Below the pieces are notes generated by a model. The model was not told the DNA's origin and made no database searches. It saw only the letters and a program-made list of their open reading frames with translations. A DNA stretch of 64,000 nucleotides from Aromatoleum toluolicum (lineage in GTDB: Bacteria; Pseudomonadota; Gammaproteobacteria; Burkholderiales; Rhodocyclaceae). The translations under genes were made by a program, and so were the position numbers. Below, in pieces: positions 1 through 64,000 of this stretch. Numbering within the stretch: the stretch's first letter is position 1; the number at the start of each line of letters is the position of its first letter. The DNA is taken from contig NZ_WTVS01000017.1 in the NCBI RefSeq assembly GCF_012911005.2, positions 1 through 64,000 of the forward strand, given 5' to 3'.

Positions 1-13
1 GGAGGGCCAAGTG

Positions 14-1432
14 ATGAGCGAAATCGGCCAGGAGTCCTTCCGGCGCATCGGCGACGTCTCGGAACGGGTCGGCAGGCCGTTGAGGCCGTGGTTCGACCGG
101 ATCTTCGCGCGCTTCCTCCCCGAGGCGTCCGCCAGCGGACGCCTCGACTGGGCCGCGGACGCCGACTGGGCGCTCATCCAGGAGGAGCCGCTGCGTGCGC
201 GCATGCTGCTGCGCGTCGTTGCCGTCGGTCTGTTCCTGCTGCTGCTGTGGTCGGCCTTCGCGTCGGTCGACGAGGTCACGCGCGGCGAAGCGAAAGTGAT
301 CCCGTCCTCGCAGGTGCAGATCATTCAGAGCGTGGATGGCGGTGTCGTCGAGGAGATGCCGGTGCGCGAAGGCCAGATCGTGGAGGCCGGGGCGCTGCTC
401 CTGCGCATCGACCCGACGCGCTTCGTGGCGTCGCTTGCGGAAAACCGTTCGCAGTATTTCGCCCTGCGCGCCAAGGCTGCGCGGCTGGAGGCCGTGACTG
501 CCGGCACGGCGCTGAACATGCCGAGCGACGTGCTGCGCGAGGCGCCCGAGATCGCCGACCATGAACGCCGCCTGTACAACTCGACCGTCGCCGAACTCGA
601 CGCCCAGCTGTCGATCGCGCGGCAGCAGCTCGAGCAGCGGCAGCAGGAGCTCAACGAAGTGCGCGCACGCCACGCGCAGAGCAGCAGCGGCCTCGAACTG
701 GTGCAGCAGGAGTTGAACGTCACCCGGCCGCTGATGACTTCCGGCGCGGTGTCCGAGGTCGAGATCCTGCGCCTGCAGCGCGACGTCGCACGCCTGCGCG
801 GCGAGCGCGACCAGGCCGCGGCGCAGATCTCGCGCATCCATTCCGCGATCTCCGAGGCCACGCGCAAGATCCAGGAGGTGGAGCTGAACGTGCGCAACGT
901 GCAGCGCAACGAACTTTCCGACACGATGGCCAAACTTGCCGCGCTGACCGAAGGCGGGCGTGCGCTCGCCGACCGCGTCAAGCACGCTGAGGTGCGCTCG
1001 CCGGTGCGCGGCACGGTCAAGCGCCTGCTCGTGAATACGGTCGGGGGCGTCGTGCAGCCGGGCAAGGAGGTCGTCGAGATCGTGCCGCTGGACGACGCGC
1101 TGATCCTCGAAGCGCAGGTCAAGCCCAAGGACATCGCCTTCCTGCGACCGGGGCAGAAAGCCCTCGTCAAATTCACGGCTTACGACTTCGCGATCTACGG
1201 CGGTCTCGAAGCGGTGGTCGAGCATATCGGTGCGGATACGGTCACCGACGAGAAGGGCAATGCCTTCTACACCGTACGCGTGAGAACCCTGAAGTCGAGC
1301 CTGGGTGAGAGCCTGCCGATCATCCCGGGCATGGTGGCCGAAATCGACATCCTCACCGGCAAGAAAACCATTCTCTCCTACCTGCTGAAGCCCGTCCTGC
1401 GGGCCAAGGCCAACGCACTGTCCGAACGATGA
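14..1432 (+). CDS. HlyD-family type I secretion periplasmic adaptor (LapC-like)
   Basis: Membrane-fusion adaptor expected to bridge an inner-membrane ABC exporter to a TolC-type channel. The protein has a cytoplasmic N-terminus, one membrane segment near residues 64-84, a lipoyl-like region near 95-135, a long Gln/Glu/Arg-rich coiled coil near 175-320 and a C-terminal beta-barrel region ending in the HlyD-typical VPLDDALILEAQV and IPGMVAEIDILTGKKT stretches. GTG at 11 is immediately followed by ATG at 14; ATG is preferred because GGAGGG at 1-6 lies seven bases upstream. Length (472 aa) is normal. The lapD, lapG and tolC genes nearby suggest it exports a large surface adhesin; the ABC ATPase and adhesin must lie left of the window. 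Confidence 0.9.
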   Translation: MSEIGQESFRRIGDVSERVGRPLRPWFDRIFARFLPEASASGRLDWAADADWALIQEEPLRARMLLRVVAVGLFLLLLWSAFASVDEVTRGEAKVIPSSQVQIIQSVDGGVVEEMPVREGQIVEAGALLLRIDPTRFVASLAENRSQYFALRAKAARLEAVTAGTALNMPSDVLREAPEIADHERRLYNSTVAELDAQLSIARQQLEQRQQELNEVRARHAQSSSGLELVQQELNVTRPLMTSGAVSEVEILRLQRDVARLRGERDQAAAQISRIHSAISEATRKIQEVELNVRNVQRNELSDTMAKLAALTEGGRALADRVKHAEVRSPVRGTVKRLLVNTVGGVVQPGKEVVEIVPLDDALILEAQVKPKDIAFLRPGQKALVKFTAYDFAIYGGLEAVVEHIGADTVTDEKGNAFYTVRVRTLKSSLGESLPIIPGMVAEIDILTGKKTILSYLLKPVLRAKANALSER

Positions 1433-2052
1433 GCCAGAACATCTTTCTCTGCTCCGAAACGGTTCGCCCGTCGGCGCGTTGGCTGGATGCGTTTCCCGCA
1501 GGAGTCTGCCACGAGCAGCGGGCCTTGGCCGCGGCGGCCCGTCCGGGCGACGTGGTCTGGGTCGACGCTGCGCACGGCGACTGGCTGGACACGCTCGGCA
1601 CGCTGGTGAAGTCGCTGCCCGGCTGTTACCTCGTCGTCGTCAGCATGACGCCGGACAGCGCCGAGGCGCTCGCCGCCCTCGATTGCGGTGCGCGGGCATA
1701 CTGTCACGCGCTGGCGGTGCCTTCCGTGTTCAGGGACGTCGAACTGGTCGTCCGCCACGGCGGCCTGTGGGTCGGCCCCGAACTGATGGCCCGTGTCGTC
1801 GGCGCTGCCGGCCGTGCGCTCGCGCCGCTCGCGGAGGCGCAACAACCGTTGCTGTCCGGGCGCGAAGCTGAAGTGGCCCGGGAGGTTGTCAAGGGCCTGA
1901 GCAACAAGGAGATCGCCGCGAAGCTCGGCATCACCGAGCGCACCGTGAAGGCCCACATGGGTGCGATCTTCGAGAAGCTCGGGGTGCGCGACCGGCTGCA
2001 GCTGGTGCTGCGCCTGTCCGAAAATCGCGGCATTACGCTGCCGGTGCATTGA
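1429..2052 (+). CDS. LuxR-type response regulator-like transcription factor
   Basis: 207-aa protein with a clear C-terminal LuxR/NarL helix-turn-helix near residues 143-200 (LSGREAEVAREVVKGLSNKEI followed by TERTVKAHMG). The N-terminal half resembles a receiver domain but lacks an obvious acidic pocket and Lys signature, so phosphorylation is uncertain. Its ATG overlaps the stop of the HlyD gene (ATGA at 1429), which implies translational coupling and the same operon. A regulator inside the adaptor operon suggests control of adhesin or exporter expression; that role is inferred from position only. Confidence 0.85.
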   Translation: MSQNIFLCSETVRPSARWLDAFPAGVCHEQRALAAAARPGDVVWVDAAHGDWLDTLGTLVKSLPGCYLVVVSMTPDSAEALAALDCGARAYCHALAVPSVFRDVELVVRHGGLWVGPELMARVVGAAGRALAPLAEAQQPLLSGREAEVAREVVKGLSNKEIAAKLGITERTVKAHMGAIFEKLGVRDRLQLVLRLSENRGITLPVH

Positions 2053-2054
2053 CC

Positions 2055-2378
2055 ATGTACGTAAGACGAGACACGCAGGGGAAGATCGTCGCCGTGAGCC
2101 GCGAACCGGGCGACGGCGACGGCTGGAGTGCCGCCGGCGCCGACGACGCCGAACTGCTCGGGTTCGGGCGCGACATCATCGAAGGCGCGAACCCGCTTGG
2201 GGCTACCGACCTCGGTCTGGTGCGCGTGCTGGAGGATCTGATCGAACTCCTCGTCGAGCGCTCGCTGATCCGCTTCACCGACCTGCCGGCACCCGCGCAG
2301 CACAAGCTCATGGAGCGCCGCGGCGCGCGCGAGGCGATGCAGCACCTGAGCCTGCTCGACGACGACGGCGTGATCTGA
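2055..2378 (+). CDS. Small conserved-type protein of unknown function
   Basis: 107-aa soluble acidic protein with no signal peptide or membrane segment. ATG at 2055 is chosen over the in-frame TTG at 2049. It begins two bases after the LuxR-type gene stop and is therefore probably co-transcribed with the HlyD gene. It starts MYVRRDTQGKIVAVSREPGD and has a helical C-terminal half (VRVLEDLIELLVERSLIRFTDL). Similar proteins are often labelled 'tryptophan synthase beta-like' in databases, but nothing here supports a PLP enzyme. Function unknown. Confidence 0.75.
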   Translation: MYVRRDTQGKIVAVSREPGDGDGWSAAGADDAELLGFGRDIIEGANPLGATDLGLVRVLEDLIELLVERSLIRFTDLPAPAQHKLMERRGAREAMQHLSLLDDDGVI

Positions 2379-2414
2379 TCCGCGCCCCGTCCGGTCGTCG
2401 CTCCCCGGGCTCTG

Positions 2415-4331
2415 CTACGCCGCCGCCCCTTCGCGCACGGCCGGCCCCGTCATGCCGTCGATGCCGAGGCCCGGCAAGGCCTTCTGTTCCGCCGCCGAAC
2501 TCACGCCTTCGGCAATCGTCATTAGCCCGAGCGAATGCGCGATCATGCACAGTCCGCGCAGGAAGGCCTGGTTGCCCGCGTTGGAGTCGATGCCCCGCAC
2601 GATTGCCGCGTCGATCTTCACGTAGTCGAGCCCCAGTTCATGCAGGTCGCCCAGCTCGCCGAAATGCGCGCCCACGTGCTCGATGCCGACCCTGCAGCCC
2701 AGTGGCTGCAAGGCCACGCACAGCGTGCGGAACTCCGCCAGGTGGCGTAATGCGCCGTACTCCGGCACCTCGAGCCATAGCCGCTTCGCCGTTGCCGGGT
2801 CGGCTTGCAGCAAGGAAAACAGTTCGCCGCGGAAGTTCGCATCGCGCAGCGATTCGGCCGACACGTTGATGCCGCGCTCCCGTCCGTCGTGCGCGATGGC
2901 ACGCAAGGCTGCATGCACGACCGCGATGTCGAAGCGCGGCATTACGCCCAGGCGTGCGGCGTGCGGCATGAAGAAGCCCGCGGGTTGCCAGATGCCGTCG
3001 AGCAACACGCGGATCGGCGCCTCGTCGTGCAGCAGGCGCCCGTCGTTGGCGACGACCGGATAGGCGCCCAGACGCACACCGTCGCGTTCGATCGCCGACA
3101 GCAGGGCGGCACGCCAGGACTGGAGGTCGGGGTAGGGCGCGTGGGTGCCGCCGCTTTCGACGCGCAGGCTGCGATCACCCGCCTGTTCGGCCGTCGCGAG
3201 TGCGCCGTCGGCACGGGCAAGGACCTGCGAGCGGTTTTCGCCCGCGGCGTAGTTCGTCGCCGCAACCGGCAGGGCTACCCGGACATCGTTCAGGTGAGCG
3301 TCGAGCGTGTCGTGGAGTTTCCGCGCCAGCTCGTGCGCCAGTTCGCCCGCATCCTCGCGGCCGGGCGCCAGCAGCGCGAAGTCGCTGCCATTCATGCGCC
3401 CGGCTTCCCAGTTTGCGTTGCCGCCGGCCAGGCCGGCCAACTGCTGCGCGAGGTCGCGCAGCAGGCGGTCGGTCGCCCCGCGGCCGACGCGTTGGTTCAG
3501 CTCCGCGAGATCGCCCACGCGCGCCAGCAGCAGCGTGCCGGCCGCATGCGCATCGTCGCGTGAAAGCGCGGAGTCCAGCTGGTTCAGGAACTGGCCGCGA
3601 TTGAGCAGTCCCGTCATCTCGTCCTGCTGGGTCTGCCGTCGCAGTTGTTCGAGGCGCCGGGATTCCTCCGCCAGGATCGCGCGGACGCGCTCCGACAGGG
3701 TGTTCATCGCGCGCACGACGCTGCGGAACTCGCGCGTGCTCGGTTCGGGGGTCGTCACGAAGCGGCGCCCGCCGATCGCCTCGGCCTGCTCGACCACGCG
3801 ACCGAGGGGGCGCGTGATGTGCCTGATGATCAGCGTACCGATGAGGCCGGTCAGCACCCCGCCCAGCGCGAACCATCCCAGCAGCTGCAGCGTGCCCTGC
3901 CACAGTGCCGCATAGGCGTAGCGCTGGTGGCTCTCCAGCGTGAGCGTGCCGAACTGGCGCCATCCGTCCTGTACCTGCGCGACACCGGCATGCGGCTCGA
4001 TCGGGATCAGGCTGATGAACCACTCGGGCGCTCCATCGAGGACGCCGGAATACTCGCGCTCCGCCAGAACCTCCCCGGTCGGGCTGGTCAGCCGGATCAG
4101 GCGGTAATGGCCTGCGTCGAACTGGGCCGAGATCTGCAACTCCACGGTCACCGCGTCCTTGGGCATCTGCGACAGCGACAGTGCGAGCGAGGTCGCGTTG
4201 TCGAGGTTCTTCACCTGCAGTTGCTGCTCGAGGTAATGACGCGCGGACAGCGTGCTCACGACCAGGCTGCCGCCCAGGGCGATGAGCGTCACGATCGCGA
4301 TGGCGATCCAAAGCTGCTTGATCAGGGACAT
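2415..4331 (-). CDS. lapD: LapD-like c-di-GMP receptor with degenerate GGDEF and EAL domains
   Basis: 638-aa inner-membrane protein. There is a membrane segment near residues 7-28, a periplasmic LapD/MoxY-type domain to about 150, a second membrane segment near 152-172, HAMP (ITRPLGRVVEQAEAI), then a GGDEF-like and an EAL-like domain. The active sites are degenerate: GGDEF reads NGSDF and EAL reads EAP, as expected for a receptor rather than an enzyme. In the known system, c-di-GMP-bound LapD sequesters the protease LapG and so retains the adhesin on the cell surface. ATG at 4331 begins the typical MSLIKQLW N-terminus; an open frame extends upstream but overlaps lapG. It lies downstream of lapG on the same strand, 37 bases away. 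Confidence 0.92.
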   Translation of the reverse strand: MSLIKQLWIAIAIVTLIALGGSLVVSTLSARHYLEQQLQVKNLDNATSLALSLSQMPKDAVTVELQISAQFDAGHYRLIRLTSPTGEVLAEREYSGVLDGAPEWFISLIPIEPHAGVAQVQDGWRQFGTLTLESHQRYAYAALWQGTLQLLGWFALGGVLTGLIGTLIIRHITRPLGRVVEQAEAIGGRRFVTTPEPSTREFRSVVRAMNTLSERVRAILAEESRRLEQLRRQTQQDEMTGLLNRGQFLNQLDSALSRDDAHAAGTLLLARVGDLAELNQRVGRGATDRLLRDLAQQLAGLAGGNANWEAGRMNGSDFALLAPGREDAGELAHELARKLHDTLDAHLNDVRVALPVAATNYAAGENRSQVLARADGALATAEQAGDRSLRVESGGTHAPYPDLQSWRAALLSAIERDGVRLGAYPVVANDGRLLHDEAPIRVLLDGIWQPAGFFMPHAARLGVMPRFDIAVVHAALRAIAHDGRERGINVSAESLRDANFRGELFSLLQADPATAKRLWLEVPEYGALRHLAEFRTLCVALQPLGCRVGIEHVGAHFGELGDLHELGLDYVKIDAAIVRGIDSNAGNQAFLRGLCMIAHSLGLMTIAEGVSSAAEQKALPGLGIDGMTGPAVREGAAA

Positions 4332-4368
4332 GACAATGGTTGTCCGGAAATTCTGGCCGTGGCGGCAA

Positions 4369-5157
4369 TCATGGCAAGCCCTCCTCGCGCATGCGTTCAA
4401 GCACGCTGCGCCAGCGCGACAACCGCGTCGTCGGGTCGGCCGACGAACTGCTGGCGCCGCCCACCCACAGTCCCTCGGCATTGAAGCTGAAGATCGGGAA
4501 CAGATCGGGCCGGCGCGACGCGGTGCGGATGTCGCCGATGAGGTTGTCGAGCACCAGCGGTTCGTCCGCGGGCGACGGGTAATAGCCGAGCACCATGTGC
4601 GCCTGCGAAATGCCGCTGCCCGGCGCGCCCATGCTGGCGCGCACATAGATCAGGCGCAGCCTGTCGGCCGGGACGCCCAGCAGGCGCAGGCTCATGTACT
4701 TGGCGATCGAGAAGTCCTCGCAGTCGCCGGCCTTGCGTCCGAGCGTCTCCAGCGGCGTGGCCCAGTAATCCTTCTGCTGCCAGATCACGATGTCGTCGTC
4801 GAACGCGGTGCGGCGATTGAAGAAGGTGTTCACGCGCTGCAGCTTCTCCTGCTCGTCGAGCGTGGCCGCGTCGCCGAGCATCCGGCGCCAGGCGCCGACG
4901 GATTCGCCAGCCTCCGCGCCGTAGCGCTCGCGCGCCAGCTGCAGCATGCGATCCAGATCCGGTGCAGCGAACGACAGGCCGAACAGCAGGCTCGCGAGTG
5001 CCGCGAGGCTGTACACGGCTGCAGAAAACGCGCCCGGAAAGGCGCGCCGTCTGCGCGGGCAAGGTGCTCCTGTCATCGCGTCGGGGGGGCATGGTGTCGT
5101 GCGCATTATCGGCCACCAACGTCGTCGGGCGGTTCGTCCCGCGACCGGTTTCAACAT
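4369..5157 (-). CDS. lapG: LapG-like periplasmic cysteine protease
   Basis: Transglutaminase-like bacterial cysteine protease (BTLCP) that cleaves the N-terminus of Lap-type adhesins when free of LapD. The catalytic triad is visible as Cys146 (KAGDCEDF), His187 (QAHMVLGYY) and Asp204 (LVLDNLI). A signal-type segment with an RRRR n-region and a hydrophobic core covers residues 36-64. The start is uncertain. ATG at 5157 is preceded by GAGG at good spacing, whereas ATGs at 5106 and 5076 would give a shorter, more conventional signal peptide (235 aa from 5076). It is transcribed ahead of lapD and divergently from the TolC gene. Confidence 0.88.
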   Translation of the reverse strand: MLKPVAGRTARRRWWPIMRTTPCPPDAMTGAPCPRRRRAFPGAFSAAVYSLAALASLLFGLSFAAPDLDRMLQLARERYGAEAGESVGAWRRMLGDAATLDEQEKLQRVNTFFNRRTAFDDDIVIWQQKDYWATPLETLGRKAGDCEDFSIAKYMSLRLLGVPADRLRLIYVRASMGAPGSGISQAHMVLGYYPSPADEPLVLDNLIGDIRTASRRPDLFPIFSFNAEGLWVGGASSSSADPTTRLSRWRSVLERMREEGLP

Positions 5158-5313
5158 TTTTCGCCTCGCCAGTGTTGCGTAGTTGGCGTTCTCGGGCTGC
5201 CAGCGGGCGGTAATATTCGCTTACAAGATTGATTATGCAGTTGACGCCGCACAGGATGGCGAGAGAATTCGGTATATTCAATTGACATACATATCCCCCA
5301 GACTGGAGAAAAT

Positions 5314-6777
5314 ATGAAAACGTGTCGATCCGTGATTGCGATGGCTGTTCTGACCGCGCTACCGTTCGTTGCAACGGGGGCGGGACCGGAAGCCCTGCGC
5401 GATGCGGCGCGCAAGGCCGTCGTGGCCAATCCCGAAGTGCAGGCAACTTGGAATGCGTTCCGTGCCGCCCGCGAAGACCAGGAGGTCGCACGTGCCGGTT
5501 ATCTGCCTCAGGTTGATGCCGTCGCGAGTGTCGGCCGTGAGGAGTTGCGGCGTTCCGGGCAGTCGACCGACACCTTTACCCATCGCAACCTGACGCTGTC
5601 GCTCAATCAGATGGTGTATGACGGGTTCTTCACTCGCAGCGAGGTCGCCCGCTTCGGCTATGCCAAGCTGACGCGCTACTATGAACTCGTCGACGCCTCC
5701 GAAGGCGCCGCGCTCGAAGCGGTGCGCGCCTATGGCGACGTAATGCGCTATCGCGAGCTCACCCGGCATGCGCAGGCGAACTACGTGCAGCACAAGCAGA
5801 TCTATGACCAGATCTCCGAGCGTGCCGGCGCCGGGGTCGGCCGCCGTGTCGACCTCGAGCAGGCGACCGGGCGTCTGGCGCTGGCCGAATCCAACCTGCT
5901 CACCGAGGTGTCGAACCTGCACGACGTCAGCGCGCGCTACCAGCGCATCGTCGGCGAGCTTCCGCAGGAGGGCATGCCCGGCCTGCCCGCCGGCACGGCC
6001 CTCGGGCAGATCCCGCCGACCGCTAAGGACGCGCTGCGCACCGCGTTCAACACGAGCCCCGGCCTCAATGCGGCCATCGAGAACGTGCGCGCCAGCCAGG
6101 CGCTCATCGACTCCCGCCGTGCCGCCTTCCATCCGCGCCTCGACCTGCGTGCGCGTCAGGCCGTCGACCACAACCTCGACGGCTTCGACGGGAATTCGCG
6201 CGAAGGGGTCGTCGAGCTGGTGCTCAGCTACAACATCTTCCGCGGCGGCGCCGACAGCGCCCGGCTGCGCCAGGCCGGCGATCTGAGCAACCAGGCCAAG
6301 GACCTGCGAGAGAAAGCCTGCCGCGACCTGCGTCAGACGCTGGCGATCGCCTATAACGACGTGCAACGGCTACAGGAACAGATGCGCTACCTCGACCAGC
6401 ATCAACTGTCGATCGAAAAGGCCCGCGAAGCCTACCGCCGCCAGTTCGATATCGGACAGCGCACGCTGCTCGACCTGCTGGACACCGAGAACGAGTACTT
6501 CCAGGCGCGGCGCGCCTACGTCAATGCGGGTTACGACCAGGTCATCGCCCAGGCGCGCGCGCTCTCCGGGATGGGGCAGCTGATGGGAACGCTGGGCGTC
6601 GCACGCGAGGATCTGCCGACGCCGGCCGATCTCGGCCAGGACCGCAGCGGCATCGATCCCGAGACGGTGTGTCCGCCCGACTCGCCGGTGCCGATGAACA
6701 TCGACAAGGCCGCGCTGCTGGCGGAAGCGATGAAGGCTACGGGTTCGGTGCCTCCGGCCGGCACCACGGGCAAGTAA
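5314..6777 (+). CDS. TolC-family outer-membrane channel (LapE-like)
   Basis: 487-aa outer-membrane efflux protein with a signal peptide (MKTCRSVIAMAVLTALPFVATGAG). It has two OEP repeats typical of type I secretion TolC proteins, including QYNIF-type strands (VLSYNIFRGGADSARLRQA) and the second-half pattern FDIGQRTLLDLLDTENEYFQAR. A strong ribosome site GGAG stands eight bases before ATG. The C-terminal roughly 50 residues form a Pro-rich periplasmic tail. It is divergent from lapG-lapD and shares their locus, so it is the likely outer-membrane exit for the adhesin. Confidence 0.93.
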   Translation: MKTCRSVIAMAVLTALPFVATGAGPEALRDAARKAVVANPEVQATWNAFRAAREDQEVARAGYLPQVDAVASVGREELRRSGQSTDTFTHRNLTLSLNQMVYDGFFTRSEVARFGYAKLTRYYELVDASEGAALEAVRAYGDVMRYRELTRHAQANYVQHKQIYDQISERAGAGVGRRVDLEQATGRLALAESNLLTEVSNLHDVSARYQRIVGELPQEGMPGLPAGTALGQIPPTAKDALRTAFNTSPGLNAAIENVRASQALIDSRRAAFHPRLDLRARQAVDHNLDGFDGNSREGVVELVLSYNIFRGGADSARLRQAGDLSNQAKDLREKACRDLRQTLAIAYNDVQRLQEQMRYLDQHQLSIEKAREAYRRQFDIGQRTLLDLLDTENEYFQARRAYVNAGYDQVIAQARALSGMGQLMGTLGVAREDLPTPADLGQDRSGIDPETVCPPDSPVPMNIDKAALLAEAMKATGSVPPAGTTGK

Positions 6778-6810
6778 GCAAGCAGGTAAGGGCCCGGTAG
6801 TGTCACCTTG

Positions 6811-6842
6811 CCGCCGGCCTCCTCACGGAGGCCGGCGGTTCT
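6811..6842 (+). terminator. Probable terminator after the TolC gene
   Basis: A perfect 12-bp stem (CCGCCGGCCTCC / GGAGGCCGGCGG) with a TCAC loop, followed by a short T-containing tail. It lies 33 bases after the TolC stop and before queF. The T-run is weak, so termination efficiency is uncertain. Confidence 0.7.
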
Positions 6843-6923
6843 GTATCCGGCAGCCGCATCCGGCGCACCGGAACGATCTTCCGCACCTCGGTCGATCGGG
6901 CGCGATCCCGTACAATCCGCCGC

Positions 6924-7775
6924 ATGAACCCTTCCGTTTCCCTCGCGCATGGTGCCGAGTCCTCGCCGCTGGGCAAGCCGGCCGACTACTGCGACACCTA
7001 TACCCCCGGTCTCCTGTTCCCGATCGCGCGCCAGATCAAGCGCGACGAGATCGGCATCGTCCCCGGCAAGCTGCCCTTCGTCGGCGAGGACCTGTGGAAC
7101 GCGTACGAACTGTCCTGGCTCAACCCGCGCGGCAAGCCCGTCGTCGCGCTCGCCACCTTCCGCGTCCCGGCCGATTCGCCGCGCCTGATCGAGTCGAAAT
7201 CGCTCAAGCTCTACCTCAACTCCTGCAATCAGACGCGCTTCGACAGCGTCGACGCAGTCAGGGCGACCTTCGCGCACGATCTCTCCGTGGCAGCGGGCGC
7301 TGACGTCGCCGTCGAGATCCAGCCGCTGGGCGCCGGCCCGGTGCGCGTGATCGCGCCGCCGCCGGGCGAGTCGCTCGACGAACTCGACATCGACATCGAC
7401 ACCTACCAGCCGTGCCCGGATTTCCTGTCGGCCGCCGGCGGCGGAGACGAGGTCAGCGAAACCCTGCATTCCCATCTGCTCAAGTCCAATTGCCTCGTGA
7501 CCGGCCAGCCGGACTGGGGCTGCATCGTCGTGCGCTATACCGGGCCTGCGATCGACCGTGCCGGCCTGTTGCGGTACATCGTCTCGTTCCGCAAGCACAA
7601 CGAGTTCCACGAGCAATGCGTCGAGCGCGTCTTTTGCGACATCCTGCAGCGTTGCAGGCCGCGGCAGCTCGCGGTGTGGGCGCGCTACACGCGGCGCGGC
7701 GGGCTAGACATCAATCCCTTCCGCTCGACGGGCCAGCTCCGGGCTCCCGACAATCGAGCCGAAATACGCCAGTAA
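6924..7775 (+). CDS. queF: NADPH-dependent 7-cyano-7-deazaguanine reductase
   Basis: Reduces preQ0 to preQ1 in queuosine tRNA-modification synthesis. The 283-aa length matches the long two-domain (tunnelling-fold) QueF form of proteobacteria. The QueF motif with the catalytic Cys lies in the C-terminal half ([18 protein letters not shown]), with conserved [16 protein letters not shown] near the end and [11 protein letters not shown] in the first half. It is a stand-alone gene behind the hairpin at 6811. Confidence 0.95.
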
Positions 7776-7868
7776 GTCGATACGGCGAATCCAACGAGAT
7801 GTCGGGTCTCTAGCACGTGCGTTCCAGGCTCGATTGCGTTAACATCTTCGGTTTTCATGGAGAGGACT

Positions 7869-8600
7869 ATGGTTCGAAAACTGTCGGTTCGAGATCGTCG
7901 AATTGCGCGGTCACTGGTGCTTGCCCTCGGGGCCGCCTCGTGTGTCGCGCTTTCCCCGTTGGCTCATGCGGAGCGACCCATGGTGGTCGATGATGCCGGA
8001 ACGCTGGACAAGGGGGGCGCGAAGCTCGAATTCGGTTGGATGCGTGATGACCAGTCGCGTGGTTTCGACGCGGCGGCCGGTTACGGGCCAATCGAGAACC
8101 TCGAGGTGGAGATCGCCTACTCGCGCGCGCGCGACCACGAGCCTCACCCGTCACTCTGGGCGCATGGTGTCGGTGGCGCAGTGAAATGGGCTCCACTGCA
8201 GGCCGAGACCGGGTTGTCGGCTGGCCTGAAGGTTGAATACGCGCGCGAGCGCGTCGATCTGCGTGGGGGCGAGTCGGACGAGATCGCGCGAGCCAGTTCC
8301 GTCACCGGTCTCGCAACCTGGGCCTTCGCGTCGGGGTCGCGCGTGCATCTGAATCTGGGGCGCGAATGGGTGCGTGCGGCGGGTGATACGCATACCGCGA
8401 ACACCTGGGGGGTCGGTTTCGAGCAGCCGCTCACGGACGATTTCACCATTGCCGCCGAAGTGTTCGGTGCCGACGACGGCCGGCCGGACCGGCAGGTCGG
8501 CTTGCGCTACGAGATCGTGGAAGGCGTCAAGGTGTCGGGGGCTGTGGGGCGTGGTAGCGATCGAACCATCGCGAACGTTGGCGTCGCCTGGGAATTCTGA
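7869..8600 (+). CDS. Predicted outer-membrane beta-barrel protein of unknown function
   Basis: 243-aa exported protein. ATG at 7869 is chosen because GGAGAGG lies just upstream; an in-frame ATG at 7857 has no ribosome site. The signal peptide has a basic n-region (VRKLSVRDRRIAR) and ends near ALSPLAHA. The mature part alternates polar and aromatic residues in beta-strand fashion and ends in a C-terminal Phe (VGVAWEF), the usual Bam recognition signature. It resembles small MetA-pathway or porin-like barrels. Substrate unknown. Confidence 0.7.
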   Translation: MVRKLSVRDRRIARSLVLALGAASCVALSPLAHAERPMVVDDAGTLDKGGAKLEFGWMRDDQSRGFDAAAGYGPIENLEVEIAYSRARDHEPHPSLWAHGVGGAVKWAPLQAETGLSAGLKVEYARERVDLRGGESDEIARASSVTGLATWAFASGSRVHLNLGREWVRAAGDTHTANTWGVGFEQPLTDDFTIAAEVFGADDGRPDRQVGLRYEIVEGVKVSGAVGRGSDRTIANVGVAWEF

Positions 8601-8786
8601 CCCACTGGGGCCCGGGTTCGGTCGTGTCAACGTCGGCCCGGGCAAGGGCGTTGAATGCTTGGGTCGGACGATCCGGCGAGGCAGCCCGGGATGCCAGAGT
8701 GCAAAAGGCGTTTTCCGGGTAGTCAAGGCGGGGAAGCTTGGTTTAATATCCGGCCGGTTTCACACCACCATCTAAAGGAAAAGAGC

Positions 8787-9095
8787 ATGAAAGTTTTCGT
8801 TGCTGCCGCGGTTGCCGCGGGCCTTCTCTCCGCCGCTCCGGCTTTCGCTTCCGCTGACCTGGCCAAGGCCAAGAACTGCCTCGCCTGTCACGCCGTAGAC
8901 AAGAAGCTGGTCGGCCCGGCCTACCAGGAAGTGGCCAAGAAGTACGCTGGCGACGCGGGCGCGGTTGCCAAGCTGGCCGAGAAGATCCAGAAGGGTGGTT
9001 CGGGTGTCTGGGGCACGATGCCGATGCCGGCCAACCCGCAGGTCAACGCCGAAGAAGCCAAGACCCTCGCTACCTGGGTTCTGTCGCAGAAGTAA
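8787..9095 (+). CDS. Small monohaem cytochrome c (c551/c8 type)
   Basis: 102-aa periplasmic cytochrome. It has a signal peptide (MKVFVAAAVAAGLLSAAPAFA), one CLACH haem site at the mature N-terminus, and the methionine ligand region GVWGTMPMPANPQV, which is the hallmark of c551-type electron carriers that serve cd1 nitrite reductase or cytochrome oxidases. The ribosome site AAGGAAAAG precedes the ATG; an open frame further upstream is unsupported. It is followed by a strong bidirectional terminator. Confidence 0.93.
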   Translation: MKVFVAAAVAAGLLSAAPAFASADLAKAKNCLACHAVDKKLVGPAYQEVAKKYAGDAGAVAKLAEKIQKGGSGVWGTMPMPANPQVNAEEAKTLATWVLSQK

Positions 9096-9111
9096 TCGGC
9101 TCCGGTCGATG

Positions 9112-9147
9112 CAAAAAAAGCCAGCCCGCGGGCTGGCTTTTTTTTTG
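9112..9147. terminator. Bidirectional rho-independent terminator
   Basis: An A-run, a perfect GC-rich stem (AGCCAGCCCG / CGGGCTGGCT) and a run of nine Ts. It sits between the convergent cytochrome c gene (+) and HDOD gene (-) and can serve both strands. Confidence 0.93.
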
Positions 9148-9165
9148 TTGCCCGCCGCCGGCCGG

Positions 9166-10302
9166 TCAGGACTGCAGGCTGTCGGCGAAGCCCAGCGCGC
9201 CGACGATTGCGCGGTTGATCTGCTCGGGCGCGAGCTGCAGCTCGGTCGCCTGCTTCTGCAGTTCGGTTGCATCGAAGGATTCGCACAGACAGGCCAGCTT
9301 GAGGAAGGGGGCGTAGGGGCCCTGCTCGAACAGCAGCGCGTCGGTGATCGCCGAGGGCAGGTGCATCTCCTCCAGCACGCTCTGCATCGATGTGCCCAGC
9401 AGTGCGTTGAGCAGCGAGAAGGCGCCGGTGATGAACAGGTTGTCGAGCTCCGACTTGTCGAAGAAGGATGCGCCGATCTGTTCCATGAAGCGTCCGCGTG
9501 CGATCGAGGTCTGCATCATCGCCGGCGCGCCCGGGTCGCGGCTCGCGCTGACCAGCAACAGCGACAGCCACTTGTTCAGGTTGGCGTAGCCAAGGATGGT
9601 CACCGCGTGGCGGAAGGATTGGATCTCGCAGCTCAGGCCGAAGCCCGCCGAGTTGATGTAGCGCAGCAGCTTGTACGACACCGCGACGTCCTGGCGCAGC
9701 ACCGCCTCGATCTCCTTGATGTCGGCATTGTTGCGCACGAGGTTGAGGAGCCGCACGATCTGCGCGTGTGCGGGTGACAACTCTCTTGCCGCCGGATTGC
9801 CATACAGGAAGAACCAGCCCGAGGCACCGTCGAAACCCGCCTGTACGGCTTCCTGGAAGGCATTGACGTTGGGCAGGCCCCACGCGAGGGTGATGCCGGG
9901 CGAACCGGCCGGCGTGGCGTGGCGGCGGCGGTCCATCAGCACGAAGCGCCAGTCGGCGTCGGGCGGCAGGGCGGTCCCCGGGGCGAACCAGCTCAGGCAC
10001 ATGCTGATCCCCGCGTCGCGCAGTTGCGGCAGCAGCGCCTGCGTCTGCGGGTGCGCGAGCGCCTGCGACGGAATTTCCACCATCGCGTTGGGAGGTGCCT
10101 GCCAGTTCATCAGCTCGGGTGTCGGAACGAGCCGTCCCAGGCAGACGAACACCGTGTGATGCGTCGGCCAGATGTCGGCGAGGCCGTTCAGCGTCTCGAC
10201 CACCGCGCCAATATTCGGCCCGTGGGCGATGAGCCGGTTGGCCGTGATCGCGCGGTTCCGGTTGACGACGGGTTCGCGGGTAAGGATCGTGGTCTGGGTC
10301 AT
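9166..10302 (-). CDS. HDOD-domain signalling protein
   Basis: 378-aa cytoplasmic protein. The C-terminal two thirds form an HDOD domain (VRNNADIKEIEAVLRQDVAVSYKLL...INSAGFG...SFRHAVTILGYANLNKWLSLLL). The N-terminal part is an EAL-like remnant, as in YuxH/CdgJ-type proteins, without catalytic residues. Such proteins influence motility or c-di-GMP signalling by protein interaction. It starts four bases after the ferredoxin reductase stop and is likely in the same operon. Confidence 0.85.
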   Translation of the reverse strand: MTQTTILTREPVVNRNRAITANRLIAHGPNIGAVVETLNGLADIWPTHHTVFVCLGRLVPTPELMNWQAPPNAMVEIPSQALAHPQTQALLPQLRDAGISMCLSWFAPGTALPPDADWRFVLMDRRRHATPAGSPGITLAWGLPNVNAFQEAVQAGFDGASGWFFLYGNPAARELSPAHAQIVRLLNLVRNNADIKEIEAVLRQDVAVSYKLLRYINSAGFGLSCEIQSFRHAVTILGYANLNKWLSLLLVSASRDPGAPAMMQTSIARGRFMEQIGASFFDKSELDNLFITGAFSLLNALLGTSMQSVLEEMHLPSAITDALLFEQGPYAPFLKLACLCESFDATELQKQATELQLAPEQINRAIVGALGFADSLQS

Positions 10303-10306
10303 AACT

Positions 10307-11326
10307 TCAGCGTGCGTCGGTGGCGAAGGTGAAGGCGTCCGCGAAGAACGCCTCCTTTGGCAGGCCGCACTGTGCAGTCAATTCGCTGCGCGCAGCGTCG
10401 ATCATGGCCGGTGATCCGCACGCATAGACTTCATGTGCGGACAGGTCGGGAAGGTCCTCGATGACGGCTCGATGCACAAGTCCGGTTCGCCCGTGCCAGT
10501 CGTCTTCGGCTCCCGCTTCGGACAATACCGGAACGTAGCGGAATCCGGGAAGGATCTTCTCCCACGAGCGCGCGAGTTCGTCCATGTAAAGGCCTGCACG
10601 GCTGCGCGAACCCCAGTACAGGGTCATCGGCCGTGCACTGCCGGATTGGATCGCGTGCTCGACGATGCTCTTGATCGGTGCGAAGCCGGTGCCGCCCGCG
10701 AGCAGCACGATCGGCGCCTGCGACTCCTCGTGCAGCCCGAAGCTGCCCAGCGGCCCCTCGAAGCGCAGGATGTCGCGCTCCTTCATGCCGTTGAACACGT
10801 GTTCGGTGAAATCGCCGCCGGGCACGAGGCGCACGTGCAACTCCATGGCGTCCTCGCGGTGGGGCGCATTCGCGATCGAGAAGCTGCGGCGCCGGCCGTC
10901 GGCGAGCAGGAAATCGACGTACTGGCCGGCGCGGAAGCGGAACGGCTCGCTCGCGGGGAGTTTCAGCTCGATCACCATCACGTCGGGCGCGGCGCGCGTC
11001 AGGCGCTGCACCCGGCACGGGAGCTTCTTGATCGGGATGTCGCCGGCGCGGCTCACGTTGCGTGCCTCGAGGACCAGGTCCGAACGCGCATGGGCGCTGC
11101 AGAAGAGCGTCATGCCGGCCGCGCGGTCCGCATCGCTGAGCGCGGTGGCCGACCCGGCGAGCGTGACCTCGCCCCGGATGACCTTGCCCTTGCAGGCGCC
11201 ACAAGCGCCGTCGCGGCAACCGTAGGGCAGCACGAGGCCCGCGGCGAGGGCCGCCTCGAGGATGGTCTGGTTGGTATCGGCCGGGAACTGTTGACCGCCT
11301 GGTTCGAGTGAAATCTGGAACGACAT
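10307..11326 (-). CDS. 2Fe-2S ferredoxin / FAD / NAD(P)H oxidoreductase (CDP-6-deoxyglucoseen reductase-like)
   Basis: 339-aa electron-transfer flavoprotein. The N-terminal plant-type ferredoxin carries the cysteine pattern CRDGACGACKG plus a downstream Cys (FCSAHA). Next come an FAD-binding barrel (RAGQYVDFLL, RRSFSIANAP) and a NAD(P)-binding domain (LLAGGTGFAPIKSIVEH, EVYACGSPAMID). ATG at 11326 gives the normal N-terminus (MSFQISLEPGGQQF). The physiological partner is unknown; related reductases serve CDP-sugar reduction, oxygenases or flavin reduction. The ATG lies only 21 bases from the divergent dehydrogenase start. Confidence 0.88.
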   Translation of the reverse strand: MSFQISLEPGGQQFPADTNQTILEAALAAGLVLPYGCRDGACGACKGKVIRGEVTLAGSATALSDADRAAGMTLFCSAHARSDLVLEARNVSRAGDIPIKKLPCRVQRLTRAAPDVMVIELKLPASEPFRFRAGQYVDFLLADGRRRSFSIANAPHREDAMELHVRLVPGGDFTEHVFNGMKERDILRFEGPLGSFGLHEESQAPIVLLAGGTGFAPIKSIVEHAIQSGSARPMTLYWGSRSRAGLYMDELARSWEKILPGFRYVPVLSEAGAEDDWHGRTGLVHRAVIEDLPDLSAHEVYACGSPAMIDAARSELTAQCGLPKEAFFADAFTFATDAR

Positions 11327-11347
11327 CGGGCGTGAGATAATCCGTCG

Positions 11348-12232
11348 ATGAAAAGAATATTGATCGTCGGTAGCGGCGACGTGGCCCGGCGCGCGATTCC
11401 GTGGCTCGTGCGGCGCTTCAGGGTGTTCGCCCTGGTGCGCAGTGCAGAGGGGCTCGCCGGACTGCGGGGGCTCGGCGCAACGCCGGTGTTCGCCGACCTC
11501 GACGACCGGCGCAGCCTGCGGCGCCTGGCCGGGATCGCGGATGCGGTCCTGCATTTCGCGCCTCCCCCCGACCGCGGCACGCGGGATACACGTACGGCGA
11601 GCCTGCTGGCGGCACTCGCGTGCGCACCGAGTCTACCACAGCGCCTCGTCTATATAAGTACGACGGGCGTGTATGGCGATTGCGGCGGTCGGCATATCGA
11701 CGAAAGCCATCCATGCCGCCCGCAGACTGCGCGGGCGCAGCGCCGCGTCGATGCCGAAGGCCGCCTGCGGCGCTTCGGGGCGCGCCGCGGGCTGCGGGTG
11801 TGCGTCCTGCGTGCGCCGGGCATCTACGCGGGCGACCGCCTGCCGGTGGCGAGGCTGGAGCGCGGCGAACCGGTGCTGCGGGCGGATGAGGATGTCTTTA
11901 CCAACCACATCCACGCCGAGGATCTCGCGCGCTTCGCGTGCCTCGCGCTTTTCCGTGGCGGCGCGGGACGCGTCTACAATGCCGTTGATGATACGGGCAT
12001 GAAGATGGGCGACTATTTCGACCTCGCCGCCGACACCTTCGGTCTGCCGCGGCCGCAGCGCCTGTCGCGTGCGGAGCTCGCGACACGGATTTCGCCGATG
12101 GCCCTGTCATTCATGAGCGAGTCGCGGCAGCTGGACAATCGCCGCATCCGGCGGGAGCTGCGGGCGCGGCTGCTGTACCCGACCGTGCGCGAAGGCTTCG
12201 CCGCGGCGCTCAACCGGAAACAATCAAGCTAG
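11348..12232 (+). CDS. NAD-dependent epimerase/dehydratase-like protein (YeeZ type)
   Basis: 294-aa Rossmann-fold protein of the extended SDR superfamily with nucleotide motif VGSGDVARR near residue 7 and STTGVYGD near 100. The YxxxK catalytic pair of classical SDRs is not evident, so it may be an atypical or non-catalytic member like YeeZ. Nine bases separate its stop from hemJ, suggesting co-transcription. Substrate unknown. Confidence 0.8.
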   Translation: MKRILIVGSGDVARRAIPWLVRRFRVFALVRSAEGLAGLRGLGATPVFADLDDRRSLRRLAGIADAVLHFAPPPDRGTRDTRTASLLAALACAPSLPQRLVYISTTGVYGDCGGRHIDESHPCRPQTARAQRRVDAEGRLRRFGARRGLRVCVLRAPGIYAGDRLPVARLERGEPVLRADEDVFTNHIHAEDLARFACLALFRGGAGRVYNAVDDTGMKMGDYFDLAADTFGLPRPQRLSRAELATRISPMALSFMSESRQLDNRRIRRELRARLLYPTVREGFAAALNRKQSS

Positions 12233-12241
12233 GAGTAATTG

Positions 12242-12661
12242 ATGCTGGTAGTGAAAGCCCTGCACATTTCGTTTGTCGTGGCCTGGTTCGCCGGCCTGTT
12301 CTACCTGCCGCGCCTGTTCGTGAACCATGCGATGGTGGATGATGCGGCGACGCGCGAGCGGCTCGCGCTGATGGAGCACAAGCTCTACCGCTTCATGACG
12401 CCGCTGGGAATCCTCGCCGTCGTGCTCGGCTTCTGGCTGTGGTTCGGTTACGGCGACATGTTCGCGATTGGCGGCTGGCTGCACGCGAAGACCGCGCTCG
12501 TGAGCTTCCTGATCGTCTATCACCTGTACTGCGGTAGGCTCATGCGCGATTTCGCCGCAGGGCGCAACACCCGCAGCCACAAGTGGTATCGCGTGTTCAA
12601 CGAGGTTCCGGTGCTGGTGCTGTTCACGGTCGTGTTCCTTGTCGTGCTGAAGCCCTTCTGA
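12242..12661 (+). CDS. hemJ: Protoporphyrinogen IX oxidase HemJ
   Basis: 139-aa integral membrane protein (UPF0093/HemJ family) that oxidises protoporphyrinogen IX to protoporphyrin IX in haem synthesis. It has four hydrophobic segments; an essential His (KALHISFVVAWFAGLFYLPRLFVNH) and Lys (LHAKTALV) are recognisable, along with the C-terminal RVFNEVPVL. ATG at 12242 is chosen over the in-frame TTG at 12239; GGAG at 12232-12235 is the ribosome site. Confidence 0.9.
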   Translation: MLVVKALHISFVVAWFAGLFYLPRLFVNHAMVDDAATRERLALMEHKLYRFMTPLGILAVVLGFWLWFGYGDMFAIGGWLHAKTALVSFLIVYHLYCGRLMRDFAAGRNTRSHKWYRVFNEVPVLVLFTVVFLVVLKPF

Positions 12662-12744
12662 GCGGCACCGCCCGCGCCGGATCCTTTTCCGCGCGGGCGT
12701 CGGCCGTTTCCAATCCCGTCCGCCTTCAATTTACTTCGTCCCTC

Positions 12745-13905
12745 ATGTCCGAATCCTTCTTTTCCCCCTGTCCGCGCGGTCTCGAGCCGATGCTCGCCGA
12801 GGAACTTACCGCGCTCGGTGCGCGGGACGTCGAGGCGACCCACGGCGGCGTCGGTTTCTCCGGCGACTGGCAGACCTGCTACCGCGCCAACCTCGAGAGC
12901 CGGATCGCCACGCGCGTGATGTGGCGCCTCGCGCAGGGGCGCTACCAGTCCGAGGAGGACATCTATCGGCTCGCCTATGGCGCGACCTGGGCGAAATGGT
13001 TCACCGTCGACGACACGATCCGCATCTACGTGACCGCGAAGCAGTCGCCCCTGCGCAGTCTCGAATTCGTCACGCTGAAGATCAAGGATGCCGTGTGCGA
13101 CCACTTCCGCACCGTGACCGGCAAGCGCCCCAGCGTCGACACCGCGAACCCTGCGGTACGCATCCACGCCTTCCTGACGCGCGACCGCGTCACGCTCTAT
13201 CTCGACACCTCGGGCGAGCCCCTGTACAAGCGCGGCTACAAGCCCGCTGCCGTCGAGGCGCCGCTGAAGGAGAACCTCGCCGCGGGCATCCTGCGCATCA
13301 GCGGCTGGCAGCCGGGCGAGGCGCTCATCGATCCGATGTGCGGCAGCGGCACCTTCCTGATCGAAGCCGCGCAGATCGCGCTCGACATCGCGCCGGGCCT
13401 CGGTCGCAGTTTCGCCTTCGAGCGCTTCCGCCATTTCGACCGTGCCGCCTGGGCGACCATCCGCAAGGCTGCGGAGGTGCGGCGCAAGTCGCCGCGCCCC
13501 TTGCGCATCTACGGCTCCGACGTGGTCGGCGAGCAGGTGCGGCGCTCGCGCGTGAACCTGCAGGCGGCGGGGCTCGCGGACTGCGTGACGCTCGATCGCG
13601 CGGACTTCCTCGCGCGGGAGGCGCCGGCGGCGGAAGGGGTGATGGTGACCAATCCGCCCTACGGCGTGCGCATCGGCGAGGTGGAGGAACTGGCGGCGCT
13701 GTATCCGCAGTTCGGCGACGCGCTGAAAAAGCGCTGGAGCGGCTGGCGCTGCTACTTCCTGTCGGCGGACCCGGCACTGCCCAAGCTGATCGGGCTGAAG
13801 GCGAGCAAGCGCACGCCGCTCTTCAACGGCGCGCTCGAGTGCCGTGTGTTCGAATACAAAGTGATCGCGGGCAGCAACCGGCGCAAACCGGCCGAAGATG
13901 CCTGA
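12745..13905 (+). CDS. THUMP-domain rRNA (guanine-N2) methyltransferase
   Basis: 386-aa class I SAM methyltransferase of the RlmL-N/YpsC family. An N-terminal ferredoxin-like/THUMP domain (residues 1-160) is followed by the methyltransferase fold with DPMCGSGTFLIEAA (SAM-binding) and the N6/N2-type NPPYG catalytic motif. It probably modifies 23S rRNA guanine. ATG at 12745 begins the canonical SFFSPCPRGLEP start; the longer open frame through the hemJ end is unsupported. Confidence 0.9.
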   Translation: MSESFFSPCPRGLEPMLAEELTALGARDVEATHGGVGFSGDWQTCYRANLESRIATRVMWRLAQGRYQSEEDIYRLAYGATWAKWFTVDDTIRIYVTAKQSPLRSLEFVTLKIKDAVCDHFRTVTGKRPSVDTANPAVRIHAFLTRDRVTLYLDTSGEPLYKRGYKPAAVEAPLKENLAAGILRISGWQPGEALIDPMCGSGTFLIEAAQIALDIAPGLGRSFAFERFRHFDRAAWATIRKAAEVRRKSPRPLRIYGSDVVGEQVRRSRVNLQAAGLADCVTLDRADFLAREAPAAEGVMVTNPPYGVRIGEVEELAALYPQFGDALKKRWSGWRCYFLSADPALPKLIGLKASKRTPLFNGALECRVFEYKVIAGSNRRKPAEDA

Positions 13906-13965
13906 CGGCGCAGTCCGCGGCTGAGACCTTCTCCCGCAGCGGCCACGGATACATTTCCTGTCTTG

Positions 13966-14087
13966 GAGTTTGTGAAGAAATCGTAGCGAGCGGCCCGAGT
14001 CCGTTCCGAGAAGCGTAGCCGTACAAGTGGTACGGCGAGCATCACAGGAGCGGAATCGCGTCGCGCAGTAGATTTATTCGCAAACTC
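13966..14087. repeat. Structured intergenic element with 17-nt terminal inverted repeats
   Basis: GAGTTTGTGAAGAAATC at 13966-13982 is mirrored by GATTTATTCGCAAACTC at 14071-14087 (15 of 17 positions pair). Inside is a perfect 7-bp hairpin GCCGTAC-AAGTG-GTACGGC at 14018-14036. The element fills the space between the convergent rRNA methyltransferase and pilU genes and includes the first bases of the pilU stop codon. It could be a repeated palindromic (MITE/REP-like) element or a bidirectional terminator. No coding potential was seen. Confidence 0.6.
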
Positions 14088-15219
14088 AGACGATGTCGAG
14101 GTGCTGGATCCCGGACACGAGATCCTTCTCGCCGAGCTTGCTGTTGAGCTTGATCTGCAGGCGCAGGTCGTTCACCGAGTCGGCGTTGCGCAGCGCATCC
14201 TCGTAGGAAATCCGCTCCTCCTCGTACAGGTCGAAGAGCGCCTGGTCGAAGGTCTGCATCCCCAGTTCGCGCGAGCGCTTCATCACTTCCTTGATGCCCG
14301 GCACCTCGCCCTTGAAGATCAGGTCCGAGATCAGCGGCGAGTTGAGCAGCACTTCAACGGCCGGCACGCGCCCTTTCTCACCCTTCTTGGGGAGCAGGCG
14401 CTGCGAGATCAGCGCGCGCAAGTTGAGCGAAAGGTCCATCAGCAGCTGCTGGCGGCGATCTTCCGGGAAGAAGTTGATGATGCGGTCGAGCGCCTGGTTC
14501 GCGCTGTTCGCGTGCAGCGTCGCGAGGCACAGGTGACCGGTCTCGGCGAATGCGATCGCGTAGTCCATGGTTTCGCGGTCGCGGATTTCACCCATCAGGA
14601 TCACGTCCGGGGCCTGGCGCAGGGTGTTCTTCAGCGCCGCTTCCCAGCTGTCGGTGTCGATGCCGATCTCGCGCTGCGTGACGATGCAGTTCTTGTGCAG
14701 ATGCACGTATTCGATCGGGTCCTCGACCGTGATGATGTGGCCGTAGGAGTGTTCGTTACGGAAGTCCACCATCGCCGCGAGCGAGGTCGTCTTGCCGGTG
14801 CCGGTGCCGCCGACGAAGATCACGAGACCGCGCTTGGCCATCGCGACGTCGCGCAGCACCGTGGGCATGCCCAGATCGTCGAAGGTCGGGATCTTCTGCG
14901 CGATCGTGCGCAGCACGAGGCCGACCTTGCCCTGCTGGATGAAGGCGTTGGCTCGGAAGCGGCCGATGCCCGCCGGCGAGATCGCGAAGTTGCATTCCTT
15001 GGTGGACTCGAATTCGGCGGCCTGGCGGTCGTTCATGACCGCGCGCGCGAGCTCGGCGGTGTGCTGCTGGGTGAGCGACTGGTTCGACTGCGGGATGACG
15101 CGTCCGTCGACCTTGATCGCGGGCGGAAAGCCCCCGGTGATGAAGAGGTCGGAGCCGTTCTTCTGCACCATCAGCCTGAGCAGATCGTGCATGAACTTGA
15201 GGGCCTGATCGCGTTCCAT
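14086..15219 (-). CDS. pilU: Type IV pilus retraction ATPase PilU
   Basis: 377-aa hexameric secretion-type ATPase. Walker A reads GGTGTGKTT, the Asp box reads VEDPIEYVH, Walker B lies in VILMGEIRDRETM, and the His box reads TLHANSANQALDRIINFFP. Its length and the C-terminal extension (DLRLQIKLNSKLGEKDL) match PilU rather than PilT. It assists PilT-dependent pilus retraction. pilT lies 131 bases upstream on the same strand, the usual gene pair. Confidence 0.94.
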   Translation of the reverse strand: MERDQALKFMHDLLRLMVQKNGSDLFITGGFPPAIKVDGRVIPQSNQSLTQQHTAELARAVMNDRQAAEFESTKECNFAISPAGIGRFRANAFIQQGKVGLVLRTIAQKIPTFDDLGMPTVLRDVAMAKRGLVIFVGGTGTGKTTSLAAMVDFRNEHSYGHIITVEDPIEYVHLHKNCIVTQREIGIDTDSWEAALKNTLRQAPDVILMGEIRDRETMDYAIAFAETGHLCLATLHANSANQALDRIINFFPEDRRQQLLMDLSLNLRALISQRLLPKKGEKGRVPAVEVLLNSPLISDLIFKGEVPGIKEVMKRSRELGMQTFDQALFDLYEEERISYEDALRNADSVNDLRLQIKLNSKLGEKDLVSGIQHLDIV

Positions 15220-15350
15220 GTGTTGCGCTCCAGCGGAGTTTCGGGGGGCTGCAAATTCGAATTATGTTCCTCGCGCGCGCCCGCGTGAACGGCGCGGCGG
15301 GCGGAATGCGCCGGCGGACGTGACGGAGTGGCCGTTCCGTGGCGCGGCGG

Positions 15351-16391
15351 TCAGCCGAAGTTGTCCTTGTTCGCCGCCTTGAGCTTGGCTTCCGCGGGGG
15401 AGACGATATTGCGGCGCACGAGGTCGAGCAGGCACTGGTCCAGCGTCTGCATGCCTACGTTCTGGCCGGTCTGGATCGACGAGTACATCTGCGCGATCTT
15501 GTTCTCGCGGATCAGGTTGCGGATGGCGGGGGTGCCGATCATGATCTCGTGCGCGGCGACGCGGCCCTGGCCGTCCTTGGTCTTCAGCAGGGTCTGCGAG
15601 ATGACCGCGCGCAGCGATTCGGACAGCATCGAGCGCACCATCTCCTTTTCGGCGGCCGGGAACACGTCGACGATACGGTCGATGGTCTTGGCAGCCGAGG
15701 AGGTGTGCAGGGTGCCGAACACGAGGTGGCCGGTCTCGGCGCCGGTCAGCGCGAGCCGGATGGTTTCGAGGTCGCGCAATTCGCCGACGAGGATCACGTC
15801 CGGGTCTTCGCGCAGTGCCGAACGCAGCGCGTTGTTGAACGACAGCGTGTCGCGCGCGACCTCGCGCTGGTTGATCAGGCAGCGCTTCGACTCATGCACG
15901 AATTCGATCGGGTCCTCGATCGTGAGGATGTGGCCGTATTCGTTGTCGTTGATGTGGTCGACCATCGCCGCTAGCGTCGTCGACTTGCCCGAGCCCGTCG
16001 GGCCGGTGACGAGCACGATGCCGCGCGGCTGGTTGGAGATGTCCTTGAAGATCTTCGGACAATTGAGCTCTTCGAGGCTCAGCACCTTCGACGGAATGGT
16101 CCGGAACACGGCGGCCGCGCCGCGGTTCTGGTTGAAGGCGTTGACGCGGAAACGCGCGAGGTTGGGCACCGCGAACGAGAAGTCGCACTCCAGTATTTCT
16201 TCGTACTGTTTGCGCTGTTGGTCGTTCATGATGTCATACACCATGGAGTGCACGTCCTTGTGCTCCATCGGCGGCAGGTTGATGCGCCGCACGTCGCCAT
16301 GCACGCGGATCATGGGCGGCAGGCCGGACGAGAGATGGAGGTCGGAGGCCTTGTTCTTGACCGCAAAGGCCAGCAGTTCGGTGATGTCCAT
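15351..16391 (-). CDS. pilT: Type IV pilus retraction ATPase PilT
   Basis: 346-aa ATPase that depolymerises pilin for twitching motility. Walker A is GPTGSGKSTT, the Asp box EDPIEFVH, Walker B VILVGELRDLETI and the His box TLHTSSAAKTIDRIVDVFP. The C-terminal AIRNLIRENK motif is the PilT signature (AIRNLIRE). It is divergent from yggS, with about 100 bases between starts that probably hold both promoters. Confidence 0.96.
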   Translation of the reverse strand: MDITELLAFAVKNKASDLHLSSGLPPMIRVHGDVRRINLPPMEHKDVHSMVYDIMNDQQRKQYEEILECDFSFAVPNLARFRVNAFNQNRGAAAVFRTIPSKVLSLEELNCPKIFKDISNQPRGIVLVTGPTGSGKSTTLAAMVDHINDNEYGHILTIEDPIEFVHESKRCLINQREVARDTLSFNNALRSALREDPDVILVGELRDLETIRLALTGAETGHLVFGTLHTSSAAKTIDRIVDVFPAAEKEMVRSMLSESLRAVISQTLLKTKDGQGRVAAHEIMIGTPAIRNLIRENKIAQMYSSIQTGQNVGMQTLDQCLLDLVRRNIVSPAEAKLKAANKDNFG

Positions 16392-16493
16392 GGATTCTTC
16401 GACGGTGTTCGGAAAGGAGCGTGCGGAAAGGCCGGCCGGTGCGCGGTGCTATACTCGCCCGGGCCCGATTTTCGAGACCAGTGCCGCCGCTAT

Positions 16494-17195
16494 ATGACAA
16501 CAATCGCCGCCAACTTGCAAGCCGTGCGCGAGCGCGTCGCCAGTGCCGCGATCGCCGCAGGGCGCAGGCCCGAGGACGTCGTCCTGCTGGCCGTCAGCAA
16601 GACCTGGCCGGCATATTGCGTGGCCGCGGCGGCCGATGCCGGGCAGCGGCTGTTCGGTGAGAACTACGTGCAGGAAGGCGTCGCGAAGATTGCCGAGTTG
16701 AGGGCGCGTGCACTCGAATGGCATTTTATCGGTCCGCTCCAGAGCAACAAGACGCGGCCCGTCGCAGCCCACTTCGACTGGGTGCATTCGGTCGATCGCC
16801 TGAAGCTCGCCGAGCGCCTGTCGGAGCAGCGGGACGTGGAATTGCCGCCGCTCAACCTGTGCATCCAGGTGAACGTGAGCGGCGAGGCGAGCAAGAGCGG
16901 GGTTGCGCCGGAAGAGGTGCCCGGGCTGGCGCGGCAGGTGGCGGCCCTGCCGCGGCTGCGCCTGCGGGGACTGATGGCGATTCCCGAGCCCGATGGGGAC
17001 GAAGGGCTGCTGCGCAGCCGCTTCGCGACCGTGCGCCGGTTGCGCGACGAACTCAACGCCGCCGGCTTCGCGCTCGACACGCTGTCGATGGGGATGTCGC
17101 ACGACCTCGAACTGGCGATCGCCGAAGGGGCGACCATGGTGCGGGTGGGTACCGCGATTTTCGGAACACGCAAGCTGCGTGAGGAACAGACATGA
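16494..17195 (+). CDS. yggS: PLP homeostasis protein YggS
   Basis: 233-aa alanine-racemase-fold protein (PLPBP/YggS, COG0325) that binds pyridoxal phosphate and helps maintain B6 and amino-acid balance. The PLP lysine is in LLAVSKTWP (near residue 37), with family motifs GENYVQEG, WHFIGPLQSNK and LSMGMSHDLELAI. The start ATG at 16494 gives the usual short N-terminus. It overlaps proC by four bases (ATGA). Confidence 0.94.
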   Translation: MTTIAANLQAVRERVASAAIAAGRRPEDVVLLAVSKTWPAYCVAAAADAGQRLFGENYVQEGVAKIAELRARALEWHFIGPLQSNKTRPVAAHFDWVHSVDRLKLAERLSEQRDVELPPLNLCIQVNVSGEASKSGVAPEEVPGLARQVAALPRLRLRGLMAIPEPDGDEGLLRSRFATVRRLRDELNAAGFALDTLSMGMSHDLELAIAEGATMVRVGTAIFGTRKLREEQT

Positions 17196-18016
17196 CGGAA
17201 CGGATCAGGATCAGTTTCCTGGGGGGCGGGAACATGGCGTCGGCGTTGATCGGCGGCATGCTCGAGCGCGGGTTCGCCGCGGCCGACATCCAGGTGGTGG
17301 AACTGCAGGAAGCGGGGCGCAAGCATCTGGCGGAGCGCTTCGGCGTGCGTGCGGTGGGCGCGGTCGACGACGCGCTGCTGGACTGCGACGTGCTGGTGCT
17401 GGCGGTGAAGCCGCAGCAGATGAAGGCGGCGCTCGCGCCGCTGGCGGGCCGGCTGGCGCGCCAGGTGGTCGTGAGCATCGCGGCGGGACTGCGCCTGGCC
17501 GACATCGGACGCTGGCTCGGGGGCTATGCCGGTCTCGTGCGCGTGATGCCGAACACGCCGGCGCTGATCGGTGCGGGCGTGTCGGGCCTGTATGCGGATC
17601 CGTCGGTGGATGCCGCGGGACGTGCCGCGGCCGAGCGCGTGCTCGCTGCGGTCGGCAGCACGGCGTGGATCGCCGACGAGGCGCAGATGGACGCGGTCAC
17701 GGCGGTATCGGGCAGCGGTCCGGCCTACGTCTTCCACTTCATTGAGGCGCTGGAGGCGGCTGGTGCGTCGCTCGGCTTCGATGCGGCGACCGCGCGGAAG
17801 CTGGCGATCGACACGGTGCTCGGCGCGGCGAAGCTCGCGGCAGGCTCTGACGAGGCGCCGGGCGTGCTGCGCGAGCGGGTCACCTCGAAGGGGGGCACGA
17901 CCGAGGCGGCGCTCGCGAGCATGAAGGCGTCGGGCTTTTTCGACGCGATCGTGACCGCGGTGAAGGCTGCCGAGGTGCGCGGGCGCGAACTGGGTGACCA
18001 ACTCGGCAAGGACTGA
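17192..18016 (+). CDS. proC: Pyrroline-5-carboxylate reductase
   Basis: 274-aa enzyme catalysing the last step of proline synthesis (P5C + NAD(P)H to proline). An N-terminal Rossmann motif (FLGGGNMASALIGG) is followed by VKPQQM, the RVMPNTPALIGAGVSG signature, and the helical dimer domain with AVSGSGPAYVFHFIEAL and SKGGTTEAALASM. It is in the conserved yggS-proC-yggT-yggU operon. Confidence 0.97.
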   Translation: MTERIRISFLGGGNMASALIGGMLERGFAAADIQVVELQEAGRKHLAERFGVRAVGAVDDALLDCDVLVLAVKPQQMKAALAPLAGRLARQVVVSIAAGLRLADIGRWLGGYAGLVRVMPNTPALIGAGVSGLYADPSVDAAGRAAAERVLAAVGSTAWIADEAQMDAVTAVSGSGPAYVFHFIEALEAAGASLGFDAATARKLAIDTVLGAAKLAAGSDEAPGVLRERVTSKGGTTEAALASMKASGFFDAIVTAVKAAEVRGRELGDQLGKD

Positions 18017-18021
18017 GCGCA

Positions 18022-18600
18022 ATGCTGGGCAATGTACTGCTCCTGATCCTCGACACGGCCTTCGGCTTCATCACGCTGATGCTGCTGGCGCGCTTTTTCA
18101 TGCAGTGGCAACGCGTATCCTTCCGCAACCAGGTCGGGGCCTTCGTCGTTGCGACCACCGACTGGATCGTGCGGCCGCTGCGCCGCGTGATTCCGGGCGT
18201 GTTCGGACTGGACCTCGCCAGCCTGCTGCCGGCGTGGGTGTTCCAGACGCTGTTCGTGTTCATCGAGCTGCAGCTGCGCGGGGCATCGCTGGGCGGCAAT
18301 CCCGGCGGCCTGATCTTCGGTCTGTGGGGGCTGGGCCTGCTGGAAGTCGCCCGCATGGCGATCTATCTGGTGTTCGGCGTCGTGCTGATGTCGGCGATCC
18401 TGTCGTGGGTGAGCCCGCATGCGCCGGCCGCGCCGATCCTCCATAACCTCGCCGACCCTTTCCTGCGCCCGTTCCGGCGCATCCTGCCGCCGATCGCGAA
18501 CGTCGACCTGTCACCGCTGGTCCTGCTGCTGGTGCTGCAGATCGTGCTGATGGTGCTGGGCAGCCTGCGCGGCAGCTTCGCTTCGCTGCTGGTGGGATGA
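18022..18600 (+). CDS. yggT: YggT-family membrane protein
   Basis: 192-aa inner-membrane protein with two YGGT repeats, each with hydrophobic hairpins (LLILDTAFGFITLMLLARFFMQW and VARMAIYLVFGVVLMSAILSWV). Family members have been linked to osmotic or K+ homeostasis and division-septum proteins; the exact role is not settled. It follows proC by five bases and overlaps yggU by four. Confidence 0.9.
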   Translation: MLGNVLLLILDTAFGFITLMLLARFFMQWQRVSFRNQVGAFVVATTDWIVRPLRRVIPGVFGLDLASLLPAWVFQTLFVFIELQLRGASLGGNPGGLIFGLWGLGLLEVARMAIYLVFGVVLMSAILSWVSPHAPAAPILHNLADPFLRPFRRILPPIANVDLSPLVLLLVLQIVLMVLGSLRGSFASLLVG

Positions 18601-18899
18601 CGGCAGCCGTCTGGCTGCGCGCGGCGGCCGACGGCGGCCTCGTGCTGACGCTGCACATCCAGCCGGGGGCGAAGAAGACCGAATTCGTCGGGCTGCACGG
18701 CGAGGCGATGAAGATCCGGCTCGCCGCGCCGCCGGTGGATGGCAAGGCGAACGCGGCGCTGTGCGCCTTTCTCGCGGATTTTTGCGATGTTCCGAAAGTG
18801 GCGGTGACGCTGCTCAGCGGCGAGACCTCGCGCGCCAAGCGGGTGCGGATAGACGGCGCGAGCGCCGGGGCGCTCGCGCGGCTGCGGGCGCTCGGCTGA
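18597..18899 (+). CDS. yggU: DUF167 protein YggU
   Basis: 100-aa small basic protein of the UPF0235/DUF167 family with the family motifs LHIQPGAKKTEFVGLHGEAMKIR-type strand, APPVDGKANAALCAFLA and LLSGETSRAKRVRI. Function unknown. It is the last gene of the yggS operon and converges on pyrX with 24 bases between stops. Confidence 0.92.
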   Translation: MTAAVWLRAAADGGLVLTLHIQPGAKKTEFVGLHGEAMKIRLAAPPVDGKANAALCAFLADFCDVPKVAVTLLSGETSRAKRVRIDGASAGALARLRALG

Positions 18900-18923
18900 C
18901 GCCGGCCGCCCGCGCAGCCGCTC

Positions 18924-20203
18924 TCAGGCCAGTTCGTGCATGACCTGGCCTTCGACCAGGGTGTAGTGCACGCGGCCCGGCAGCTCCAGGCCCAGGAAGG
19001 GGGTGTTCTTGCCCTGGCTGCGCAGCTGCTCGCGGCTCACGGTGACATGTGCGGCCGGGTCGAACAGGCACAGGTCGGCGCGTGCGCCCGGCGTCAGGTG
19101 GCCGGCCTTGGTGATGCCGACGATGCGCGCAGCGTCCGAGGTTACGCGCGCGAGCGCCTTCACCAGCGGCAGGCCCGCTTCCTGCGCCCACTTGAGGGTG
19201 AGCGGCAGCAGCAGTTCGAGACCGGTCGCGCCCGGTTCGGATTCGCTGAAGGGGGTGAGCTTGCCGTCGTCGTCGACCGGCGTGTGGTCCGAACACAGCG
19301 CGTTGATGCGGCCGTCGGCGAGGCCCGCGCGCAGCGCCTCGCGGTCGCGCTGGCTGCGCAGCGGCGGCACGAGGTGGCAGTTGCTGTTGAAGTAGCCGAT
19401 GTCCATGTCGGACAGGTGCAGGTGGTTGATCGACACGTCGCAGGTGATGTCCATGCCTTCGGCGCGGGCCTGTTCGACCAGCGCGAGGCCCGCGGCGCTC
19501 GACAGGCGCGTGACGTGCAGGCGCGCTCCGGTCGTGCGGGCGAGCTGGATGTAGGTGTACAGCGCGATCGTCTCGGCCGCGACGGGAATGCCCGGCAGGC
19601 CCAGCCGCGTAGCGACTTCGCCGTCGTGTGCGACGCCGGTGCGCGCCAGGAAGGGGGCGAGCGGCTGCAGCCACACGCGGAAATCGAAGGTCGCGGCGTA
19701 CTGCAGCGCGCGCATCAGCACGTTGTTGTCGATGATCGGTACATTGGCCTGGCTAAAGGCGACGCAGCCGGCTTCGACCAGTTCGGCCATTTCGGACAGG
19801 CGTTCGCCCTTGAGGCCGATGGTGAGCGCGCCGACCGGGTAGACGTGGGCGCGGTTGAGCCGCTTCGCGCGGTAGCACAGCATTTCGACCAGGCCCGGCT
19901 CGTCCAGTGCGGGATCGGTGTCGGGCGGGATCGCGAGGCTGGTGACGCCGCCGGCCATCGCCGCGTCCATTTCGGATTCGAGCGTGGCGCGGTATTCGAA
20001 GCCGGGTTCGCGCAGGCGCGCGGCCAGATCGATGAGCCCCGGCGCGACGACGAGATTGGCAGCGTCGATCGTGCGCTCGGCGGCGAAGCCGTCCGGTGCC
20101 TGGCCGCTTGCGACGATCTTGCCGTCGGCGAGATACAGGTCGCGCTTGTCGTCGAGGCCGTTCGCGGGGTCGATGAGGCGGCCGTTGGTGATGCGGATCT
20201 TCA

Positions 20204-20204
<1 letters not shown>
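18924..20204 (-). CDS. pyrX: Dihydroorotase-like subunit PyrX, probably non-catalytic
   Basis: 426-aa amidohydrolase-fold protein of the PyrC' type. The metal-binding HxH of true dihydroorotases is replaced (GLIDLAARLREPG), and the catalytic-lysine region is altered, which fits a structural partner of aspartate carbamoyltransferase. A late CSDHTPVDDD remnant is kept. Start ATG at 20204 overlaps the pyrB stop by one base (TAATG), so translation is coupled; open frame further upstream lies within pyrB. Confidence 0.9.
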
Positions 20205-21170
<966 letters not shown>

Positions 21171-21178
<8 letters not shown>

Positions 21179-21671
21179 CGATCAGCCTCAGGGTGAGCGC
21201 GCCGGCAGCGTCGGTTTCGAGCTGCAGGTTCTGGCTTGCGGGCAGGGGTTGGGGCAGGGTGAGGGCGCAGTAGCGCGCGGCGATCGGCAGTTCGCGGCCG
21301 CCGCGGTCGACCAGCACCGCGAGATCGACGCGCGCGGGGCGGCCGAAGTCGAACAGCTCGTTGATCGCGGCGCGCGTCGTGCGGCCGGTGTACAGGACAT
21401 CGTCCACGATGATGACGTGCGCGCCTTCGACGTCGAACGGGATGTCGGTGCGCTTGGGCTGAGGGTGCAGGCCCTTGGAGCCGAAGTCGTCGCGGTAGAA
21501 GGACACGTCGATCGAGCCCGGCGGCTGCTTCAGTCCCAGGGCCGGGTGCAGGCGTTCGGCCAGCCAGACGCCGCCCGTGTGGATGCCGACCAGTGCGGTG
21601 TCGGGCGTCACGTGCGGCCGCATCTGCTCGACCAGGGTCTGGAAGAGCGCTTCGGCATCAAGCTTTTGCAT
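21171..21671 (-). CDS. pyrR: PyrR-type uracil phosphoribosyltransferase / regulator
   Basis: 166-aa type I phosphoribosyltransferase with the PRPP loop [18 protein letters not shown] and [12 protein letters not shown]. In Bacillus PyrR is an RNA-binding attenuator; in Gram-negative pyr clusters the regulatory role is less certain and UPRT activity may be all it provides. It overlaps pyrB by 8 bases and ruvX by 14, indicating one operon. Confidence 0.9.
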
Positions 21672-22137
21672 GTTGGATGGTGTCCAGGAAGTGTTGCAGG
21701 ATGATCTGGGCGGCGACGGCGTCGAGTACCGGCTTGCGTGCGCGCCAGCTGCGCTGCCCCGCTTCCTCCAACGCGGCTTCGGCCGCGGCGGAGGACAGGC
21801 GTTCGTCGCTTTCCATGACGGGAAGCCCGTAACGGCCGCGCAGCTGGTTCGCGAAGCGGCGGCAGCGCGCGGTCATCTCGTGCGGGGTGCCGTCGAGGTG
21901 CGTGGGAATGCCGACGACGAGGCCGGCCGGGCGCCACTCCGCTATGAGCGCTGCGATCGCGACAAAGCGTGGTGCATTGGCCTCGCCGCTGATGGTCGTG
22001 AGGGCACTGGTCTGGCCGGTTTCGAGCTCGCCGATGGCGACGCCGAGGCGCACGAGGCCGAAGTCGAAGCCGAGCAGGGTGCCGCGCGCAGGGAGGTCCG
22101 AGGCTGGCCGGGGTTCGGGCGTGGCCGCCTCAGGCAT
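21658..22137 (-). CDS. ruvX: Holliday junction resolvase-like RuvX/YqgF
   Basis: 159-aa RNase H-fold nuclease required for pre-16S rRNA processing and proposed in recombination. The first catalytic Asp is in [14 protein letters not shown], the central [15 protein letters not shown] replaces the usual GLP motif, and [14 protein letters not shown] carries the acidic site. The N-terminus has about 20 extra Pro/Ala-rich residues. It overlaps yqgE by 8 bases. Confidence 0.92.
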
Positions 22138-22696
22138 GCCCGGCCGTCTCGCTGAGGTTCGTGAAGTCGATACCGAGTTTCTGCATGGCGGCGGCGAGGC
22201 GCTCTTCGGGCGGCAGATCGAAGACGATGGAGAGATCGGCGCGCACGGTGAGCCACGCGTTGTCGGCGATCTCCTGCTCGAGCTGGCCGGCGGTCCAGCC
22301 GGCGTAGCCGAGCGTCACGAGCACTTCCGACGGCTGGCCGGTGCTGCCGATCGCCTGCAGGATGTCGCGCGAGCTGGTCAGGCCGGCCTCGTCATTGACG
22401 TTCAGGGTCGAGTGCCACTCGCCTGCCGGCCGGTGCAGCACGAAGCCGCGATCGGTCTGCACCGGGCCGCCGAAATAAACCGGCTGTTCGGCGAACCCGG
22501 CGGCATCGAGCGGCAGCTCGACGCGTTCGAAGAGGGTGCCGAGCGTCATGTCGATCGGGCGGTTGACGATGATCCCGAGCGCGCCCTGCTCGTTGTGTTC
22601 GGCGATGTAGGTCAGCGTACGCGAGAAATTCGGATCGGCCATGCTGGGCATGGCGATCAGAAAATGGTGCGTGAGGTTCGACATGATTTCGCTCAT
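22130..22696 (-). CDS. yqgE: YqgE/AlgH family protein
   Basis: 188-aa UPF0301 protein ([46 protein letters not shown]). The molecular function is unsettled despite the 'AlgH transcriptional regulator' name. It is the first gene of the yqgE-ruvX-pyrR-pyrB-pyrX operon. ATG at 22684 (MSNLTHHF) is an equally plausible start, 12 bases downstream. Confidence 0.9.
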
Positions 22697-22792
22697 GGCT
22701 GCATTTTAGCCTCTCGCGCGGAGCATTGAGCAGGAACCTGTGCGGCATGATCGCGTCACAATGCGACTTTTCACTTTCGCCGATTCCCCCTG

Positions 22793-24232
22793 ATGCGCTC
22801 CGCCCTCGTCTGGTTCCGTCGCGACCTGCGCAGCCACGATCACGCCGCGCTGTATCACGCGCTGCGCCGCTTCGATCGCGTGCACTGCGCGTTCGTCTTC
22901 GACACGGAGATCCTCGATGCGTTGCCGAGCCGCTGCGACCGGCGCGTCGAGTTCATCTGGCGCAGCCTGCAGGAGCTCGATACCGCGCTCGACGCGCTGT
23001 CGCGCCGGGCGGGCGGCGGCGGGGCGGGCATCGTCGTGCGGCACGGGCGCGCCGACGCGCTGATCCCGGCGCTCGCGGCGCAGCTGGGCGTGACGGCGGT
23101 GCTGACCAATCGCGATTACGAGCCTGCCGCGATCGCGCGCGACCGGCGTGTGGCAGAGGGGCTCGCCGCGGCAGGGATCGGTTTCGAGGATTTCAAGGAT
23201 CAGGTGATCTTCGAGCGCGACGAGATCCTCACGCAGGGCGGACAACCCTACAGCGTGTTCACGCCCTACCGGAACGCGTGGCTGAAGAAGCTCGACGGCT
23301 TCTACGTGCAGGCCTATCCGGTCGAGCGCTACGCCGCGCAGCTGGCACCGAAGGCGCACGGCGAGCGCGTGCCGGGCCTCGATGAGCTCGGCTTCACGGC
23401 GACGAACCTCGCCGAGCTGCGCCTGCCCACGGGCATGTCCGGCGGCCGCGCGTTGTTCGGCGACTTCACCGGCCGTATCGGGCGCTACCGCGAGGCGCGC
23501 GATTATCCGGCGGTGAAGGGCGTGTCCTATCTTTCCGCGCACCTGCGCTTCGGCACCGTGTCGATCCGCGAACTGGCCGCGTTCGCTTGGGCCGACGGCG
23601 GGGCAGGGGCGGAATGCTGGCTCGGCGAGCTGGTGTGGCGCGACTTCTACCACATGATCCTGTGGCACCACCCACGCGTCGTGACGGGGTGCTTTCGGCC
23701 CGAGTACGAGCGCATCGCGTGGGACGCGGCGCCGGAACTGTTCGCGGCGTGGTGCGAGGGGCGCACGGGTTATCCGCTCGTCGACGCGGCGATGCGCCAG
23801 CTCCACTCCACGGGCTACATGCACAACCGCCTGCGCATGGTCGTTTCGTCCTTCCTCACCAAGGACTTGGGCATCGACTGGCGCTGCGGCGAGCGTCATT
23901 TCGCCGACCACCTGCTCGATTACGACCTCGCGGCGAACAACGGCGGATGGCAGTGGGCGGCGTCGACGGGCTGCGACGCGCAGCCGTATTTCCGCATTTT
24001 CAATCCGGTGACTCAGTCGGCGCGCTTCGATGCGGAGGGGCGCTTCATCCGCCGCTACGTGCCGGAACTCGCACGCGTGCCGGACAAGCACATCCATGCG
24101 CCGTGGAAGATGGGGGCGGCCGAGCAGGCGGCTGCGGGCGTGCGCCTCGGCCGGGATTATCCGGCGCCGGTCGTCGATCACGCCTTGGCGCGCGAGCGCA
24201 CGCTCGCGCGCTTCGCCGTCGTGCGGAGCTGA
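22793..24232 (+). CDS. phrB: Deoxyribodipyrimidine photolyase
   Basis: 479-aa class I CPD photolyase that repairs UV dimers with blue light. The N-terminal Rossmann antenna domain starts with SALVWFRRDLRSHDH; the C-terminal FAD domain has WLGELVWRDFYHMIL, GRTGYPLVDAAMRQLHSTGYMHNRLRM and NNGGWQWAASTGCDAQPYFRIFNP, including the tryptophans of the electron-transfer chain. It is divergent from yqgE and convergent with chpA. Confidence 0.96.
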   Translation: MRSALVWFRRDLRSHDHAALYHALRRFDRVHCAFVFDTEILDALPSRCDRRVEFIWRSLQELDTALDALSRRAGGGGAGIVVRHGRADALIPALAAQLGVTAVLTNRDYEPAAIARDRRVAEGLAAAGIGFEDFKDQVIFERDEILTQGGQPYSVFTPYRNAWLKKLDGFYVQAYPVERYAAQLAPKAHGERVPGLDELGFTATNLAELRLPTGMSGGRALFGDFTGRIGRYREARDYPAVKGVSYLSAHLRFGTVSIRELAAFAWADGGAGAECWLGELVWRDFYHMILWHHPRVVTGCFRPEYERIAWDAAPELFAAWCEGRTGYPLVDAAMRQLHSTGYMHNRLRMVVSSFLTKDLGIDWRCGERHFADHLLDYDLAANNGGWQWAASTGCDAQPYFRIFNPVTQSARFDAEGRFIRRYVPELARVPDKHIHAPWKMGAAEQAAAGVRLGRDYPAPVVDHALARERTLARFAVVRS

Positions 24233-24257
24233 CGCCGGTGCTGCTCCGCCGCCGGCG

Positions 24258-27200
24258 TCAGGCCTCCGCGCGCGCCTTCGCGGTGTAGTGCTGCAGCAGG
24301 GCCAGCAGCTCGCCTTCCTCGTAGGGTTTGCCGAGGTACTCGCTGGCGCCGATCTTCTCGGCGAACTGGCGGTGCTTGTCCGCCAGGCGCGAGGTGATCA
24401 TGATCACCGGCACGTCGTGGGTGCGCGCATCGGCGCGGATGTTGCGCAGCAGGTCGAAGCCGTCCATGCGCGGCATCTCGATGTCCGACAGGATCACGTC
24501 GGGTACCGACTCGATCAGGCGCTCCAGCGCCTCGACGCCGTCTTTGGCCGTGATCACGCGATAGCCTTCGCGCTCGAGCAGGCGGCCGGTGATCTTGCGC
24601 ACCGTCAGCGAGTCGTCGACGACCATCACGGTCGGCTGGACGGCCTGCGCCGGCTCGAGCCATGCGGCGGTGCCCGCTTCCGCGGTGCCTTCCGCCGTGG
24701 TCTCCGCGAGGCTGCGGCTGGCGAGCGCGACGGGGTTGAGGATCAGCACGATCTCGCCATCGCCCAGCACCGTCGCGCCGGAGATGCCGACAACGCGCGC
24801 CAACTGCGGGCCGGCGTTCTTGACGACGATTTCCTGGTTGCCGCGCAGCGCATCGACGTGCAGCGCCAGCGTCTGGGCACCGGCGCGCAGCAGCAGCACC
24901 CAGTTGAAGCGCTGTTCCTCGGGCTGGCTGGCCGGGTCGCCAAGCAGGCGCGGCAGGTAGCGGTAGTTGAAGTGCATGTCCTGCCAGTCGGTGCCGCCGG
25001 CGGCGCGCAGTTCCTGCAGCGCGCCCGTCTTCAGCTCCATCACCTGGGCGACCATGCTCGACGGAATCGCGAAGGTGCGGCCGCCCGCGCTGACCAGCAG
25101 GGCCTGCGTCACGGCGAGCGTGAGCGGCAGGTAGATGCGGAATTCCGTACCGGCGCCGCGCGTCGAGCGGATGTCGATGCGTCCGCCGACCGCCGCGGTC
25201 TCGGATTTCACGACGTCCATGCCGACGCCGCGCCCGGACACCGTCGACACGTTGCTGGCGGTCGAGAAGCCGGGCAGGAAGATCAGGTTCGTCAGGCGGC
25301 GCTCGTCGGCGATCTCGGTCGGACCGAGCAGGCCTTGTGCGCGTGCCCGTTCGGCGATCCGCTCGTAGTCGAGGCCCGCACCATCGTCGGCGAGGCTGAT
25401 CGCGATTTCGTTGCCTTCCTGGCTGACGCGCAGCGTGATCTGGCCGATCTCGTTCTTGCCGCTGGCGCGGCGGGCCTCGGGATCCTCGAGGCCGTGCGCG
25501 ATCGCGTTGCGCAGCAGGTGCTCGAGCGGCGCGGTGATGTGCTCCAGCACGCTGCGGTCGATTTCGATGCGCCCGCCGCGCAGGTCGAGGTTCGCGCGCT
25601 TGCCGAGGTCCTTCGCCGTCTGGCGCGTCACGCGGTAGAGGCGGTCGGCGAGGCTGTCGAAGGGCACCATGCGCACCTGCATCAGCGCCTGCTGCAGGTC
25701 GCGCGACAGCCGTGCCTGGCTGTTTAGCGCGAGTTCGGCGCCGTCGAGGTTGCGCAGCAGGCTCTGCTGCACCGTCGTGACGTCGCCGACGCTCTCCGCC
25801 ATCATCCGCGTGAGTTCCTGCAGGCGGGTGTAGCGGTCCATCTCCAGCGGGTCGAATTCGCCTTCGTGCGTGCCGGTGTGGGCGATGCGCGACTGCATCT
25901 GCACGTCGGCCTGGATCTCGACCTCGCGCAACTGGTTGCGCAGGCGGATGACGTTTTCGGTCAGGTCCAGCAGCGAGCGGCGCAGCGTGCGCAGCTCGCC
26001 CGCGATGCGGGTGCGCGCGATGCCGATCTCGCCGGCCTCGTTGACGAAGCGGTCGACGGTGTCGGCGCGCACGCGCAACGTGGCCGTTGCGCTGCCTTCG
26101 CCTTCGGTCGTCGGCGTTTCGGGCGTGATGACGGAGACCGCGACTTCGGTCGCCGCGCCGGTGGTTGCGGCTGCCGGGGCAGGGGCGCCGGTGAGCGCGC
26201 CCATCAACTGCTCGGTGCGGTCCAGGCCACCGACCAGTTCTTCGATCATCCCGGCGGCGTCGCGCCCGGCTTCGCGGCCTGCCTCGAGTTGCGATTCGAG
26301 CTGGTGCACGTGTTCGCCGAGGCTCATCGCGCCGGCCATGCGCGCGCTGCCCTTCAATGTGTGCAGCAGCCGGGCCGTCGCCTTGGCGTGATCGGCCGAG
26401 GCGTCGCCACTTCTCCAGCGCCGCAGCGTCGCGTGCAGGTCTGCAAGCAGCTCCGCGCCTTCCTCGAGGAAGACCGGCAGGAGCTGCTCGTCGAGGTCAT
26501 CGGCGACGGTCGCCGCGCGGGCGTCGCCCTCGGCGGCTTCGGTTGCGGCCGCCGGCCGTTCGGGGGCTTCTTCCTCGACGGCCACGCCTTCGGCCTCGAA
26601 GCCGGAGTCGAGCGCAATCGTGCGGCCGATGCCGTCGAGCTGCTCGGTCAGTTCGGGCACCTCGAGCGGCATCTGGCGCAGCGCGATCTGGGCGACCATC
26701 GCCTCGAGGGTGTCGTTGGAACTCTTCATGACCGCCGACTGTTCCGCGGTCGGCGGGTGGGCGCCCTCGCGCAGACGCTCGATCGCATGTTCGAGCGCGC
26801 GGGCAAGCGCCTGCACGCTCATCAGGCGTGTGGTGCCCGAGATGCCGGCGAGCGTGTGCGCGGCGCGCAAGGCGGCCTCGGTGGGGACCAGCATCGGGTT
26901 GGCAGCAAGGCGGACGAGCTCGTCGCGCAGGGTGCCCATGTGGTGCCGCGCTTCGCCGAGATACAGGTCGTAGAGGGGCCGGCTGATCTCGTTGTCGCCG
27001 ACGAAGACGACGTCACGCTCGATCGGCGTCTCGATTTCCTCGAGGTCGACGGTCGCTTCCTCGAGTTCCTCCGATACGGCGGCGGGCGCTGCGGCTGCAG
27101 CGCGAATTTCCTCGGCGAGGGGTGCTTCGGGCGCGCCTGCCTTGTCGGGCTCGACGGTCTCGGATGTGGCGGGCGCTTCCTCCCCGGCGGGGGGCTCCAG

Positions 27201-30200
27201 TTCGACGGCTTCCTCGAGCTCGATCGTATCCTCGAGATCGACCACCTCCTCGAGTTCGGCCAGGTCCTCGAGTTTCTCGGTTTCCGCGGCCTCCGTCGTT
27301 TCCACCGGTTCGATGGGCGCGGCTATCCCGGCCGTCCGCTCCAGAGCGACGGAGGCGTCGAACGCGGGAAGCTCCTCGGCTGCCGGAGGGAGCTCGAAGC
27401 CGGGCAGGGCCTCTAGGGTGATCGTTTCCTCGGGCGCTGCGGTAAAGTCTTCCAGTGTAGGCTCGAGGGACAATTCCTCGAATGTCGCAGTCTCTTCCGG
27501 CAGGGCGATTTCGCCGTTCGTCTCGTCTTCGGCCAGCGGGCTTGCCTCGGGAACGTACTCGCTCGCGATCGCCGGTTCGAAGGCTTCTTCGGTTCCCGCC
27601 TCCGCGGGCGCGAGTTCTTCGCCCGGCGCCTCGAGTTCGAGTGCATCGAACGCTTCTGCGACGACGCCCTCCTCCTCGGCCGCGGGCGCCGTGACGGGCA
27701 GGATTTCGCCGCTCTCCGCCAGTTCGAGCGCTGCGAACCCGAGGGCGGCTTCTTCTGCTGCCGCCGGTTCGGCCGCGGACGCGGCCATCGCGCGGGGCGC
27801 CGGTTCGCTGATCGGCGTGTCGCTGCTGCGCAGGCGTTCGGCCTCCGCCATCAGCGCGGTGACGTCGCGTGCCTGGCTGCCTCCGGCTTCCAGCTCCGAA
27901 ACCCATTCGGAGAAGGTTTGGCAGGCGTCCCCGAGGAGGTGGTGGAGCGCCGGTGTCGGCGACCACTCGAGCTGGAGCCAGCGGTTGAGCGTCTGTTCGA
28001 TGGCCCATGCGGCTTCGCCGAGATCGCGCAGGCCGACCATGCGGCCGCTCCCCTTGAGGGTGTGAAAGCCGCGCCGGATCGACGTAAGGTGCTCGGCGTT
28101 GGCCGGTGATGTGCGCGACAGTTCGAGTTGTTCGGCGACGTTGGCGAGGACTTCGTGGGCTTCCTCGATGAAGATCTCGAGCAGTTCCGCGTCGATCTCG
28201 GCGGCGCTCGGCGCCGGGGCGGCCGGCGCTGCAGCGGGTGCTGCCGGCGGAGCCGTTGGCGCCGGCGCCGGTATTTCGGGCGGCAACTCGATCGGCGCGA
28301 AATCGATGCGGATCTCGGGCGGGGGCGGTTCGGCGGGTTCGAGCGGCGGCTGGAAGTTGAGGTCGGTTTCGACCTCCTCGATCGCCACGGGGGGCTCGAT
28401 CTCCGCCTCCTCCGCGGCCAGGACCTCGGGGGCGGGCGTTTCGGGCGCAGCAGGCGCCGGCGCTTCGACGGCCGGCTCCGGTGCCGCGCGGGCCGGCTCG
28501 ACGGGCGCTGCAGGCGGGGCGGCCTTCGCCGGCGGAACCACTTCGGCGAAACGCGGCAGGTCGATCTCGAGGGCAGGCGTCTCGGCGCCGGCCCGCTCGC
28601 GGCGGGCGGCGGGATCGAGGAAGGCCTGGAGATTCGCCGGGCCGTGCTGCAGCGTCTGGACGTAGAAGCCGAGGGCCGACAGCCGCTGCGCGAGTCCTTC
28701 GAACTGGCCGGCTTCGGGTTCGGCGTCGGACGCCGCGAGCCTCGCGACGGTGGTTGCCGCGTCGTGCACGAGCGCGATCGCATCGGGGTCGCCGATCAGG
28801 GTCAGCGCCCCTTCGACCTGTTTGAGCGGGGTCGCGAGGTTCGCGAGCGGCGCGCGCTTCTGCTGGTTGCGGAAGAAATCGTCGAGGATCTGTTCGACCT
28901 GCGCGAGGCTCGAGAGGATTTCCCGCGCAAGCTGGCCGACCGCCTCGCGTTCGTGCAGCCGGCGCGCCGTCTCTACCGTCGGCGAATGCTCGGCCGGCTC
29001 GACCGTCTCGCCGCGGGTCACCGCGCTCAGGCGGCCGACGGTGTCGGCAACCTGGGTGGAGAAGCCGGCGTCGGGCACGACACGGTCAAGCGCCCCTTCG
29101 ACGAGCAGCAGGGCGGTGGCGACCTCGATGGCGACCTTGTCGGTGTTCTGCAGGGGATCCTTGCGCAGCCACCGGACGAACTCGATCAGGGCTTCGAGCA
29201 GGCGGTCGAGCGCCGGGCGGCCGAGCTGCGGTGCCTGCGCGGCAAGGTCGGCGAGGTTGCTGGCGAAGCGCGGCAGGGCGGCGGCGTGGCCTTCGGAGAA
29301 CTCGTCCCAGGCGTGCTTGGTGGCGGCCATCGAGCCCTGCAGCGACTTGAGCAGTGGCGCGAGCGGCGTGACGCTGACGGTCGAGCCCGCCTCGGGGATC
29401 AGGGCGTGGGGTTGCCAGGTGTCGCGCACGGCCTGCTGCTGCGCGGTGCGTGCCGGGACTTGCGCGGTCCAGTACAGCAGTTCGCGGATGAAGCGGTCCG
29501 GTATTGCGACCGGCACCTCGGCCAGTCGCTTGAGCTGCGCGTCGAGCTGCGAGCACAGGCGCTTGACTTCCGGCTGGGCCGGCAGGTCGCCGTTCACCAG
29601 AGCCTCGAGGAAGGCCTGCGCCGCGTACCACAGGTTGGTGACGGGGGTGCCGGTATGCAGCACCTCCATGCCCTTGACCGCGTCGAGCATGGCCGTGGGG
29701 CCGGCCGGGTCGTTCGGCGTGCGCAGCCACTGCAGCAGACCGCGCTGGAACAGTGCGCGCTGCGCCCGCAGTTGCGCCTGACGGGCGTCATCGGACAGCG
29801 TAATACTGGCGATCTGGCGGCGTGGCGGACGTTGCGTGAGGTCGGGGAAGAACAGTTCCGCCGGCGAGACCGGGTCCGCGCTGCGGATGGCGCTGATTTC
29901 CCGGTACAGCGGCAGCAGGCGCAGCGGCTGGTCGGGCGTGCCATGCACGAGCTCTTCGAGATAGTTGCCCATCGTCGCGAGCGCGCGCCGCGCCAGGGCG
30001 ATGGTCGTGGCGTCGAGCGGGCGTTCGCCGCGGGCAAACAACCCGAGGGACTGGTCGAGCGAGGACGCGAACTGGGTGAGGCCGTCCAGGCCAACGATCG
30101 AGAGTGCTCCGCGCACCTGGTGCAGGTGGGTCTGCGCGAACTGTACGCGGCCCGCGGCGTCGGACGCGGACAGCGCCTGTTCGAGCGACTCGTCGGCCCG

Positions 30201-30272
30201 CGCGAGGGCGAGGTCGATTTCGTTCTTGACCCAGGTGAGTGGGCCCAGATCCAGTTCAGAAGGGTGCGTCAT
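24258..30272 (-). CDS. chpA: ChpA/PilL-type hybrid chemotaxis kinase with several Hpt domains
   Basis: 2004-aa cytoplasmic signalling kinase of the pilus chemosensory (Chp) system. The N-terminal FimL-like region includes a divergent Hpt (HLHQVRGALSIVG near 50). Canonical or near-canonical Hpt sites follow at about 735 (FHTLKGSGRMVG), 1137 (HTLAGISGTTR) and 1304 (LHTLKGSARMAG). Then come the CheA dimer and HATPase domains (LLRNAIAHGLEDPEAR near 1585), a CheW-like domain near 1740-1870, and a C-terminal receiver (VMVVDDSLTVRK, phospho-Asp in SDIEMPRMDG). A very acidic Glu/Ala/Pro-rich linker spans roughly 870-1085. It is the last gene of the pilGHIJ-chpA operon, 28 bases after pilJ. Confidence 0.96.
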   Translation of the reverse strand: MTHPSELDLGPLTWVKNEIDLALARADESLEQALSASDAAGRVQFAQTHLHQVRGALSIVGLDGLTQFASSLDQSLGLFARGERPLDATTIALARRALATMGNYLEELVHGTPDQPLRLLPLYREISAIRSADPVSPAELFFPDLTQRPPRRQIASITLSDDARQAQLRAQRALFQRGLLQWLRTPNDPAGPTAMLDAVKGMEVLHTGTPVTNLWYAAQAFLEALVNGDLPAQPEVKRLCSQLDAQLKRLAEVPVAIPDRFIRELLYWTAQVPARTAQQQAVRDTWQPHALIPEAGSTVSVTPLAPLLKSLQGSMAATKHAWDEFSEGHAAALPRFASNLADLAAQAPQLGRPALDRLLEALIEFVRWLRKDPLQNTDKVAIEVATALLLVEGALDRVVPDAGFSTQVADTVGRLSAVTRGETVEPAEHSPTVETARRLHEREAVGQLAREILSSLAQVEQILDDFFRNQQKRAPLANLATPLKQVEGALTLIGDPDAIALVHDAATTVARLAASDAEPEAGQFEGLAQRLSALGFYVQTLQHGPANLQAFLDPAARRERAGAETPALEIDLPRFAEVVPPAKAAPPAAPVEPARAAPEPAVEAPAPAAPETPAPEVLAAEEAEIEPPVAIEEVETDLNFQPPLEPAEPPPPEIRIDFAPIELPPEIPAPAPTAPPAAPAAAPAAPAPSAAEIDAELLEIFIEEAHEVLANVAEQLELSRTSPANAEHLTSIRRGFHTLKGSGRMVGLRDLGEAAWAIEQTLNRWLQLEWSPTPALHHLLGDACQTFSEWVSELEAGGSQARDVTALMAEAERLRSSDTPISEPAPRAMAASAAEPAAAEEAALGFAALELAESGEILPVTAPAAEEEGVVAEAFDALELEAPGEELAPAEAGTEEAFEPAIASEYVPEASPLAEDETNGEIALPEETATFEELSLEPTLEDFTAAPEETITLEALPGFELPPAAEELPAFDASVALERTAGIAAPIEPVETTEAAETEKLEDLAELEEVVDLEDTIELEEAVELEPPAGEEAPATSETVEPDKAGAPEAPLAEEIRAAAAAPAAVSEELEEATVDLEEIETPIERDVVFVGDNEISRPLYDLYLGEARHHMGTLRDELVRLAANPMLVPTEAALRAAHTLAGISGTTRLMSVQALARALEHAIERLREGAHPPTAEQSAVMKSSNDTLEAMVAQIALRQMPLEVPELTEQLDGIGRTIALDSGFEAEGVAVEEEAPERPAAATEAAEGDARAATVADDLDEQLLPVFLEEGAELLADLHATLRRWRSGDASADHAKATARLLHTLKGSARMAGAMSLGEHVHQLESQLEAGREAGRDAAGMIEELVGGLDRTEQLMGALTGAPAPAAATTGAATEVAVSVITPETPTTEGEGSATATLRVRADTVDRFVNEAGEIGIARTRIAGELRTLRRSLLDLTENVIRLRNQLREVEIQADVQMQSRIAHTGTHEGEFDPLEMDRYTRLQELTRMMAESVGDVTTVQQSLLRNLDGAELALNSQARLSRDLQQALMQVRMVPFDSLADRLYRVTRQTAKDLGKRANLDLRGGRIEIDRSVLEHITAPLEHLLRNAIAHGLEDPEARRASGKNEIGQITLRVSQEGNEIAISLADDGAGLDYERIAERARAQGLLGPTEIADERRLTNLIFLPGFSTASNVSTVSGRGVGMDVVKSETAAVGGRIDIRSTRGAGTEFRIYLPLTLAVTQALLVSAGGRTFAIPSSMVAQVMELKTGALQELRAAGGTDWQDMHFNYRYLPRLLGDPASQPEEQRFNWVLLLRAGAQTLALHVDALRGNQEIVVKNAGPQLARVVGISGATVLGDGEIVLILNPVALASRSLAETTAEGTAEAGTAAWLEPAQAVQPTVMVVDDSLTVRKITGRLLEREGYRVITAKDGVEALERLIESVPDVILSDIEMPRMDGFDLLRNIRADARTHDVPVIMITSRLADKHRQFAEKIGASEYLGKPYEEGELLALLQHYTAKARAEA

Positions 30273-30300
30273 GGACGGTTCCCGAGCGAGGGCGAGTGCG

Positions 30301-32436
30301 TCAGACCTTGAAGCCCGACACCGAGCCCTTGAGTTCGACAGCGAGGTCGGCGAGCTGGCCGACCGACACCGCGGTCTGGCGCGTGCCGGTCGCGGTCTGT
30401 TCGGTGATCGCGAGAATTTCCTTCATGGTTGCCGCGACGCGCGTCGCCGTGGCTGCCTGGTGCTGCGTGTCGCTGGAAATCTGTTCGATGAGGCGCGCGG
30501 CCTCGGTCGAGACCTCGCCGATCTCGGCCAGCGCCTGGCCGGCGGCGTCGGACAGCTGGGCGCCCTCGACCACGTCGCGGGTGGCGTTCTCCATCGAGCC
30601 CACGGCGTCCTTGGTGTCGGTCTGAATCGTCTTCACGATCGCCGCGATCTGCTTGGTCGCCTCGGCGGAGCGTTCCGCGAGGCGCTGCACTTCTTCCGCA
30701 ACGACGGTGAAGCCGCGACCCGCTTCGCCGGCGGACGCCGCCTGAATGGCGGCGTTCAGCGCGAGGACGTTGGTCTGCTCGGTAATGTCGGAGATCAGTT
30801 CGACGATCTCGCCGATCTCCTGCGAGGATTCGCCGAGGCGCTTGATCCGCTTGGAGGTTTCCTGGATCTGCTCGCGGATGCCGTTCATGCCCTTGATGGT
30901 GTTTTCCACCGCACCCGCGCCCTTGCGCGCGGATTCCAGCGAGCGGCGCGCGACCTGGGCGGAGCGCAGGGCGCGTTCGGACGATTCCGTCATGGTCTTG
31001 GCCATCTGTTCGACGGTGGTGCCGACTTCCTCGATCTCGCGCGACTGTCGTTCGGTCGCGCCGAGGAGTTCGCTGGAGGTCTTCTGCGCGGATTCGGTCG
31101 CCTGCGTGACGCGCGTCGCGGCGTCGTTGATCCGCCGCACGAGCACCGACAGTTCCTCGATGGTGTAGTTGACCGAGTCCGCGATCGCGCCGGTGATGTC
31201 TTCCGAAACGGTGGTGCGCACGGTGAGATCGCCGTCGGCGAGGTCGCCCATCTCGTTCATCAGGCGCAGGATCGCCTGCTGCGCGACGTTGCGTTCGTTT
31301 TCCGCGGCGCGCTGATGCTGCTCCGCCTCGTGCTGGCGCGCGGCGAGTTCGCGCGTGTTCACCTGTGCCATGCGGCTCAGGGCGATGAGGCCGATGATCG
31401 CGGCGAGCGCGATGCCCAGGGTGGCCGGCGACAGGCCGCCGCTCGCCGAGGACAGCGCGGTGGAGAGTTCGCGCGCACTCGCTGACAGCGGCTCGGAAGC
31501 GCCGAAGATGTCGCTGCCGGCCTTCTTCGCCTGCACGAGGGTCTGGATGTGCTGCAGGATGTCGTCGACGGCATCGAGGGTTTCGGTCGCGCCGGTGGCG
31601 AATTCATTGACGCGTCGCCGCCCTTCGGGGTCGGTGGTCGTCGCGCGCAACTCGTTGATCACTTCGGTGAGCGCCTTGGCATCCTTGCCGAGCGCGAACG
31701 CGGTTTCCGGATCGATCGCGTTCGCGACCAGCAGCGCGTTCGCGTTCTTCGCGATGCGCTGCGTCAGCACGACGCTGTTGGTGGCCGCCGTGACATCGCG
31801 TGCGTTGCTTCCGATGCGCGCCTGCACGATCTGCCGTGCCTGCTCGTACAGCGCCTCGTTCTGCTGGTTGATCGTGGCCACCGACTGGTTGAGCACGAGG
31901 AGATTCTTTTCCTGCGCGATCAGCTGATTCGCGAGTTCGGCAGTCGGGCGCCATTTCGCCGCGAGGTTCTCCACCTGCGGCTGCGCGCCCGCGGGCGCGG
32001 CCGGCAGGTCGCGGCCTTCGATGTTGCCGCCGTTGGCGAGCGCCTCCAGCAGGCCGGTGAAGCGGTTCGTGCTCGTGCGCAGTTCGGCGAAGGCCTGTGC
32101 GTTGCCCTGCAGGGCGAGCTGGGCGGCCTTGGCGATGCGCTGCGAGGTGGTTTCCATTTCGCCCGCCGCCGCGATGTAAGCGGTGGCGTTGCCCGATTGG
32201 CGGTACTGGTAGTACAGCAGACCCAGGCCGGCGATGGACGCCGCGGCGAAGACCGTGGCGAGCATGCCGAAGCGGTTGGCGGCGTTGCCACTCCGCTTCG
32301 CGCCGCTCTTCGCGGCCGCCGGTTCCGGACTGCGCCGAGGCGGGGCCGCCTCCATGATCGTGGTGGCGAGTGGCGCGCCTTCCGGGTCGGCCTTCTTCTT
32401 TTTCGTGAAGTTCAGCGTCGGAAGCTTGAGGGCCAT
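30301..32436 (-). CDS. pilJ: PilJ methyl-accepting chemotaxis protein
   Basis: 711-aa transducer for twitching motility. It has a cytoplasmic N-terminus, a membrane segment near residues 50-72 ([21 protein letters not shown]), a periplasmic PilJ-type sensor with two similar helical modules, a second membrane segment ([16 protein letters not shown]), HAMP, and the MCP signalling hairpin ([25 protein letters not shown]). ATG at 32436 starts [15 protein letters not shown]; an upstream open frame of 35 codons looks spurious. Confidence 0.95.
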
Positions 32437-32503
32437 GGTGTGTGCTCCGCGAGATCGGATGATGGGTTGCCGTAATGGTTGGAGGAACGGGCCGCGTGGG
32501 GGC

Positions 32504-33019
32504 TCACTCGAGTCCGGCCTGCAGGAAGCCGCGGTGCGCAAGCAGCGTTGGCACGTCGAGCCGCAGCCAGTGCTGGTCGCGGGCGTCGAGCAGGCGCTCG
32601 GCGACCCAGGGTCGCTCGTCTGCGCTGCCGTCGGGATCGGTATGGAAATCGTCCGGGTTGCGCAGTCCGAGGGCGTTCGAAATCAGCAGCGCGCAGTTCG
32701 TGCCGTGGCGTGCGCCGACCAGCAGCAGGCGTGCCGGTCCGCCGGGAACGGTGAGTGGACCGTTGTGGAAGGCGGAGAAGTCGACGACGCTGAACAGCGT
32801 GCCGCGCACGTTCGCGAGGCCGCGAAACCACTCGTGCGTGAGCGGTACGGACGCCAGTGGCGGAGCGGGCAGGATCTCGCCGCTGTCGGTGAGGTTGATG
32901 AGCCAGTTTTCGCGTCCCGCCCGCACGCCCAGCAGTGCGCGGCGGTTGCCGCTCTGCGCTTCGGCAAAGCGCCGCACCAGGTCTTCCTGGAATTCGCGCA
33001 GGCTGAGTCGCTTGGTCAT
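32504..33019 (-). CDS. pilI: PilI CheW-like adaptor
   Basis: 171-aa CheW-domain protein that couples PilJ to ChpA. CheW features include [40 protein letters not shown], the strand pattern linking receptor and kinase. It starts six bases after pilH and ends 67 bases before pilJ. Confidence 0.93.
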
Positions 33020-33025
33020 CGAGCG

Positions 33026-33391
33026 TCAGCCCAGCGCCTGGATGCGTGCGAGGAGATCGGCCGGATTGACGGGCTTGACGAGGTAGTCGTGCGCGCCCTG
33101 GCGCATGCCCCAGATGCGGTCGGTCTCCAGCCCCTTGCTGGTGCACATGATGATCGGGATGCCACTCGTCGCCTCGTCGCGCGAGATGGTGCGCGTGGCC
33201 TGGTAGCCGTTCATGCCGGGCATGACGACGTCCATCAGGATGAGGTCGGGCTTTTCGCTCTTGCTGCGCACGATGGCATCCTCGCCGCTCTCGGCGGTGA
33301 CGACCTGGTAGCCCTTGGCAGTCAGGAGTTCGGTCAGCGCGAGGCGTTCGGTCGGGGAATCGTCGACAACCAGTATCTTCTTGATTGGCAT
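33026..33391 (-). CDS. pilH: PilH response regulator
   Basis: 121-aa single-domain CheY-like receiver with an acidic pocket (ILVVDDSPTE), phospho-Asp in LILMDVVMPGMNGYQA, a switch Thr/Ser region (IIMCTSKG) and a conserved Lys in LVKPVNP. It counteracts PilG in pilus extension and retraction control. ATG at 33391 begins MPIKKILVVDDS. Confidence 0.95.
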   Translation of the reverse strand: MPIKKILVVDDSPTERLALTELLTAKGYQVVTAESGEDAIVRSKSEKPDLILMDVVMPGMNGYQATRTISRDEATSGIPIIMCTSKGLETDRIWGMRQGAHDYLVKPVNPADLLARIQALG

Positions 33392-33407
33392 TGCGATGGG
33401 TCTCCAG

Positions 33408-33803
33408 TCAATGATCCGTGCCGGACTTGCGCGCGGCATGGGTGGCGACCGCCTTGAGGAGGCTGTCCTTGGTGAAGGGCTTGGTGAGGTATTCGTCGGA
33501 CCCGACCATGCGGCCGCGGGCGCGGTCGAACAGGCCGTCCTTGGACGACAGCATGATCACGGGCGTCGCGGCGAGCTGCGCGTTCTTCTTGATCAGCGCG
33601 CAGGTCTGGTAGCCGTCGAGGCGCGGCATCATGATGTCGACGAAGATCACGTCGGGATGATGGTCGGCGATCTTCGCCAGCGCGTCGAAGCCGTCCTCGG
33701 CCAGCAGCACCTGGCAGCCGGAGTTGGTGAGAAATATCTCGGCGCTGCGGCGGATGGTGTTGCTGTCGTCGATCACCATCACCTTGAGTCCGGTCAGATC
33801 CAT
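33408..33803 (-). CDS. pilG: PilG response regulator
   Basis: 131-aa CheY-like receiver and first gene of the pilGHIJ-chpA operon. The acidic pocket reads VMVIDDSNTIRR, the phospho-Asp is in VIFVDIMMPRLDGYQTC, and MLSSKDG and YLTKPFTK provide the switch Ser and Lys. It signals to PilB/FimV-type effectors in known systems. ATG at 33803 is the standard start. The operon promoter is expected within 33804-34100. Confidence 0.95.
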   Translation of the reverse strand: MDLTGLKVMVIDDSNTIRRSAEIFLTNSGCQVLLAEDGFDALAKIADHHPDVIFVDIMMPRLDGYQTCALIKKNAQLAATPVIMLSSKDGLFDRARGRMVGSDEYLTKPFTKDSLLKAVATHAARKSGTDH

Positions 33804-34193
33804 GGCTTCAATCCTTGCTGGCGGGCCCGGGGTGGTCGCAGCGCGCGCGTGCGTGCATCGCGCGGGTGCTGCGACATGCCGCCTGGTCCAGTGCGGCGGC
33901 ATATCCGCGTGTCGTTCGGGGCATGCTGCGGAGGTGCGGCGTGGAGCGGCCGGCAGGCCGCTGCCCGTCCGGCTGCCGGGGTGCGCTTGCGGAGGCGCCA
34001 AGCCTTGCCGCAGGCACAATTGCACCCGTCAGGGTGGCCGATGAGCACGCGCGCCGGATGCTTCCGGTATGGGGGCGCGTAGTGGCCATCTATAAGCATG
34101 CTCCGGGCAAATTGGCTGTAAAATCCGCCGCATCTTACCGCATTTTTCATGCCGTGCCAGATCAGCCGTCTGGTATAGACGGCAGATTCCTTC
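33804..34193. other. Divergent intergenic region between pilG and the thiD-like gene
   Basis: About 390 bases without a convincing gene. Open frames here are biased high-GC artefacts; no rubredoxin gene (sometimes found beside pilG) is present. The region should hold both promoters. The part 34080-34200 is markedly more AT-rich and contains a perfect hairpin GCCGTCT-GGTAT-AGACGGC at 34165-34183, ten bases before the thiD-like ATG. Confidence 0.55.
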
Positions 34194-35159
34194 ATGCCCC
34201 TCGGATTCACCGCTGTTCCCCCTGTCGTGCTGTGCTTTGCGACCAGCGACGCGACTGCCGGCTCCGGCCTCCAGTCGGATGTGCTGACGCTCGCGAGCAT
34301 GGGATGTCATCCCCTGTCGGTCGTCGCGGCGATCTCGGTGCGCGACACGCGCGGCGTCGAGGAGTTGCTGGCGCTGGATTCCGAGGCTGTCGATGCGCAG
34401 GCGCGGGCCTTGCTCGAGGATATCCCGGTGCAGGCCTTCAAGCTGGGCATGGTCGGCAGCGTCGAGAATGTCGCGGCGATCGCCGAGATTCTCTCCGATT
34501 ATCCCGACATCCCGCTGGTGCTCGAGCCGGCGTTGTCCATCGTGGATGGCGAGGAGGCCGCGGGCGAGGACATGCTGGCGGCGCTTGCGGAGCTGGTGCT
34601 GCCGCAGGTGACGGTGCTGGTCGCGAGTCGCAGCGAGGTGCTGCAGCTGGCCGCGCTGACGCCTCCGGGCGACGGCGACGACGAGAGCGATGAGGCCGTC
34701 GACGCCGACGAGTTCGACGAGCTCGGCGAGCTTTTTGCGCCCGGCGCAATGGAAGGAGATGACGACGGGGATGAGGACGACGCGGACGAGGACGACGATG
34801 CTCTGTCGCTTGCGGATGCGATCGCGCGCGTGCTCGGGCGTGGCGTTGGGTACGTGCTGCTGACCGGTGCCGGCGAGCCCGGGCCGCAGCTCATCAACGT
34901 GCTGGTCGGGCGCGAGGGCGTCGTGCGCACGGATGCGTGGGAGCGCCTGCCGGGCCGCTTCCTTGGCGCCGGTGCGACGCTGGCCGCAGCGCTCGTGGGG
35001 GCGCTGGCGCATGGCATGACGGTGGCCGAGGCGATGCGCGAGGCGCAGGAATTCACCTGGCAGGCGCTGTCCAGCGCCTATCGGCCCGGCATGGGCATGG
35101 CCGTTCCCGACCGTTTCTTCTGGGCGAGGGCGAACGAGGATGACGATGGCAAAGCGTGA
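34194..35159 (+). CDS. Degenerate ThiD-like (HMP kinase-fold) protein with acidic insert
   Basis: 321-aa ribokinase-fold protein related to hydroxymethylpyrimidine kinase but altered at key sites. The ThiD start signature (GxDPSGGAGIQADxK) reads SDATAGSGLQSDVLTL; DPVMVAKSG reads EPALSIVDG; the catalytic GTGC loop reads GAGATLA (residues 258-264), so the catalytic Cys is absent. An Asp/Glu-rich stretch (roughly residues 159-203) is inserted in the middle. A canonical thiD exists at 51319-52158 (-). It precedes and overlaps thiE. It could be a regulatory or structural relative, or a kinase with a changed substrate. Confidence 0.8.
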   Translation: MPLGFTAVPPVVLCFATSDATAGSGLQSDVLTLASMGCHPLSVVAAISVRDTRGVEELLALDSEAVDAQARALLEDIPVQAFKLGMVGSVENVAAIAEILSDYPDIPLVLEPALSIVDGEEAAGEDMLAALAELVLPQVTVLVASRSEVLQLAALTPPGDGDDESDEAVDADEFDELGELFAPGAMEGDDDGDEDDADEDDDALSLADAIARVLGRGVGYVLLTGAGEPGPQLINVLVGREGVVRTDAWERLPGRFLGAGATLAAALVGALAHGMTVAEAMREAQEFTWQALSSAYRPGMGMAVPDRFFWARANEDDDGKA

Positions 35160-35784
35160 GCACGCCTTGCGCGGGCTGTATCTGATCACCCCCGACACCG
35201 CGGACAGCGCGGCGCTGCTGGCCGGTGTCCGCAGCGCGCTCGCCGGGCGCCCGGCGCTGCTGCAGTACCGCAGCAAGCACGCCGACGGGGGGCTGCGACG
35301 GGAGCAGGCCGCAGCGATCGCGGCGCTGTGCCGCGAGGCCGGCGTGCCCTTCATCGTCAATGACAGCCTCGAACTCGCGCTCGCGGTAGGGGCCGATGGC
35401 GTGCACCTCGGACGCGACGACGGCGACCTGGGCGCGGCGCGCGCGGCGCTGGGGCCGGAGCGCATCCTCGGGGTGACCTGCTACAACGACTGGGCGCGGG
35501 CGGAGGAGGGGGCCGCCGCGGGAGCCGACTACGTCGCCTTCGGCGCGGTGTTCGCGTCCCCGACCAAGCCCGCCGCCGTGCATGCGCCGCTGGATCTTCT
35601 GACTCGCGCGCGCCGCGAGCTGAAGCTGCCGGTCGCGGCGATCGGCGGCATCACGCTCGACAACGCGCCGCTGGCGATCACGGCGGGAGCCGATCTGCTG
35701 GCGGTGATTTCCGACGTCTTCGACGATCCTGATCCGCGGGGGCGTGCGGCGGCGTATCGTGCCGCCTTCGGGCTGTCCGGCTGA
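35146..35784 (+). CDS. thiE: Thiamine phosphate synthase
   Basis: 212-aa TIM-barrel enzyme that joins HMP-PP and thiazole phosphate to thiamine phosphate. Recognisable are [58 protein letters not shown] and [13 protein letters not shown] at 35146 is preferred, with GAGG upstream; ATG at 35140 is also in frame. It overlaps the thiD-like gene, implying coupling. Confidence 0.95.
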
Positions 35785-35867
35785 GTCCGCGGCGCTGCCT
35801 TCCGCCCTTCCCGCAGTTTCCTTTTTCGATCCATTTCCTCTTTGCCAATCGACGAGTGCGAACCGAC

Positions 35868-37151
35868 ATGACGAGCAAGAACGAAGTCCTCTTCCAGCGT
35901 GCCCAGAAAACCATCCCCGGCGGTGTGAATTCGCCCGTGCGGGCCTTCCGCTCGGTCGGCGGTTCGCCGCGCTTCATCGAGCGTGCGCAAGGGGCGCGCG
36001 TATGGGATGCGGACGGCAAGGACTACATCGACTACGTCGGTTCGTGGGGGCCGGCGATCACCGGTCACGCCCATCCGGCCATCGTCGAGGCGGTGCGCGA
36101 GGCGGCGCTGCGCGGGCTGTCCTTCGGCGCGCCGACCGAAGGCGAGGTCGAGATGGCCGAACTGATCTGCGAACTGATGCCGTCGATCGACATGGTGCGG
36201 CTGGTGAGCTCGGGCACCGAGGCGACGATGAGCGCGATCCGACTCGCACGCGGCTTCACCGGACGTGACGGGATCATCAAGTTCGAGGGCTGCTACCACG
36301 GCCACGCCGACAGCCTGCTGGTGAAGGCGGGCTCGGGCCTGCTGACCTTCGGCAATCCGTCCTCGGGCGGCGTGCCGGCGGACTTCGCGAAGCACACGAT
36401 CGTGCTCGACTACAACGACCTGGGGCAGGTCGAGGATGTCTTCAAGGCGCGCGGCAACGAGGTCGCCGCGGTGATCGTCGAGGCGGTCGCCGGCAACATG
36501 AACCTGATCAAGCCGCTGCCGGGCTTCCTCGAGGGGCTGCGCGAGCTGTGCACGAAGTACGGCGCCGTGTTGATCTTCGACGAGGTCATGACCGGCTTCC
36601 GCGTCGGAGCGCAGGGCGTGCAGGGCCTCTACGGCATCACGCCGGACCTGACGACGCTGGGCAAGGTGATCGGCGGTGGCATGCCGGTGGGCGCCTTCGG
36701 TGGCCGGCGCGACATCATGAACCACATCGCGCCGTTGGGTTCGGTGTATCAGGCCGGCACGCTGTCGGGCAGTCCGGTCGCGGTTGCGGCGGGCCTGGCG
36801 TCGCTGAAGCTCGTGCGCGAGCCGGGCTTCTACGACACGCTCGCGGCGCGTGCGACGCAGCTGGTGGACGGGCTGTCGGCGGCGGCGCGCGAGGCGGGCG
36901 TGACCTTCTGCGCCGATTCGGTCGGCGGCATGTTCGGCCTGTACTTCGCGCAGGGCGTGCCACGCTCCTACACCGAGGTGATGGCCTCGGACCGCGACAC
37001 CTTCAACCGCTTCTTCCACGCGATGCTGGATGCCGGGCACTACTTCGCGCCGTCGGCCTTCGAGGCGGGCTTCGTGTCGGCGGCACACACGGCGGCGGAC
37101 ATCGATGCGACCGTGGCAGCTGCTCGCAAGGTATTCGGACAGCTGGGCTGA
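35868..37151 (+). CDS. hemL: Glutamate-1-semialdehyde 2,1-aminomutase
   Basis: 427-aa PLP enzyme making 5-aminolevulinate in the C5 haem pathway. The signature [12 protein letters not shown] is near the N-terminus, with [38 protein letters not shown] and the PLP-lysine region [22 protein letters not shown] at 35868 gives the standard MTSKNE start. It is 83 bases downstream of thiE. Confidence 0.97.
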
Positions 37152-37154
37152 GGT

Positions 37155-37242
37155 GCGCAGGCGATAGCCTGCGCGGTGGGAGCAGCCGCTCCCACCGGAA
37201 AATCAGCCCCTTCGCGGCCGCAGCCGCTCCCGCGAAGGGGCT
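37155..37242. repeat. Cluster of three perfect hairpins (REP-like)
   Basis: Stem 1 is GCGCAGGC/GCCTGCGC (37155-37174). Stem 2 is GGTGGGAGC-AGCC-GCTCCCACC (37175-37196). Stem 3 is AGCCCCTTCGCGG/CCGCGAAGGGGCT (37205-37242). They fill the gap between convergent hemL and mgtE. The CAGCCGCTCC and CTTCGCGG words resemble REP palindromes known from Pseudomonas; here they may act as bidirectional terminator or mRNA stabiliser. Confidence 0.75.
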
Positions 37243-37248
37243 GGCGCG

Positions 37249-38691
37249 CTACAGCAGGATCAGCGTCGCGAGTCCGAGGAAGATGAAGAAGCCGCCCGAG
37301 TCGGTGAGCGCGGTGATCATCACCGAGCCACCCATGGCCGGGTCGGCGCCGAAGCGTAGCCGCACCATCGGGATCAGCACGCCGGCGCAGGCGGCGAGCA
37401 GCAGGTTCAGCGTCATCGCCGCGGTCATCACCGCGCCGAGCGAGGCGCTGCCGTAGAGTGCCCAGGCGAGGAGCCCCAGCAGCCCGCCCCACACCAGGCC
37501 GTTGACGACGGCGACGCCCATCTCCTTGCGCATCAGGCGCTGCATTGCGGTCTGTTCGACCTGGCCCATCGCGATCGCGCGCACGATCATCGTGACGGTC
37601 TGGTTCCCCGAGTTGCCGCCGATGCCGGCGACGATGGGCATCAGCGCGGCCAGCGCGACGAGTTTCTCGATCGAGCCCTCGAAGGCGCCGATCACGCGCG
37701 AGGCGATGAAGGCGGTGACGAGGTTGATCGCCAGCCACGCCCAGCGGTTCTTCACCGAGTCCCACACCGAGGCGAAGATGTCTTCCTCTTCACGCAGACC
37801 GGCGTGGCTGAGGATCTCGTGCTCGGATTCCTCGCGGATGTAATCGACGACGTCGGCGACGGTCAGCCGGCCGATGACGCGCTTCTCGGCGTCGATCACC
37901 GGCGCGGACACGAGGTCGTAGCGCTCGAACGCCTGGGCGGCGTCGTCGGCTTCGTCCTCGGGCTCGAAGCTGATGACGTTTTCCTTGTGCATGACCTCGC
38001 CGACGACCATCTCGGGGTCGTTGATGAGTAGCGATTCCAGCGTCAGGATGCCTTTCAGGTGGTCTTCGCGGTCGATGACGAAGAGCTTGTCGGTGTGGTC
38101 CGGCAGCTCGTCGAAGCGGCGCAGGTAGCGCAGCACGACCTCGAGCGTGACGTCCTCGCGGACGGTCACCATGTCGAAGTCCATCAGCGCGCCGACCGAT
38201 TCCTCCGGGAAGGACATCGCCGCGCGCAGCTGTTCGCGTTCCTCGCTGTCGAGAGACTGGAACACGTCCAGCATGACCTCGGGCGGCAGGTCGGGCGCGA
38301 GGTCGGCGAGTTCGTCGGCGTCGAGGGTTTCCGCAGCGGCCTTGAGCTCGTGCGGATCCATCGTCTCGATGAGGGACTCGCGCACCGCGTCGGAGACTTC
38401 CAGCAGGATGTCGCCGTCGCGCTCGGCCTTGACGAGGTCCCACACGAACAGGCGGTCCTCGAGCGGCAGCGCTTCGAGGATGTAGGCGATGTCCGCGGGG
38501 TGCAGCGAATCGAGCTTGGTCTGGAGTTCGGCGACGTGCTGCTTGTGGACGAGGTTCTCCACCAGCTCGTGGCGGGGCATGTCCTGGCGATGGACGAGAT
38601 CCTCCACTACCCTGTGGCGTGCAAGCAGCTCCTGGACTTCACGCAGGTGCTGCTGGACGTCGTCCGGGTGGCGTTCGTCCTGCTCGCTCAT
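37249..38691 (-). CDS. mgtE: Magnesium transporter MgtE
   Basis: 480-aa Mg2+ channel. The N-terminal cytoplasmic superhelical MgtE_N domain (LHPADIAYILEALPLEDRLFVWDLV) is followed by paired CBS domains (about residues 150-285), a plug helix and five C-terminal membrane segments with the pore signature PIVAGIGGNSGNQTVTMIVRAIA. It ends LFIFLGLATLILL-like at the membrane. Cytoplasmic Mg2+ closes the channel through the N/CBS domains in known members. Confidence 0.95.
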   Translation of the reverse strand: MSEQDERHPDDVQQHLREVQELLARHRVVEDLVHRQDMPRHELVENLVHKQHVAELQTKLDSLHPADIAYILEALPLEDRLFVWDLVKAERDGDILLEVSDAVRESLIETMDPHELKAAAETLDADELADLAPDLPPEVMLDVFQSLDSEEREQLRAAMSFPEESVGALMDFDMVTVREDVTLEVVLRYLRRFDELPDHTDKLFVIDREDHLKGILTLESLLINDPEMVVGEVMHKENVISFEPEDEADDAAQAFERYDLVSAPVIDAEKRVIGRLTVADVVDYIREESEHEILSHAGLREEEDIFASVWDSVKNRWAWLAINLVTAFIASRVIGAFEGSIEKLVALAALMPIVAGIGGNSGNQTVTMIVRAIAMGQVEQTAMQRLMRKEMGVAVVNGLVWGGLLGLLAWALYGSASLGAVMTAAMTLNLLLAACAGVLIPMVRLRFGADPAMGGSVMITALTDSGGFFIFLGLATLILL

Positions 38692-38788
38692 CGGCGCCTC
38701 CGGGGGTGTGGGGGTTCGGTCGTAAGGCGCGAATTCTACGGACTTCGCGGTCCTCTTGCGACCCCGGAAAGGCGAAAATGTTGCAACG

Positions 38789-38818
38789 CCGCAGCCGCCC
38801 CGCAGCGCGTGGCTGCGG
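38789..38818 (-). terminator. Possible terminator after mtgA
   Basis: An 8-bp stem CCGCAGCC/GGCTGCGG with a 14-base loop lies 10 bases past the mtgA stop. The following T tract on the minus strand is short and displaced, so this is a weak call. Confidence 0.4.
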
Positions 38819-38827
38819 AGGCCGCGT

Positions 38828-39520
38828 TCAGGGCACCTGGGCGTAGGCCATGCGCCCGCGGATGCGTGCCGCGTGGGCGGCCAGGCGCGGGCCGAACTGC
38901 TTCTCGTACTTGCGTGGATTGGGCAGCATCACCGCGAGGCGCGCGGCCTCGTCGGGGCCCAGCCGACTGGCGGGAACGCCGTAGTAGCGGCGCGCGGCCG
39001 CCTCGCAGCCGAAGATGCCGGTGCCCCACTCGACGACGTTGAGGTACACCTCGAGGATGCGGCGCTTGCTCCACACGGTCTCGATCATCACGGTGATGAC
39101 CGCTTCCTGCGCCTTGCGGAAGTAGCTGCGCGTCGGCGACAGGAACAGGTTCTTGGCGAGCTGCTGGCTGATCGTGGAGCCGCCCGCGACCGCACGGCCC
39201 TTGCGCTGGTTCTTCTCCAGCGCGCGCTGGATGCCCTCCCAGTCGAAGCCTTCGTGATCGACGAAGCTGTCGTCCTCGGCGGCGATCACGGCGCGCTTGA
39301 GATGGACGGAAATGCGCTCGTAGGGAACCCACTCGTGGCGGAGTTCTGCTTTCGGGCGCTTCTCCTGCAGTTCGTCGAGGCGGATGTCCATGAAGCTGGT
39401 GCTGGACGGGTTGAAATGGCTCCACCACAGCACCAGCAGGAAGATCCACAGCTGGTACAACACCAGCAGCGCGACGAGCGCCACGCACACCCAGCCCGCG
39501 CGCCGCAGGAGCGTCTTCAT
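38828..39520 (-). CDS. mtgA: Monofunctional peptidoglycan glycosyltransferase
   Basis: 230-aa GT51 enzyme that polymerises glycan strands from lipid II. It has one N-terminal membrane anchor ([23 protein letters not shown]). GT51 motifs are [15 protein letters not shown] (catalytic Glu), [35 protein letters not shown] and [16 protein letters not shown] at 39520 overlaps the aroE stop by four bases. Confidence 0.95.
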
Positions 39521-40356
39521 GCGCCTTCGATCTGGCGCCGCAACTCGGCAAGGACCGGGGCCGTCGCGGGACGCACGCCGCGCCACAGCAGGAAGCTCTC
39601 TGCCGCCTGCTCGACGAGCATGCCGAGGCCGTCGGCGAGCCGTGCCGCGCCGTCGCCGCGGGCCGCGACGAGGAAGGGCGTGTCGCCGCGGCCATACATC
39701 ATGTCGTAGGCCAGCGCGCCGGGTGCGTACAGGCCGGGCGGCAGCGGCGGGGCCTCGTCGGCAAGGCTCGCGGCGGTGGCGTTGATGACGACGTCGAACT
39801 GCGATCCGGCGAGATCGGCGAAGCTGCCGGCCGTGAGCGGCGTGCTGCCGGCGGCTGCCGAGAATTCGGCGACGAGCGCTTCGGCGCGCGACACGGTGCG
39901 GTTCGCGAGCGTGAGGCGGGCGGGCGCGGCGGACAGCAGGGGCAGCATCACGCCGCGCGCGGCGCCGCCCGCGCCGAGCAGCAGGATGCGGCGGCCGGCG
40001 AGCGGGCAGTCGAGGTTGTGCGTGAGGTCGCGCACGAGGCCCGCGCCGTCGGTGTTGTCGCCGTAGATGCCTTCGGCGTCGAACTTGAGGGTGTTCACCG
40101 CGCCGGCGGCCTGCGCGCGCGGCGAGCGCCGCTCGGCCAGCGCGAAGGCTTCGAGCTTGAACGGGACCGTGACGTTGCAGCCGCGCCCGCCCGCGGCGCG
40201 GAACCCGGCGACCGTCGCGGCGAAGCCGTCGAGCGGCGCAAGCAGCGCCTCGTAGGTCAGCGTCTGGCCGGTCTGGGCGGCGAAGGCGGCATGGATCACC
40301 GGCGACTTGCTGTGGGCGATGGGGTTTCCGATGACGGCGTAGCGATTAGGGTTCAT
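39517..40356 (-). CDS. aroE: Shikimate dehydrogenase
   Basis: 279-aa NADPH-dependent enzyme reducing 3-dehydroshikimate. The shikimate site [18 protein letters not shown] lies at the N-terminus; the catalytic Lys is in [13 protein letters not shown] and the Asp in [14 protein letters not shown]. The NADP loop is [16 protein letters not shown] followed by NRTVSRAE. It overlaps the TonB-like gene by four bases upstream and mtgA downstream. Confidence 0.96.
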
Positions 40357-41348
40357 CGTGTGGTCACGCTGCTGTCGTTTGTAAATGTCCAAGTGCGGGC
40401 GAACTCAATAATGTCTGCCTTTTCCTTGAGGTCATTGGAAAAAGGTGCAAATGGAGCAGCCAAGTTGAGAATTCGAAGTGCTGCTTCATCCAGTACTTTC
40501 TCGCCCGATGATCGCTGAATTTCAGCATGGATCAGCGTTCCATCAGATTTGATGGCAACGAATACAAGCACGCTGCCGTAAATTCTTCCGCGCGCAGCGT
40601 CGGGGTAGTTGAGGGTGCCGACGCGCTCGATCTTCTGGCGCCAGTCCTCGAGGTATTGCGCGAAGCGGTATTCCTTCGCCTTCGCGCCGATAAACATTTT
40701 ACGCGGGCGCTTGGCGTACTCGTCGAGCTTGCGGTCGATCTCCGCCTCGAGGCGCGCGGCGGCCGCGGCGCTGTCGAGGAGGTCGAGGCCCGAGGGCTTC
40801 GGTTCGATGGCGGCCGGATCGGGCTGCTGCACCGCGGCCTGGGTCTGTGCGGCGGATTTCTGTGCCGTCATGACCTCGGGGCGGGCGGCGCTGCGATCCG
40901 AGGTGCGCTTGCGCGACTCGGTGAGGGTGTCGCCGTCGCGCTGCGTGGGTTGGGGCGGCAGCGGCGACTTCGGGCGCACGTTCTTTTCGCTGGTGCCGCC
41001 GCCGTCGAGGTTGGCCTGCGCGAGCACGTCGGCCTTTTCCGGCGCGCGCGCATGGCGTGCGTTCACCAGCACCACTTCCAGGCCGCGGTCGAGTTCGCGC
41101 GGCCGTGGCCCGAGGTCCATCGTGAAGCCGATCGACAGCGCCAGCGCGTGGATCGCGACAGACAGGAGGAAGGCGATCGCGAGCAGCGGGTCGCCCTGCA
41201 GGATGTCGTTGCTGCGACGGGTCGCGAGAGGGGGGGCGGCTATGCCGGCGGCACGTCCCGCGGCGCCCGTGGGGCGAACTGCGGCAGTCGCCGGGCGTGC
41301 CGCGCTGCCGGTCGCGTGCGGGGTGCGAAGGTCGTTGTTGCGAGCCAT
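40353..41348 (-). CDS. TonB-family energy transducer
   Basis: 331-aa protein with a basic, Ala/Pro-rich N-terminus, one membrane segment near residues 53-75 ([22 protein letters not shown]), a long periplasmic linker and a C-terminal TonB-like domain ([46 protein letters not shown], quoted in part). No exbB/exbD neighbours are present. It sits between the RNB nuclease (12-base gap) and aroE (4-base overlap), a conserved betaproteobacterial arrangement whose logic is unclear. Confidence 0.85.
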
Positions 41349-41360
41349 GCCGTCCGGCGT

Positions 41361-43286
41361 TCAGTTGCCTTCGAGTGCTGCGTCGGCCGCTTCGGCGGGA
41401 TCGGGCTCGGCGAGCATCTCGACGAAGCGTGCGCTGATGTCGACGTCGAGCAGGTCGCTGTGTTCGACCGTCAGGCGCACGCGCGTGCCCGGCAGCATCA
41501 CCGGCAGCGAGGGCACCTTGACCATCAGCGGGATCGCGTCGAGGCGCACGAGGTTGTCGCGCAGCACCTTGCCGTCGACGGCGATGCCCGGCTGCTGGCG
41601 CAGCCAGCGCAGGCACCAGTAGCGTTCCATCTGGCGCTGGAAGTCGGCGTAGGCGGCGTAGGTGACGTCGAAGTCGCGCATCGCGGCCATCAGGTCGGCG
41701 GACTTCGGTGCGAACGCGGGCGCTTCGTCGCGCAGCACCGAGACGATCTGCCACTGGTTGACCATGTCGACATAGCGACGCAGCGGCGAGCTCGACCACG
41801 CGTAGCAGTCCACACCGAGGCCGTCGTGCGGGCCGGCGGCGGTGGACATGCGCACCTTGCCGCCGCTCTGCACGCGGTACAGGCCCGGGATGCCGGCCTC
41901 GTCGAGGAGCTTGCCCCAGGTCGAGTTGGCGAGAATCATCATCTCGGCCACCAGCTTGTCGAGCGGCGAGCCGCGCTTCCTCTGCGAGATCGTGACGTAG
42001 CCGGGGCCGTCGGCGGTGTGCGTTTGCCAGTCGACGTAGAAGTTGAAGTCGACCTGGTTGCGGTTGTCCTCGGCCTTGCCGCGGCCGGCCTCGAGCACGT
42101 TGGCGAGGTCCCACAGCAGCGTGAGTTCGCGCTTCCATTCGAAGTCGGGGCCGCCGGAGTGGTCGTGCAGCACCTGCTCGTTGAAGAGCGGCTCGATGTC
42201 GTGGTGGCGCAGGTTCGCGACGATGGGCACGCGTTCGACGACCGTCTCATGACGCTGGACGGCGAGCGCCGCGGTGACGTCGAGGTACAGCGACACGGCG
42301 GGGCAGTCGCGGCCGGCGGCGAGCGTGAAGGTCTCGACGACCACGTCGGGCAGCATCGTGATCTTGTTGCCCGGCATGTACACCGTGGACAGGCGCCGGC
42401 GCGCGATCGCGTCGAGCGAGGAGCCGCGCGCGAAGCCGAGCGCGGGTGCGGCGATGTGGATGCCGATGCGCCAGCCGCCGCCTTCGCGCGGCGTCACCGA
42501 GAAGGCGTCGTCGATCTCGGTGGTGGTGGCGTCGTCGATCGAGAATGCGGCGACCTGTGCGAGCGGGAGATCGGCCGGGTCGGCCGGGGCTTCGAAGGCC
42601 GGGAAGGCGGTGCCTTCGGCGAAGTATTCGAACAGGAAGCGGTTGTAGTGGAAGTCGTAGCTCGACTCCAGCGCGCCGCATTGCAGCAGCAGGCGCGGGG
42701 CCGACAGCCCGGCGTCCACGCAGGCGGCCTCGAAAGCCTTGGTCTCGACGCGGTTGCGGTCGGGGCGGTAGAGGAGTTGCGGCAGCATGCCGGCGATCTC
42801 GGCCGGCATCCGGCCTGCGACCAGCTCGGCGCGCATGCGCTCGATCGCCTCGGCCTGCTGGCGCTTCTTCTCCAGCCCGGCGAGCGCGGCCTGCAGGATG
42901 TCGGCGGGGGCCTTGCGGAAGCGGCCGCGGCCCTTGCGGTGGAAGTACATCGGCGCCGAGTGCAGGCGCAGCAGGATGCTCGCGGACTCGACGGCGTTCG
43001 GCGCGTGGCCGTGGTATTCGGCGGCGAACTCGTCGAAAGCGAACTCGTCGTCGCCGCTCACTTCCCACAGGAAGGCAGTGTCCAGTTCTTCGGCGCCCGC
43101 TTCGGCGCGGCTGAGCAGGTCGCCCGGCGACGGCTCGCGGAAGCGCATCAGCACGTGGTTGCTTTTCAGCTTCACGCGCTTGCCGTGGGACGTCTCGACC
43201 TGCAGCGAGGAATCGTTATCAGCGAGGATGGTCCCGGCCTTGAAGGCCCCATCCTCTTCGAACAGCACGAACATCGGAACCGCCAT
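41361..43286 (-). CDS. RNB-domain exoribonuclease (RNase II/R family)
   Basis: 641-aa 3'-5' exonuclease. The RNB catalytic core shows the Asp cluster (AAFSIDDATTTEIDDAFSVT), the downstream YMPGNKITMLP and CYAWSSSPLRRYVDMVNQW, and an N-terminal KOW-like beta domain. A clear C-terminal S1 domain with a basic tail, as in RNase R, is missing; the end is short (PGTRVRLTVEHSDLLDVDISARFVE), so RNase II-like is the better label. It is first gene of an operon with the TonB-like gene, aroE and mtgA. Confidence 0.9.
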   Translation of the reverse strand: MAVPMFVLFEEDGAFKAGTILADNDSSLQVETSHGKRVKLKSNHVLMRFREPSPGDLLSRAEAGAEELDTAFLWEVSGDDEFAFDEFAAEYHGHAPNAVESASILLRLHSAPMYFHRKGRGRFRKAPADILQAALAGLEKKRQQAEAIERMRAELVAGRMPAEIAGMLPQLLYRPDRNRVETKAFEAACVDAGLSAPRLLLQCGALESSYDFHYNRFLFEYFAEGTAFPAFEAPADPADLPLAQVAAFSIDDATTTEIDDAFSVTPREGGGWRIGIHIAAPALGFARGSSLDAIARRRLSTVYMPGNKITMLPDVVVETFTLAAGRDCPAVSLYLDVTAALAVQRHETVVERVPIVANLRHHDIEPLFNEQVLHDHSGGPDFEWKRELTLLWDLANVLEAGRGKAEDNRNQVDFNFYVDWQTHTADGPGYVTISQRKRGSPLDKLVAEMMILANSTWGKLLDEAGIPGLYRVQSGGKVRMSTAAGPHDGLGVDCYAWSSSPLRRYVDMVNQWQIVSVLRDEAPAFAPKSADLMAAMRDFDVTYAAYADFQRQMERYWCLRWLRQQPGIAVDGKVLRDNLVRLDAIPLMVKVPSLPVMLPGTRVRLTVEHSDLLDVDISARFVEMLAEPDPAEAADAALEGN

Positions 43287-43346
43287 ACTTGAGCAAGCCC
43301 GACAGTTTAAAGGATTCGACCGCCGGGCGCAGAGTGTGGCCGACGA

Positions 43347-44246
43347 CTACCGTGCCGCGCGGTTCGCCCGCAGCATGTCGACCGAATAGACGGCGAGTGC
43401 TGCCCAGATCAGCGCGAAGCCGGCGAGCTGGCCGGCGTCGAAGGGTTCGCGGAAGACGAACACCGCGAGCAGGAAATTGATGCTGGGCGCGAGGTACTGC
43501 ACGAAGCCGACCGTGGATAGCGGCAGGCGCTGCGCGCCGAGCGCGAACAGCATCAGCGGCACGGCGGTGAGCACGCCGGCGAGCGGCAGCAGCGCGTCGG
43601 TGGCGAGGTCCTGGCCGAATTGCAGGCTGCCACGGCTGGCGAGCCAGGCCAGCCAGCCGATCGCGAGCGGCGCGGTGACCAGGGTTTCGACGAACAGGCC
43701 GTTGATCGCATCGACCGGCGCGCGCTTGCGCAGCAGGCCGTACACGCCGAAGGTGATCGCGAGAAAGAGTGCGATCCACGGCAGCGTGCCGACCTGCCAC
43801 ACGCGCCACGCGACGCCGGCGCAGGCGAGCGCGACCGCTGCCTGCTGCAGCGGACGCATGCGTTCTCCGAGCACGAGGCGGCCGAGCAGGATGCTCACCA
43901 GCGGATTGATGAAGTAGCCGAGGCTGGCTTCGAGCAGGCGGTCGGCGGAGATCGCCCACACGAAGACCAGCCAGTTGCTGCCGGTGAGCGAGGCCGACAG
44001 CGCGAGCAGGCCGATCAGGCGCGGCTGCGCCACCAGGCGGCGCAGCCCGTCGAAGCCGCGCCAGAACGCGAGCAGCGCGAGGAGGAAGACGACCGACCAC
44101 AGCACGCGGTGCGCGACGATTTCGCCCGGCGACACGCTGCCGACCGCCTTGAAGTAGAGCGGCATCAGCCCCCACATCGTGAACGCGATCAGCGTCGCGA
44201 TGACGCCTTGGCGGCGTCGCTGCGAATCGCTTGCTGCCGCCGTCAT
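43347..44246 (-). CDS. rarD: RarD-type EamA transporter
   Basis: 299-aa permease with about ten membrane segments; it begins with RQGVIATLIAFTMWGLMPLYFKAV, the RarD signature (chloramphenicol-sensitive protein family). The second EamA half includes STVGFVQYLAPSINFLLAVFVFREPF. Substrate unknown. ATG at 44246 overlaps the methyltransferase stop by four bases. Confidence 0.92.
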   Translation of the reverse strand: MTAAASDSQRRRQGVIATLIAFTMWGLMPLYFKAVGSVSPGEIVAHRVLWSVVFLLALLAFWRGFDGLRRLVAQPRLIGLLALSASLTGSNWLVFVWAISADRLLEASLGYFINPLVSILLGRLVLGERMRPLQQAAVALACAGVAWRVWQVGTLPWIALFLAITFGVYGLLRKRAPVDAINGLFVETLVTAPLAIGWLAWLASRGSLQFGQDLATDALLPLAGVLTAVPLMLFALGAQRLPLSTVGFVQYLAPSINFLLAVFVFREPFDAGQLAGFALIWAALAVYSVDMLRANRAAR

Positions 44247-45091
44247 GAACGGGCGGTCGCGACCAGCGCGAGGGCCTCGACGGTGTAGCCGCCGTCCTCG
44301 GTGCGGTGGCTTGCGAGGTCGGCTTCGACTGCGGCGCGCAGGGTGGCCTGGGTGGCTTCGGGCAGGCGCGAGAGGGCCTCGGCCGCACCGCCGGCGAGAT
44401 CGAGAAAGGCCTGCCAGTAGCTTTCCGCGTCGGGAAAGTGGCAGCGGAAGGGGCAGGGTGCGATGCGTACGTCGGCGAAGCCGGCGTCGGTCAGCGCGGT
44501 CGTCAGCGCGGCCGCGTCGCCGAAGCGGAACACCGAGGGACGGGCAACCTTGGGGGGCGGGAGCTGGCGGGCGATGCAGTCCTGCGCGCGCGCAATCAGC
44601 GGAACGGCCTCGCGCGGGCCCCACACCGAGAGTGCGACGCGTCCGCCGGGGCGCAGCACGCGGCGCATCTCCGCGAGCGCCTGCTGCGGGTGCGGGAACA
44701 TGAAGAGCGCGAGGCCGGCGAGCACGCGGTCGAAGCTCGCGTCGGGCAGGCACAGGTGTTCGGCGTCGGCGGCGGCGAAGCCGAGGGCGTCGCTCTTGCC
44801 CTCGGCGGCCGTGCGTCGCGCGCCTTCGGCGAGCATGCCGTCGGCGATGTCGCTCGCGAGCACCCAGCCACCCGGCGCGATGCGCGCGGCGGCGTCGCGG
44901 GCGAGGAGTCCGGGACCGCTTGCGAGGTCGAGCACGGTCTGTCCCGGTGCGAGATCGGCCGCGTCGAGCAGCGCCGTGGCGAGGTCGGCGCGCAGGTGGG
45001 CCCCTTCCGCGTAGCGTGCGGCGATGCGGTTGAAGCCGGCGCGCTCCTGCGCCTTGAGGCGGCGGGCGTCGAAGCCTGCGGGCGTGCTCAT
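44243..45091 (-). CDS. SAM-dependent methyltransferase (UbiE/BioC-like fold)
   Basis: 282-aa class I methyltransferase. Motif I is VLDLASGPGLLARDAA, motif II GWVLASDIADGML, and post-motifs SFDRVLAGLALFMFPHPQQALAEMRRVLRPGGRVALSV (quoted in parts) are the methyltransferase 11 pattern. Substrate unknown. It lies between the esterase gene and rarD, with four-base overlaps on both sides. Confidence 0.88.
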   Translation of the reverse strand: MSTPAGFDARRLKAQERAGFNRIAARYAEGAHLRADLATALLDAADLAPGQTVLDLASGPGLLARDAAARIAPGGWVLASDIADGMLAEGARRTAAEGKSDALGFAAADAEHLCLPDASFDRVLAGLALFMFPHPQQALAEMRRVLRPGGRVALSVWGPREAVPLIARAQDCIARQLPPPKVARPSVFRFGDAAALTTALTDAGFADVRIAPCPFRCHFPDAESYWQAFLDLAGGAAEALSRLPEATQATLRAAVEADLASHRTEDGGYTVEALALVATARS

Positions 45092-45675
45092 CGTGCCGCG
45101 AGCCCGGCGAAGGCGATCACCTCGTCGAGGTAGTCGGTCCAGCGCGAGAAGCCGTGGTCGCCGCCTTCGAGCACGGTCTGGCGCGCGCCGGCGTATTTCG
45201 CGACCGCATCGCGGTAGTCCAGCACCTCGTCGCCGGTCTCGACCATCAGCCAGAAATCCTGCGGGCGGGCGAGCGTCGCGACGTCCATCGCGCGCAGCTG
45301 GCCAATGTAGGCTTCCTTGAAGTCGAAGGTTTCGCCCGTGTACAGGTTGGTCTGCTCGCCGACGTAGGCTTCCAGCGACAGCGGTGCGACGACGGCCGGA
45401 TTCACGAGCACGGCCTTGAGGGCGTGCTTCTCGGCCAGATGCGTCGCGTAGTAGCCGCCCAGCGAACTGCCGACCAGCGTCGGCGCGAGGGCGGGGCGCG
45501 CGCTGCGGCAGCGCGCGATCTGGCGCTCGACCAGCGCGATGGCGGCGTCCGGTTCGGGCGGCAGCAGCTCGCACCAGAATTCCTCGCCCAGCCCCTTCGC
45601 CGCCATGTGGCGCTGCAGCGCCTGCGCCTTGATCGACGCCGGAGCCGAGCGGAAACCATGCAGGTAGATGATCAT
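45088..45675 (-). CDS. yqiA: YqiA-family esterase
   Basis: 195-aa alpha/beta hydrolase of the UPF0227/YqiA family (MIIYLHGFRSAPASIKAQ). The nucleophile is in VGSSLGGYYATHLAEKH, with VLVNPAV, LMVETGDEVLDYRDAV and the C-terminal His in EGGDHGFSRW. The natural substrate is not known. It is first of a three-gene operon with the methyltransferase and rarD. Confidence 0.92.
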   Translation of the reverse strand: MIIYLHGFRSAPASIKAQALQRHMAAKGLGEEFWCELLPPEPDAAIALVERQIARCRSARPALAPTLVGSSLGGYYATHLAEKHALKAVLVNPAVVAPLSLEAYVGEQTNLYTGETFDFKEAYIGQLRAMDVATLARPQDFWLMVETGDEVLDYRDAVAKYAGARQTVLEGGDHGFSRWTDYLDEVIAFAGLAAR

Positions 45676-45737
45676 TGCGTATGCAGGGGCTGTGGCGAAG
45701 CCCCTAGTTTAACCACGTGCGGCGGATTTTCGGGCGC

Positions 45738-46562
45738 TCAGACCTCGCTCCATGCGACGAGGCCGAACTTCCACGTCGCCAGCACGATGATGCCGAAGAC
45801 GATGCGGTACCACGCGAAGACGATGAAGGTGTGGTTGGAGACGAAGCGGATGAAGGTCTTCACCGCCCACATCGCGGCGACGAAGGAGGCGACGAAACCG
45901 ACCGCGAACACCGGCAGGTCGCCGGCGTGGAGCATGTCGCGCGCCTTGTACAGGTCGTACGCGGTCGCCGCGAACATCGTCGGGATCGCGAGGAAGAAGG
46001 AGAACTCCGCCGCCGTCTTGCGCGACAGGCCGAACACCAGCCCGCCCATGATGGTCGCGCCCGAGCGCGAGGTGCCGGGAATCATCGCCAGCGCCTGCGC
46101 GAAGCCGACCTTGAGCGCGTCCGGCCAGCGCATCTCGTCGACGGCATTGATGCGCGGATGGTAGCTGCGCTTTTCCAGCCACAGGATCACGAAGCCGCCG
46201 ACGATCAGCGCGGTGGCGACGGTGAGCGGGTTGAAGAGCAGCGCCTTGATCTTCGAATGGAACATCACGCCCAGCACGGCCGCGGGCAGAAAGCCGACGA
46301 TCAGCAGTCCGACGAAGCGCTGCGCGGCAGGATCGCTGGCGACGCCGGTCGCGACGTGCACGAGGCGCTCGCGGTAATCCCAGCACACGGCGAGGATCGC
46401 CGCGAGCTGGATCACGATCTTGAACACCTTGCTGGCCTCGTCGTTGTAGCCGAGCAGGTCGCCGAAGATGATCAGGTGGCCGGTCGAGGAAACCGGCAGG
46501 AATTCGGTGAGGCCTTCTATGATGCCGAGAAGCAGGGCGACGAACAGCTGGGCGAGATCCAT
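45738..46562 (-). CDS. uppP: Undecaprenyl-diphosphatase
   Basis: 274-aa polytopic membrane phosphatase (BacA/UppP) that recycles undecaprenyl pyrophosphate for cell-wall synthesis. Both active-site motifs are intact: [15 protein letters not shown] near residue 17 and the second [14 protein letters not shown]. It has about eight membrane segments. Confidence 0.97.
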
Positions 46563-46672
46563 GAGGCGGGGCGGCTTGCGCCGGGGCGATGATGAACGAA
46601 AGGCGCGATGATACCCCTCGTCATGTTGCAGGGCCGCACAAATCGCCCCTCAGTCGCAACGGAAAGTAAGCG

Positions 46673-46930
46673 TCAGGCCGGCGCGGTGAGCGTTTCCAAG
46701 TCGGCCAGCCACCGTATCGCCGCCTCGCGCTGCGCGCCGCACATCTGCGGACTGGGCGCGAGGCTGCCGCAAACCGCGGGGCGACGCGGGTCGCCGAAGA
46801 GGCGGCAGCGGTCGGTTTCATCGAGTTGGACGCAGCGCACACCGGCGGGCTTGCCGCCCTCCATGCCGGGGATGGGGCTGGAGATGGACGGTGCGATGCA
46901 GCAGGCGGCGCAGGCCGGGCGGCACTCCAT
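46673..46930 (-). CDS. YkgJ-family cysteine cluster protein
   Basis: 85-aa Cys-rich protein (UPF0153/CxxCxxCC family): [21 protein letters not shown], then [26 protein letters not shown] and a later MCG. It probably binds zinc or an Fe-S cluster; function unknown. It starts three bases after the DUF2478 gene stop, so the two are co-transcribed. Confidence 0.9.
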
Positions 46931-46933
46931 CGT

Positions 46934-47461
46934 TCAGGTGTGCGCGGGCAGGGCGCGCCACCACGCGAGGATGTCGGCGACCTTCGGTTCGAGGAGCGTC
47001 GAGTGGCCGCCGGTGAAGTGCTGCCATTCGGCGAGGAAGCGCTCCCCGACCGCCGTGATGACCGGCACGCCGCTCGTCACCGCCATCGCCATCTCGGTGC
47101 GCAGACCCGCTCCGCTCACTTCCTGCGCGCCGAACTTGTTGATGAAGACGAGTTCCGCGCCGCGTTCGAGCGCCCCGCGCACCGCGACCGCGGCATGCGC
47201 GAGCGCATCCGGATCGAGCCGGCAGGCTTCCGACCCGCTGCCCAGATCCTGCGACAGGGCGAAGCGCTCGCCGGATGCGAGATCCTCCAGTTCCATGCCG
47301 CAGGGATCATTGATGGTCGTCGGAATGTCGTGCTGCAGGATGCCGCCGAGCCGCACGCCAAGGCCGGCCAGCGCTTGCGCCGCCTCCAGGAGCACCGGCT
47401 CGATGTGATCGGTGGGGCGGTAGACGATGGCGGCGATCGGCAGGGGCTGGTCGGTGGTCAT
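46934..47461 (-). CDS. DUF2478 family protein
   Basis: 175-aa soluble protein. It begins with IAAIVYRPTDHIEPVLLEAAQALAG and carries LGGILQHDIP, IFALSQDLGSG-like CRLDPDALAHA and ELVFINKFGAQEVSGAGLRTEMAMAV, the DUF2478 pattern (an NTPase-like fold without a clear P-loop). Members are often found near molybdate or other metal genes; no such gene is adjacent here. Function unknown. Confidence 0.82.
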   Translation of the reverse strand: MTTDQPLPIAAIVYRPTDHIEPVLLEAAQALAGLGVRLGGILQHDIPTTINDPCGMELEDLASGERFALSQDLGSGSEACRLDPDALAHAAVAVRGALERGAELVFINKFGAQEVSGAGLRTEMAMAVTSGVPVITAVGERFLAEWQHFTGGHSTLLEPKVADILAWWRALPAHT

Positions 47462-47551
47462 GGCGGAGGCACGCGTGGGTAATCCGCCATTGTCGCACTG
47501 CGTGACGTTTGGACGAAGCGGGTGACGTGGCGGCCCCTTGCGGGGCCTACG

Positions 47552-47698
47552 TCAGTAGCCTCCGCCGCCACCGCGCATGCTGTCGCGGGCCGGGGCCGAT
47601 GACTGCGTGCCGTCCTTCGCGGTCGTCGCACAACCGGTGCCGGTTGCGAGAAGGGCCGTGACGAGCGCCGTGAGCAGGGCTGTCAGCACTCTTTGCAT
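47552..47698 (-). CDS. Predicted 48-aa lipoprotein/exported peptide
   Basis: A short gene with a strong ribosome site (GGAGG, eight bases before ATG at 47698). The product starts MQRVLTALLTALVTALLATG and has Cys23 in GTGC, an imperfect lipobox after a hydrophobic stretch. The tail is polar and ends RGGGGGY. A hairpin (GGCCCC-TTGC-GGGGCC at 47532-47547) follows the stop. It lies between the dihaem cytochrome and DUF2478 genes on the same strand. Function unknown. Confidence 0.6.
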   Translation of the reverse strand: MQRVLTALLTALVTALLATGTGCATTAKDGTQSSAPARDSMRGGGGGY

Positions 47699-47824
47699 CG
47701 CGGGATCCTCCATCGATCGTTCCGCCGGCCCGCCGCTGGTGCGGACGGTGCTGGCGGAACGTAGCTGTTGGAGGGGGCGATGGGGGCGAAGTTCGACCGC
47801 GGCGGACGCTGCTGGCCGACCCGG

Positions 47825-48826
47825 TCAGCGCATCGCGGCGGCGTCGCGGGCGGCCTTGAGGGCCGCGGCACGCTGCCTGGCCAGATCCATCAGCGGCGGA
47901 TAGGGGCCGTAGCGGTGCTGGTCGGCCGAGGCGCCGTCGACGTAGGGCGGGAAGGCGGCATCCACGGGCTTGTTCCAGCGCGCCGGGAAGTCGTTCTCGA
48001 GGCCGGCCTTGATCGGGCGCGACTTCGACAGCACATAGCCGGCGACGTCGAAGGCTTCGTCGTCGCTCAGGACCGGGGCCACGTGGGTGGTGCCCTGCGG
48101 CATGTTGTGCCTGATGAAGGCGGCCGCGGTCAGCATGCGGTTCATGCCGGCGCCGTTGTTGAAGGTGTCCTTGCCCCACAGCGGCGGGAATACATAACCC
48201 TCGGCGTCGCCGACCTTGCCGCGGCGCTGGCCCTGGCCGTCCACGCCGTGGCAGGCGGCGCAATTCCTGGCATACACCGCCTCGCCGGCGACGAGGTCGG
48301 CGCGGCGGTCGGGCACCTTGATCTGCTTCGCCCCGGCGCCCTCGACCTTCGCGCCGACCGGTACGCCGCGGGACATGTAATGGATGTAAGCGGCAAAGGC
48401 CTTCATCTCGCGCGACTCGAGTGGCAGCGCCTTGCCGTTCATGCTGCGCTCCATGCAGCCGTTCACGCGTTCCTCGACCGAGCTGATGGCGTCTTCACGT
48501 GCGCGGTACTGCGGGAAGGTCGCGGAAACGCCGACCCAGGGCATCGCGTAGGGCTTGGTGGCTTCGTTCTGGTGGCAGGACGTGCAGGCGAGGTTGTTGC
48601 CGGCGAAGCGCATGCTGCGCTCCTGCACTTCCGGTCCGATGACGGCGAACGTGCGGGTCGTGAGTTCGTGGCCGTAGCGCACGAGGTCGCCGTAGGCGTC
48701 CTTCGGCAGCTTGTCCAGCGAGGGGGCGGGACGGTCGATCAGGCTGAGCGTCGGGGCTTCCTGGGCGAGCGCGGGCGTCGCCGCAAGCAGCAACCCGAGG
48801 CTGGACGCGACGATACGTGCTTTCAT
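47825..48826 (-). CDS. Dihaem cytochrome c (TsdA-like)
   Basis: 333-aa periplasmic cytochrome with a signal peptide (MKARIVASSLGLLLAATPALA) and two haem sites: CTSCH near residue 81 and CAACH near 195. The layout (SMRFAGNNLACTSCHQNEATKPYAMPWVGV, then a second C4-type domain with GVDGQGQRRGK) resembles the thiosulfate dehydrogenase TsdA/SoxXA-like family. Whether thiosulfate is the substrate cannot be told. The upstream region 48843-48895 is unusually AT-rich and likely holds the promoter; GGAGAGA precedes the ATG. Confidence 0.88.
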   Translation of the reverse strand: MKARIVASSLGLLLAATPALAQEAPTLSLIDRPAPSLDKLPKDAYGDLVRYGHELTTRTFAVIGPEVQERSMRFAGNNLACTSCHQNEATKPYAMPWVGVSATFPQYRAREDAISSVEERVNGCMERSMNGKALPLESREMKAFAAYIHYMSRGVPVGAKVEGAGAKQIKVPDRRADLVAGEAVYARNCAACHGVDGQGQRRGKVGDAEGYVFPPLWGKDTFNNGAGMNRMLTAAAFIRHNMPQGTTHVAPVLSDDEAFDVAGYVLSKSRPIKAGLENDFPARWNKPVDAAFPPYVDGASADQHRYGPYPPLMDLARQRAAALKAARDAAAMR

Positions 48827-49030
48827 GAATTTCTCTCTCCGTAATTGTCAGAAAATTATTAAATGCTTATATATAAACTCTATCGATTCCCTTCCCAAGG
48901 TGCAACAGTTCAGTCCTCAAGGTTGCCCGGTTTGGGCTCGGGGTTTACCGCGATGGATGGCGAAATTGCGTGATGGCGGCATTAACGCTGACGTTGCGGA
49001 TCGCGGCCGGCGACCACGCGGCCCCGCCCG

Positions 49031-49066
49031 AAAAAATACGGGCCGCACTGGGCGGCCCGTCTTCGA
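49031..49066 (-). terminator. Rho-independent terminator of thiC
   Basis: A perfect 9-bp stem ACGGGCCGC/GCGGCCCGT with a 5-base loop. On the minus strand it is followed by six Ts. It lies 28 bases after the thiC stop. Confidence 0.9.
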
Positions 49067-49087
49067 TGCCTGCTTCGCGCGGCAGCG

Positions 49088-51160
<2,073 letters not shown>

Positions 51161-51318
51161 AAGTTGCGACACGTTACGCCAAAGCTTGGTGCGTGTAAAT
51201 CACCAAAAATCGGGACGTGACGTTCTATTACTGCGATATTCGTCGGAAAGCGGCGCCGGGCCGTGATTGCGGTCGCAAGGGGGCCGTCGCAACTTCCCGC
51301 GGAGGCGGGCGGGGCACA
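51161..51318 (-). promoter_or_regulatory. Probable thiC promoter region
   Basis: 157 bases between the thiD stop and the riboswitch, locally AT-rich at 51170-51240. No convincing -35/-10 pair can be assigned by eye. Because the riboswitch lies downstream of thiD, only thiC appears to be under its control. Confidence 0.4.
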
Positions 51319-52158
51319 TCAGGCCCCCGGCCACCAGCGGTGAAAGTGATGCACGGGGCCGTGCCCCTTGCCGACCGACAGTGCGCCGGAAGCCGCGATC
51401 GCGCGCAGCAGGTAGTCGCGCGCGTCGCGTACCGCCGCTTCGACCGGACGGAAGCCTCCGGCGTGCTGTGGGAGCAACGCGGCGATCGCCGACGACAGGG
51501 TGCAGCCGGTGCCGTGCGTGTTCTTCGTCTCGATGCGCGGCGACGGCAGCTCGATCATGCGGTCGCCGTCGAACAGCAGGTCCACGACCTCGCTGCCGGG
51601 GAGGTGACCGCCCTTCAACAGCACCCAGCGCTCGGACGACAGCGGCAGCATCTCGCGCAGCCGTTCGGCAGCGCGGTACATCTCCTTCACTGTCTCGGGC
51701 GGGCGCTGTTCGAGGAGCACGCCGGCCTCCGGCAGGTTGGGCGTGATCATGAAGCTGCGCGGCAGCAGCGCCTCGATCAGCATCGCGACGGCGTTGCGTG
51801 CGAGCAGGTGGTCGCCGCTCTTCGCGACCATCACCGGGTCGCACACGACGAAGGGCGCGTCGAAATGCGCGAGCCGGTCGGCGACCGTCGCGACGATCTC
51901 CGCACTGCCGAGCATGCCGAGCTTCACCGCGTGGATCGCGACGTCGGCGAACAGCGTGTCGATCTGCAGGCGCAGGAAATCGGTCGGCGGGGTATGCACG
52001 CCGGTCACCGCCTGCGTGTTCTGCGCCGTCAGCGCGGCGACGACGCCGCAGCCGTAGGCGCCGAGCGCGGAGAAGGTCTTGATGTCGGCGAACACGCCGG
52101 CCCCGCCGCTGGGGTCGACGCCGGCGATGCTGACGACGTTGGGAATCTGGCGCTGCAC
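51319..52158 (-). CDS. thiD: Hydroxymethylpyrimidine/phosphomethylpyrimidine kinase
   Basis: 279-aa canonical ThiD that phosphorylates HMP and HMP-P. Intact motifs are AGVDPSGGAGVFADIKTF, KLGMLGS, CDPVMVAKSG, TPNLPEAGVLL and the catalytic KNTHGTGCTLSSAIAA. The gene is upstream of thiC on the same strand, separated by the thiC riboswitch. It contrasts with the degenerate paralogue at 34194-35159. Confidence 0.96.
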   Translation of the reverse strand: MQRQIPNVVSIAGVDPSGGAGVFADIKTFSALGAYGCGVVAALTAQNTQAVTGVHTPPTDFLRLQIDTLFADVAIHAVKLGMLGSAEIVATVADRLAHFDAPFVVCDPVMVAKSGDHLLARNAVAMLIEALLPRSFMITPNLPEAGVLLEQRPPETVKEMYRAAERLREMLPLSSERWVLLKGGHLPGSEVVDLLFDGDRMIELPSPRIETKNTHGTGCTLSSAIAALLPQHAGGFRPVEAAVRDARDYLLRAIAASGALSVGKGHGPVHHFHRWWPGA

Positions 52159-52296
52159 GGTCTTACCTCGAAACGGGAGAGCAGGCGGGCGACGCTACCG
52201 AAACGTCCCCGCCGTGGCAAGCCGTCGGGGCAATCGCGAACTCCCGTAGAGCCATCCACGTCCCTCCGCCGAACGGTTGCTCCAAGCCCTGCGGGC

Positions 52297-52345
52297 TGAG
52301 ACAGCTGTTTCGCGCGTCTCACCGGCGTATCGAGACGTGTGTCTC
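52297..52345 (+). promoter_or_regulatory. Candidate AcoR activator sites upstream of the PQQ-dehydrogenase operon
   Basis: A cluster of GTCTC/GAGAC half sites: TGAGAC (52297-52302), GTCTCA (52316-52321), GAGAC (52332-52336) and GTCTC (52341-52345). The last two form the perfect palindrome GAGAC-GTGT-GTCTC. They lie 50-100 bases upstream of a sigma-54 promoter, the usual enhancer distance. The same words occur in front of acoA. Assignment to AcoR is inference. Confidence 0.6.
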
Positions 52346-52396
52346 GCTCTGTCGGTGGCGTGTTGTGCAAATCGTTGAAATAAAAAGAAAGTGTGT

Positions 52397-52412
52397 TTGG
52401 CACGCGATTCGC
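52397..52412 (+). promoter_or_regulatory. Sigma-54 promoter of the channel/PQQ-dehydrogenase operon
   Basis: TTGGCACGCGATTCGC fits the -24/-12 consensus: TGGCAC, then GG-N10-GC spacing with GG at 52399-52400 and GC at 52411-52412. The -12 box (TCGC) departs from TTGC at one base. The start codon of the first gene lies 75 bases downstream. Confidence 0.7.
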
Positions 52413-52487
52413 GAGGGGTGTGCCGGGCGGGCAGCGATCGGTGCCGTCCGCTCGCAGTGCAAGCAACACACAACGAGGAGACATTCA

Positions 52488-53378
52488 ATGCACAAGAAAC
52501 AGTCCGGCCGCCGTCGCGCCGTCGTCCCGCCGCGGCCCTGGCGGGTGGCTCTCGTCGCCGCCGCCCTCGGTGCGGTGGCGCCGGTCCAGGCGCAAGTCAC
52601 GCTCGACGTGATCGGGCCGCACGAGTACGACCTGCCGGTCGACTTCAAGCCCTTCAACGTCTTCGTGCAGTACGCCACCTTCCAGGACGGCGATCGCCAG
52701 TGGGACGGCGATGGCGACCGGCGGCGCGCGGCCAGGACGCGCACGATCGTCGGCCTGTCGAAGTACGTGCGCTTCTGGACGCCGGAATCGAACCCGAAGA
52801 TCGGGCTCGCGTACGAGATCATCGTCCCGGAAGTCGGCGTGCGGAACTCGGACACGCGCAGCTCGGCGAGCGGCATCGGCGACCCGATCACCGGCTTCGC
52901 GGCCTGGTACAAGCCGAGCGCGAACTCCACCCTGGGCTTCCAGACCTTCATGCAGGTGCCGGTCGGCGACCAGGACATCGGCGGCGGCGACGTGTGGAAG
53001 AACCTGTCGAGCGTCTTCTGGGACGTGCAGTTCGGCAAGCTGACCTACACGGCGGACGCGGGTTTCGTGTTCTTCGGCGAATCGACCGCGGCGGACGCGA
53101 CGCCGGGGACGCTGTTCCACACCAATCACCGGCTGGGCTACCAGATCGACGACGCGATCGAGCCCTTCATCGCACTCGATTACGAACGCCAGCAAGGCTG
53201 GAAGAACCGCGCCGCGGGCGTGAAGCTGCCCGAGAGCCACGAAACGACCGCCGGCATCGGCGTGATGTTCAAGTACTACGGCAACCAGTCGATCACCGTG
53301 CGCTACTCGCGCGGCATCGACGGCGAAAGCCATGGGGCGACGGACAGCCTCAACCTGAAGTACGCCTACGCCTGGTAG
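52488..53378 (+). CDS. Predicted outer-membrane channel (phenol-degradation MetA type)
   Basis: 296-aa exported protein of the MetA-pathway/transporter class. A long basic signal region (RRRAVVPPRPWRVALVAAALG) ends at APVQAQ. The mature part is rich in beta strands with aromatic girdles (NVFVQYATFQDGD, ITGFAAWYKPSANSTLGFQTFMQVPVGDQ quoted in part) and ends in an aromatic residue (LKYAYAW). GAGGAG precedes ATG at 52488. It is first gene ahead of the PQQ dehydrogenase, so it may admit the alcohol substrate; the substrate itself is unknown. Confidence 0.8.
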   Translation: MHKKQSGRRRAVVPPRPWRVALVAAALGAVAPVQAQVTLDVIGPHEYDLPVDFKPFNVFVQYATFQDGDRQWDGDGDRRRAARTRTIVGLSKYVRFWTPESNPKIGLAYEIIVPEVGVRNSDTRSSASGIGDPITGFAAWYKPSANSTLGFQTFMQVPVGDQDIGGGDVWKNLSSVFWDVQFGKLTYTADAGFVFFGESTAADATPGTLFHTNHRLGYQIDDAIEPFIALDYERQQGWKNRAAGVKLPESHETTAGIGVMFKYYGNQSITVRYSRGIDGESHGATDSLNLKYAYAW

Positions 53379-53407
53379 GCGCGCACCCGATTCCGGAGGA
53401 GAACGGC

Positions 53408-55069
53408 ATGAAGACCAAGAAAGTGATCGTCACGCTCACGTGCGCGGGGGCATTGTCGGGTGCGGCGTGGGCCGCGAGCGGGCCGGGTTTCGACGACCCG
53501 GACAACTGGCCGCAGTACCACCGCAGCTTCAACGCGTGGCGCTTCAGCCCGCTACAAGCCATCAACCGCGACAACGTCGGGCGGCTGAAGGTCGCGTGGA
53601 TCCACCAGCCCGGCAATATCACGCATGGCATCCAGGCGACACCGATCGTGATCGACGGGGTGCTGTACTACGTATCGGCGAACAACAACGTGTGGGCGGT
53701 GGATGCCGCCAGCGGCCGCACGCTGTGGCGCTACGAGGCGAAGCTCGACCCGCTGGCGAAGCAGACTTTCTATGCCGCGGCGAGCCGCGGCGTGACGGTC
53801 GGGCGCGGCAAGGTGTATCTCGGCACGCTCGACGGGCGCTTCGTCGCGCTCGACCAGAAGACCGGCAAGGAGCTGTGGGCGACGCAGCTCACCGACCTGA
53901 AGACGCAATATGGCGCGCTCTTCTCGGCGCCGCCGCAGCTCGCGGGCGACGTGCTCTTCGGCGGCACGACCGGGGGCGATCAGCCGATCAGCGGCAAGAT
54001 CTACGCGGTCAATGCCGACACCGGCAAGCCCGCGTGGACCTTCGAGATCCTGCGCGACGACCCCGAGAGCTGGCCGGGCGACAGCCGCAAGCGCGGCGGC
54101 GGCAGCGCGTGGATGCCCGGAACCTACGATCCACGCAGCGACACGATCTACATCGGCACCTCGAACGCCGCGCCGGACTACTTCAACGCCGACCGCAAGG
54201 GCGACAACAAGTACACGGCGAGCCTGCTCGCGCTCGACCCGAAGAGCGGCAAGCTGAAGTGGGCGCGGCAGGAGATCCCGCACGACTCGTGGGATTTCGA
54301 CTCGGCCTACGAGGCGCTGATGGTGAAGGGGGCGGACGGCGAGGACGTGATCGTGCATCTGAACAAGAGCGGCTTCGTGTTCGTGATGGACAAGGACGAC
54401 GGCAAGCTCGAGAACGTGTGGCAGTTCGCGCAGCACGTGAACTGGGTCAAGGGCATCGACCCGAAGACCGGCCGGCTGATCGATCCGATCTATCCGGAGG
54501 AGGGCAAGAAGAAGCTGTTCTGCCCGAACCTCCTGGGTGCGCGCAGCTGGAACCACGGCGCCTACAACCCCGGCACCGGCCTGTGGTACTCGCATGCGAT
54601 GGAGGTATGCAACGAGGTCGTCGCCGGGCGTGACGATCCGGCCAACCTCACGGCGATCTCGTCGCTGTCGCTCGGCATCGACGAGATCAAACTCGTGCCG
54701 CCGCCCGCGGACAAGCCGCATGGCCGGCTCGATGCGCGCGATCCGCTGACCGGCAAGGTCAAGTGGAGCATCCGCTACGACATGCCGCCGCTCTCCAGCG
54801 TGCTGACGACGGCCGGTGGGCTGGTGTTTACCGGTGACATGGAAGGGCGCATCTACGCCTACGACGCCGACGACGGCAAGGAGCTGTGGCGCTTCAGCGC
54901 CGGTTCGGGGCTGCGCGGTGGACCGGTGAGCTACGCGGCGGGCGGGCGCCAGTACATCGTCGTGCCGACGGGACTCGGTTCGCACGCGCCGGGCTTCCTC
55001 GCCGGGGCCTATCCGCAGATCAAGGACCTGCCGGGCGGCGCGGCGCTGATCGCGTTCACCGTGGATTGA
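53408..55069 (+). CDS. PQQ-dependent alcohol dehydrogenase, lanthanide-type active site
   Basis: 553-aa periplasmic eight-bladed propeller quinoprotein with a signal peptide ending AAWAA. Tryptophan-docking motifs (GRTLWRYEAK, GKELWATQL, GKELWRFSAG) are present. The catalytic Asp296 is followed by Asp298 (WDFD); Asp at +2 is the signature of lanthanide-dependent enzymes (XoxF/PedH), while Ca2+ enzymes have Ala or Ser. The vicinal Cys-Cys of typical methanol/ethanol dehydrogenases is replaced by Phe121-Tyr122 (TFYAAASRGV). It lacks a fused haem domain, so an external cytochrome is needed. GGAGGAG precedes the ATG. Its co-regulation with aco genes suggests a short-chain alcohol or diol substrate. 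Confidence 0.93.
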   Translation: MKTKKVIVTLTCAGALSGAAWAASGPGFDDPDNWPQYHRSFNAWRFSPLQAINRDNVGRLKVAWIHQPGNITHGIQATPIVIDGVLYYVSANNNVWAVDAASGRTLWRYEAKLDPLAKQTFYAAASRGVTVGRGKVYLGTLDGRFVALDQKTGKELWATQLTDLKTQYGALFSAPPQLAGDVLFGGTTGGDQPISGKIYAVNADTGKPAWTFEILRDDPESWPGDSRKRGGGSAWMPGTYDPRSDTIYIGTSNAAPDYFNADRKGDNKYTASLLALDPKSGKLKWARQEIPHDSWDFDSAYEALMVKGADGEDVIVHLNKSGFVFVMDKDDGKLENVWQFAQHVNWVKGIDPKTGRLIDPIYPEEGKKKLFCPNLLGARSWNHGAYNPGTGLWYSHAMEVCNEVVAGRDDPANLTAISSLSLGIDEIKLVPPPADKPHGRLDARDPLTGKVKWSIRYDMPPLSSVLTTAGGLVFTGDMEGRIYAYDADDGKELWRFSAGSGLRGGPVSYAAGGRQYIVVPTGLGSHAPGFLAGAYPQIKDLPGGAALIAFTVD

Positions 55070-55118
55070 GCGCGACTCCTCCTTCCTCCTTGAGCGGGTT
55101 TGCCTCCCGCTCTTGTTG

Positions 55119-55149
55119 CGGGGCGGCGGCGATCGCCGCCCCGTTTTTT
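55119..55149 (+). terminator. Strong rho-independent terminator after the PQQ dehydrogenase
   Basis: A 10-bp perfect stem CGGGGCGGCG/CGCCGCCCCG with a 5-base loop, followed directly by six Ts. It separates the dehydrogenase from the downstream cytochrome, which may therefore be made from readthrough or its own promoter. Confidence 0.92.
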
Positions 55150-55180
55150 CCGACTTTGCATTGCCATGGATGAATCGATC

Positions 55181-55603
55181 ATGTCTGCGTCGACTTTCCT
55201 CACGGTCGTGCCGCCAGTGCGCCGGCTATTGTTGTTGAGCCTCCTTGCCGGCTTGTCCTTCACCTGCGTGGCGGTCGGACCCGCGGCAACGGATGCGGCG
55301 CGCGAGGCCGCCCCCTCGGGAGGTTCGCTCGCCGCACCTTTCGACCTCGCCGATCCCGCGCGCATCGAGGTGGGGCGCAAGCGCTTCAATAAGACCTGCG
55401 CGGGCTACTGCCACGGTTTCGAGGGGGTCGGCGGGCGCGCGCCGGATTTCAAGGGCCGCAAGGACCTGCCTGTGCAGGTGATGTTCGAGACGATCACGCA
55501 AGGGCGCGTCGGCGCGGACGTGATGCCACCGTGGGGCACGGCCTTCAGCGCAGAGCAGATCTGGGAGCTGGTGGCCTACCTGCAGTACCTCGGGACGCAG
55601 TAG
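55181..55603 (+). CDS. Cytochrome c with a CX3CH haem motif
   Basis: 140-aa exported protein with a signal/anchor segment (VRRLLLLSLLAGLSFTCVAVG) and a small cytochrome c domain: GRKRFNKTCAGYCHGFEGVGGRAPDFKG, then VMPPWGTAFSAEQIWELVAYLQYLG (parts). The haem site is Cys73-Ala-Gly-Tyr-Cys77-His78, three residues between the cysteines instead of two; Met of VMPPWG is the probable sixth ligand. It is a likely electron acceptor for the PQQ dehydrogenase. Start uncertain: ATG at 55166 is also in frame, and neither has a strong ribosome site. Confidence 0.82.
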   Translation: MSASTFLTVVPPVRRLLLLSLLAGLSFTCVAVGPAATDAAREAAPSGGSLAAPFDLADPARIEVGRKRFNKTCAGYCHGFEGVGGRAPDFKGRKDLPVQVMFETITQGRVGADVMPPWGTAFSAEQIWELVAYLQYLGTQ

Positions 55604-55629
55604 GGCGGGACGAATTCCCGCGATGGCCT

Positions 55630-55660
55630 GTCGGGGCGCGGCTGGGCGCCGCGCCCCGAC
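55630..55660. terminator. Hairpin between the convergent cytochrome and acoR genes
   Basis: A perfect 13-bp stem GTCGGGGCGCGGC/GCCGCGCCCCGAC with a 5-base loop. No T-run is present, so it may act as a bidirectional barrier or mRNA end rather than as a classical intrinsic terminator. Confidence 0.65.
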
Positions 55661-55695
55661 CTCATGCGTCGCCTCATGCGTCGCCTCATGCGTCG
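55660..55695. repeat. Three tandem 12-bp repeats over the acoR stop codon
   Basis: Three exact copies of CCTCATGCGTCG in a row. On the minus strand each copy reads CGACGCATGAGG, so every unit contains Asp-Ala-stop in the acoR frame. The true acoR stop is in the first unit read and two further in-frame stops follow. Confidence 0.9.
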
Positions 55696-57728
55696 AACTC
55701 GCGGCGGTTGGGACTGACGATCTGCAGTCGCGCCATCTTGCGGTAGAAGGTCGCGCGCGACATGCCGAGTTCGCGTGCGGTGACCGTGACCTGCCAGTGA
55801 TGGCGGCGCAGCGCGGCGAGCATCTGGGCGCGCAGTTCCGCTTCGGTATTGGACAGTGCGCGGCGGGGCGCGTCCGCGTGGAACGGCAGGCGCAGCGGCG
55901 GGGCGTCTTCGAAGGCGTCGACGCGCGCCGTCGCCGCGTGGCCGCCGGGCCGCGCGCGGAAGAGGTCCGGTGGCAGGTGTTCGAGCTCGATCGCGTCGCC
56001 GTCGGCGATCGCGCACGCGTAGCGCATCGCGTGGCGCAGCTGGCGGATGTTGCCGGGCCAGTCGTGGCGGGCGAGGGCGTCGAGCGTTGCGGCGGCGAGG
56101 TGGAGATCCGGGCGATCCATCGTTGTCGCTTCCTCGCGCGTCACTTTGTCGATCACGCCGCGGATGTCCTCGCGTTCGCGCAGCGGCGGCAGCAGGAAGA
56201 CGGCACCGTTGAGGCGGTAATACAGGTCCTCGCGGAAGCGACCCTGCTGCACGAGTTCCGGCAGGTCCTGGTGGGTCGCGCAGACGACGTGCAGGCGCAC
56301 CGGGGTCGGCGTTTCCGCGCCCAGTGGCAGCACTTCGCCTTCGGCGAGTACGCGCAGCAGGCGGCTCTGCAGTTGCAGCGGCATGTCGCCGATCTCGTCG
56401 AGGAAGAGCGTGCCGCCGTCCGACTGCAGGATCTTGCCGCGCACGCCCTTGCTGCGTGCGCCGGTGAAGGCGCCGTCGCGATAGCCGAAGAGCTCGCTCT
56501 CGATCAGCGTCTCGGGGATCGCCGCGCAGTTGAGCGCAACGAAGGGCTTGGCGCGGCGATCGCTGTAGTCGTGGATCGCGCGCGCAAACGCTTCCTTGCC
56601 GGTGCCGGTCTCGCCGAGCAGCATCACCGGGATGTCGCGGTTGGCGACCTTCAGCGCGCGTTCGACGTTGCCGCGCAGGCGGGCGTCGTCGAGCGCGAGG
56701 TGCGAGAAACCGGGGATGTTCGCGCAGGCGCCGTCCTCGGCCGCGTCACACGCGGCTTGCGGCAGTGCGAGCCCGCTGCGCGAGCGCGGTGCCGGGGCGC
56801 GCAGGATCGCGAACAGGCGCTCGCCATTCGCCGTGAGGCGCAGCGGGAAGGCCTGTCCGGGCTGCGCGTGCGCGGTGGCGAGGATCTCGTTCGTCGTGCA
56901 CTCGAAGAGCTCGTGGATGAAGGCCGGCGCGGGGCCATCGCCGCCATCGAGCAGTTCCAGCCGCGCACGACGGTTGCCGCCGACGAGGCGGCCGCTGTCG
57001 TCGAAGGCGACGAGGTAGTCGGTCTGCACGCTGAGGTATTCGGCAAGGCGCCCGAGCTGCAGAACCCAGTAGGGACGCAGGTTGTACCACGCGAAGGCGT
57101 TCTCGATCTGCTGCGCGCGGTCGAGCACGAGGCGATAGACGAGGAGCTGGCTTTCGCGCTGCGCGGGCGCGTGCAAGGCGGTGGCGTCGAGCACTGCGAC
57201 CGGATGGTCGTCCGGGCCGAAGATCGGCACCGAGCTGCAACTGAACGCGATGTTGTGCGAGCGGAAATGCTCGTCGCGATGGACCAGCATCGGCTGGCCG
57301 TCGATCAGCGCGGTGCCGACGCCGCAGGTGCCTTCGAGCGCCTCGGACCAGCAGGTGCCGACGCGGAAGCCTTCCGCCTTGAATTCCTTGTCCAGTTCGG
57401 GGACGGTGCGAAAGTCGACGGTCACGCCCTCCGCGTCGGTGAGCAGCACGCAGTAATTCACCGCCCGCAGCTGTGTGTGCAGGCGATCCATGCCTTCGCG
57501 CGCGATGCGCATGAAGGCGTCGATGCGGTCGCGGTGTTCGCGCAGCTCCTGCGCGGTGACAACGCGCGGGGTGGTCGCGAGCGCCGGATCGACCTGGTGG
57601 GTGCTGAGCGACCGCCGCCACGAGCGCGCAAGGCGCTCGAAACTACTGTCGCGCCCGAGCGGCAGGCCGCGCTCGACGACGTCGATCACGCGTCCGACGT
57701 GCTGGACGATCTCCTGAGGTCTCCTCAT
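55686..57728 (-). CDS. acoR: Sigma-54-dependent activator AcoR
   Basis: 680-aa enhancer-binding protein. The N-terminal GAF-type sensor region (residues 1-320) includes GTCGVGTALIDGQPMLVHRDEHF (part). The AAA+ domain has Walker A GETGTGKEAFARAIH, the sigma-54 contact loop GAFTGA, and Walker B GGTLFLDEIGDMP. The Fis-type HTH lies at the end (VTVTARELGMSRATFYRKMARL). It is transcribed divergently from acoABC, and GTCTC/GAGAC sites lie in the shared upstream region. Its ligand is presumably acetoin or a breakdown product, by analogy with known AcoR. Confidence 0.94.
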   Translation of the reverse strand: MRRPQEIVQHVGRVIDVVERGLPLGRDSSFERLARSWRRSLSTHQVDPALATTPRVVTAQELREHRDRIDAFMRIAREGMDRLHTQLRAVNYCVLLTDAEGVTVDFRTVPELDKEFKAEGFRVGTCWSEALEGTCGVGTALIDGQPMLVHRDEHFRSHNIAFSCSSVPIFGPDDHPVAVLDATALHAPAQRESQLLVYRLVLDRAQQIENAFAWYNLRPYWVLQLGRLAEYLSVQTDYLVAFDDSGRLVGGNRRARLELLDGGDGPAPAFIHELFECTTNEILATAHAQPGQAFPLRLTANGERLFAILRAPAPRSRSGLALPQAACDAAEDGACANIPGFSHLALDDARLRGNVERALKVANRDIPVMLLGETGTGKEAFARAIHDYSDRRAKPFVALNCAAIPETLIESELFGYRDGAFTGARSKGVRGKILQSDGGTLFLDEIGDMPLQLQSRLLRVLAEGEVLPLGAETPTPVRLHVVCATHQDLPELVQQGRFREDLYYRLNGAVFLLPPLREREDIRGVIDKVTREEATTMDRPDLHLAAATLDALARHDWPGNIRQLRHAMRYACAIADGDAIELEHLPPDLFRARPGGHAATARVDAFEDAPPLRLPFHADAPRRALSNTEAELRAQMLAALRRHHWQVTVTARELGMSRATFYRKMARLQIVSPNRREFDA

Positions 57729-57836
57729 TGCCTTCCTCTCGTCTCCGGCGTCCCGCGCCGGATGTATTGGACAGAAGTGCTTTTTCCTTTGGTTTCAGCG
57801 TATTCCCGGCCCGTAGGGAAATCAATGCGGACAGGT

Positions 57837-57887
57837 GTCTCACTTCATTGAGACGGCTGTCACGGCAATTGCGGGCCGGGTGTCTCA
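57837..57887 (+). promoter_or_regulatory. Candidate AcoR activator sites upstream of acoA
   Basis: GTCTCA (57837-57842), six bases, then TGAGAC (57849-57854) is a perfect inverted repeat; another GTCTCA half site lies at 57882-57887. They are about 145-195 bases upstream of the sigma-54 promoter at 58032. The same hexamers precede the PQQ-dehydrogenase operon. Confidence 0.65.
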
Positions 57888-58031
57888 GCGGATGTCCCGG
57901 GCGACCCGAACGAGCGGCCGGCGCCAAAGCGATGGCAGGGATCGGGCACGGCTCCGTGTCCGCGTTTTCATCAGTCTTTTCAGCTGCTTGCGCGAATCGT
58001 CGGACGGGTGAGGCGGCGTTTCGGCCCGGGG

Positions 58032-58048
58032 TTGGCACGCGCCGTGCA
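58032..58048 (+). promoter_or_regulatory. Sigma-54 promoter of the aco operon
   Basis: TTGGCACGCGCCGTGCA matches the -24/-12 consensus with GG at 58034-58035 and GC at 58046-58047 (N10 between). It lies about 78 bases before the acoA start codon, and a sigma-54 activator gene is divergent. Confidence 0.82.
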
Positions 58049-58125
58049 GAAGGGAGCCCAGGTCCGCGGCATTCGCTGCAGCCGCTGCGGGACTCGAAAC
58101 CCTTCAAATCAAGCGAGGAGCAATG

Positions 58126-59100
58126 ATGAGCGAGACACTGAACCGCGAGGGCCTGCTCAAGGCCTACCGGATCATGCGCACGATCCGCGAGTTCGAAGAG
58201 CGCGTGCATACCGATTTCGCCACCGGCGAGATCCCCGGCTTCGTGCATCTGTATGCCGGCGAGGAAGCCTCGGCGACCGGCGTGTGCATGCACCTGACCG
58301 GCGCCGACTACATCGCCAGCACCCACCGCGGCCACGGCCACTGCATCGCGAAAGGCGTGGATCCGGTCGGGATGATGGCGGAGATCTGGGGCAAGGCGAC
58401 CGGTACCTGCAAGGGCAAGGGCGGCTCGATGCACATCGCGGACCTGTCGGTCGGCATGCTCGGCGCCAACGGCATCGTCGGCGGCGGCGGTCCGCTGATC
58501 TGCGGCACGGCGCTGGCGGCGAAGATTCGCGGCACGAAGGACGTCGGTGTGTGCTTCTTCGGCGACGGCGCGTCGAATCAGGGGACGATCTTCGAGGCGA
58601 TGAACCTCGCCGCGGTGTGGAAGCTGCCGGCGATCTTCGTCGCCGAGAACAACGGCTACGCCGAGGCGACCTCGTCGAAGTACTCGGTGCCCTGCGAGCA
58701 CATCGCCGACCGCGCGCCGGCCTTCGGCATGCCGGGCGTGATCGTCGACGGCTTCGACTTCTTCGCCGTGCACAAGGCGGCGGGCGAGGCGATCAAGCGT
58801 GCACGCGAAGGCGGCGGTCCGACGCTGCTGGAAGTGAAGCTCTCGCGCTACTACGGCCACTTCGAGGGCGACCAGCAGACCTACCGCGCGCCGGGTGAGG
58901 TGCAGACGCTGCGCGAAACCAAGGACTGCCTGATGCAGTTCCGCCGCCGCGTGACCGCCGACGGCGAGATCACGGACGCGCAGCTCGACGCGATCGACGG
59001 CGAGGTGAAGACGCTGATCGACGACTCGGTGGTGCGCGCCAAGGCCGATCCGAAGCCCGCGCCGGCCGAGCTGCTGACCGACGTCTACGTATCGTACTGA
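58126..59100 (+). CDS. acoA: Acetoin dehydrogenase E1 alpha subunit
   Basis: 324-aa TPP-dependent E1 alpha. Family motifs are the RTIREFEERVHTDFATGEIPGF start, HLYAGEEASATGV, STHRGHGHCIAKG, GKGGSMHIAD and the TPP-Mg motif GDGASNQGTIFEAMNLA ending VAENN. These favour acetoin:DCPIP oxidoreductase alpha over pyruvate dehydrogenase. GAGGAG supports ATG 58126 over 58123. The enzyme cleaves acetoin to acetaldehyde and a hydroxyethyl unit passed to AcoC. Confidence 0.94.
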   Translation: MSETLNREGLLKAYRIMRTIREFEERVHTDFATGEIPGFVHLYAGEEASATGVCMHLTGADYIASTHRGHGHCIAKGVDPVGMMAEIWGKATGTCKGKGGSMHIADLSVGMLGANGIVGGGGPLICGTALAAKIRGTKDVGVCFFGDGASNQGTIFEAMNLAAVWKLPAIFVAENNGYAEATSSKYSVPCEHIADRAPAFGMPGVIVDGFDFFAVHKAAGEAIKRAREGGGPTLLEVKLSRYYGHFEGDQQTYRAPGEVQTLRETKDCLMQFRRRVTADGEITDAQLDAIDGEVKTLIDDSVVRAKADPKPAPAELLTDVYVSY

Positions 59101-59129
59101 GCCTCGAAGAATCCGAAGGAGACATTCAA

Positions 59130-60140
59130 ATGGCAAGAAAGATCACCTACCAGCAGGCCATCAACGAGGCGCTGGACCAGGAAATGGCGCGCGACCCGCG
59201 CGTCATCATCATGGGCGAGGACAACGCCGGGGGCGCCGGTGCGCCCGGCGAGGAGGACGCGTGGGGCGGCGTGCTCGGTGTCACCAAGGGCCTCTTCCAC
59301 AAGTACCCGGGCCGCGTGCTCGACACGCCGATCTCCGAATCCGGCTACGTCGGCGCCGCGGTCGGGGCAGCGTGCAACGGCCTGCGCCCGGTCGCCGAGC
59401 TGATGTTCGTCGACTTCATCGGCGTGTGCTTCGACCAGATCTACAACCAGGCCGCGAAATTCCGCTACATGTTCGGCGGCAAGGCCGAGACGCCGGTCGT
59501 GATCCGCGCGATGTACGGCGCGGGCTTCCGGGCCGCGGCGCAGCACTCGCAGTGCCTGTACAACATGTTTACGCACATCCCGGGCCTCAAGGTCGTCGTG
59601 CCGTCGAATCCGTATGACGCGAAGGGCCTGCTGATCCAGGCTATCCGCGACAACGACCCGGTTATCTTCCTCGAGCACAAGGTGCTGTACACGATGGAAG
59701 GCGAGGTGCCGGAGGAGAGCTACACCGTGCCCTTCGGCGAGGCCAACGTCGCGCGCGAGGGCGACGACGTGACGATCGTCGCCTTCGGTCGCATGGTGAA
59801 TCAGGCGCTGACCGCCGCCGCCGCGCTGCAGAAGCAGGGCATCCACTGCGAGGTGATCGACCCGCGCACGACCTCGCCGCTCGACGAGGACACGATCCTC
59901 GAAAGCGTCGAGAAGACCGGGCGGCTGGTGATCGTCGACGAGTCGACGCCCCGCTGCAGCATGGCGTCCGACATCGCCGGCATCGTCGCGCAGAAGGCCT
60001 TCGGCGCGCTGAAAGCGCCGATCGAGCAGGTCACCGCACCGCACGTCCCCGTGCCCTTCAGCGACGCGCTGGAAGATCTTTACGTTCCGAGTCCGGCCCG
60101 CATCGAAGCGGCCGTCACCCGAGTCAAGGAGTACCGCTGA
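59130..60140 (+). CDS. acoB: Acetoin dehydrogenase E1 beta subunit
   Basis: 336-aa transketolase-like beta subunit (ARKITYQQAINEALDQEMARDPRVIIMGEDNAGG). It has GVTKGL-like LGVTKGLFHKYPGRVLDTPISESGYVGAAVGAA, FIGVCFDQIYNQAAKFRYMFGG and the C-terminal EVIDPRTTSPLDEDTI (parts). AAGGAG lies upstream of the ATG. Its stop overlaps the acoC start by one base, consistent with equimolar complex subunits. Confidence 0.95.
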   Translation: MARKITYQQAINEALDQEMARDPRVIIMGEDNAGGAGAPGEEDAWGGVLGVTKGLFHKYPGRVLDTPISESGYVGAAVGAACNGLRPVAELMFVDFIGVCFDQIYNQAAKFRYMFGGKAETPVVIRAMYGAGFRAAAQHSQCLYNMFTHIPGLKVVVPSNPYDAKGLLIQAIRDNDPVIFLEHKVLYTMEGEVPEESYTVPFGEANVAREGDDVTIVAFGRMVNQALTAAAALQKQGIHCEVIDPRTTSPLDEDTILESVEKTGRLVIVDESTPRCSMASDIAGIVAQKAFGALKAPIEQVTAPHVPVPFSDALEDLYVPSPARIEAAVTRVKEYR

Positions 60141-61252
60141 TGTCTGCGATTCATAAGCTCACCATGCCCAAGTGGGGCCTCTCGATGCAGGAGGGGAAGG
60201 TGAATGGCTGGTTGAAGGAGATCGGTGAGAGCATCGCCGTGGGCGAGGAGATCGTCGAGGTCGAGAGCGAGAAGATCGCCGGTGCGGTCGAGGCCTCGGT
60301 CGCCGGCGTGCTGCGGCGCCAGATCGCCTCGGCCGAGGACGTGCTCCCGGTGGGCGGCCTCTTGGGCATCGTCGCCGATGCCGAAGTGCCGGATGCCGAC
60401 ATCGACGCCGCGATCGCGGACTTCCTCGCCAACTTCACCCCGGATACCGGCGACGAGGAAGACGCCGGGCCGAAGCCGGAAAAGATCGAGGTCGGCGGCC
60501 GCAAGCTGCGCTACTTGAAGCGGGGGGAGGGTGGCGAGCCGATGATCCTGATCCACGGCTTCGGCGGCGACCTCAACAACTGGCTCTTCAACCACGAGGC
60601 GCTCGCGGCCGATCGCACGGTGTACGCGCTCGATCTGCCGGGCCACGGTGAATCGGCGAAGGACGTCGGCGACGGCTCGCTCGCGAGCCTCGCCGCGGCG
60701 GTGGTCGGCTTCATGGACGCCGTCGGGCTCGACGCCGCGCATCTCGTCGGCCACTCGATGGGCGGCGCGGTGTCGATGGCGGTCGCGCAGGCAGCGCCGG
60801 CGCGCGTGCGCTCGCTGACGCTGATCGCAAGCGCCGCGCTCGGTGACGAGATCAACGGCGCCTACATCGACGGCTTCGTCGGCGCCAACGACCGTCGGGC
60901 CCTGAAGCCCGTGCTGAGCCAGCTCTTCTCCGACGCCGGCCTCGTCACGCGCCAGCTCATCGACGACATGCTGAAGTACAAGCGCCTCGAAGGCGTCGAT
61001 GCGGCGCTGCGCACGATCAGCGACACGCTCTTCGAGCACGGCCGCCAGGCGACCCGCCTCGCGCCGGTTGCGGCCGGCCTGGGCAAGCCGGTGCTGGTGA
61101 TTTGGGGCGAGAACGACCAGATCATCCCGGTCGCCCATGCACGCGCCGCCGGCAAGGATGCGCTCGTTGAGGTACTGACGGGGCAGGGGCACATGGTGCA
61201 GATGGAGGCAGCGAACGAGGTGAATCGGCTGATTGCGCGGTTCCTGGGGTAA
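60140..61252 (+). CDS. acoC: Acetoin dehydrogenase E2 (lipoyl + alpha/beta hydrolase)
   Basis: 370-aa AcoC-type acyltransferase. The N-terminal lipoyl domain carries the lipoylated Lys45 (VEVESEKIAGAVEA). After a short linker, the C-terminal part is an alpha/beta hydrolase-fold domain (MILIHGFGGDLNNWLFNHEAL, nucleophile Ser206 in LVGHSMGGAVSM, His in TGQGHMVQME) instead of the usual CAT-type E2 core. This architecture is diagnostic of acetoin systems. No E3 gene is present nearby, so the housekeeping dihydrolipoyl dehydrogenase is probably shared. Confidence 0.95.
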   Translation: MSAIHKLTMPKWGLSMQEGKVNGWLKEIGESIAVGEEIVEVESEKIAGAVEASVAGVLRRQIASAEDVLPVGGLLGIVADAEVPDADIDAAIADFLANFTPDTGDEEDAGPKPEKIEVGGRKLRYLKRGEGGEPMILIHGFGGDLNNWLFNHEALAADRTVYALDLPGHGESAKDVGDGSLASLAAAVVGFMDAVGLDAAHLVGHSMGGAVSMAVAQAAPARVRSLTLIASAALGDEINGAYIDGFVGANDRRALKPVLSQLFSDAGLVTRQLIDDMLKYKRLEGVDAALRTISDTLFEHGRQATRLAPVAAGLGKPVLVIWGENDQIIPVAHARAAGKDALVEVLTGQGHMVQMEAANEVNRLIARFLG

Positions 61253-61552
61253 TCGATCGGCACTGAGTTACGTGCCGTCCGGTTGAGTTCAGCACGGACA
61301 CTCCCTCCCCTTCAAGGGGAGGGCTGGGGTGGGGATGGGTTTCGGACGAGATGGTGCACGCACCGGTTAATCCCGACGGAAACCCATCCCCCTCCTAACC
61401 AGGAGTCTCGGCTGCGCCTCGCCGCTTCACTGGCGGCGAGCAGTGCTCGCCGAAACCCCTGTTTCGCCCCCTTGAAGGGGGATGAACACGGTGCCCGATC
61501 AGATTCCCGGGGCACTCAAGCCTGCCCAGTCTGCCCACACGGAAAACACGTC
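61253..61552. repeat. Intergenic inverted repeat region between acoC and lipA
   Basis: 300 bases without a gene. A near-perfect 21-nt palindrome (CCCTCCCCTT/AAGGGGAGGG around a single base) lies at 61303-61323, and CCCCCTT-G-AAGGGGG at 61467-61481. Between them GGATGGGTT (61333-61341) is mirrored by AACCCATCC (61381-61389). The palindromes, each linked to a GGATGGGTT-type word, look like two copies of a short interspersed repeat in inverted orientation. Confidence 0.7.
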
Positions 61553-62506
61553 ATGCATTCCCCACTTCCCGGCACCGGCGCGCGCGGCGCGGAAAAGCTC
61601 GCCCGCATTCCGGTCCGCATCGACCCGGCCCTCGCGTCCGCCCCTCGTCCTGCTTGGCTGCGCGCACGGGACCCCGGCACGCCCGAAGTGCTGCGCCTCC
61701 AATCCGTGCTGCGCGAGCACAATCTCCACACCGTCTGCGAAGAGGCCGCCTGCCCGAACATCGGCGAGTGCTTCGGCAGCGGCACGGCGACCTTCATGAT
61801 CCTCGGCAGCATCTGCACGCGCCGCTGCCCCTACTGCGACGTCGCGCACGGCCGCCCGCTGCCGCCCGACCCGGATGAGCCGCGCGAACTTGCCGCGGTG
61901 ATCGCCGCGATGCGCCTGCGCTACGTCGTAATCACCTCGGTCGACCGCGACGACCTGCGCGACGGCGGCGCCGGTCATTTCGCCGACTGCATCACCGCCG
62001 TCCGGGAGGCCGTGCCCGCCATCCGCATCGAAGTGCTGACGCCGGACTTCCGCGGCCGCGAGGCCCGCGCGCTCGACCTTCTCGCCGCCGCGCCGCCCGA
62101 CGTCTTCAACCACAACATCGAGACCGTGCCGCGCCTCTACCGCGCCGCGCGTCCCGGCGGCGACTACGCCGGCTCGCTCGCGCTGATCGAAGCGGTGAAG
62201 CGCCGCTTGCCGGACGTGCCGACCAAGTCCGGCCTGATGCTGGGCCTGGGCGAGACCGACGACGAAGTGCTCGCGACGCTGCGCGACCTGCGTGCGCACG
62301 GCTGCGACATCGTGACGCTCGGGCAGTACCTGCGCCCGTCGAGCGCGCACCTGCCAGTGGACCGCTACGTCTCGCCCACGCAGTTCGTGCACCTGCGCGA
62401 GCAGGTGCTTGCGCTGGGTTTCGCGGAAGTCGCTGCGGGGCCGCTGGTGCGTTCGTCCTATCGCGCGGACGAAGTCGCGCGCGCCGCAACGAGGGTGCCG
62501 GCATGA
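61553..62506 (+). CDS. lipA: Lipoyl synthase
   Basis: 317-aa radical SAM enzyme inserting two sulfurs into octanoyl-E2. The auxiliary cluster cysteines are in [12 protein letters not shown], the SAM cluster in [10 protein letters not shown], and [40 protein letters not shown] and [15 protein letters not shown] are conserved. ATG at 61553 gives the normal length; the open frame upstream runs through a repeat. A dedicated lipA beside acoABC would serve the AcoC lipoyl domain. It overlaps thiS by four bases. Confidence 0.95.
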
Positions 62507-62706
62507 GCGCGATCGTCGTCAATGGCCGCCCGATGCCGATCCCGGGCAGCGGCTGCATCGCCGACCTCGTCGAGGCGCTCGGCCATAGCGGGAAGCGCAT
62601 CGCCGTCGAGCTCAACGGCGACATCGTCCCGCGCGGGCGCTACCGCGAAGTCGCGCTCAACGCGGGCGACCGCATCGAAATCGTCATCGCCGTCGGGGGA
62701 GGCTGA
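62503..62706 (+). CDS. thiS: Sulfur carrier protein ThiS
   Basis: 67-aa ubiquitin-like sulfur carrier for thiazole synthesis ([29 protein letters not shown]-like centre). It ends VIAVGGG, the C-terminal Gly that is thiocarboxylated; one extra Gly follows the usual GG. Its ATG overlaps the lipA stop, and thiG follows after three bases. Confidence 0.92.
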
Positions 62707-62709
62707 AGC

Positions 62710-63558
62710 ATGGAGCACAGGATGGAAGCACGCGGAATGCACGCGCAATCCGCGGGAGATGCCCCGCTCGTGATCGGCGGCCGGGCCTACCGCTCGCGCC
62801 TGCTGGTCGGCACCGGCAAGTACCGCGACTTCGCGCACACGCGCGCGGCGATCGACGCCAGCGGCGCCGAGATCGTCACCATCGCGATCCGCCGCACCAA
62901 TCTCGGTCAGCACCCCGGCGAGCCCAACCTGCTCGACGTGCTGCCGCCGACGCGCTTCACGATCCTGCCCAACACGGCCGGCTGCTACACGGCGGACGAC
63001 GCCGTCCGCACGCTGCGCCTCGCCCGCGAACTCCTCGACGGCCACGACCTCGTGAAGCTCGAAGTGCTCGGCGACCGCGACACGCTGTATCCGAACATGC
63101 CCGAGACGCTGCGCGCCGCCGAACGCCTCGTGAAGGACGGCTTCCGCGTGATGGTCTACTGCGCCGACGACCCGGTGCAGGCGCGCATCCTCGAAGATCT
63201 CGGCTGCGTCGCGATCATGCCGCTCGCGAGCCTGATCGGCTCGGGCATGGGCATCCTCAATCCGTGGAACCTGGGCCTCATCATCGACCGCGCGAAAGTG
63301 CCGGTGATCGTCGATGCCGGCGTCGGCACCGCCTCGGACGCCGCGATCGCGATGGAACTCGGCTGCGACGGCGTGCTGATGAACACCGCGATCGCCGCGG
63401 CGGGCGATCCGGTCAGGATGGCCGACGCGATGGGCAAGGCCGTCGTGGCCGGGCGCGAGGCCTTCCTTGCCGGGCGCATGCCGCGCAAGTTCTACGGGGC
63501 GTCGCCGAGTTCGCCGACGAGCGGCCTCATCGGGCGCGCCGACGGGGGCGGGGGCTGA
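62710..63558 (+). CDS. thiG: Thiazole synthase
   Basis: 282-aa TIM-barrel enzyme forming the thiazole phosphate from DXP, dehydroglycine and ThiS thiocarboxylate. Conserved motifs are [45 protein letters not shown], the Schiff-base Lys in LVKLEVLGD, and [31 protein letters not shown] (parts). The start is at 62710, with GGGAGG seven bases upstream. About 18 extra N-terminal residues are longer than usual; ATG at 62737 is an alternative. Confidence 0.95.
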
Positions 63559-63594
63559 GCCGCCCGCCACGCCCCGCTTCCGCCCGCTCCGGCC

Positions 63595-64000
63595 TCAGTC
63601 GAGCCCGAAACCCAGCAGCGCCGCGACGCCGAGCACCGCGAAGATCGACGCCGCGACACCGTGGATCAGCCGCACCGGCAGGCGCTGGGCGATGCCATTG
63701 CCGACGAGCACCGCCGGCACGTTCGCGATCATCATGCCCAGGGTCGTGCCGGCGACGACTGCGACGAAGGCGCCGTACTGCGCGGCCAGCGCGACGGTCG
63801 CGATCTGCGTCTTGTCGCCCATCTCGGCGAGGAAGAAGGCCACGACGGTCGTCGCGAACACGCCGAACTTCGGCACCGTGATCTCGTCCTCGTCGAGCTT
63901 GTCGGGGATCATCATCCACACCGCCATCGCGATGAACGAGAGGCCCAACACCCAGCGCAGCACGTCCGGTCCGAGCACCGTCGTGACCCAGGTGCCGACC
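63595..64000 (-). CDS. GDT1/UPF0016 family membrane protein, cut by the window end
   Basis: The C-terminal part of a TMEM165/GDT1-type cation transporter (Mn2+ or Ca2+ export in characterised members). The second family motif E-x-G-D-K-T is visible (FFLAEMGDKTQIATVALAAQY), followed by membrane segments. The reading frame stays open to the window edge (VGTWVTTVLGPDVLRW), so the N-terminal half with the first EMGDKT-type motif lies to the right. It is convergent with thiG. Confidence 0.9.
   Translation of the reverse strand, partial: VGTWVTTVLGPDVLRWVLGLSFIAMAVWMMIPDKLDEDEITVPKFGVFATTVVAFFLAEMGDKTQIATVALAAQYGAFVAVVAGTTLGMMIANVPAVLVGNGIAQRLPVRLIHGVAASIFAVLGVAALLGFGLD

Follow-up and report, generated by a model that had tools for sequence, protein, structure and literature searches.

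For haem attachment, CX2CH is taken as the norm in c-type cytochromes. Cytochrome c550 (PedF/ExaB, TIGR04494), the acceptor of PedE, PedH and ExaA, is a small periplasmic protein encoded beside a PQQ alcohol dehydrogenase (PMC12997753), an arrangement shared by the cytochrome described here, P0001; the match between P0001 and TIGR04494 is nevertheless weak (E = 1.9e-9; 37.5 bits, below the equivalog cut-off of 122). Moreover, ExaA has a vicinal Cys-Cys pair that is linked to electron transfer to c550 (PMC12997753), and work cited in that source reports the disulfide as essential for efficient transfer, whereas the dehydrogenase next to P0001 lacks it. The methanol dehydrogenase acceptors cytochrome cL and XoxG (7c90 and 6onq) have the same fold as P0001 (Foldseek probability of 1.00 for both) and an analogous role; in contrast, their identity to P0001 is 21–23% and their dehydrogenases form a different clade. 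Cytochrome cL and XoxG use CX2CH spacing. Type II quinohaemoprotein alcohol dehydrogenases (1yiq and 1kv9) likewise combine a cytochrome with a PQQ propeller, and 1yiq is the best PDB sequence match (E = 2.4e-5); however, they are fused chains with CX2CH (as read from the 1yiq alignment) and a vicinal Cys-Cys, while the present pair consists of separate chains with CX3CH and no Cys-Cys.

Atypical CX3CH sites have been reported from genomes for ImcH and some CymA homologues (PMC6295460), which are multihaem, membrane-anchored proteins of quinol oxidation, in contrast to P0001, a class I monohaem partner of a quinoprotein. In the available text of open-access papers that mention CX3CH or CXXXCH together with PQQ, a scope that leaves most subscription journals outside, CXXXCH is merely listed among the patterns of one haem-finding pipeline and a CX3CH family of quinoprotein partners is not described. 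The parts are already known, in that CX3CH occurs in other cytochromes and quinoprotein-cytochrome pairs are classical; what is found here is a real, conserved variant.

A CX3CH cytochrome gene beside a quinoprotein dehydrogenase

The window, which is the whole stretch of 64,000 nucleotides of Aromatoleum toluolicum DNA that was analysed, contains a monohaem class I c-type cytochrome gene at 55166–55603 on the forward strand, coding for the 145 amino acids of P0001. The open frame is intact, with an alternative ATG at 55181, and the N-terminus is hydrophobic and looks by eye like a Sec signal peptide. The codons TGC GCG GGC TAC TGC CAC at 55397–55414 (+) encode Cys78-Ala-Gly-Tyr-Cys82-His83, a CX3CH motif that is kept in relatives, and the predicted distal haem ligand is Met120 (55523–55525, +) in VMPPWG, which is invariant in 23 of 23 aligned domains. 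A sequence-only reading of the window had described the three-residue spacer, which holds base for base, as well as the open frame and the VMPPWG ligand loop, both of which are present.

P0001 scores 54.1 bits against the Pfam model PF13442 (Cytochrome_CBB3; cut-off of 27), and its alignment and AlphaFold2 model contain the C-terminal Met ligand and the class I helical fold. Both cysteines and the histidine of the canonical CXXCH site are present at a different spacing; because of this departure, P0001 is, as judged from its sequence, a variant of the Cytochrome_CBB3 family rather than a standard member. The genome has 35 PF13442 matches, of which 30 were read after five weak ones without a locus were left out; 29 of the 30 are CX2CH and the single CX3CH is P0001. 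A degenerate form of the motif likewise occurs only once in the 6.16-Mb genome. The motif is neither a chance occurrence nor a sequencing error or frameshift, because P0001 passes the Cytochrome_CBB3 cut-off and the same motif recurs in the open frames of many other species, and the earlier judgement that an error was unlikely is thereby upheld. A further cytochrome domain, with CAACH, lies at 48032–48295 (–) in a 340-aa frame, about 4 kb upstream of a Phenol_MetA_deg-type gene.

That gene (52485–53378, +; PF13557, 85.9 bits, cut-off of 22) belongs to an outer-membrane family and is located just upstream of the partner quinoprotein dehydrogenase, P0002 (53408–55069, +; ATG at 53408), which has no vicinal Cys-Cys and carries an Asp at the lanthanide position (WDFD). 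P0002 ends 96 bases before the cytochrome gene on the same strand, so that the earlier placement of the cytochrome next to a PQQ-type dehydrogenase stands. Convergent with the cytochrome gene is a gene for a sigma-54 activator (55686–57728, –) with profile matches to GAF, sigma-54 and Fis domains, a putative AcoR-like regulator by our own naming. It is followed by genes for an acetoin dehydrogenase-type E1-alpha (58123–59100, +; 333 bits against the pyruvate dehydrogenase E1-alpha model TIGR03182, under its cut-off of 394), an E1-beta (59130–60140, +; 357 bits against the pyruvate dehydrogenase E1-beta subfamily model NF006667, cut-off of 321) and an acetoin dehydrogenase E2, acoC (60140–61252, +); the names acoA and acoB for the E1 genes are taken from context. 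The E2 scores 507 bits against the equivalog model NF011457 (cut-off of 307), in line with an acetoin dehydrogenase cluster. A search for a sigma-54 promoter shared across the operons returned one match, compared to 1.65 expected by chance, and lends no support to one.

The acetoin dehydrogenase complex uses thiamine diphosphate and lipoate as cofactors. The cluster is flanked by thiC and thiD (49088–52158) and by the lipoyl synthase gene lipA (61283–62506, +; TIGR00510, 415 bits, cut-off of 310). Further downstream, 62710–63558 looks by eye like a gene for thiazole synthase ThiG, where NCBIfam gives weak PdxS-type matches only.

The AlphaFold2 model of P0001, built from 23 aligned domains (from 22 of 26 family genes), has a mean pLDDT of 77.6; 70 of its 145 residues reach at least 90 and, according to block means, nearly all of them are in the cytochrome domain. 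Foldseek returned nothing at E ≤ 0.001 for this model, and the fold call is based on probability, TM-score and structural alignment. In particular, the model aligns with CcoP of the cbb3 oxidase (3mk7_C; Z of 11.6, rmsd of 2.5, 85 aligned) and with cytochrome cL (7c90_C; Z of 9.2, rmsd of 2.3, 85 aligned), and also with c6 structures; the predicted fold is that of an ordinary class I cytochrome. A model for the CX2CH cytochromes described below (14 of 17 used) has a mean pLDDT of 68.6, and a comparison of the two models, both of them haem-less, gave no usable difference at the motif.

Conservation of the motif and of the pairing

Within the same family, 21 of 150 genomes match at E ≤ 1e-10, the own genome included, and their loci comprise 26 distinct genes, of which 23 are CX3CH and three CX2CH when repeated loci are counted once. 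To avoid a bias toward the cytochrome motif, the dehydrogenase alignment alone was then used as the query against 84,980 species genomes, resulting in 124 relatives, the best 80 of which were retained. A cytochrome gene lies just downstream of the dehydrogenase in 79 of these best 80 of 124 loci, the remaining one (L136) being at a contig end. The motif is CX3CH in 62 of the 79 partner cytochromes (best 80 of 124), from genera that include Aromatoleum, Zoogloea, Methyloversatilis, Azohydromonas, Ralstonia, Ideonella, Hyphomicrobium and Bradyrhizobium, and CX2CH in 17, from genera that include Neptuniibacter, Amphritea, Enterovibrio, Massilia, Rugamonas and Skermanella. By domain layout, the same 79 loci divide into 39 with a single CX3CH, 22 with CX2CH then CX3CH, one with a double CX3CH and 17 with a single CX2CH; in the 22 mixed cases, a CX2CH haem domain at the N-terminus and a CX3CH haem domain at the C-terminus share a single chain (for example, L060, 5247–5936).

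The spacer itself varies little. Across the 63 CX3CH motifs from the best 80 of 124 loci, position 1 is Ala in 59, position 2 is Gly or Ala in 61 and position 3 is Tyr in 62. The simplest description of the variant would be one small residue (Ala or Gly) inserted before a conserved Tyr, because the site is C-(V/A)-Y-C-H in the 17 loci with a single CX2CH. All 79 partner cytochromes have a haem site with two or three residues between the cysteines and none failed the pattern, although the pattern demanded both cysteines and the histidine, making their invariance partly one of construction; further, MP follows the haem motif in all 79 of the best-scoring cytochromes (best 80 of 124). The extra residue appears dispensable for the pairing, because 17 of the 79 relatives (best 80 of 124) pair with a CX2CH cytochrome that apparently does the same job.

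At the level of the order, 17 of 399 genomes match, the own genome and G026 among them, and 20 new loci have a best domain that is CX3CH in 14 cases and CX2CH in six. Nine of the 14 CX3CH loci have a PQQ-type propeller match within 2.0–3.4 kb (in L143, on the opposite strand), and the five with CGGFCH (L148, L149, L151, L154 and L155) have no quinoprotein match in the surrounding 2.1–3.4 kb. The CGGFCH cytochrome at 1468–1866 of L151 has neighbours that look by eye like an NHL-type propeller and a selenophosphate synthase. Among 398 genomes drawn from across the phylum, the own genome alone matched.

The dehydrogenase and the descent of the motif

The window dehydrogenase scores 436 bits against TIGR03075 (PQQ_enz_alc_DH), below the subfamily cut-off of 480, and the dehydrogenases beside CX3CH cytochromes in 21 genomes (one each) score 407–454 bits, all of them likewise below it. 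Residues were compared after alignment with PedH (6zcv), using 62 CX3CH loci and the window, and 17 CX2CH loci with L055 and L056 added, where the 62 and 17 loci come from the best 80 of 124. In these rows, the vicinal Cys-Cys is replaced (Phe-Tyr/Leu-Phe) in 61 of 63 CX3CH partners, the other two being gapped, and in 19 of 19 CX2CH partners. A metal-ligand Glu is changed to Asp in 62 of 63 (one gapped) and 19 of 19, respectively, while the catalytic Asp and the metal Asn are retained in every row of both groups. An Asp two residues past the catalytic Asp marks lanthanide use; it is found in 62 of 63 CX3CH partners (one has Gly) and in 19 of 19 CX2CH partners, and its presence in the window dehydrogenase, as in XoxF and PedH, indicates that this enzyme is probably of the lanthanide type. 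A one-to-one tie between CX3CH and the loss of the dehydrogenase disulfide was considered and rejected; CX2CH partners lack the disulfide as well.

The gene pqqC is found in 19 of 21 carriers and in three of 20 non-carriers (the first 20 listed of 129 non-matching genomes, which is not a random sample). A second set, which shares at least one genome with the first, has it in 33 of 34 genome rows; searches for pqqC found none in the carriers G017 and G030 or in the genome of L117. Because of this distribution among the carriers and the second-set rows, PQQ is likely to be the cofactor that the dehydrogenase uses.

A quick dehydrogenase tree places the window together with 61 of 62 CX3CH loci on one side of a branch with an SH-aLRT of 99; the 62nd, L122 (Rhodomicrobium), sits among the CX2CH rows on a long branch. 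Constraining all 63 CX3CH rows together is not rejected (AU p of 0.29). A cytochrome tree, calculated with the residues between the cysteines cut out, requires four changes over 152 domains, with few columns and weak support; domains under 25 bits (20 for the own genome and for L052–L056), domains without the pattern, those shorter than 60 residues and duplicates had been dropped. In the reading favoured here, the extra residue is an inherited feature of this cytochrome lineage; CX3CH may have arisen by one gain with losses or by several gains.

The sequence-only reading had further suggested that CX3CH may define the cytochrome family of this dehydrogenase, an idea to be abandoned if all close homologues were CX2CH. 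The clade of the closest dehydrogenases (62 rows with the window) is CX3CH throughout, and to that extent the suggestion survives. It fails as a definition of the wider family, however, as 17 of 79 cytochromes beside the same disulfide-less dehydrogenase type (best 80 of 124) have CX2CH (CVYCH or CAYCH), and CX3CH also occurs beside other quinoproteins and in five order-level loci with no quinoprotein match in 2–3 kb.

Cytochrome c maturation systems in the carriers

CcmE (System I) and ResB (System II) were searched in 55 genome rows, with L120 left out and with G049 and L072 apparently the same genome; a ResB match was considered strong at E below 1e-80, and many of the genomes are drafts, making absence weak evidence. 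CcmE is found in 38 of the 43 CX3CH rows and a strong ResB in 12; 31 rows have CcmE and no strong ResB, seven have both and five have ResB only. These five are L093 (Azohydromonas lata), L100 (Ralstonia soli), two Ideonella rows (L107 and L108) and G032; in G032 the ResB match is incomplete and starts at base 4 of the contig. In another seven rows, including that of the window's genome, the ResB matches are weak, passing the Pfam cut-off with coverage of under a third of the profile; these were not counted as System II. The 12 CX2CH rows include eight with CcmE and five with a strong ResB. The candidate explanation that the motif is tied to one maturation system was rejected, as CX3CH carriers have System I, System II or both. 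The earlier assumption of haem attachment by Ccm suits the window's genome, which has System I (CcmE); in some other carriers, System II alone was detected. For L062 and L072, whose chains combine CX2CH and CX3CH, the genomes have CcmE and no ResB was found in them; System I would therefore serve both spacings there.

Linkage to acetoin-type genes

The neighbourhoods of 21 disulfide-less loci (8.8–19 kb) were compared to those of the best TIGR03075 dehydrogenase in 20 of the same 21 genomes (11.6–17.6 kb); the control set has no entry for G017, whose test locus is negative. Both acetoin dehydrogenase E1 subunits have homologues near 16 of 21 test loci and near none of the 20 controls. All 20 control dehydrogenases have the Cys-Cys, and no CX3CH is present among up to three best cytochrome matches for each. 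Seven of the 16 positive loci have E1 homologues with only 42–52% identity to those of the window, which could be part of a different complex. In the wider set (best 80 of 124), both E1 homologues are present in the DNA examined for 30 of 62 CX3CH loci and nine of 17 CX2CH loci; where 20 kb or more was covered, the counts are 16 of 23 and nine of 15, respectively. In Pseudomonas putida, PedE and PedH are reported to convert (2S,3S)-2,3-butanediol to acetoin, which is then cleaved by the acetoin dehydrogenase system (PMC8427195). Because of this analogy and the linkage to acetoin-type genes, the dehydrogenase of the present pair likely oxidises 2,3-butanediol or a comparable alcohol and hands the electrons to the CX3CH cytochrome.

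Proposed function and alternative explanations

The reading that we favour, and hold to be quite probable, is that P0001 is the dedicated periplasmic acceptor of a disulfide-less, probably lanthanide-type PQQ dehydrogenase, that its haem is attached through both cysteines and that the alcohol is most likely an acetoin-forming one. The dehydrogenase would oxidise an alcohol such as 2,3-butanediol in the periplasm; the adjacent class I cytochrome, with His83 and Met120 as its ligands, would take the electrons and hand them on toward an oxidase chain, and the neighbouring acetoin dehydrogenase complex would then cleave the acetoin. The haem would be bound via both CX3CH cysteines by the ordinary maturation machinery, here System I. 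The motif, its conservation, the genomic pairing, the clade structure, the dehydrogenase residues and the linkage to acetoin-type genes are observed; the two-cysteine attachment, the electron transfer between the two proteins, the metal and the substrate are inferred. The alternatives are partly compatible with this reading, and the likelihoods assigned to them are not shares of a single total.

The most serious of them concerns the extra residue itself, which could have arisen by neutral drift in one lineage and be a mark of ancestry with no functional consequence, an explanation that is compatible with the proposed pairing and substrate and that we place somewhat below an even chance. The compared active-site residues of the dehydrogenases are no guide to whether the partner is CX3CH or CX2CH, a single origin is not rejected by the AU test (p of 0.29) and the fold is ordinary, all of which agree with drift; on the other hand, CX3CH has been kept in 62 loci of many genera, its spacer is tightly conserved (Ala/Gly in 61 of 63 at position 2 and Tyr in 62 of 63 at position 3; both counts from the best 80 of 124) and the four changes in the cytochrome tree leave room for repeated gain. 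The trypanosome-type single-cysteine site has the form AXXCH, and the last five residues of the present motif, A-G-Y-C-H, resemble it, which raises the alternative that haem is attached through Cys82 only, with Cys78 free or in some other role. Cytochromes with one thioether are described for trypanosomes (PMC4158909). Yet none of the 79 partner cytochromes lacks the first cysteine (best 80 of 124; the pattern required it and none failed), it is present in 23 of 23 aligned domains, and the Ccm system of E. coli was reportedly found by Allen et al. in 2009 to attach haem correctly to CX3CH; attachment through Cys82 only is improbable. Even less credible, to the point that we give it hardly any weight, is a decaying gene whose site holds no covalent haem: the unusual spacing is all that was found to suggest it, against open frames and conserved ligands and gene position in 62 loci (best 80 of 124).

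The substrate is a separate matter, and it is somewhat unlikely that the quinoprotein acts on something else, for example another secondary alcohol or an aldehyde, with acetoin genes as frequent neighbours for other reasons. The 32 of 62 CX3CH loci that lack the E1 homologue pair in the DNA examined (best 80 of 124) are consistent with another substrate, as is the action of PedE and PedH on many alcohols (PMC8427195). However, the occurrence of E1 homologue pairs near 16 of 21 test loci, against none of 20 same-genome controls, argues for an acetoin-forming alcohol, as does the presence in the window cluster of an acetoin dehydrogenase E2 above its curated cut-off.

A bolder extension of the favoured reading, which we regard as unlikely, is that the pair would form a distinct electron-transfer module, in which a different route takes the place of the disulfide-dependent one of ExaA and the inserted residue shifts the haem edge or the potential of the acceptor to suit docking to a lanthanide-type dehydrogenase that feeds acetoin catabolism, and that the family would also serve a second, glucose-dehydrogenase-like quinoprotein. 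Apart from this extension, the monohaem CX3CH lineage and the 22 mixed-spacing chains are a natural test of the spacing that Systems I and II accept, and the mixed chains would be useful substrates for maturation studies. The disulfide-less dehydrogenase and its cytochrome could similarly be used to probe the role of the ExaA-type disulfide, and the locus hints that acetoin metabolism may have a lanthanide-dependent entry in the periplasm.

Other propeller-linked cytochromes

A second group of CX3CH cytochromes (CAAFCH, CADYCH, CADHCH and CAEYCH) likewise adjoins propellers. In five loci, a second quinoprotein with its own CX3CH cytochrome (CAAFCH or CAEYCH) lies a few kb from the first pair: L063 (5345–8133), L068 (6541–9320), L081 (3949–6617), L096 (6910–9662) and L122 (14638–17208). 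The second propeller in L081, the one that was tested, matches a membrane glucose dehydrogenase model best, with a score below the cut-off and an alignment that begins only at model position 150; the metal-ligand column comparison does not apply to a propeller of this type, and the idea that the CAAFCH-linked propeller had lost its metal ligands was dropped. A related cytochrome on a Skermanella plasmid also adjoins a propeller, whose annotation reads no more than 'PQQ-binding-like beta-propeller repeat protein'.
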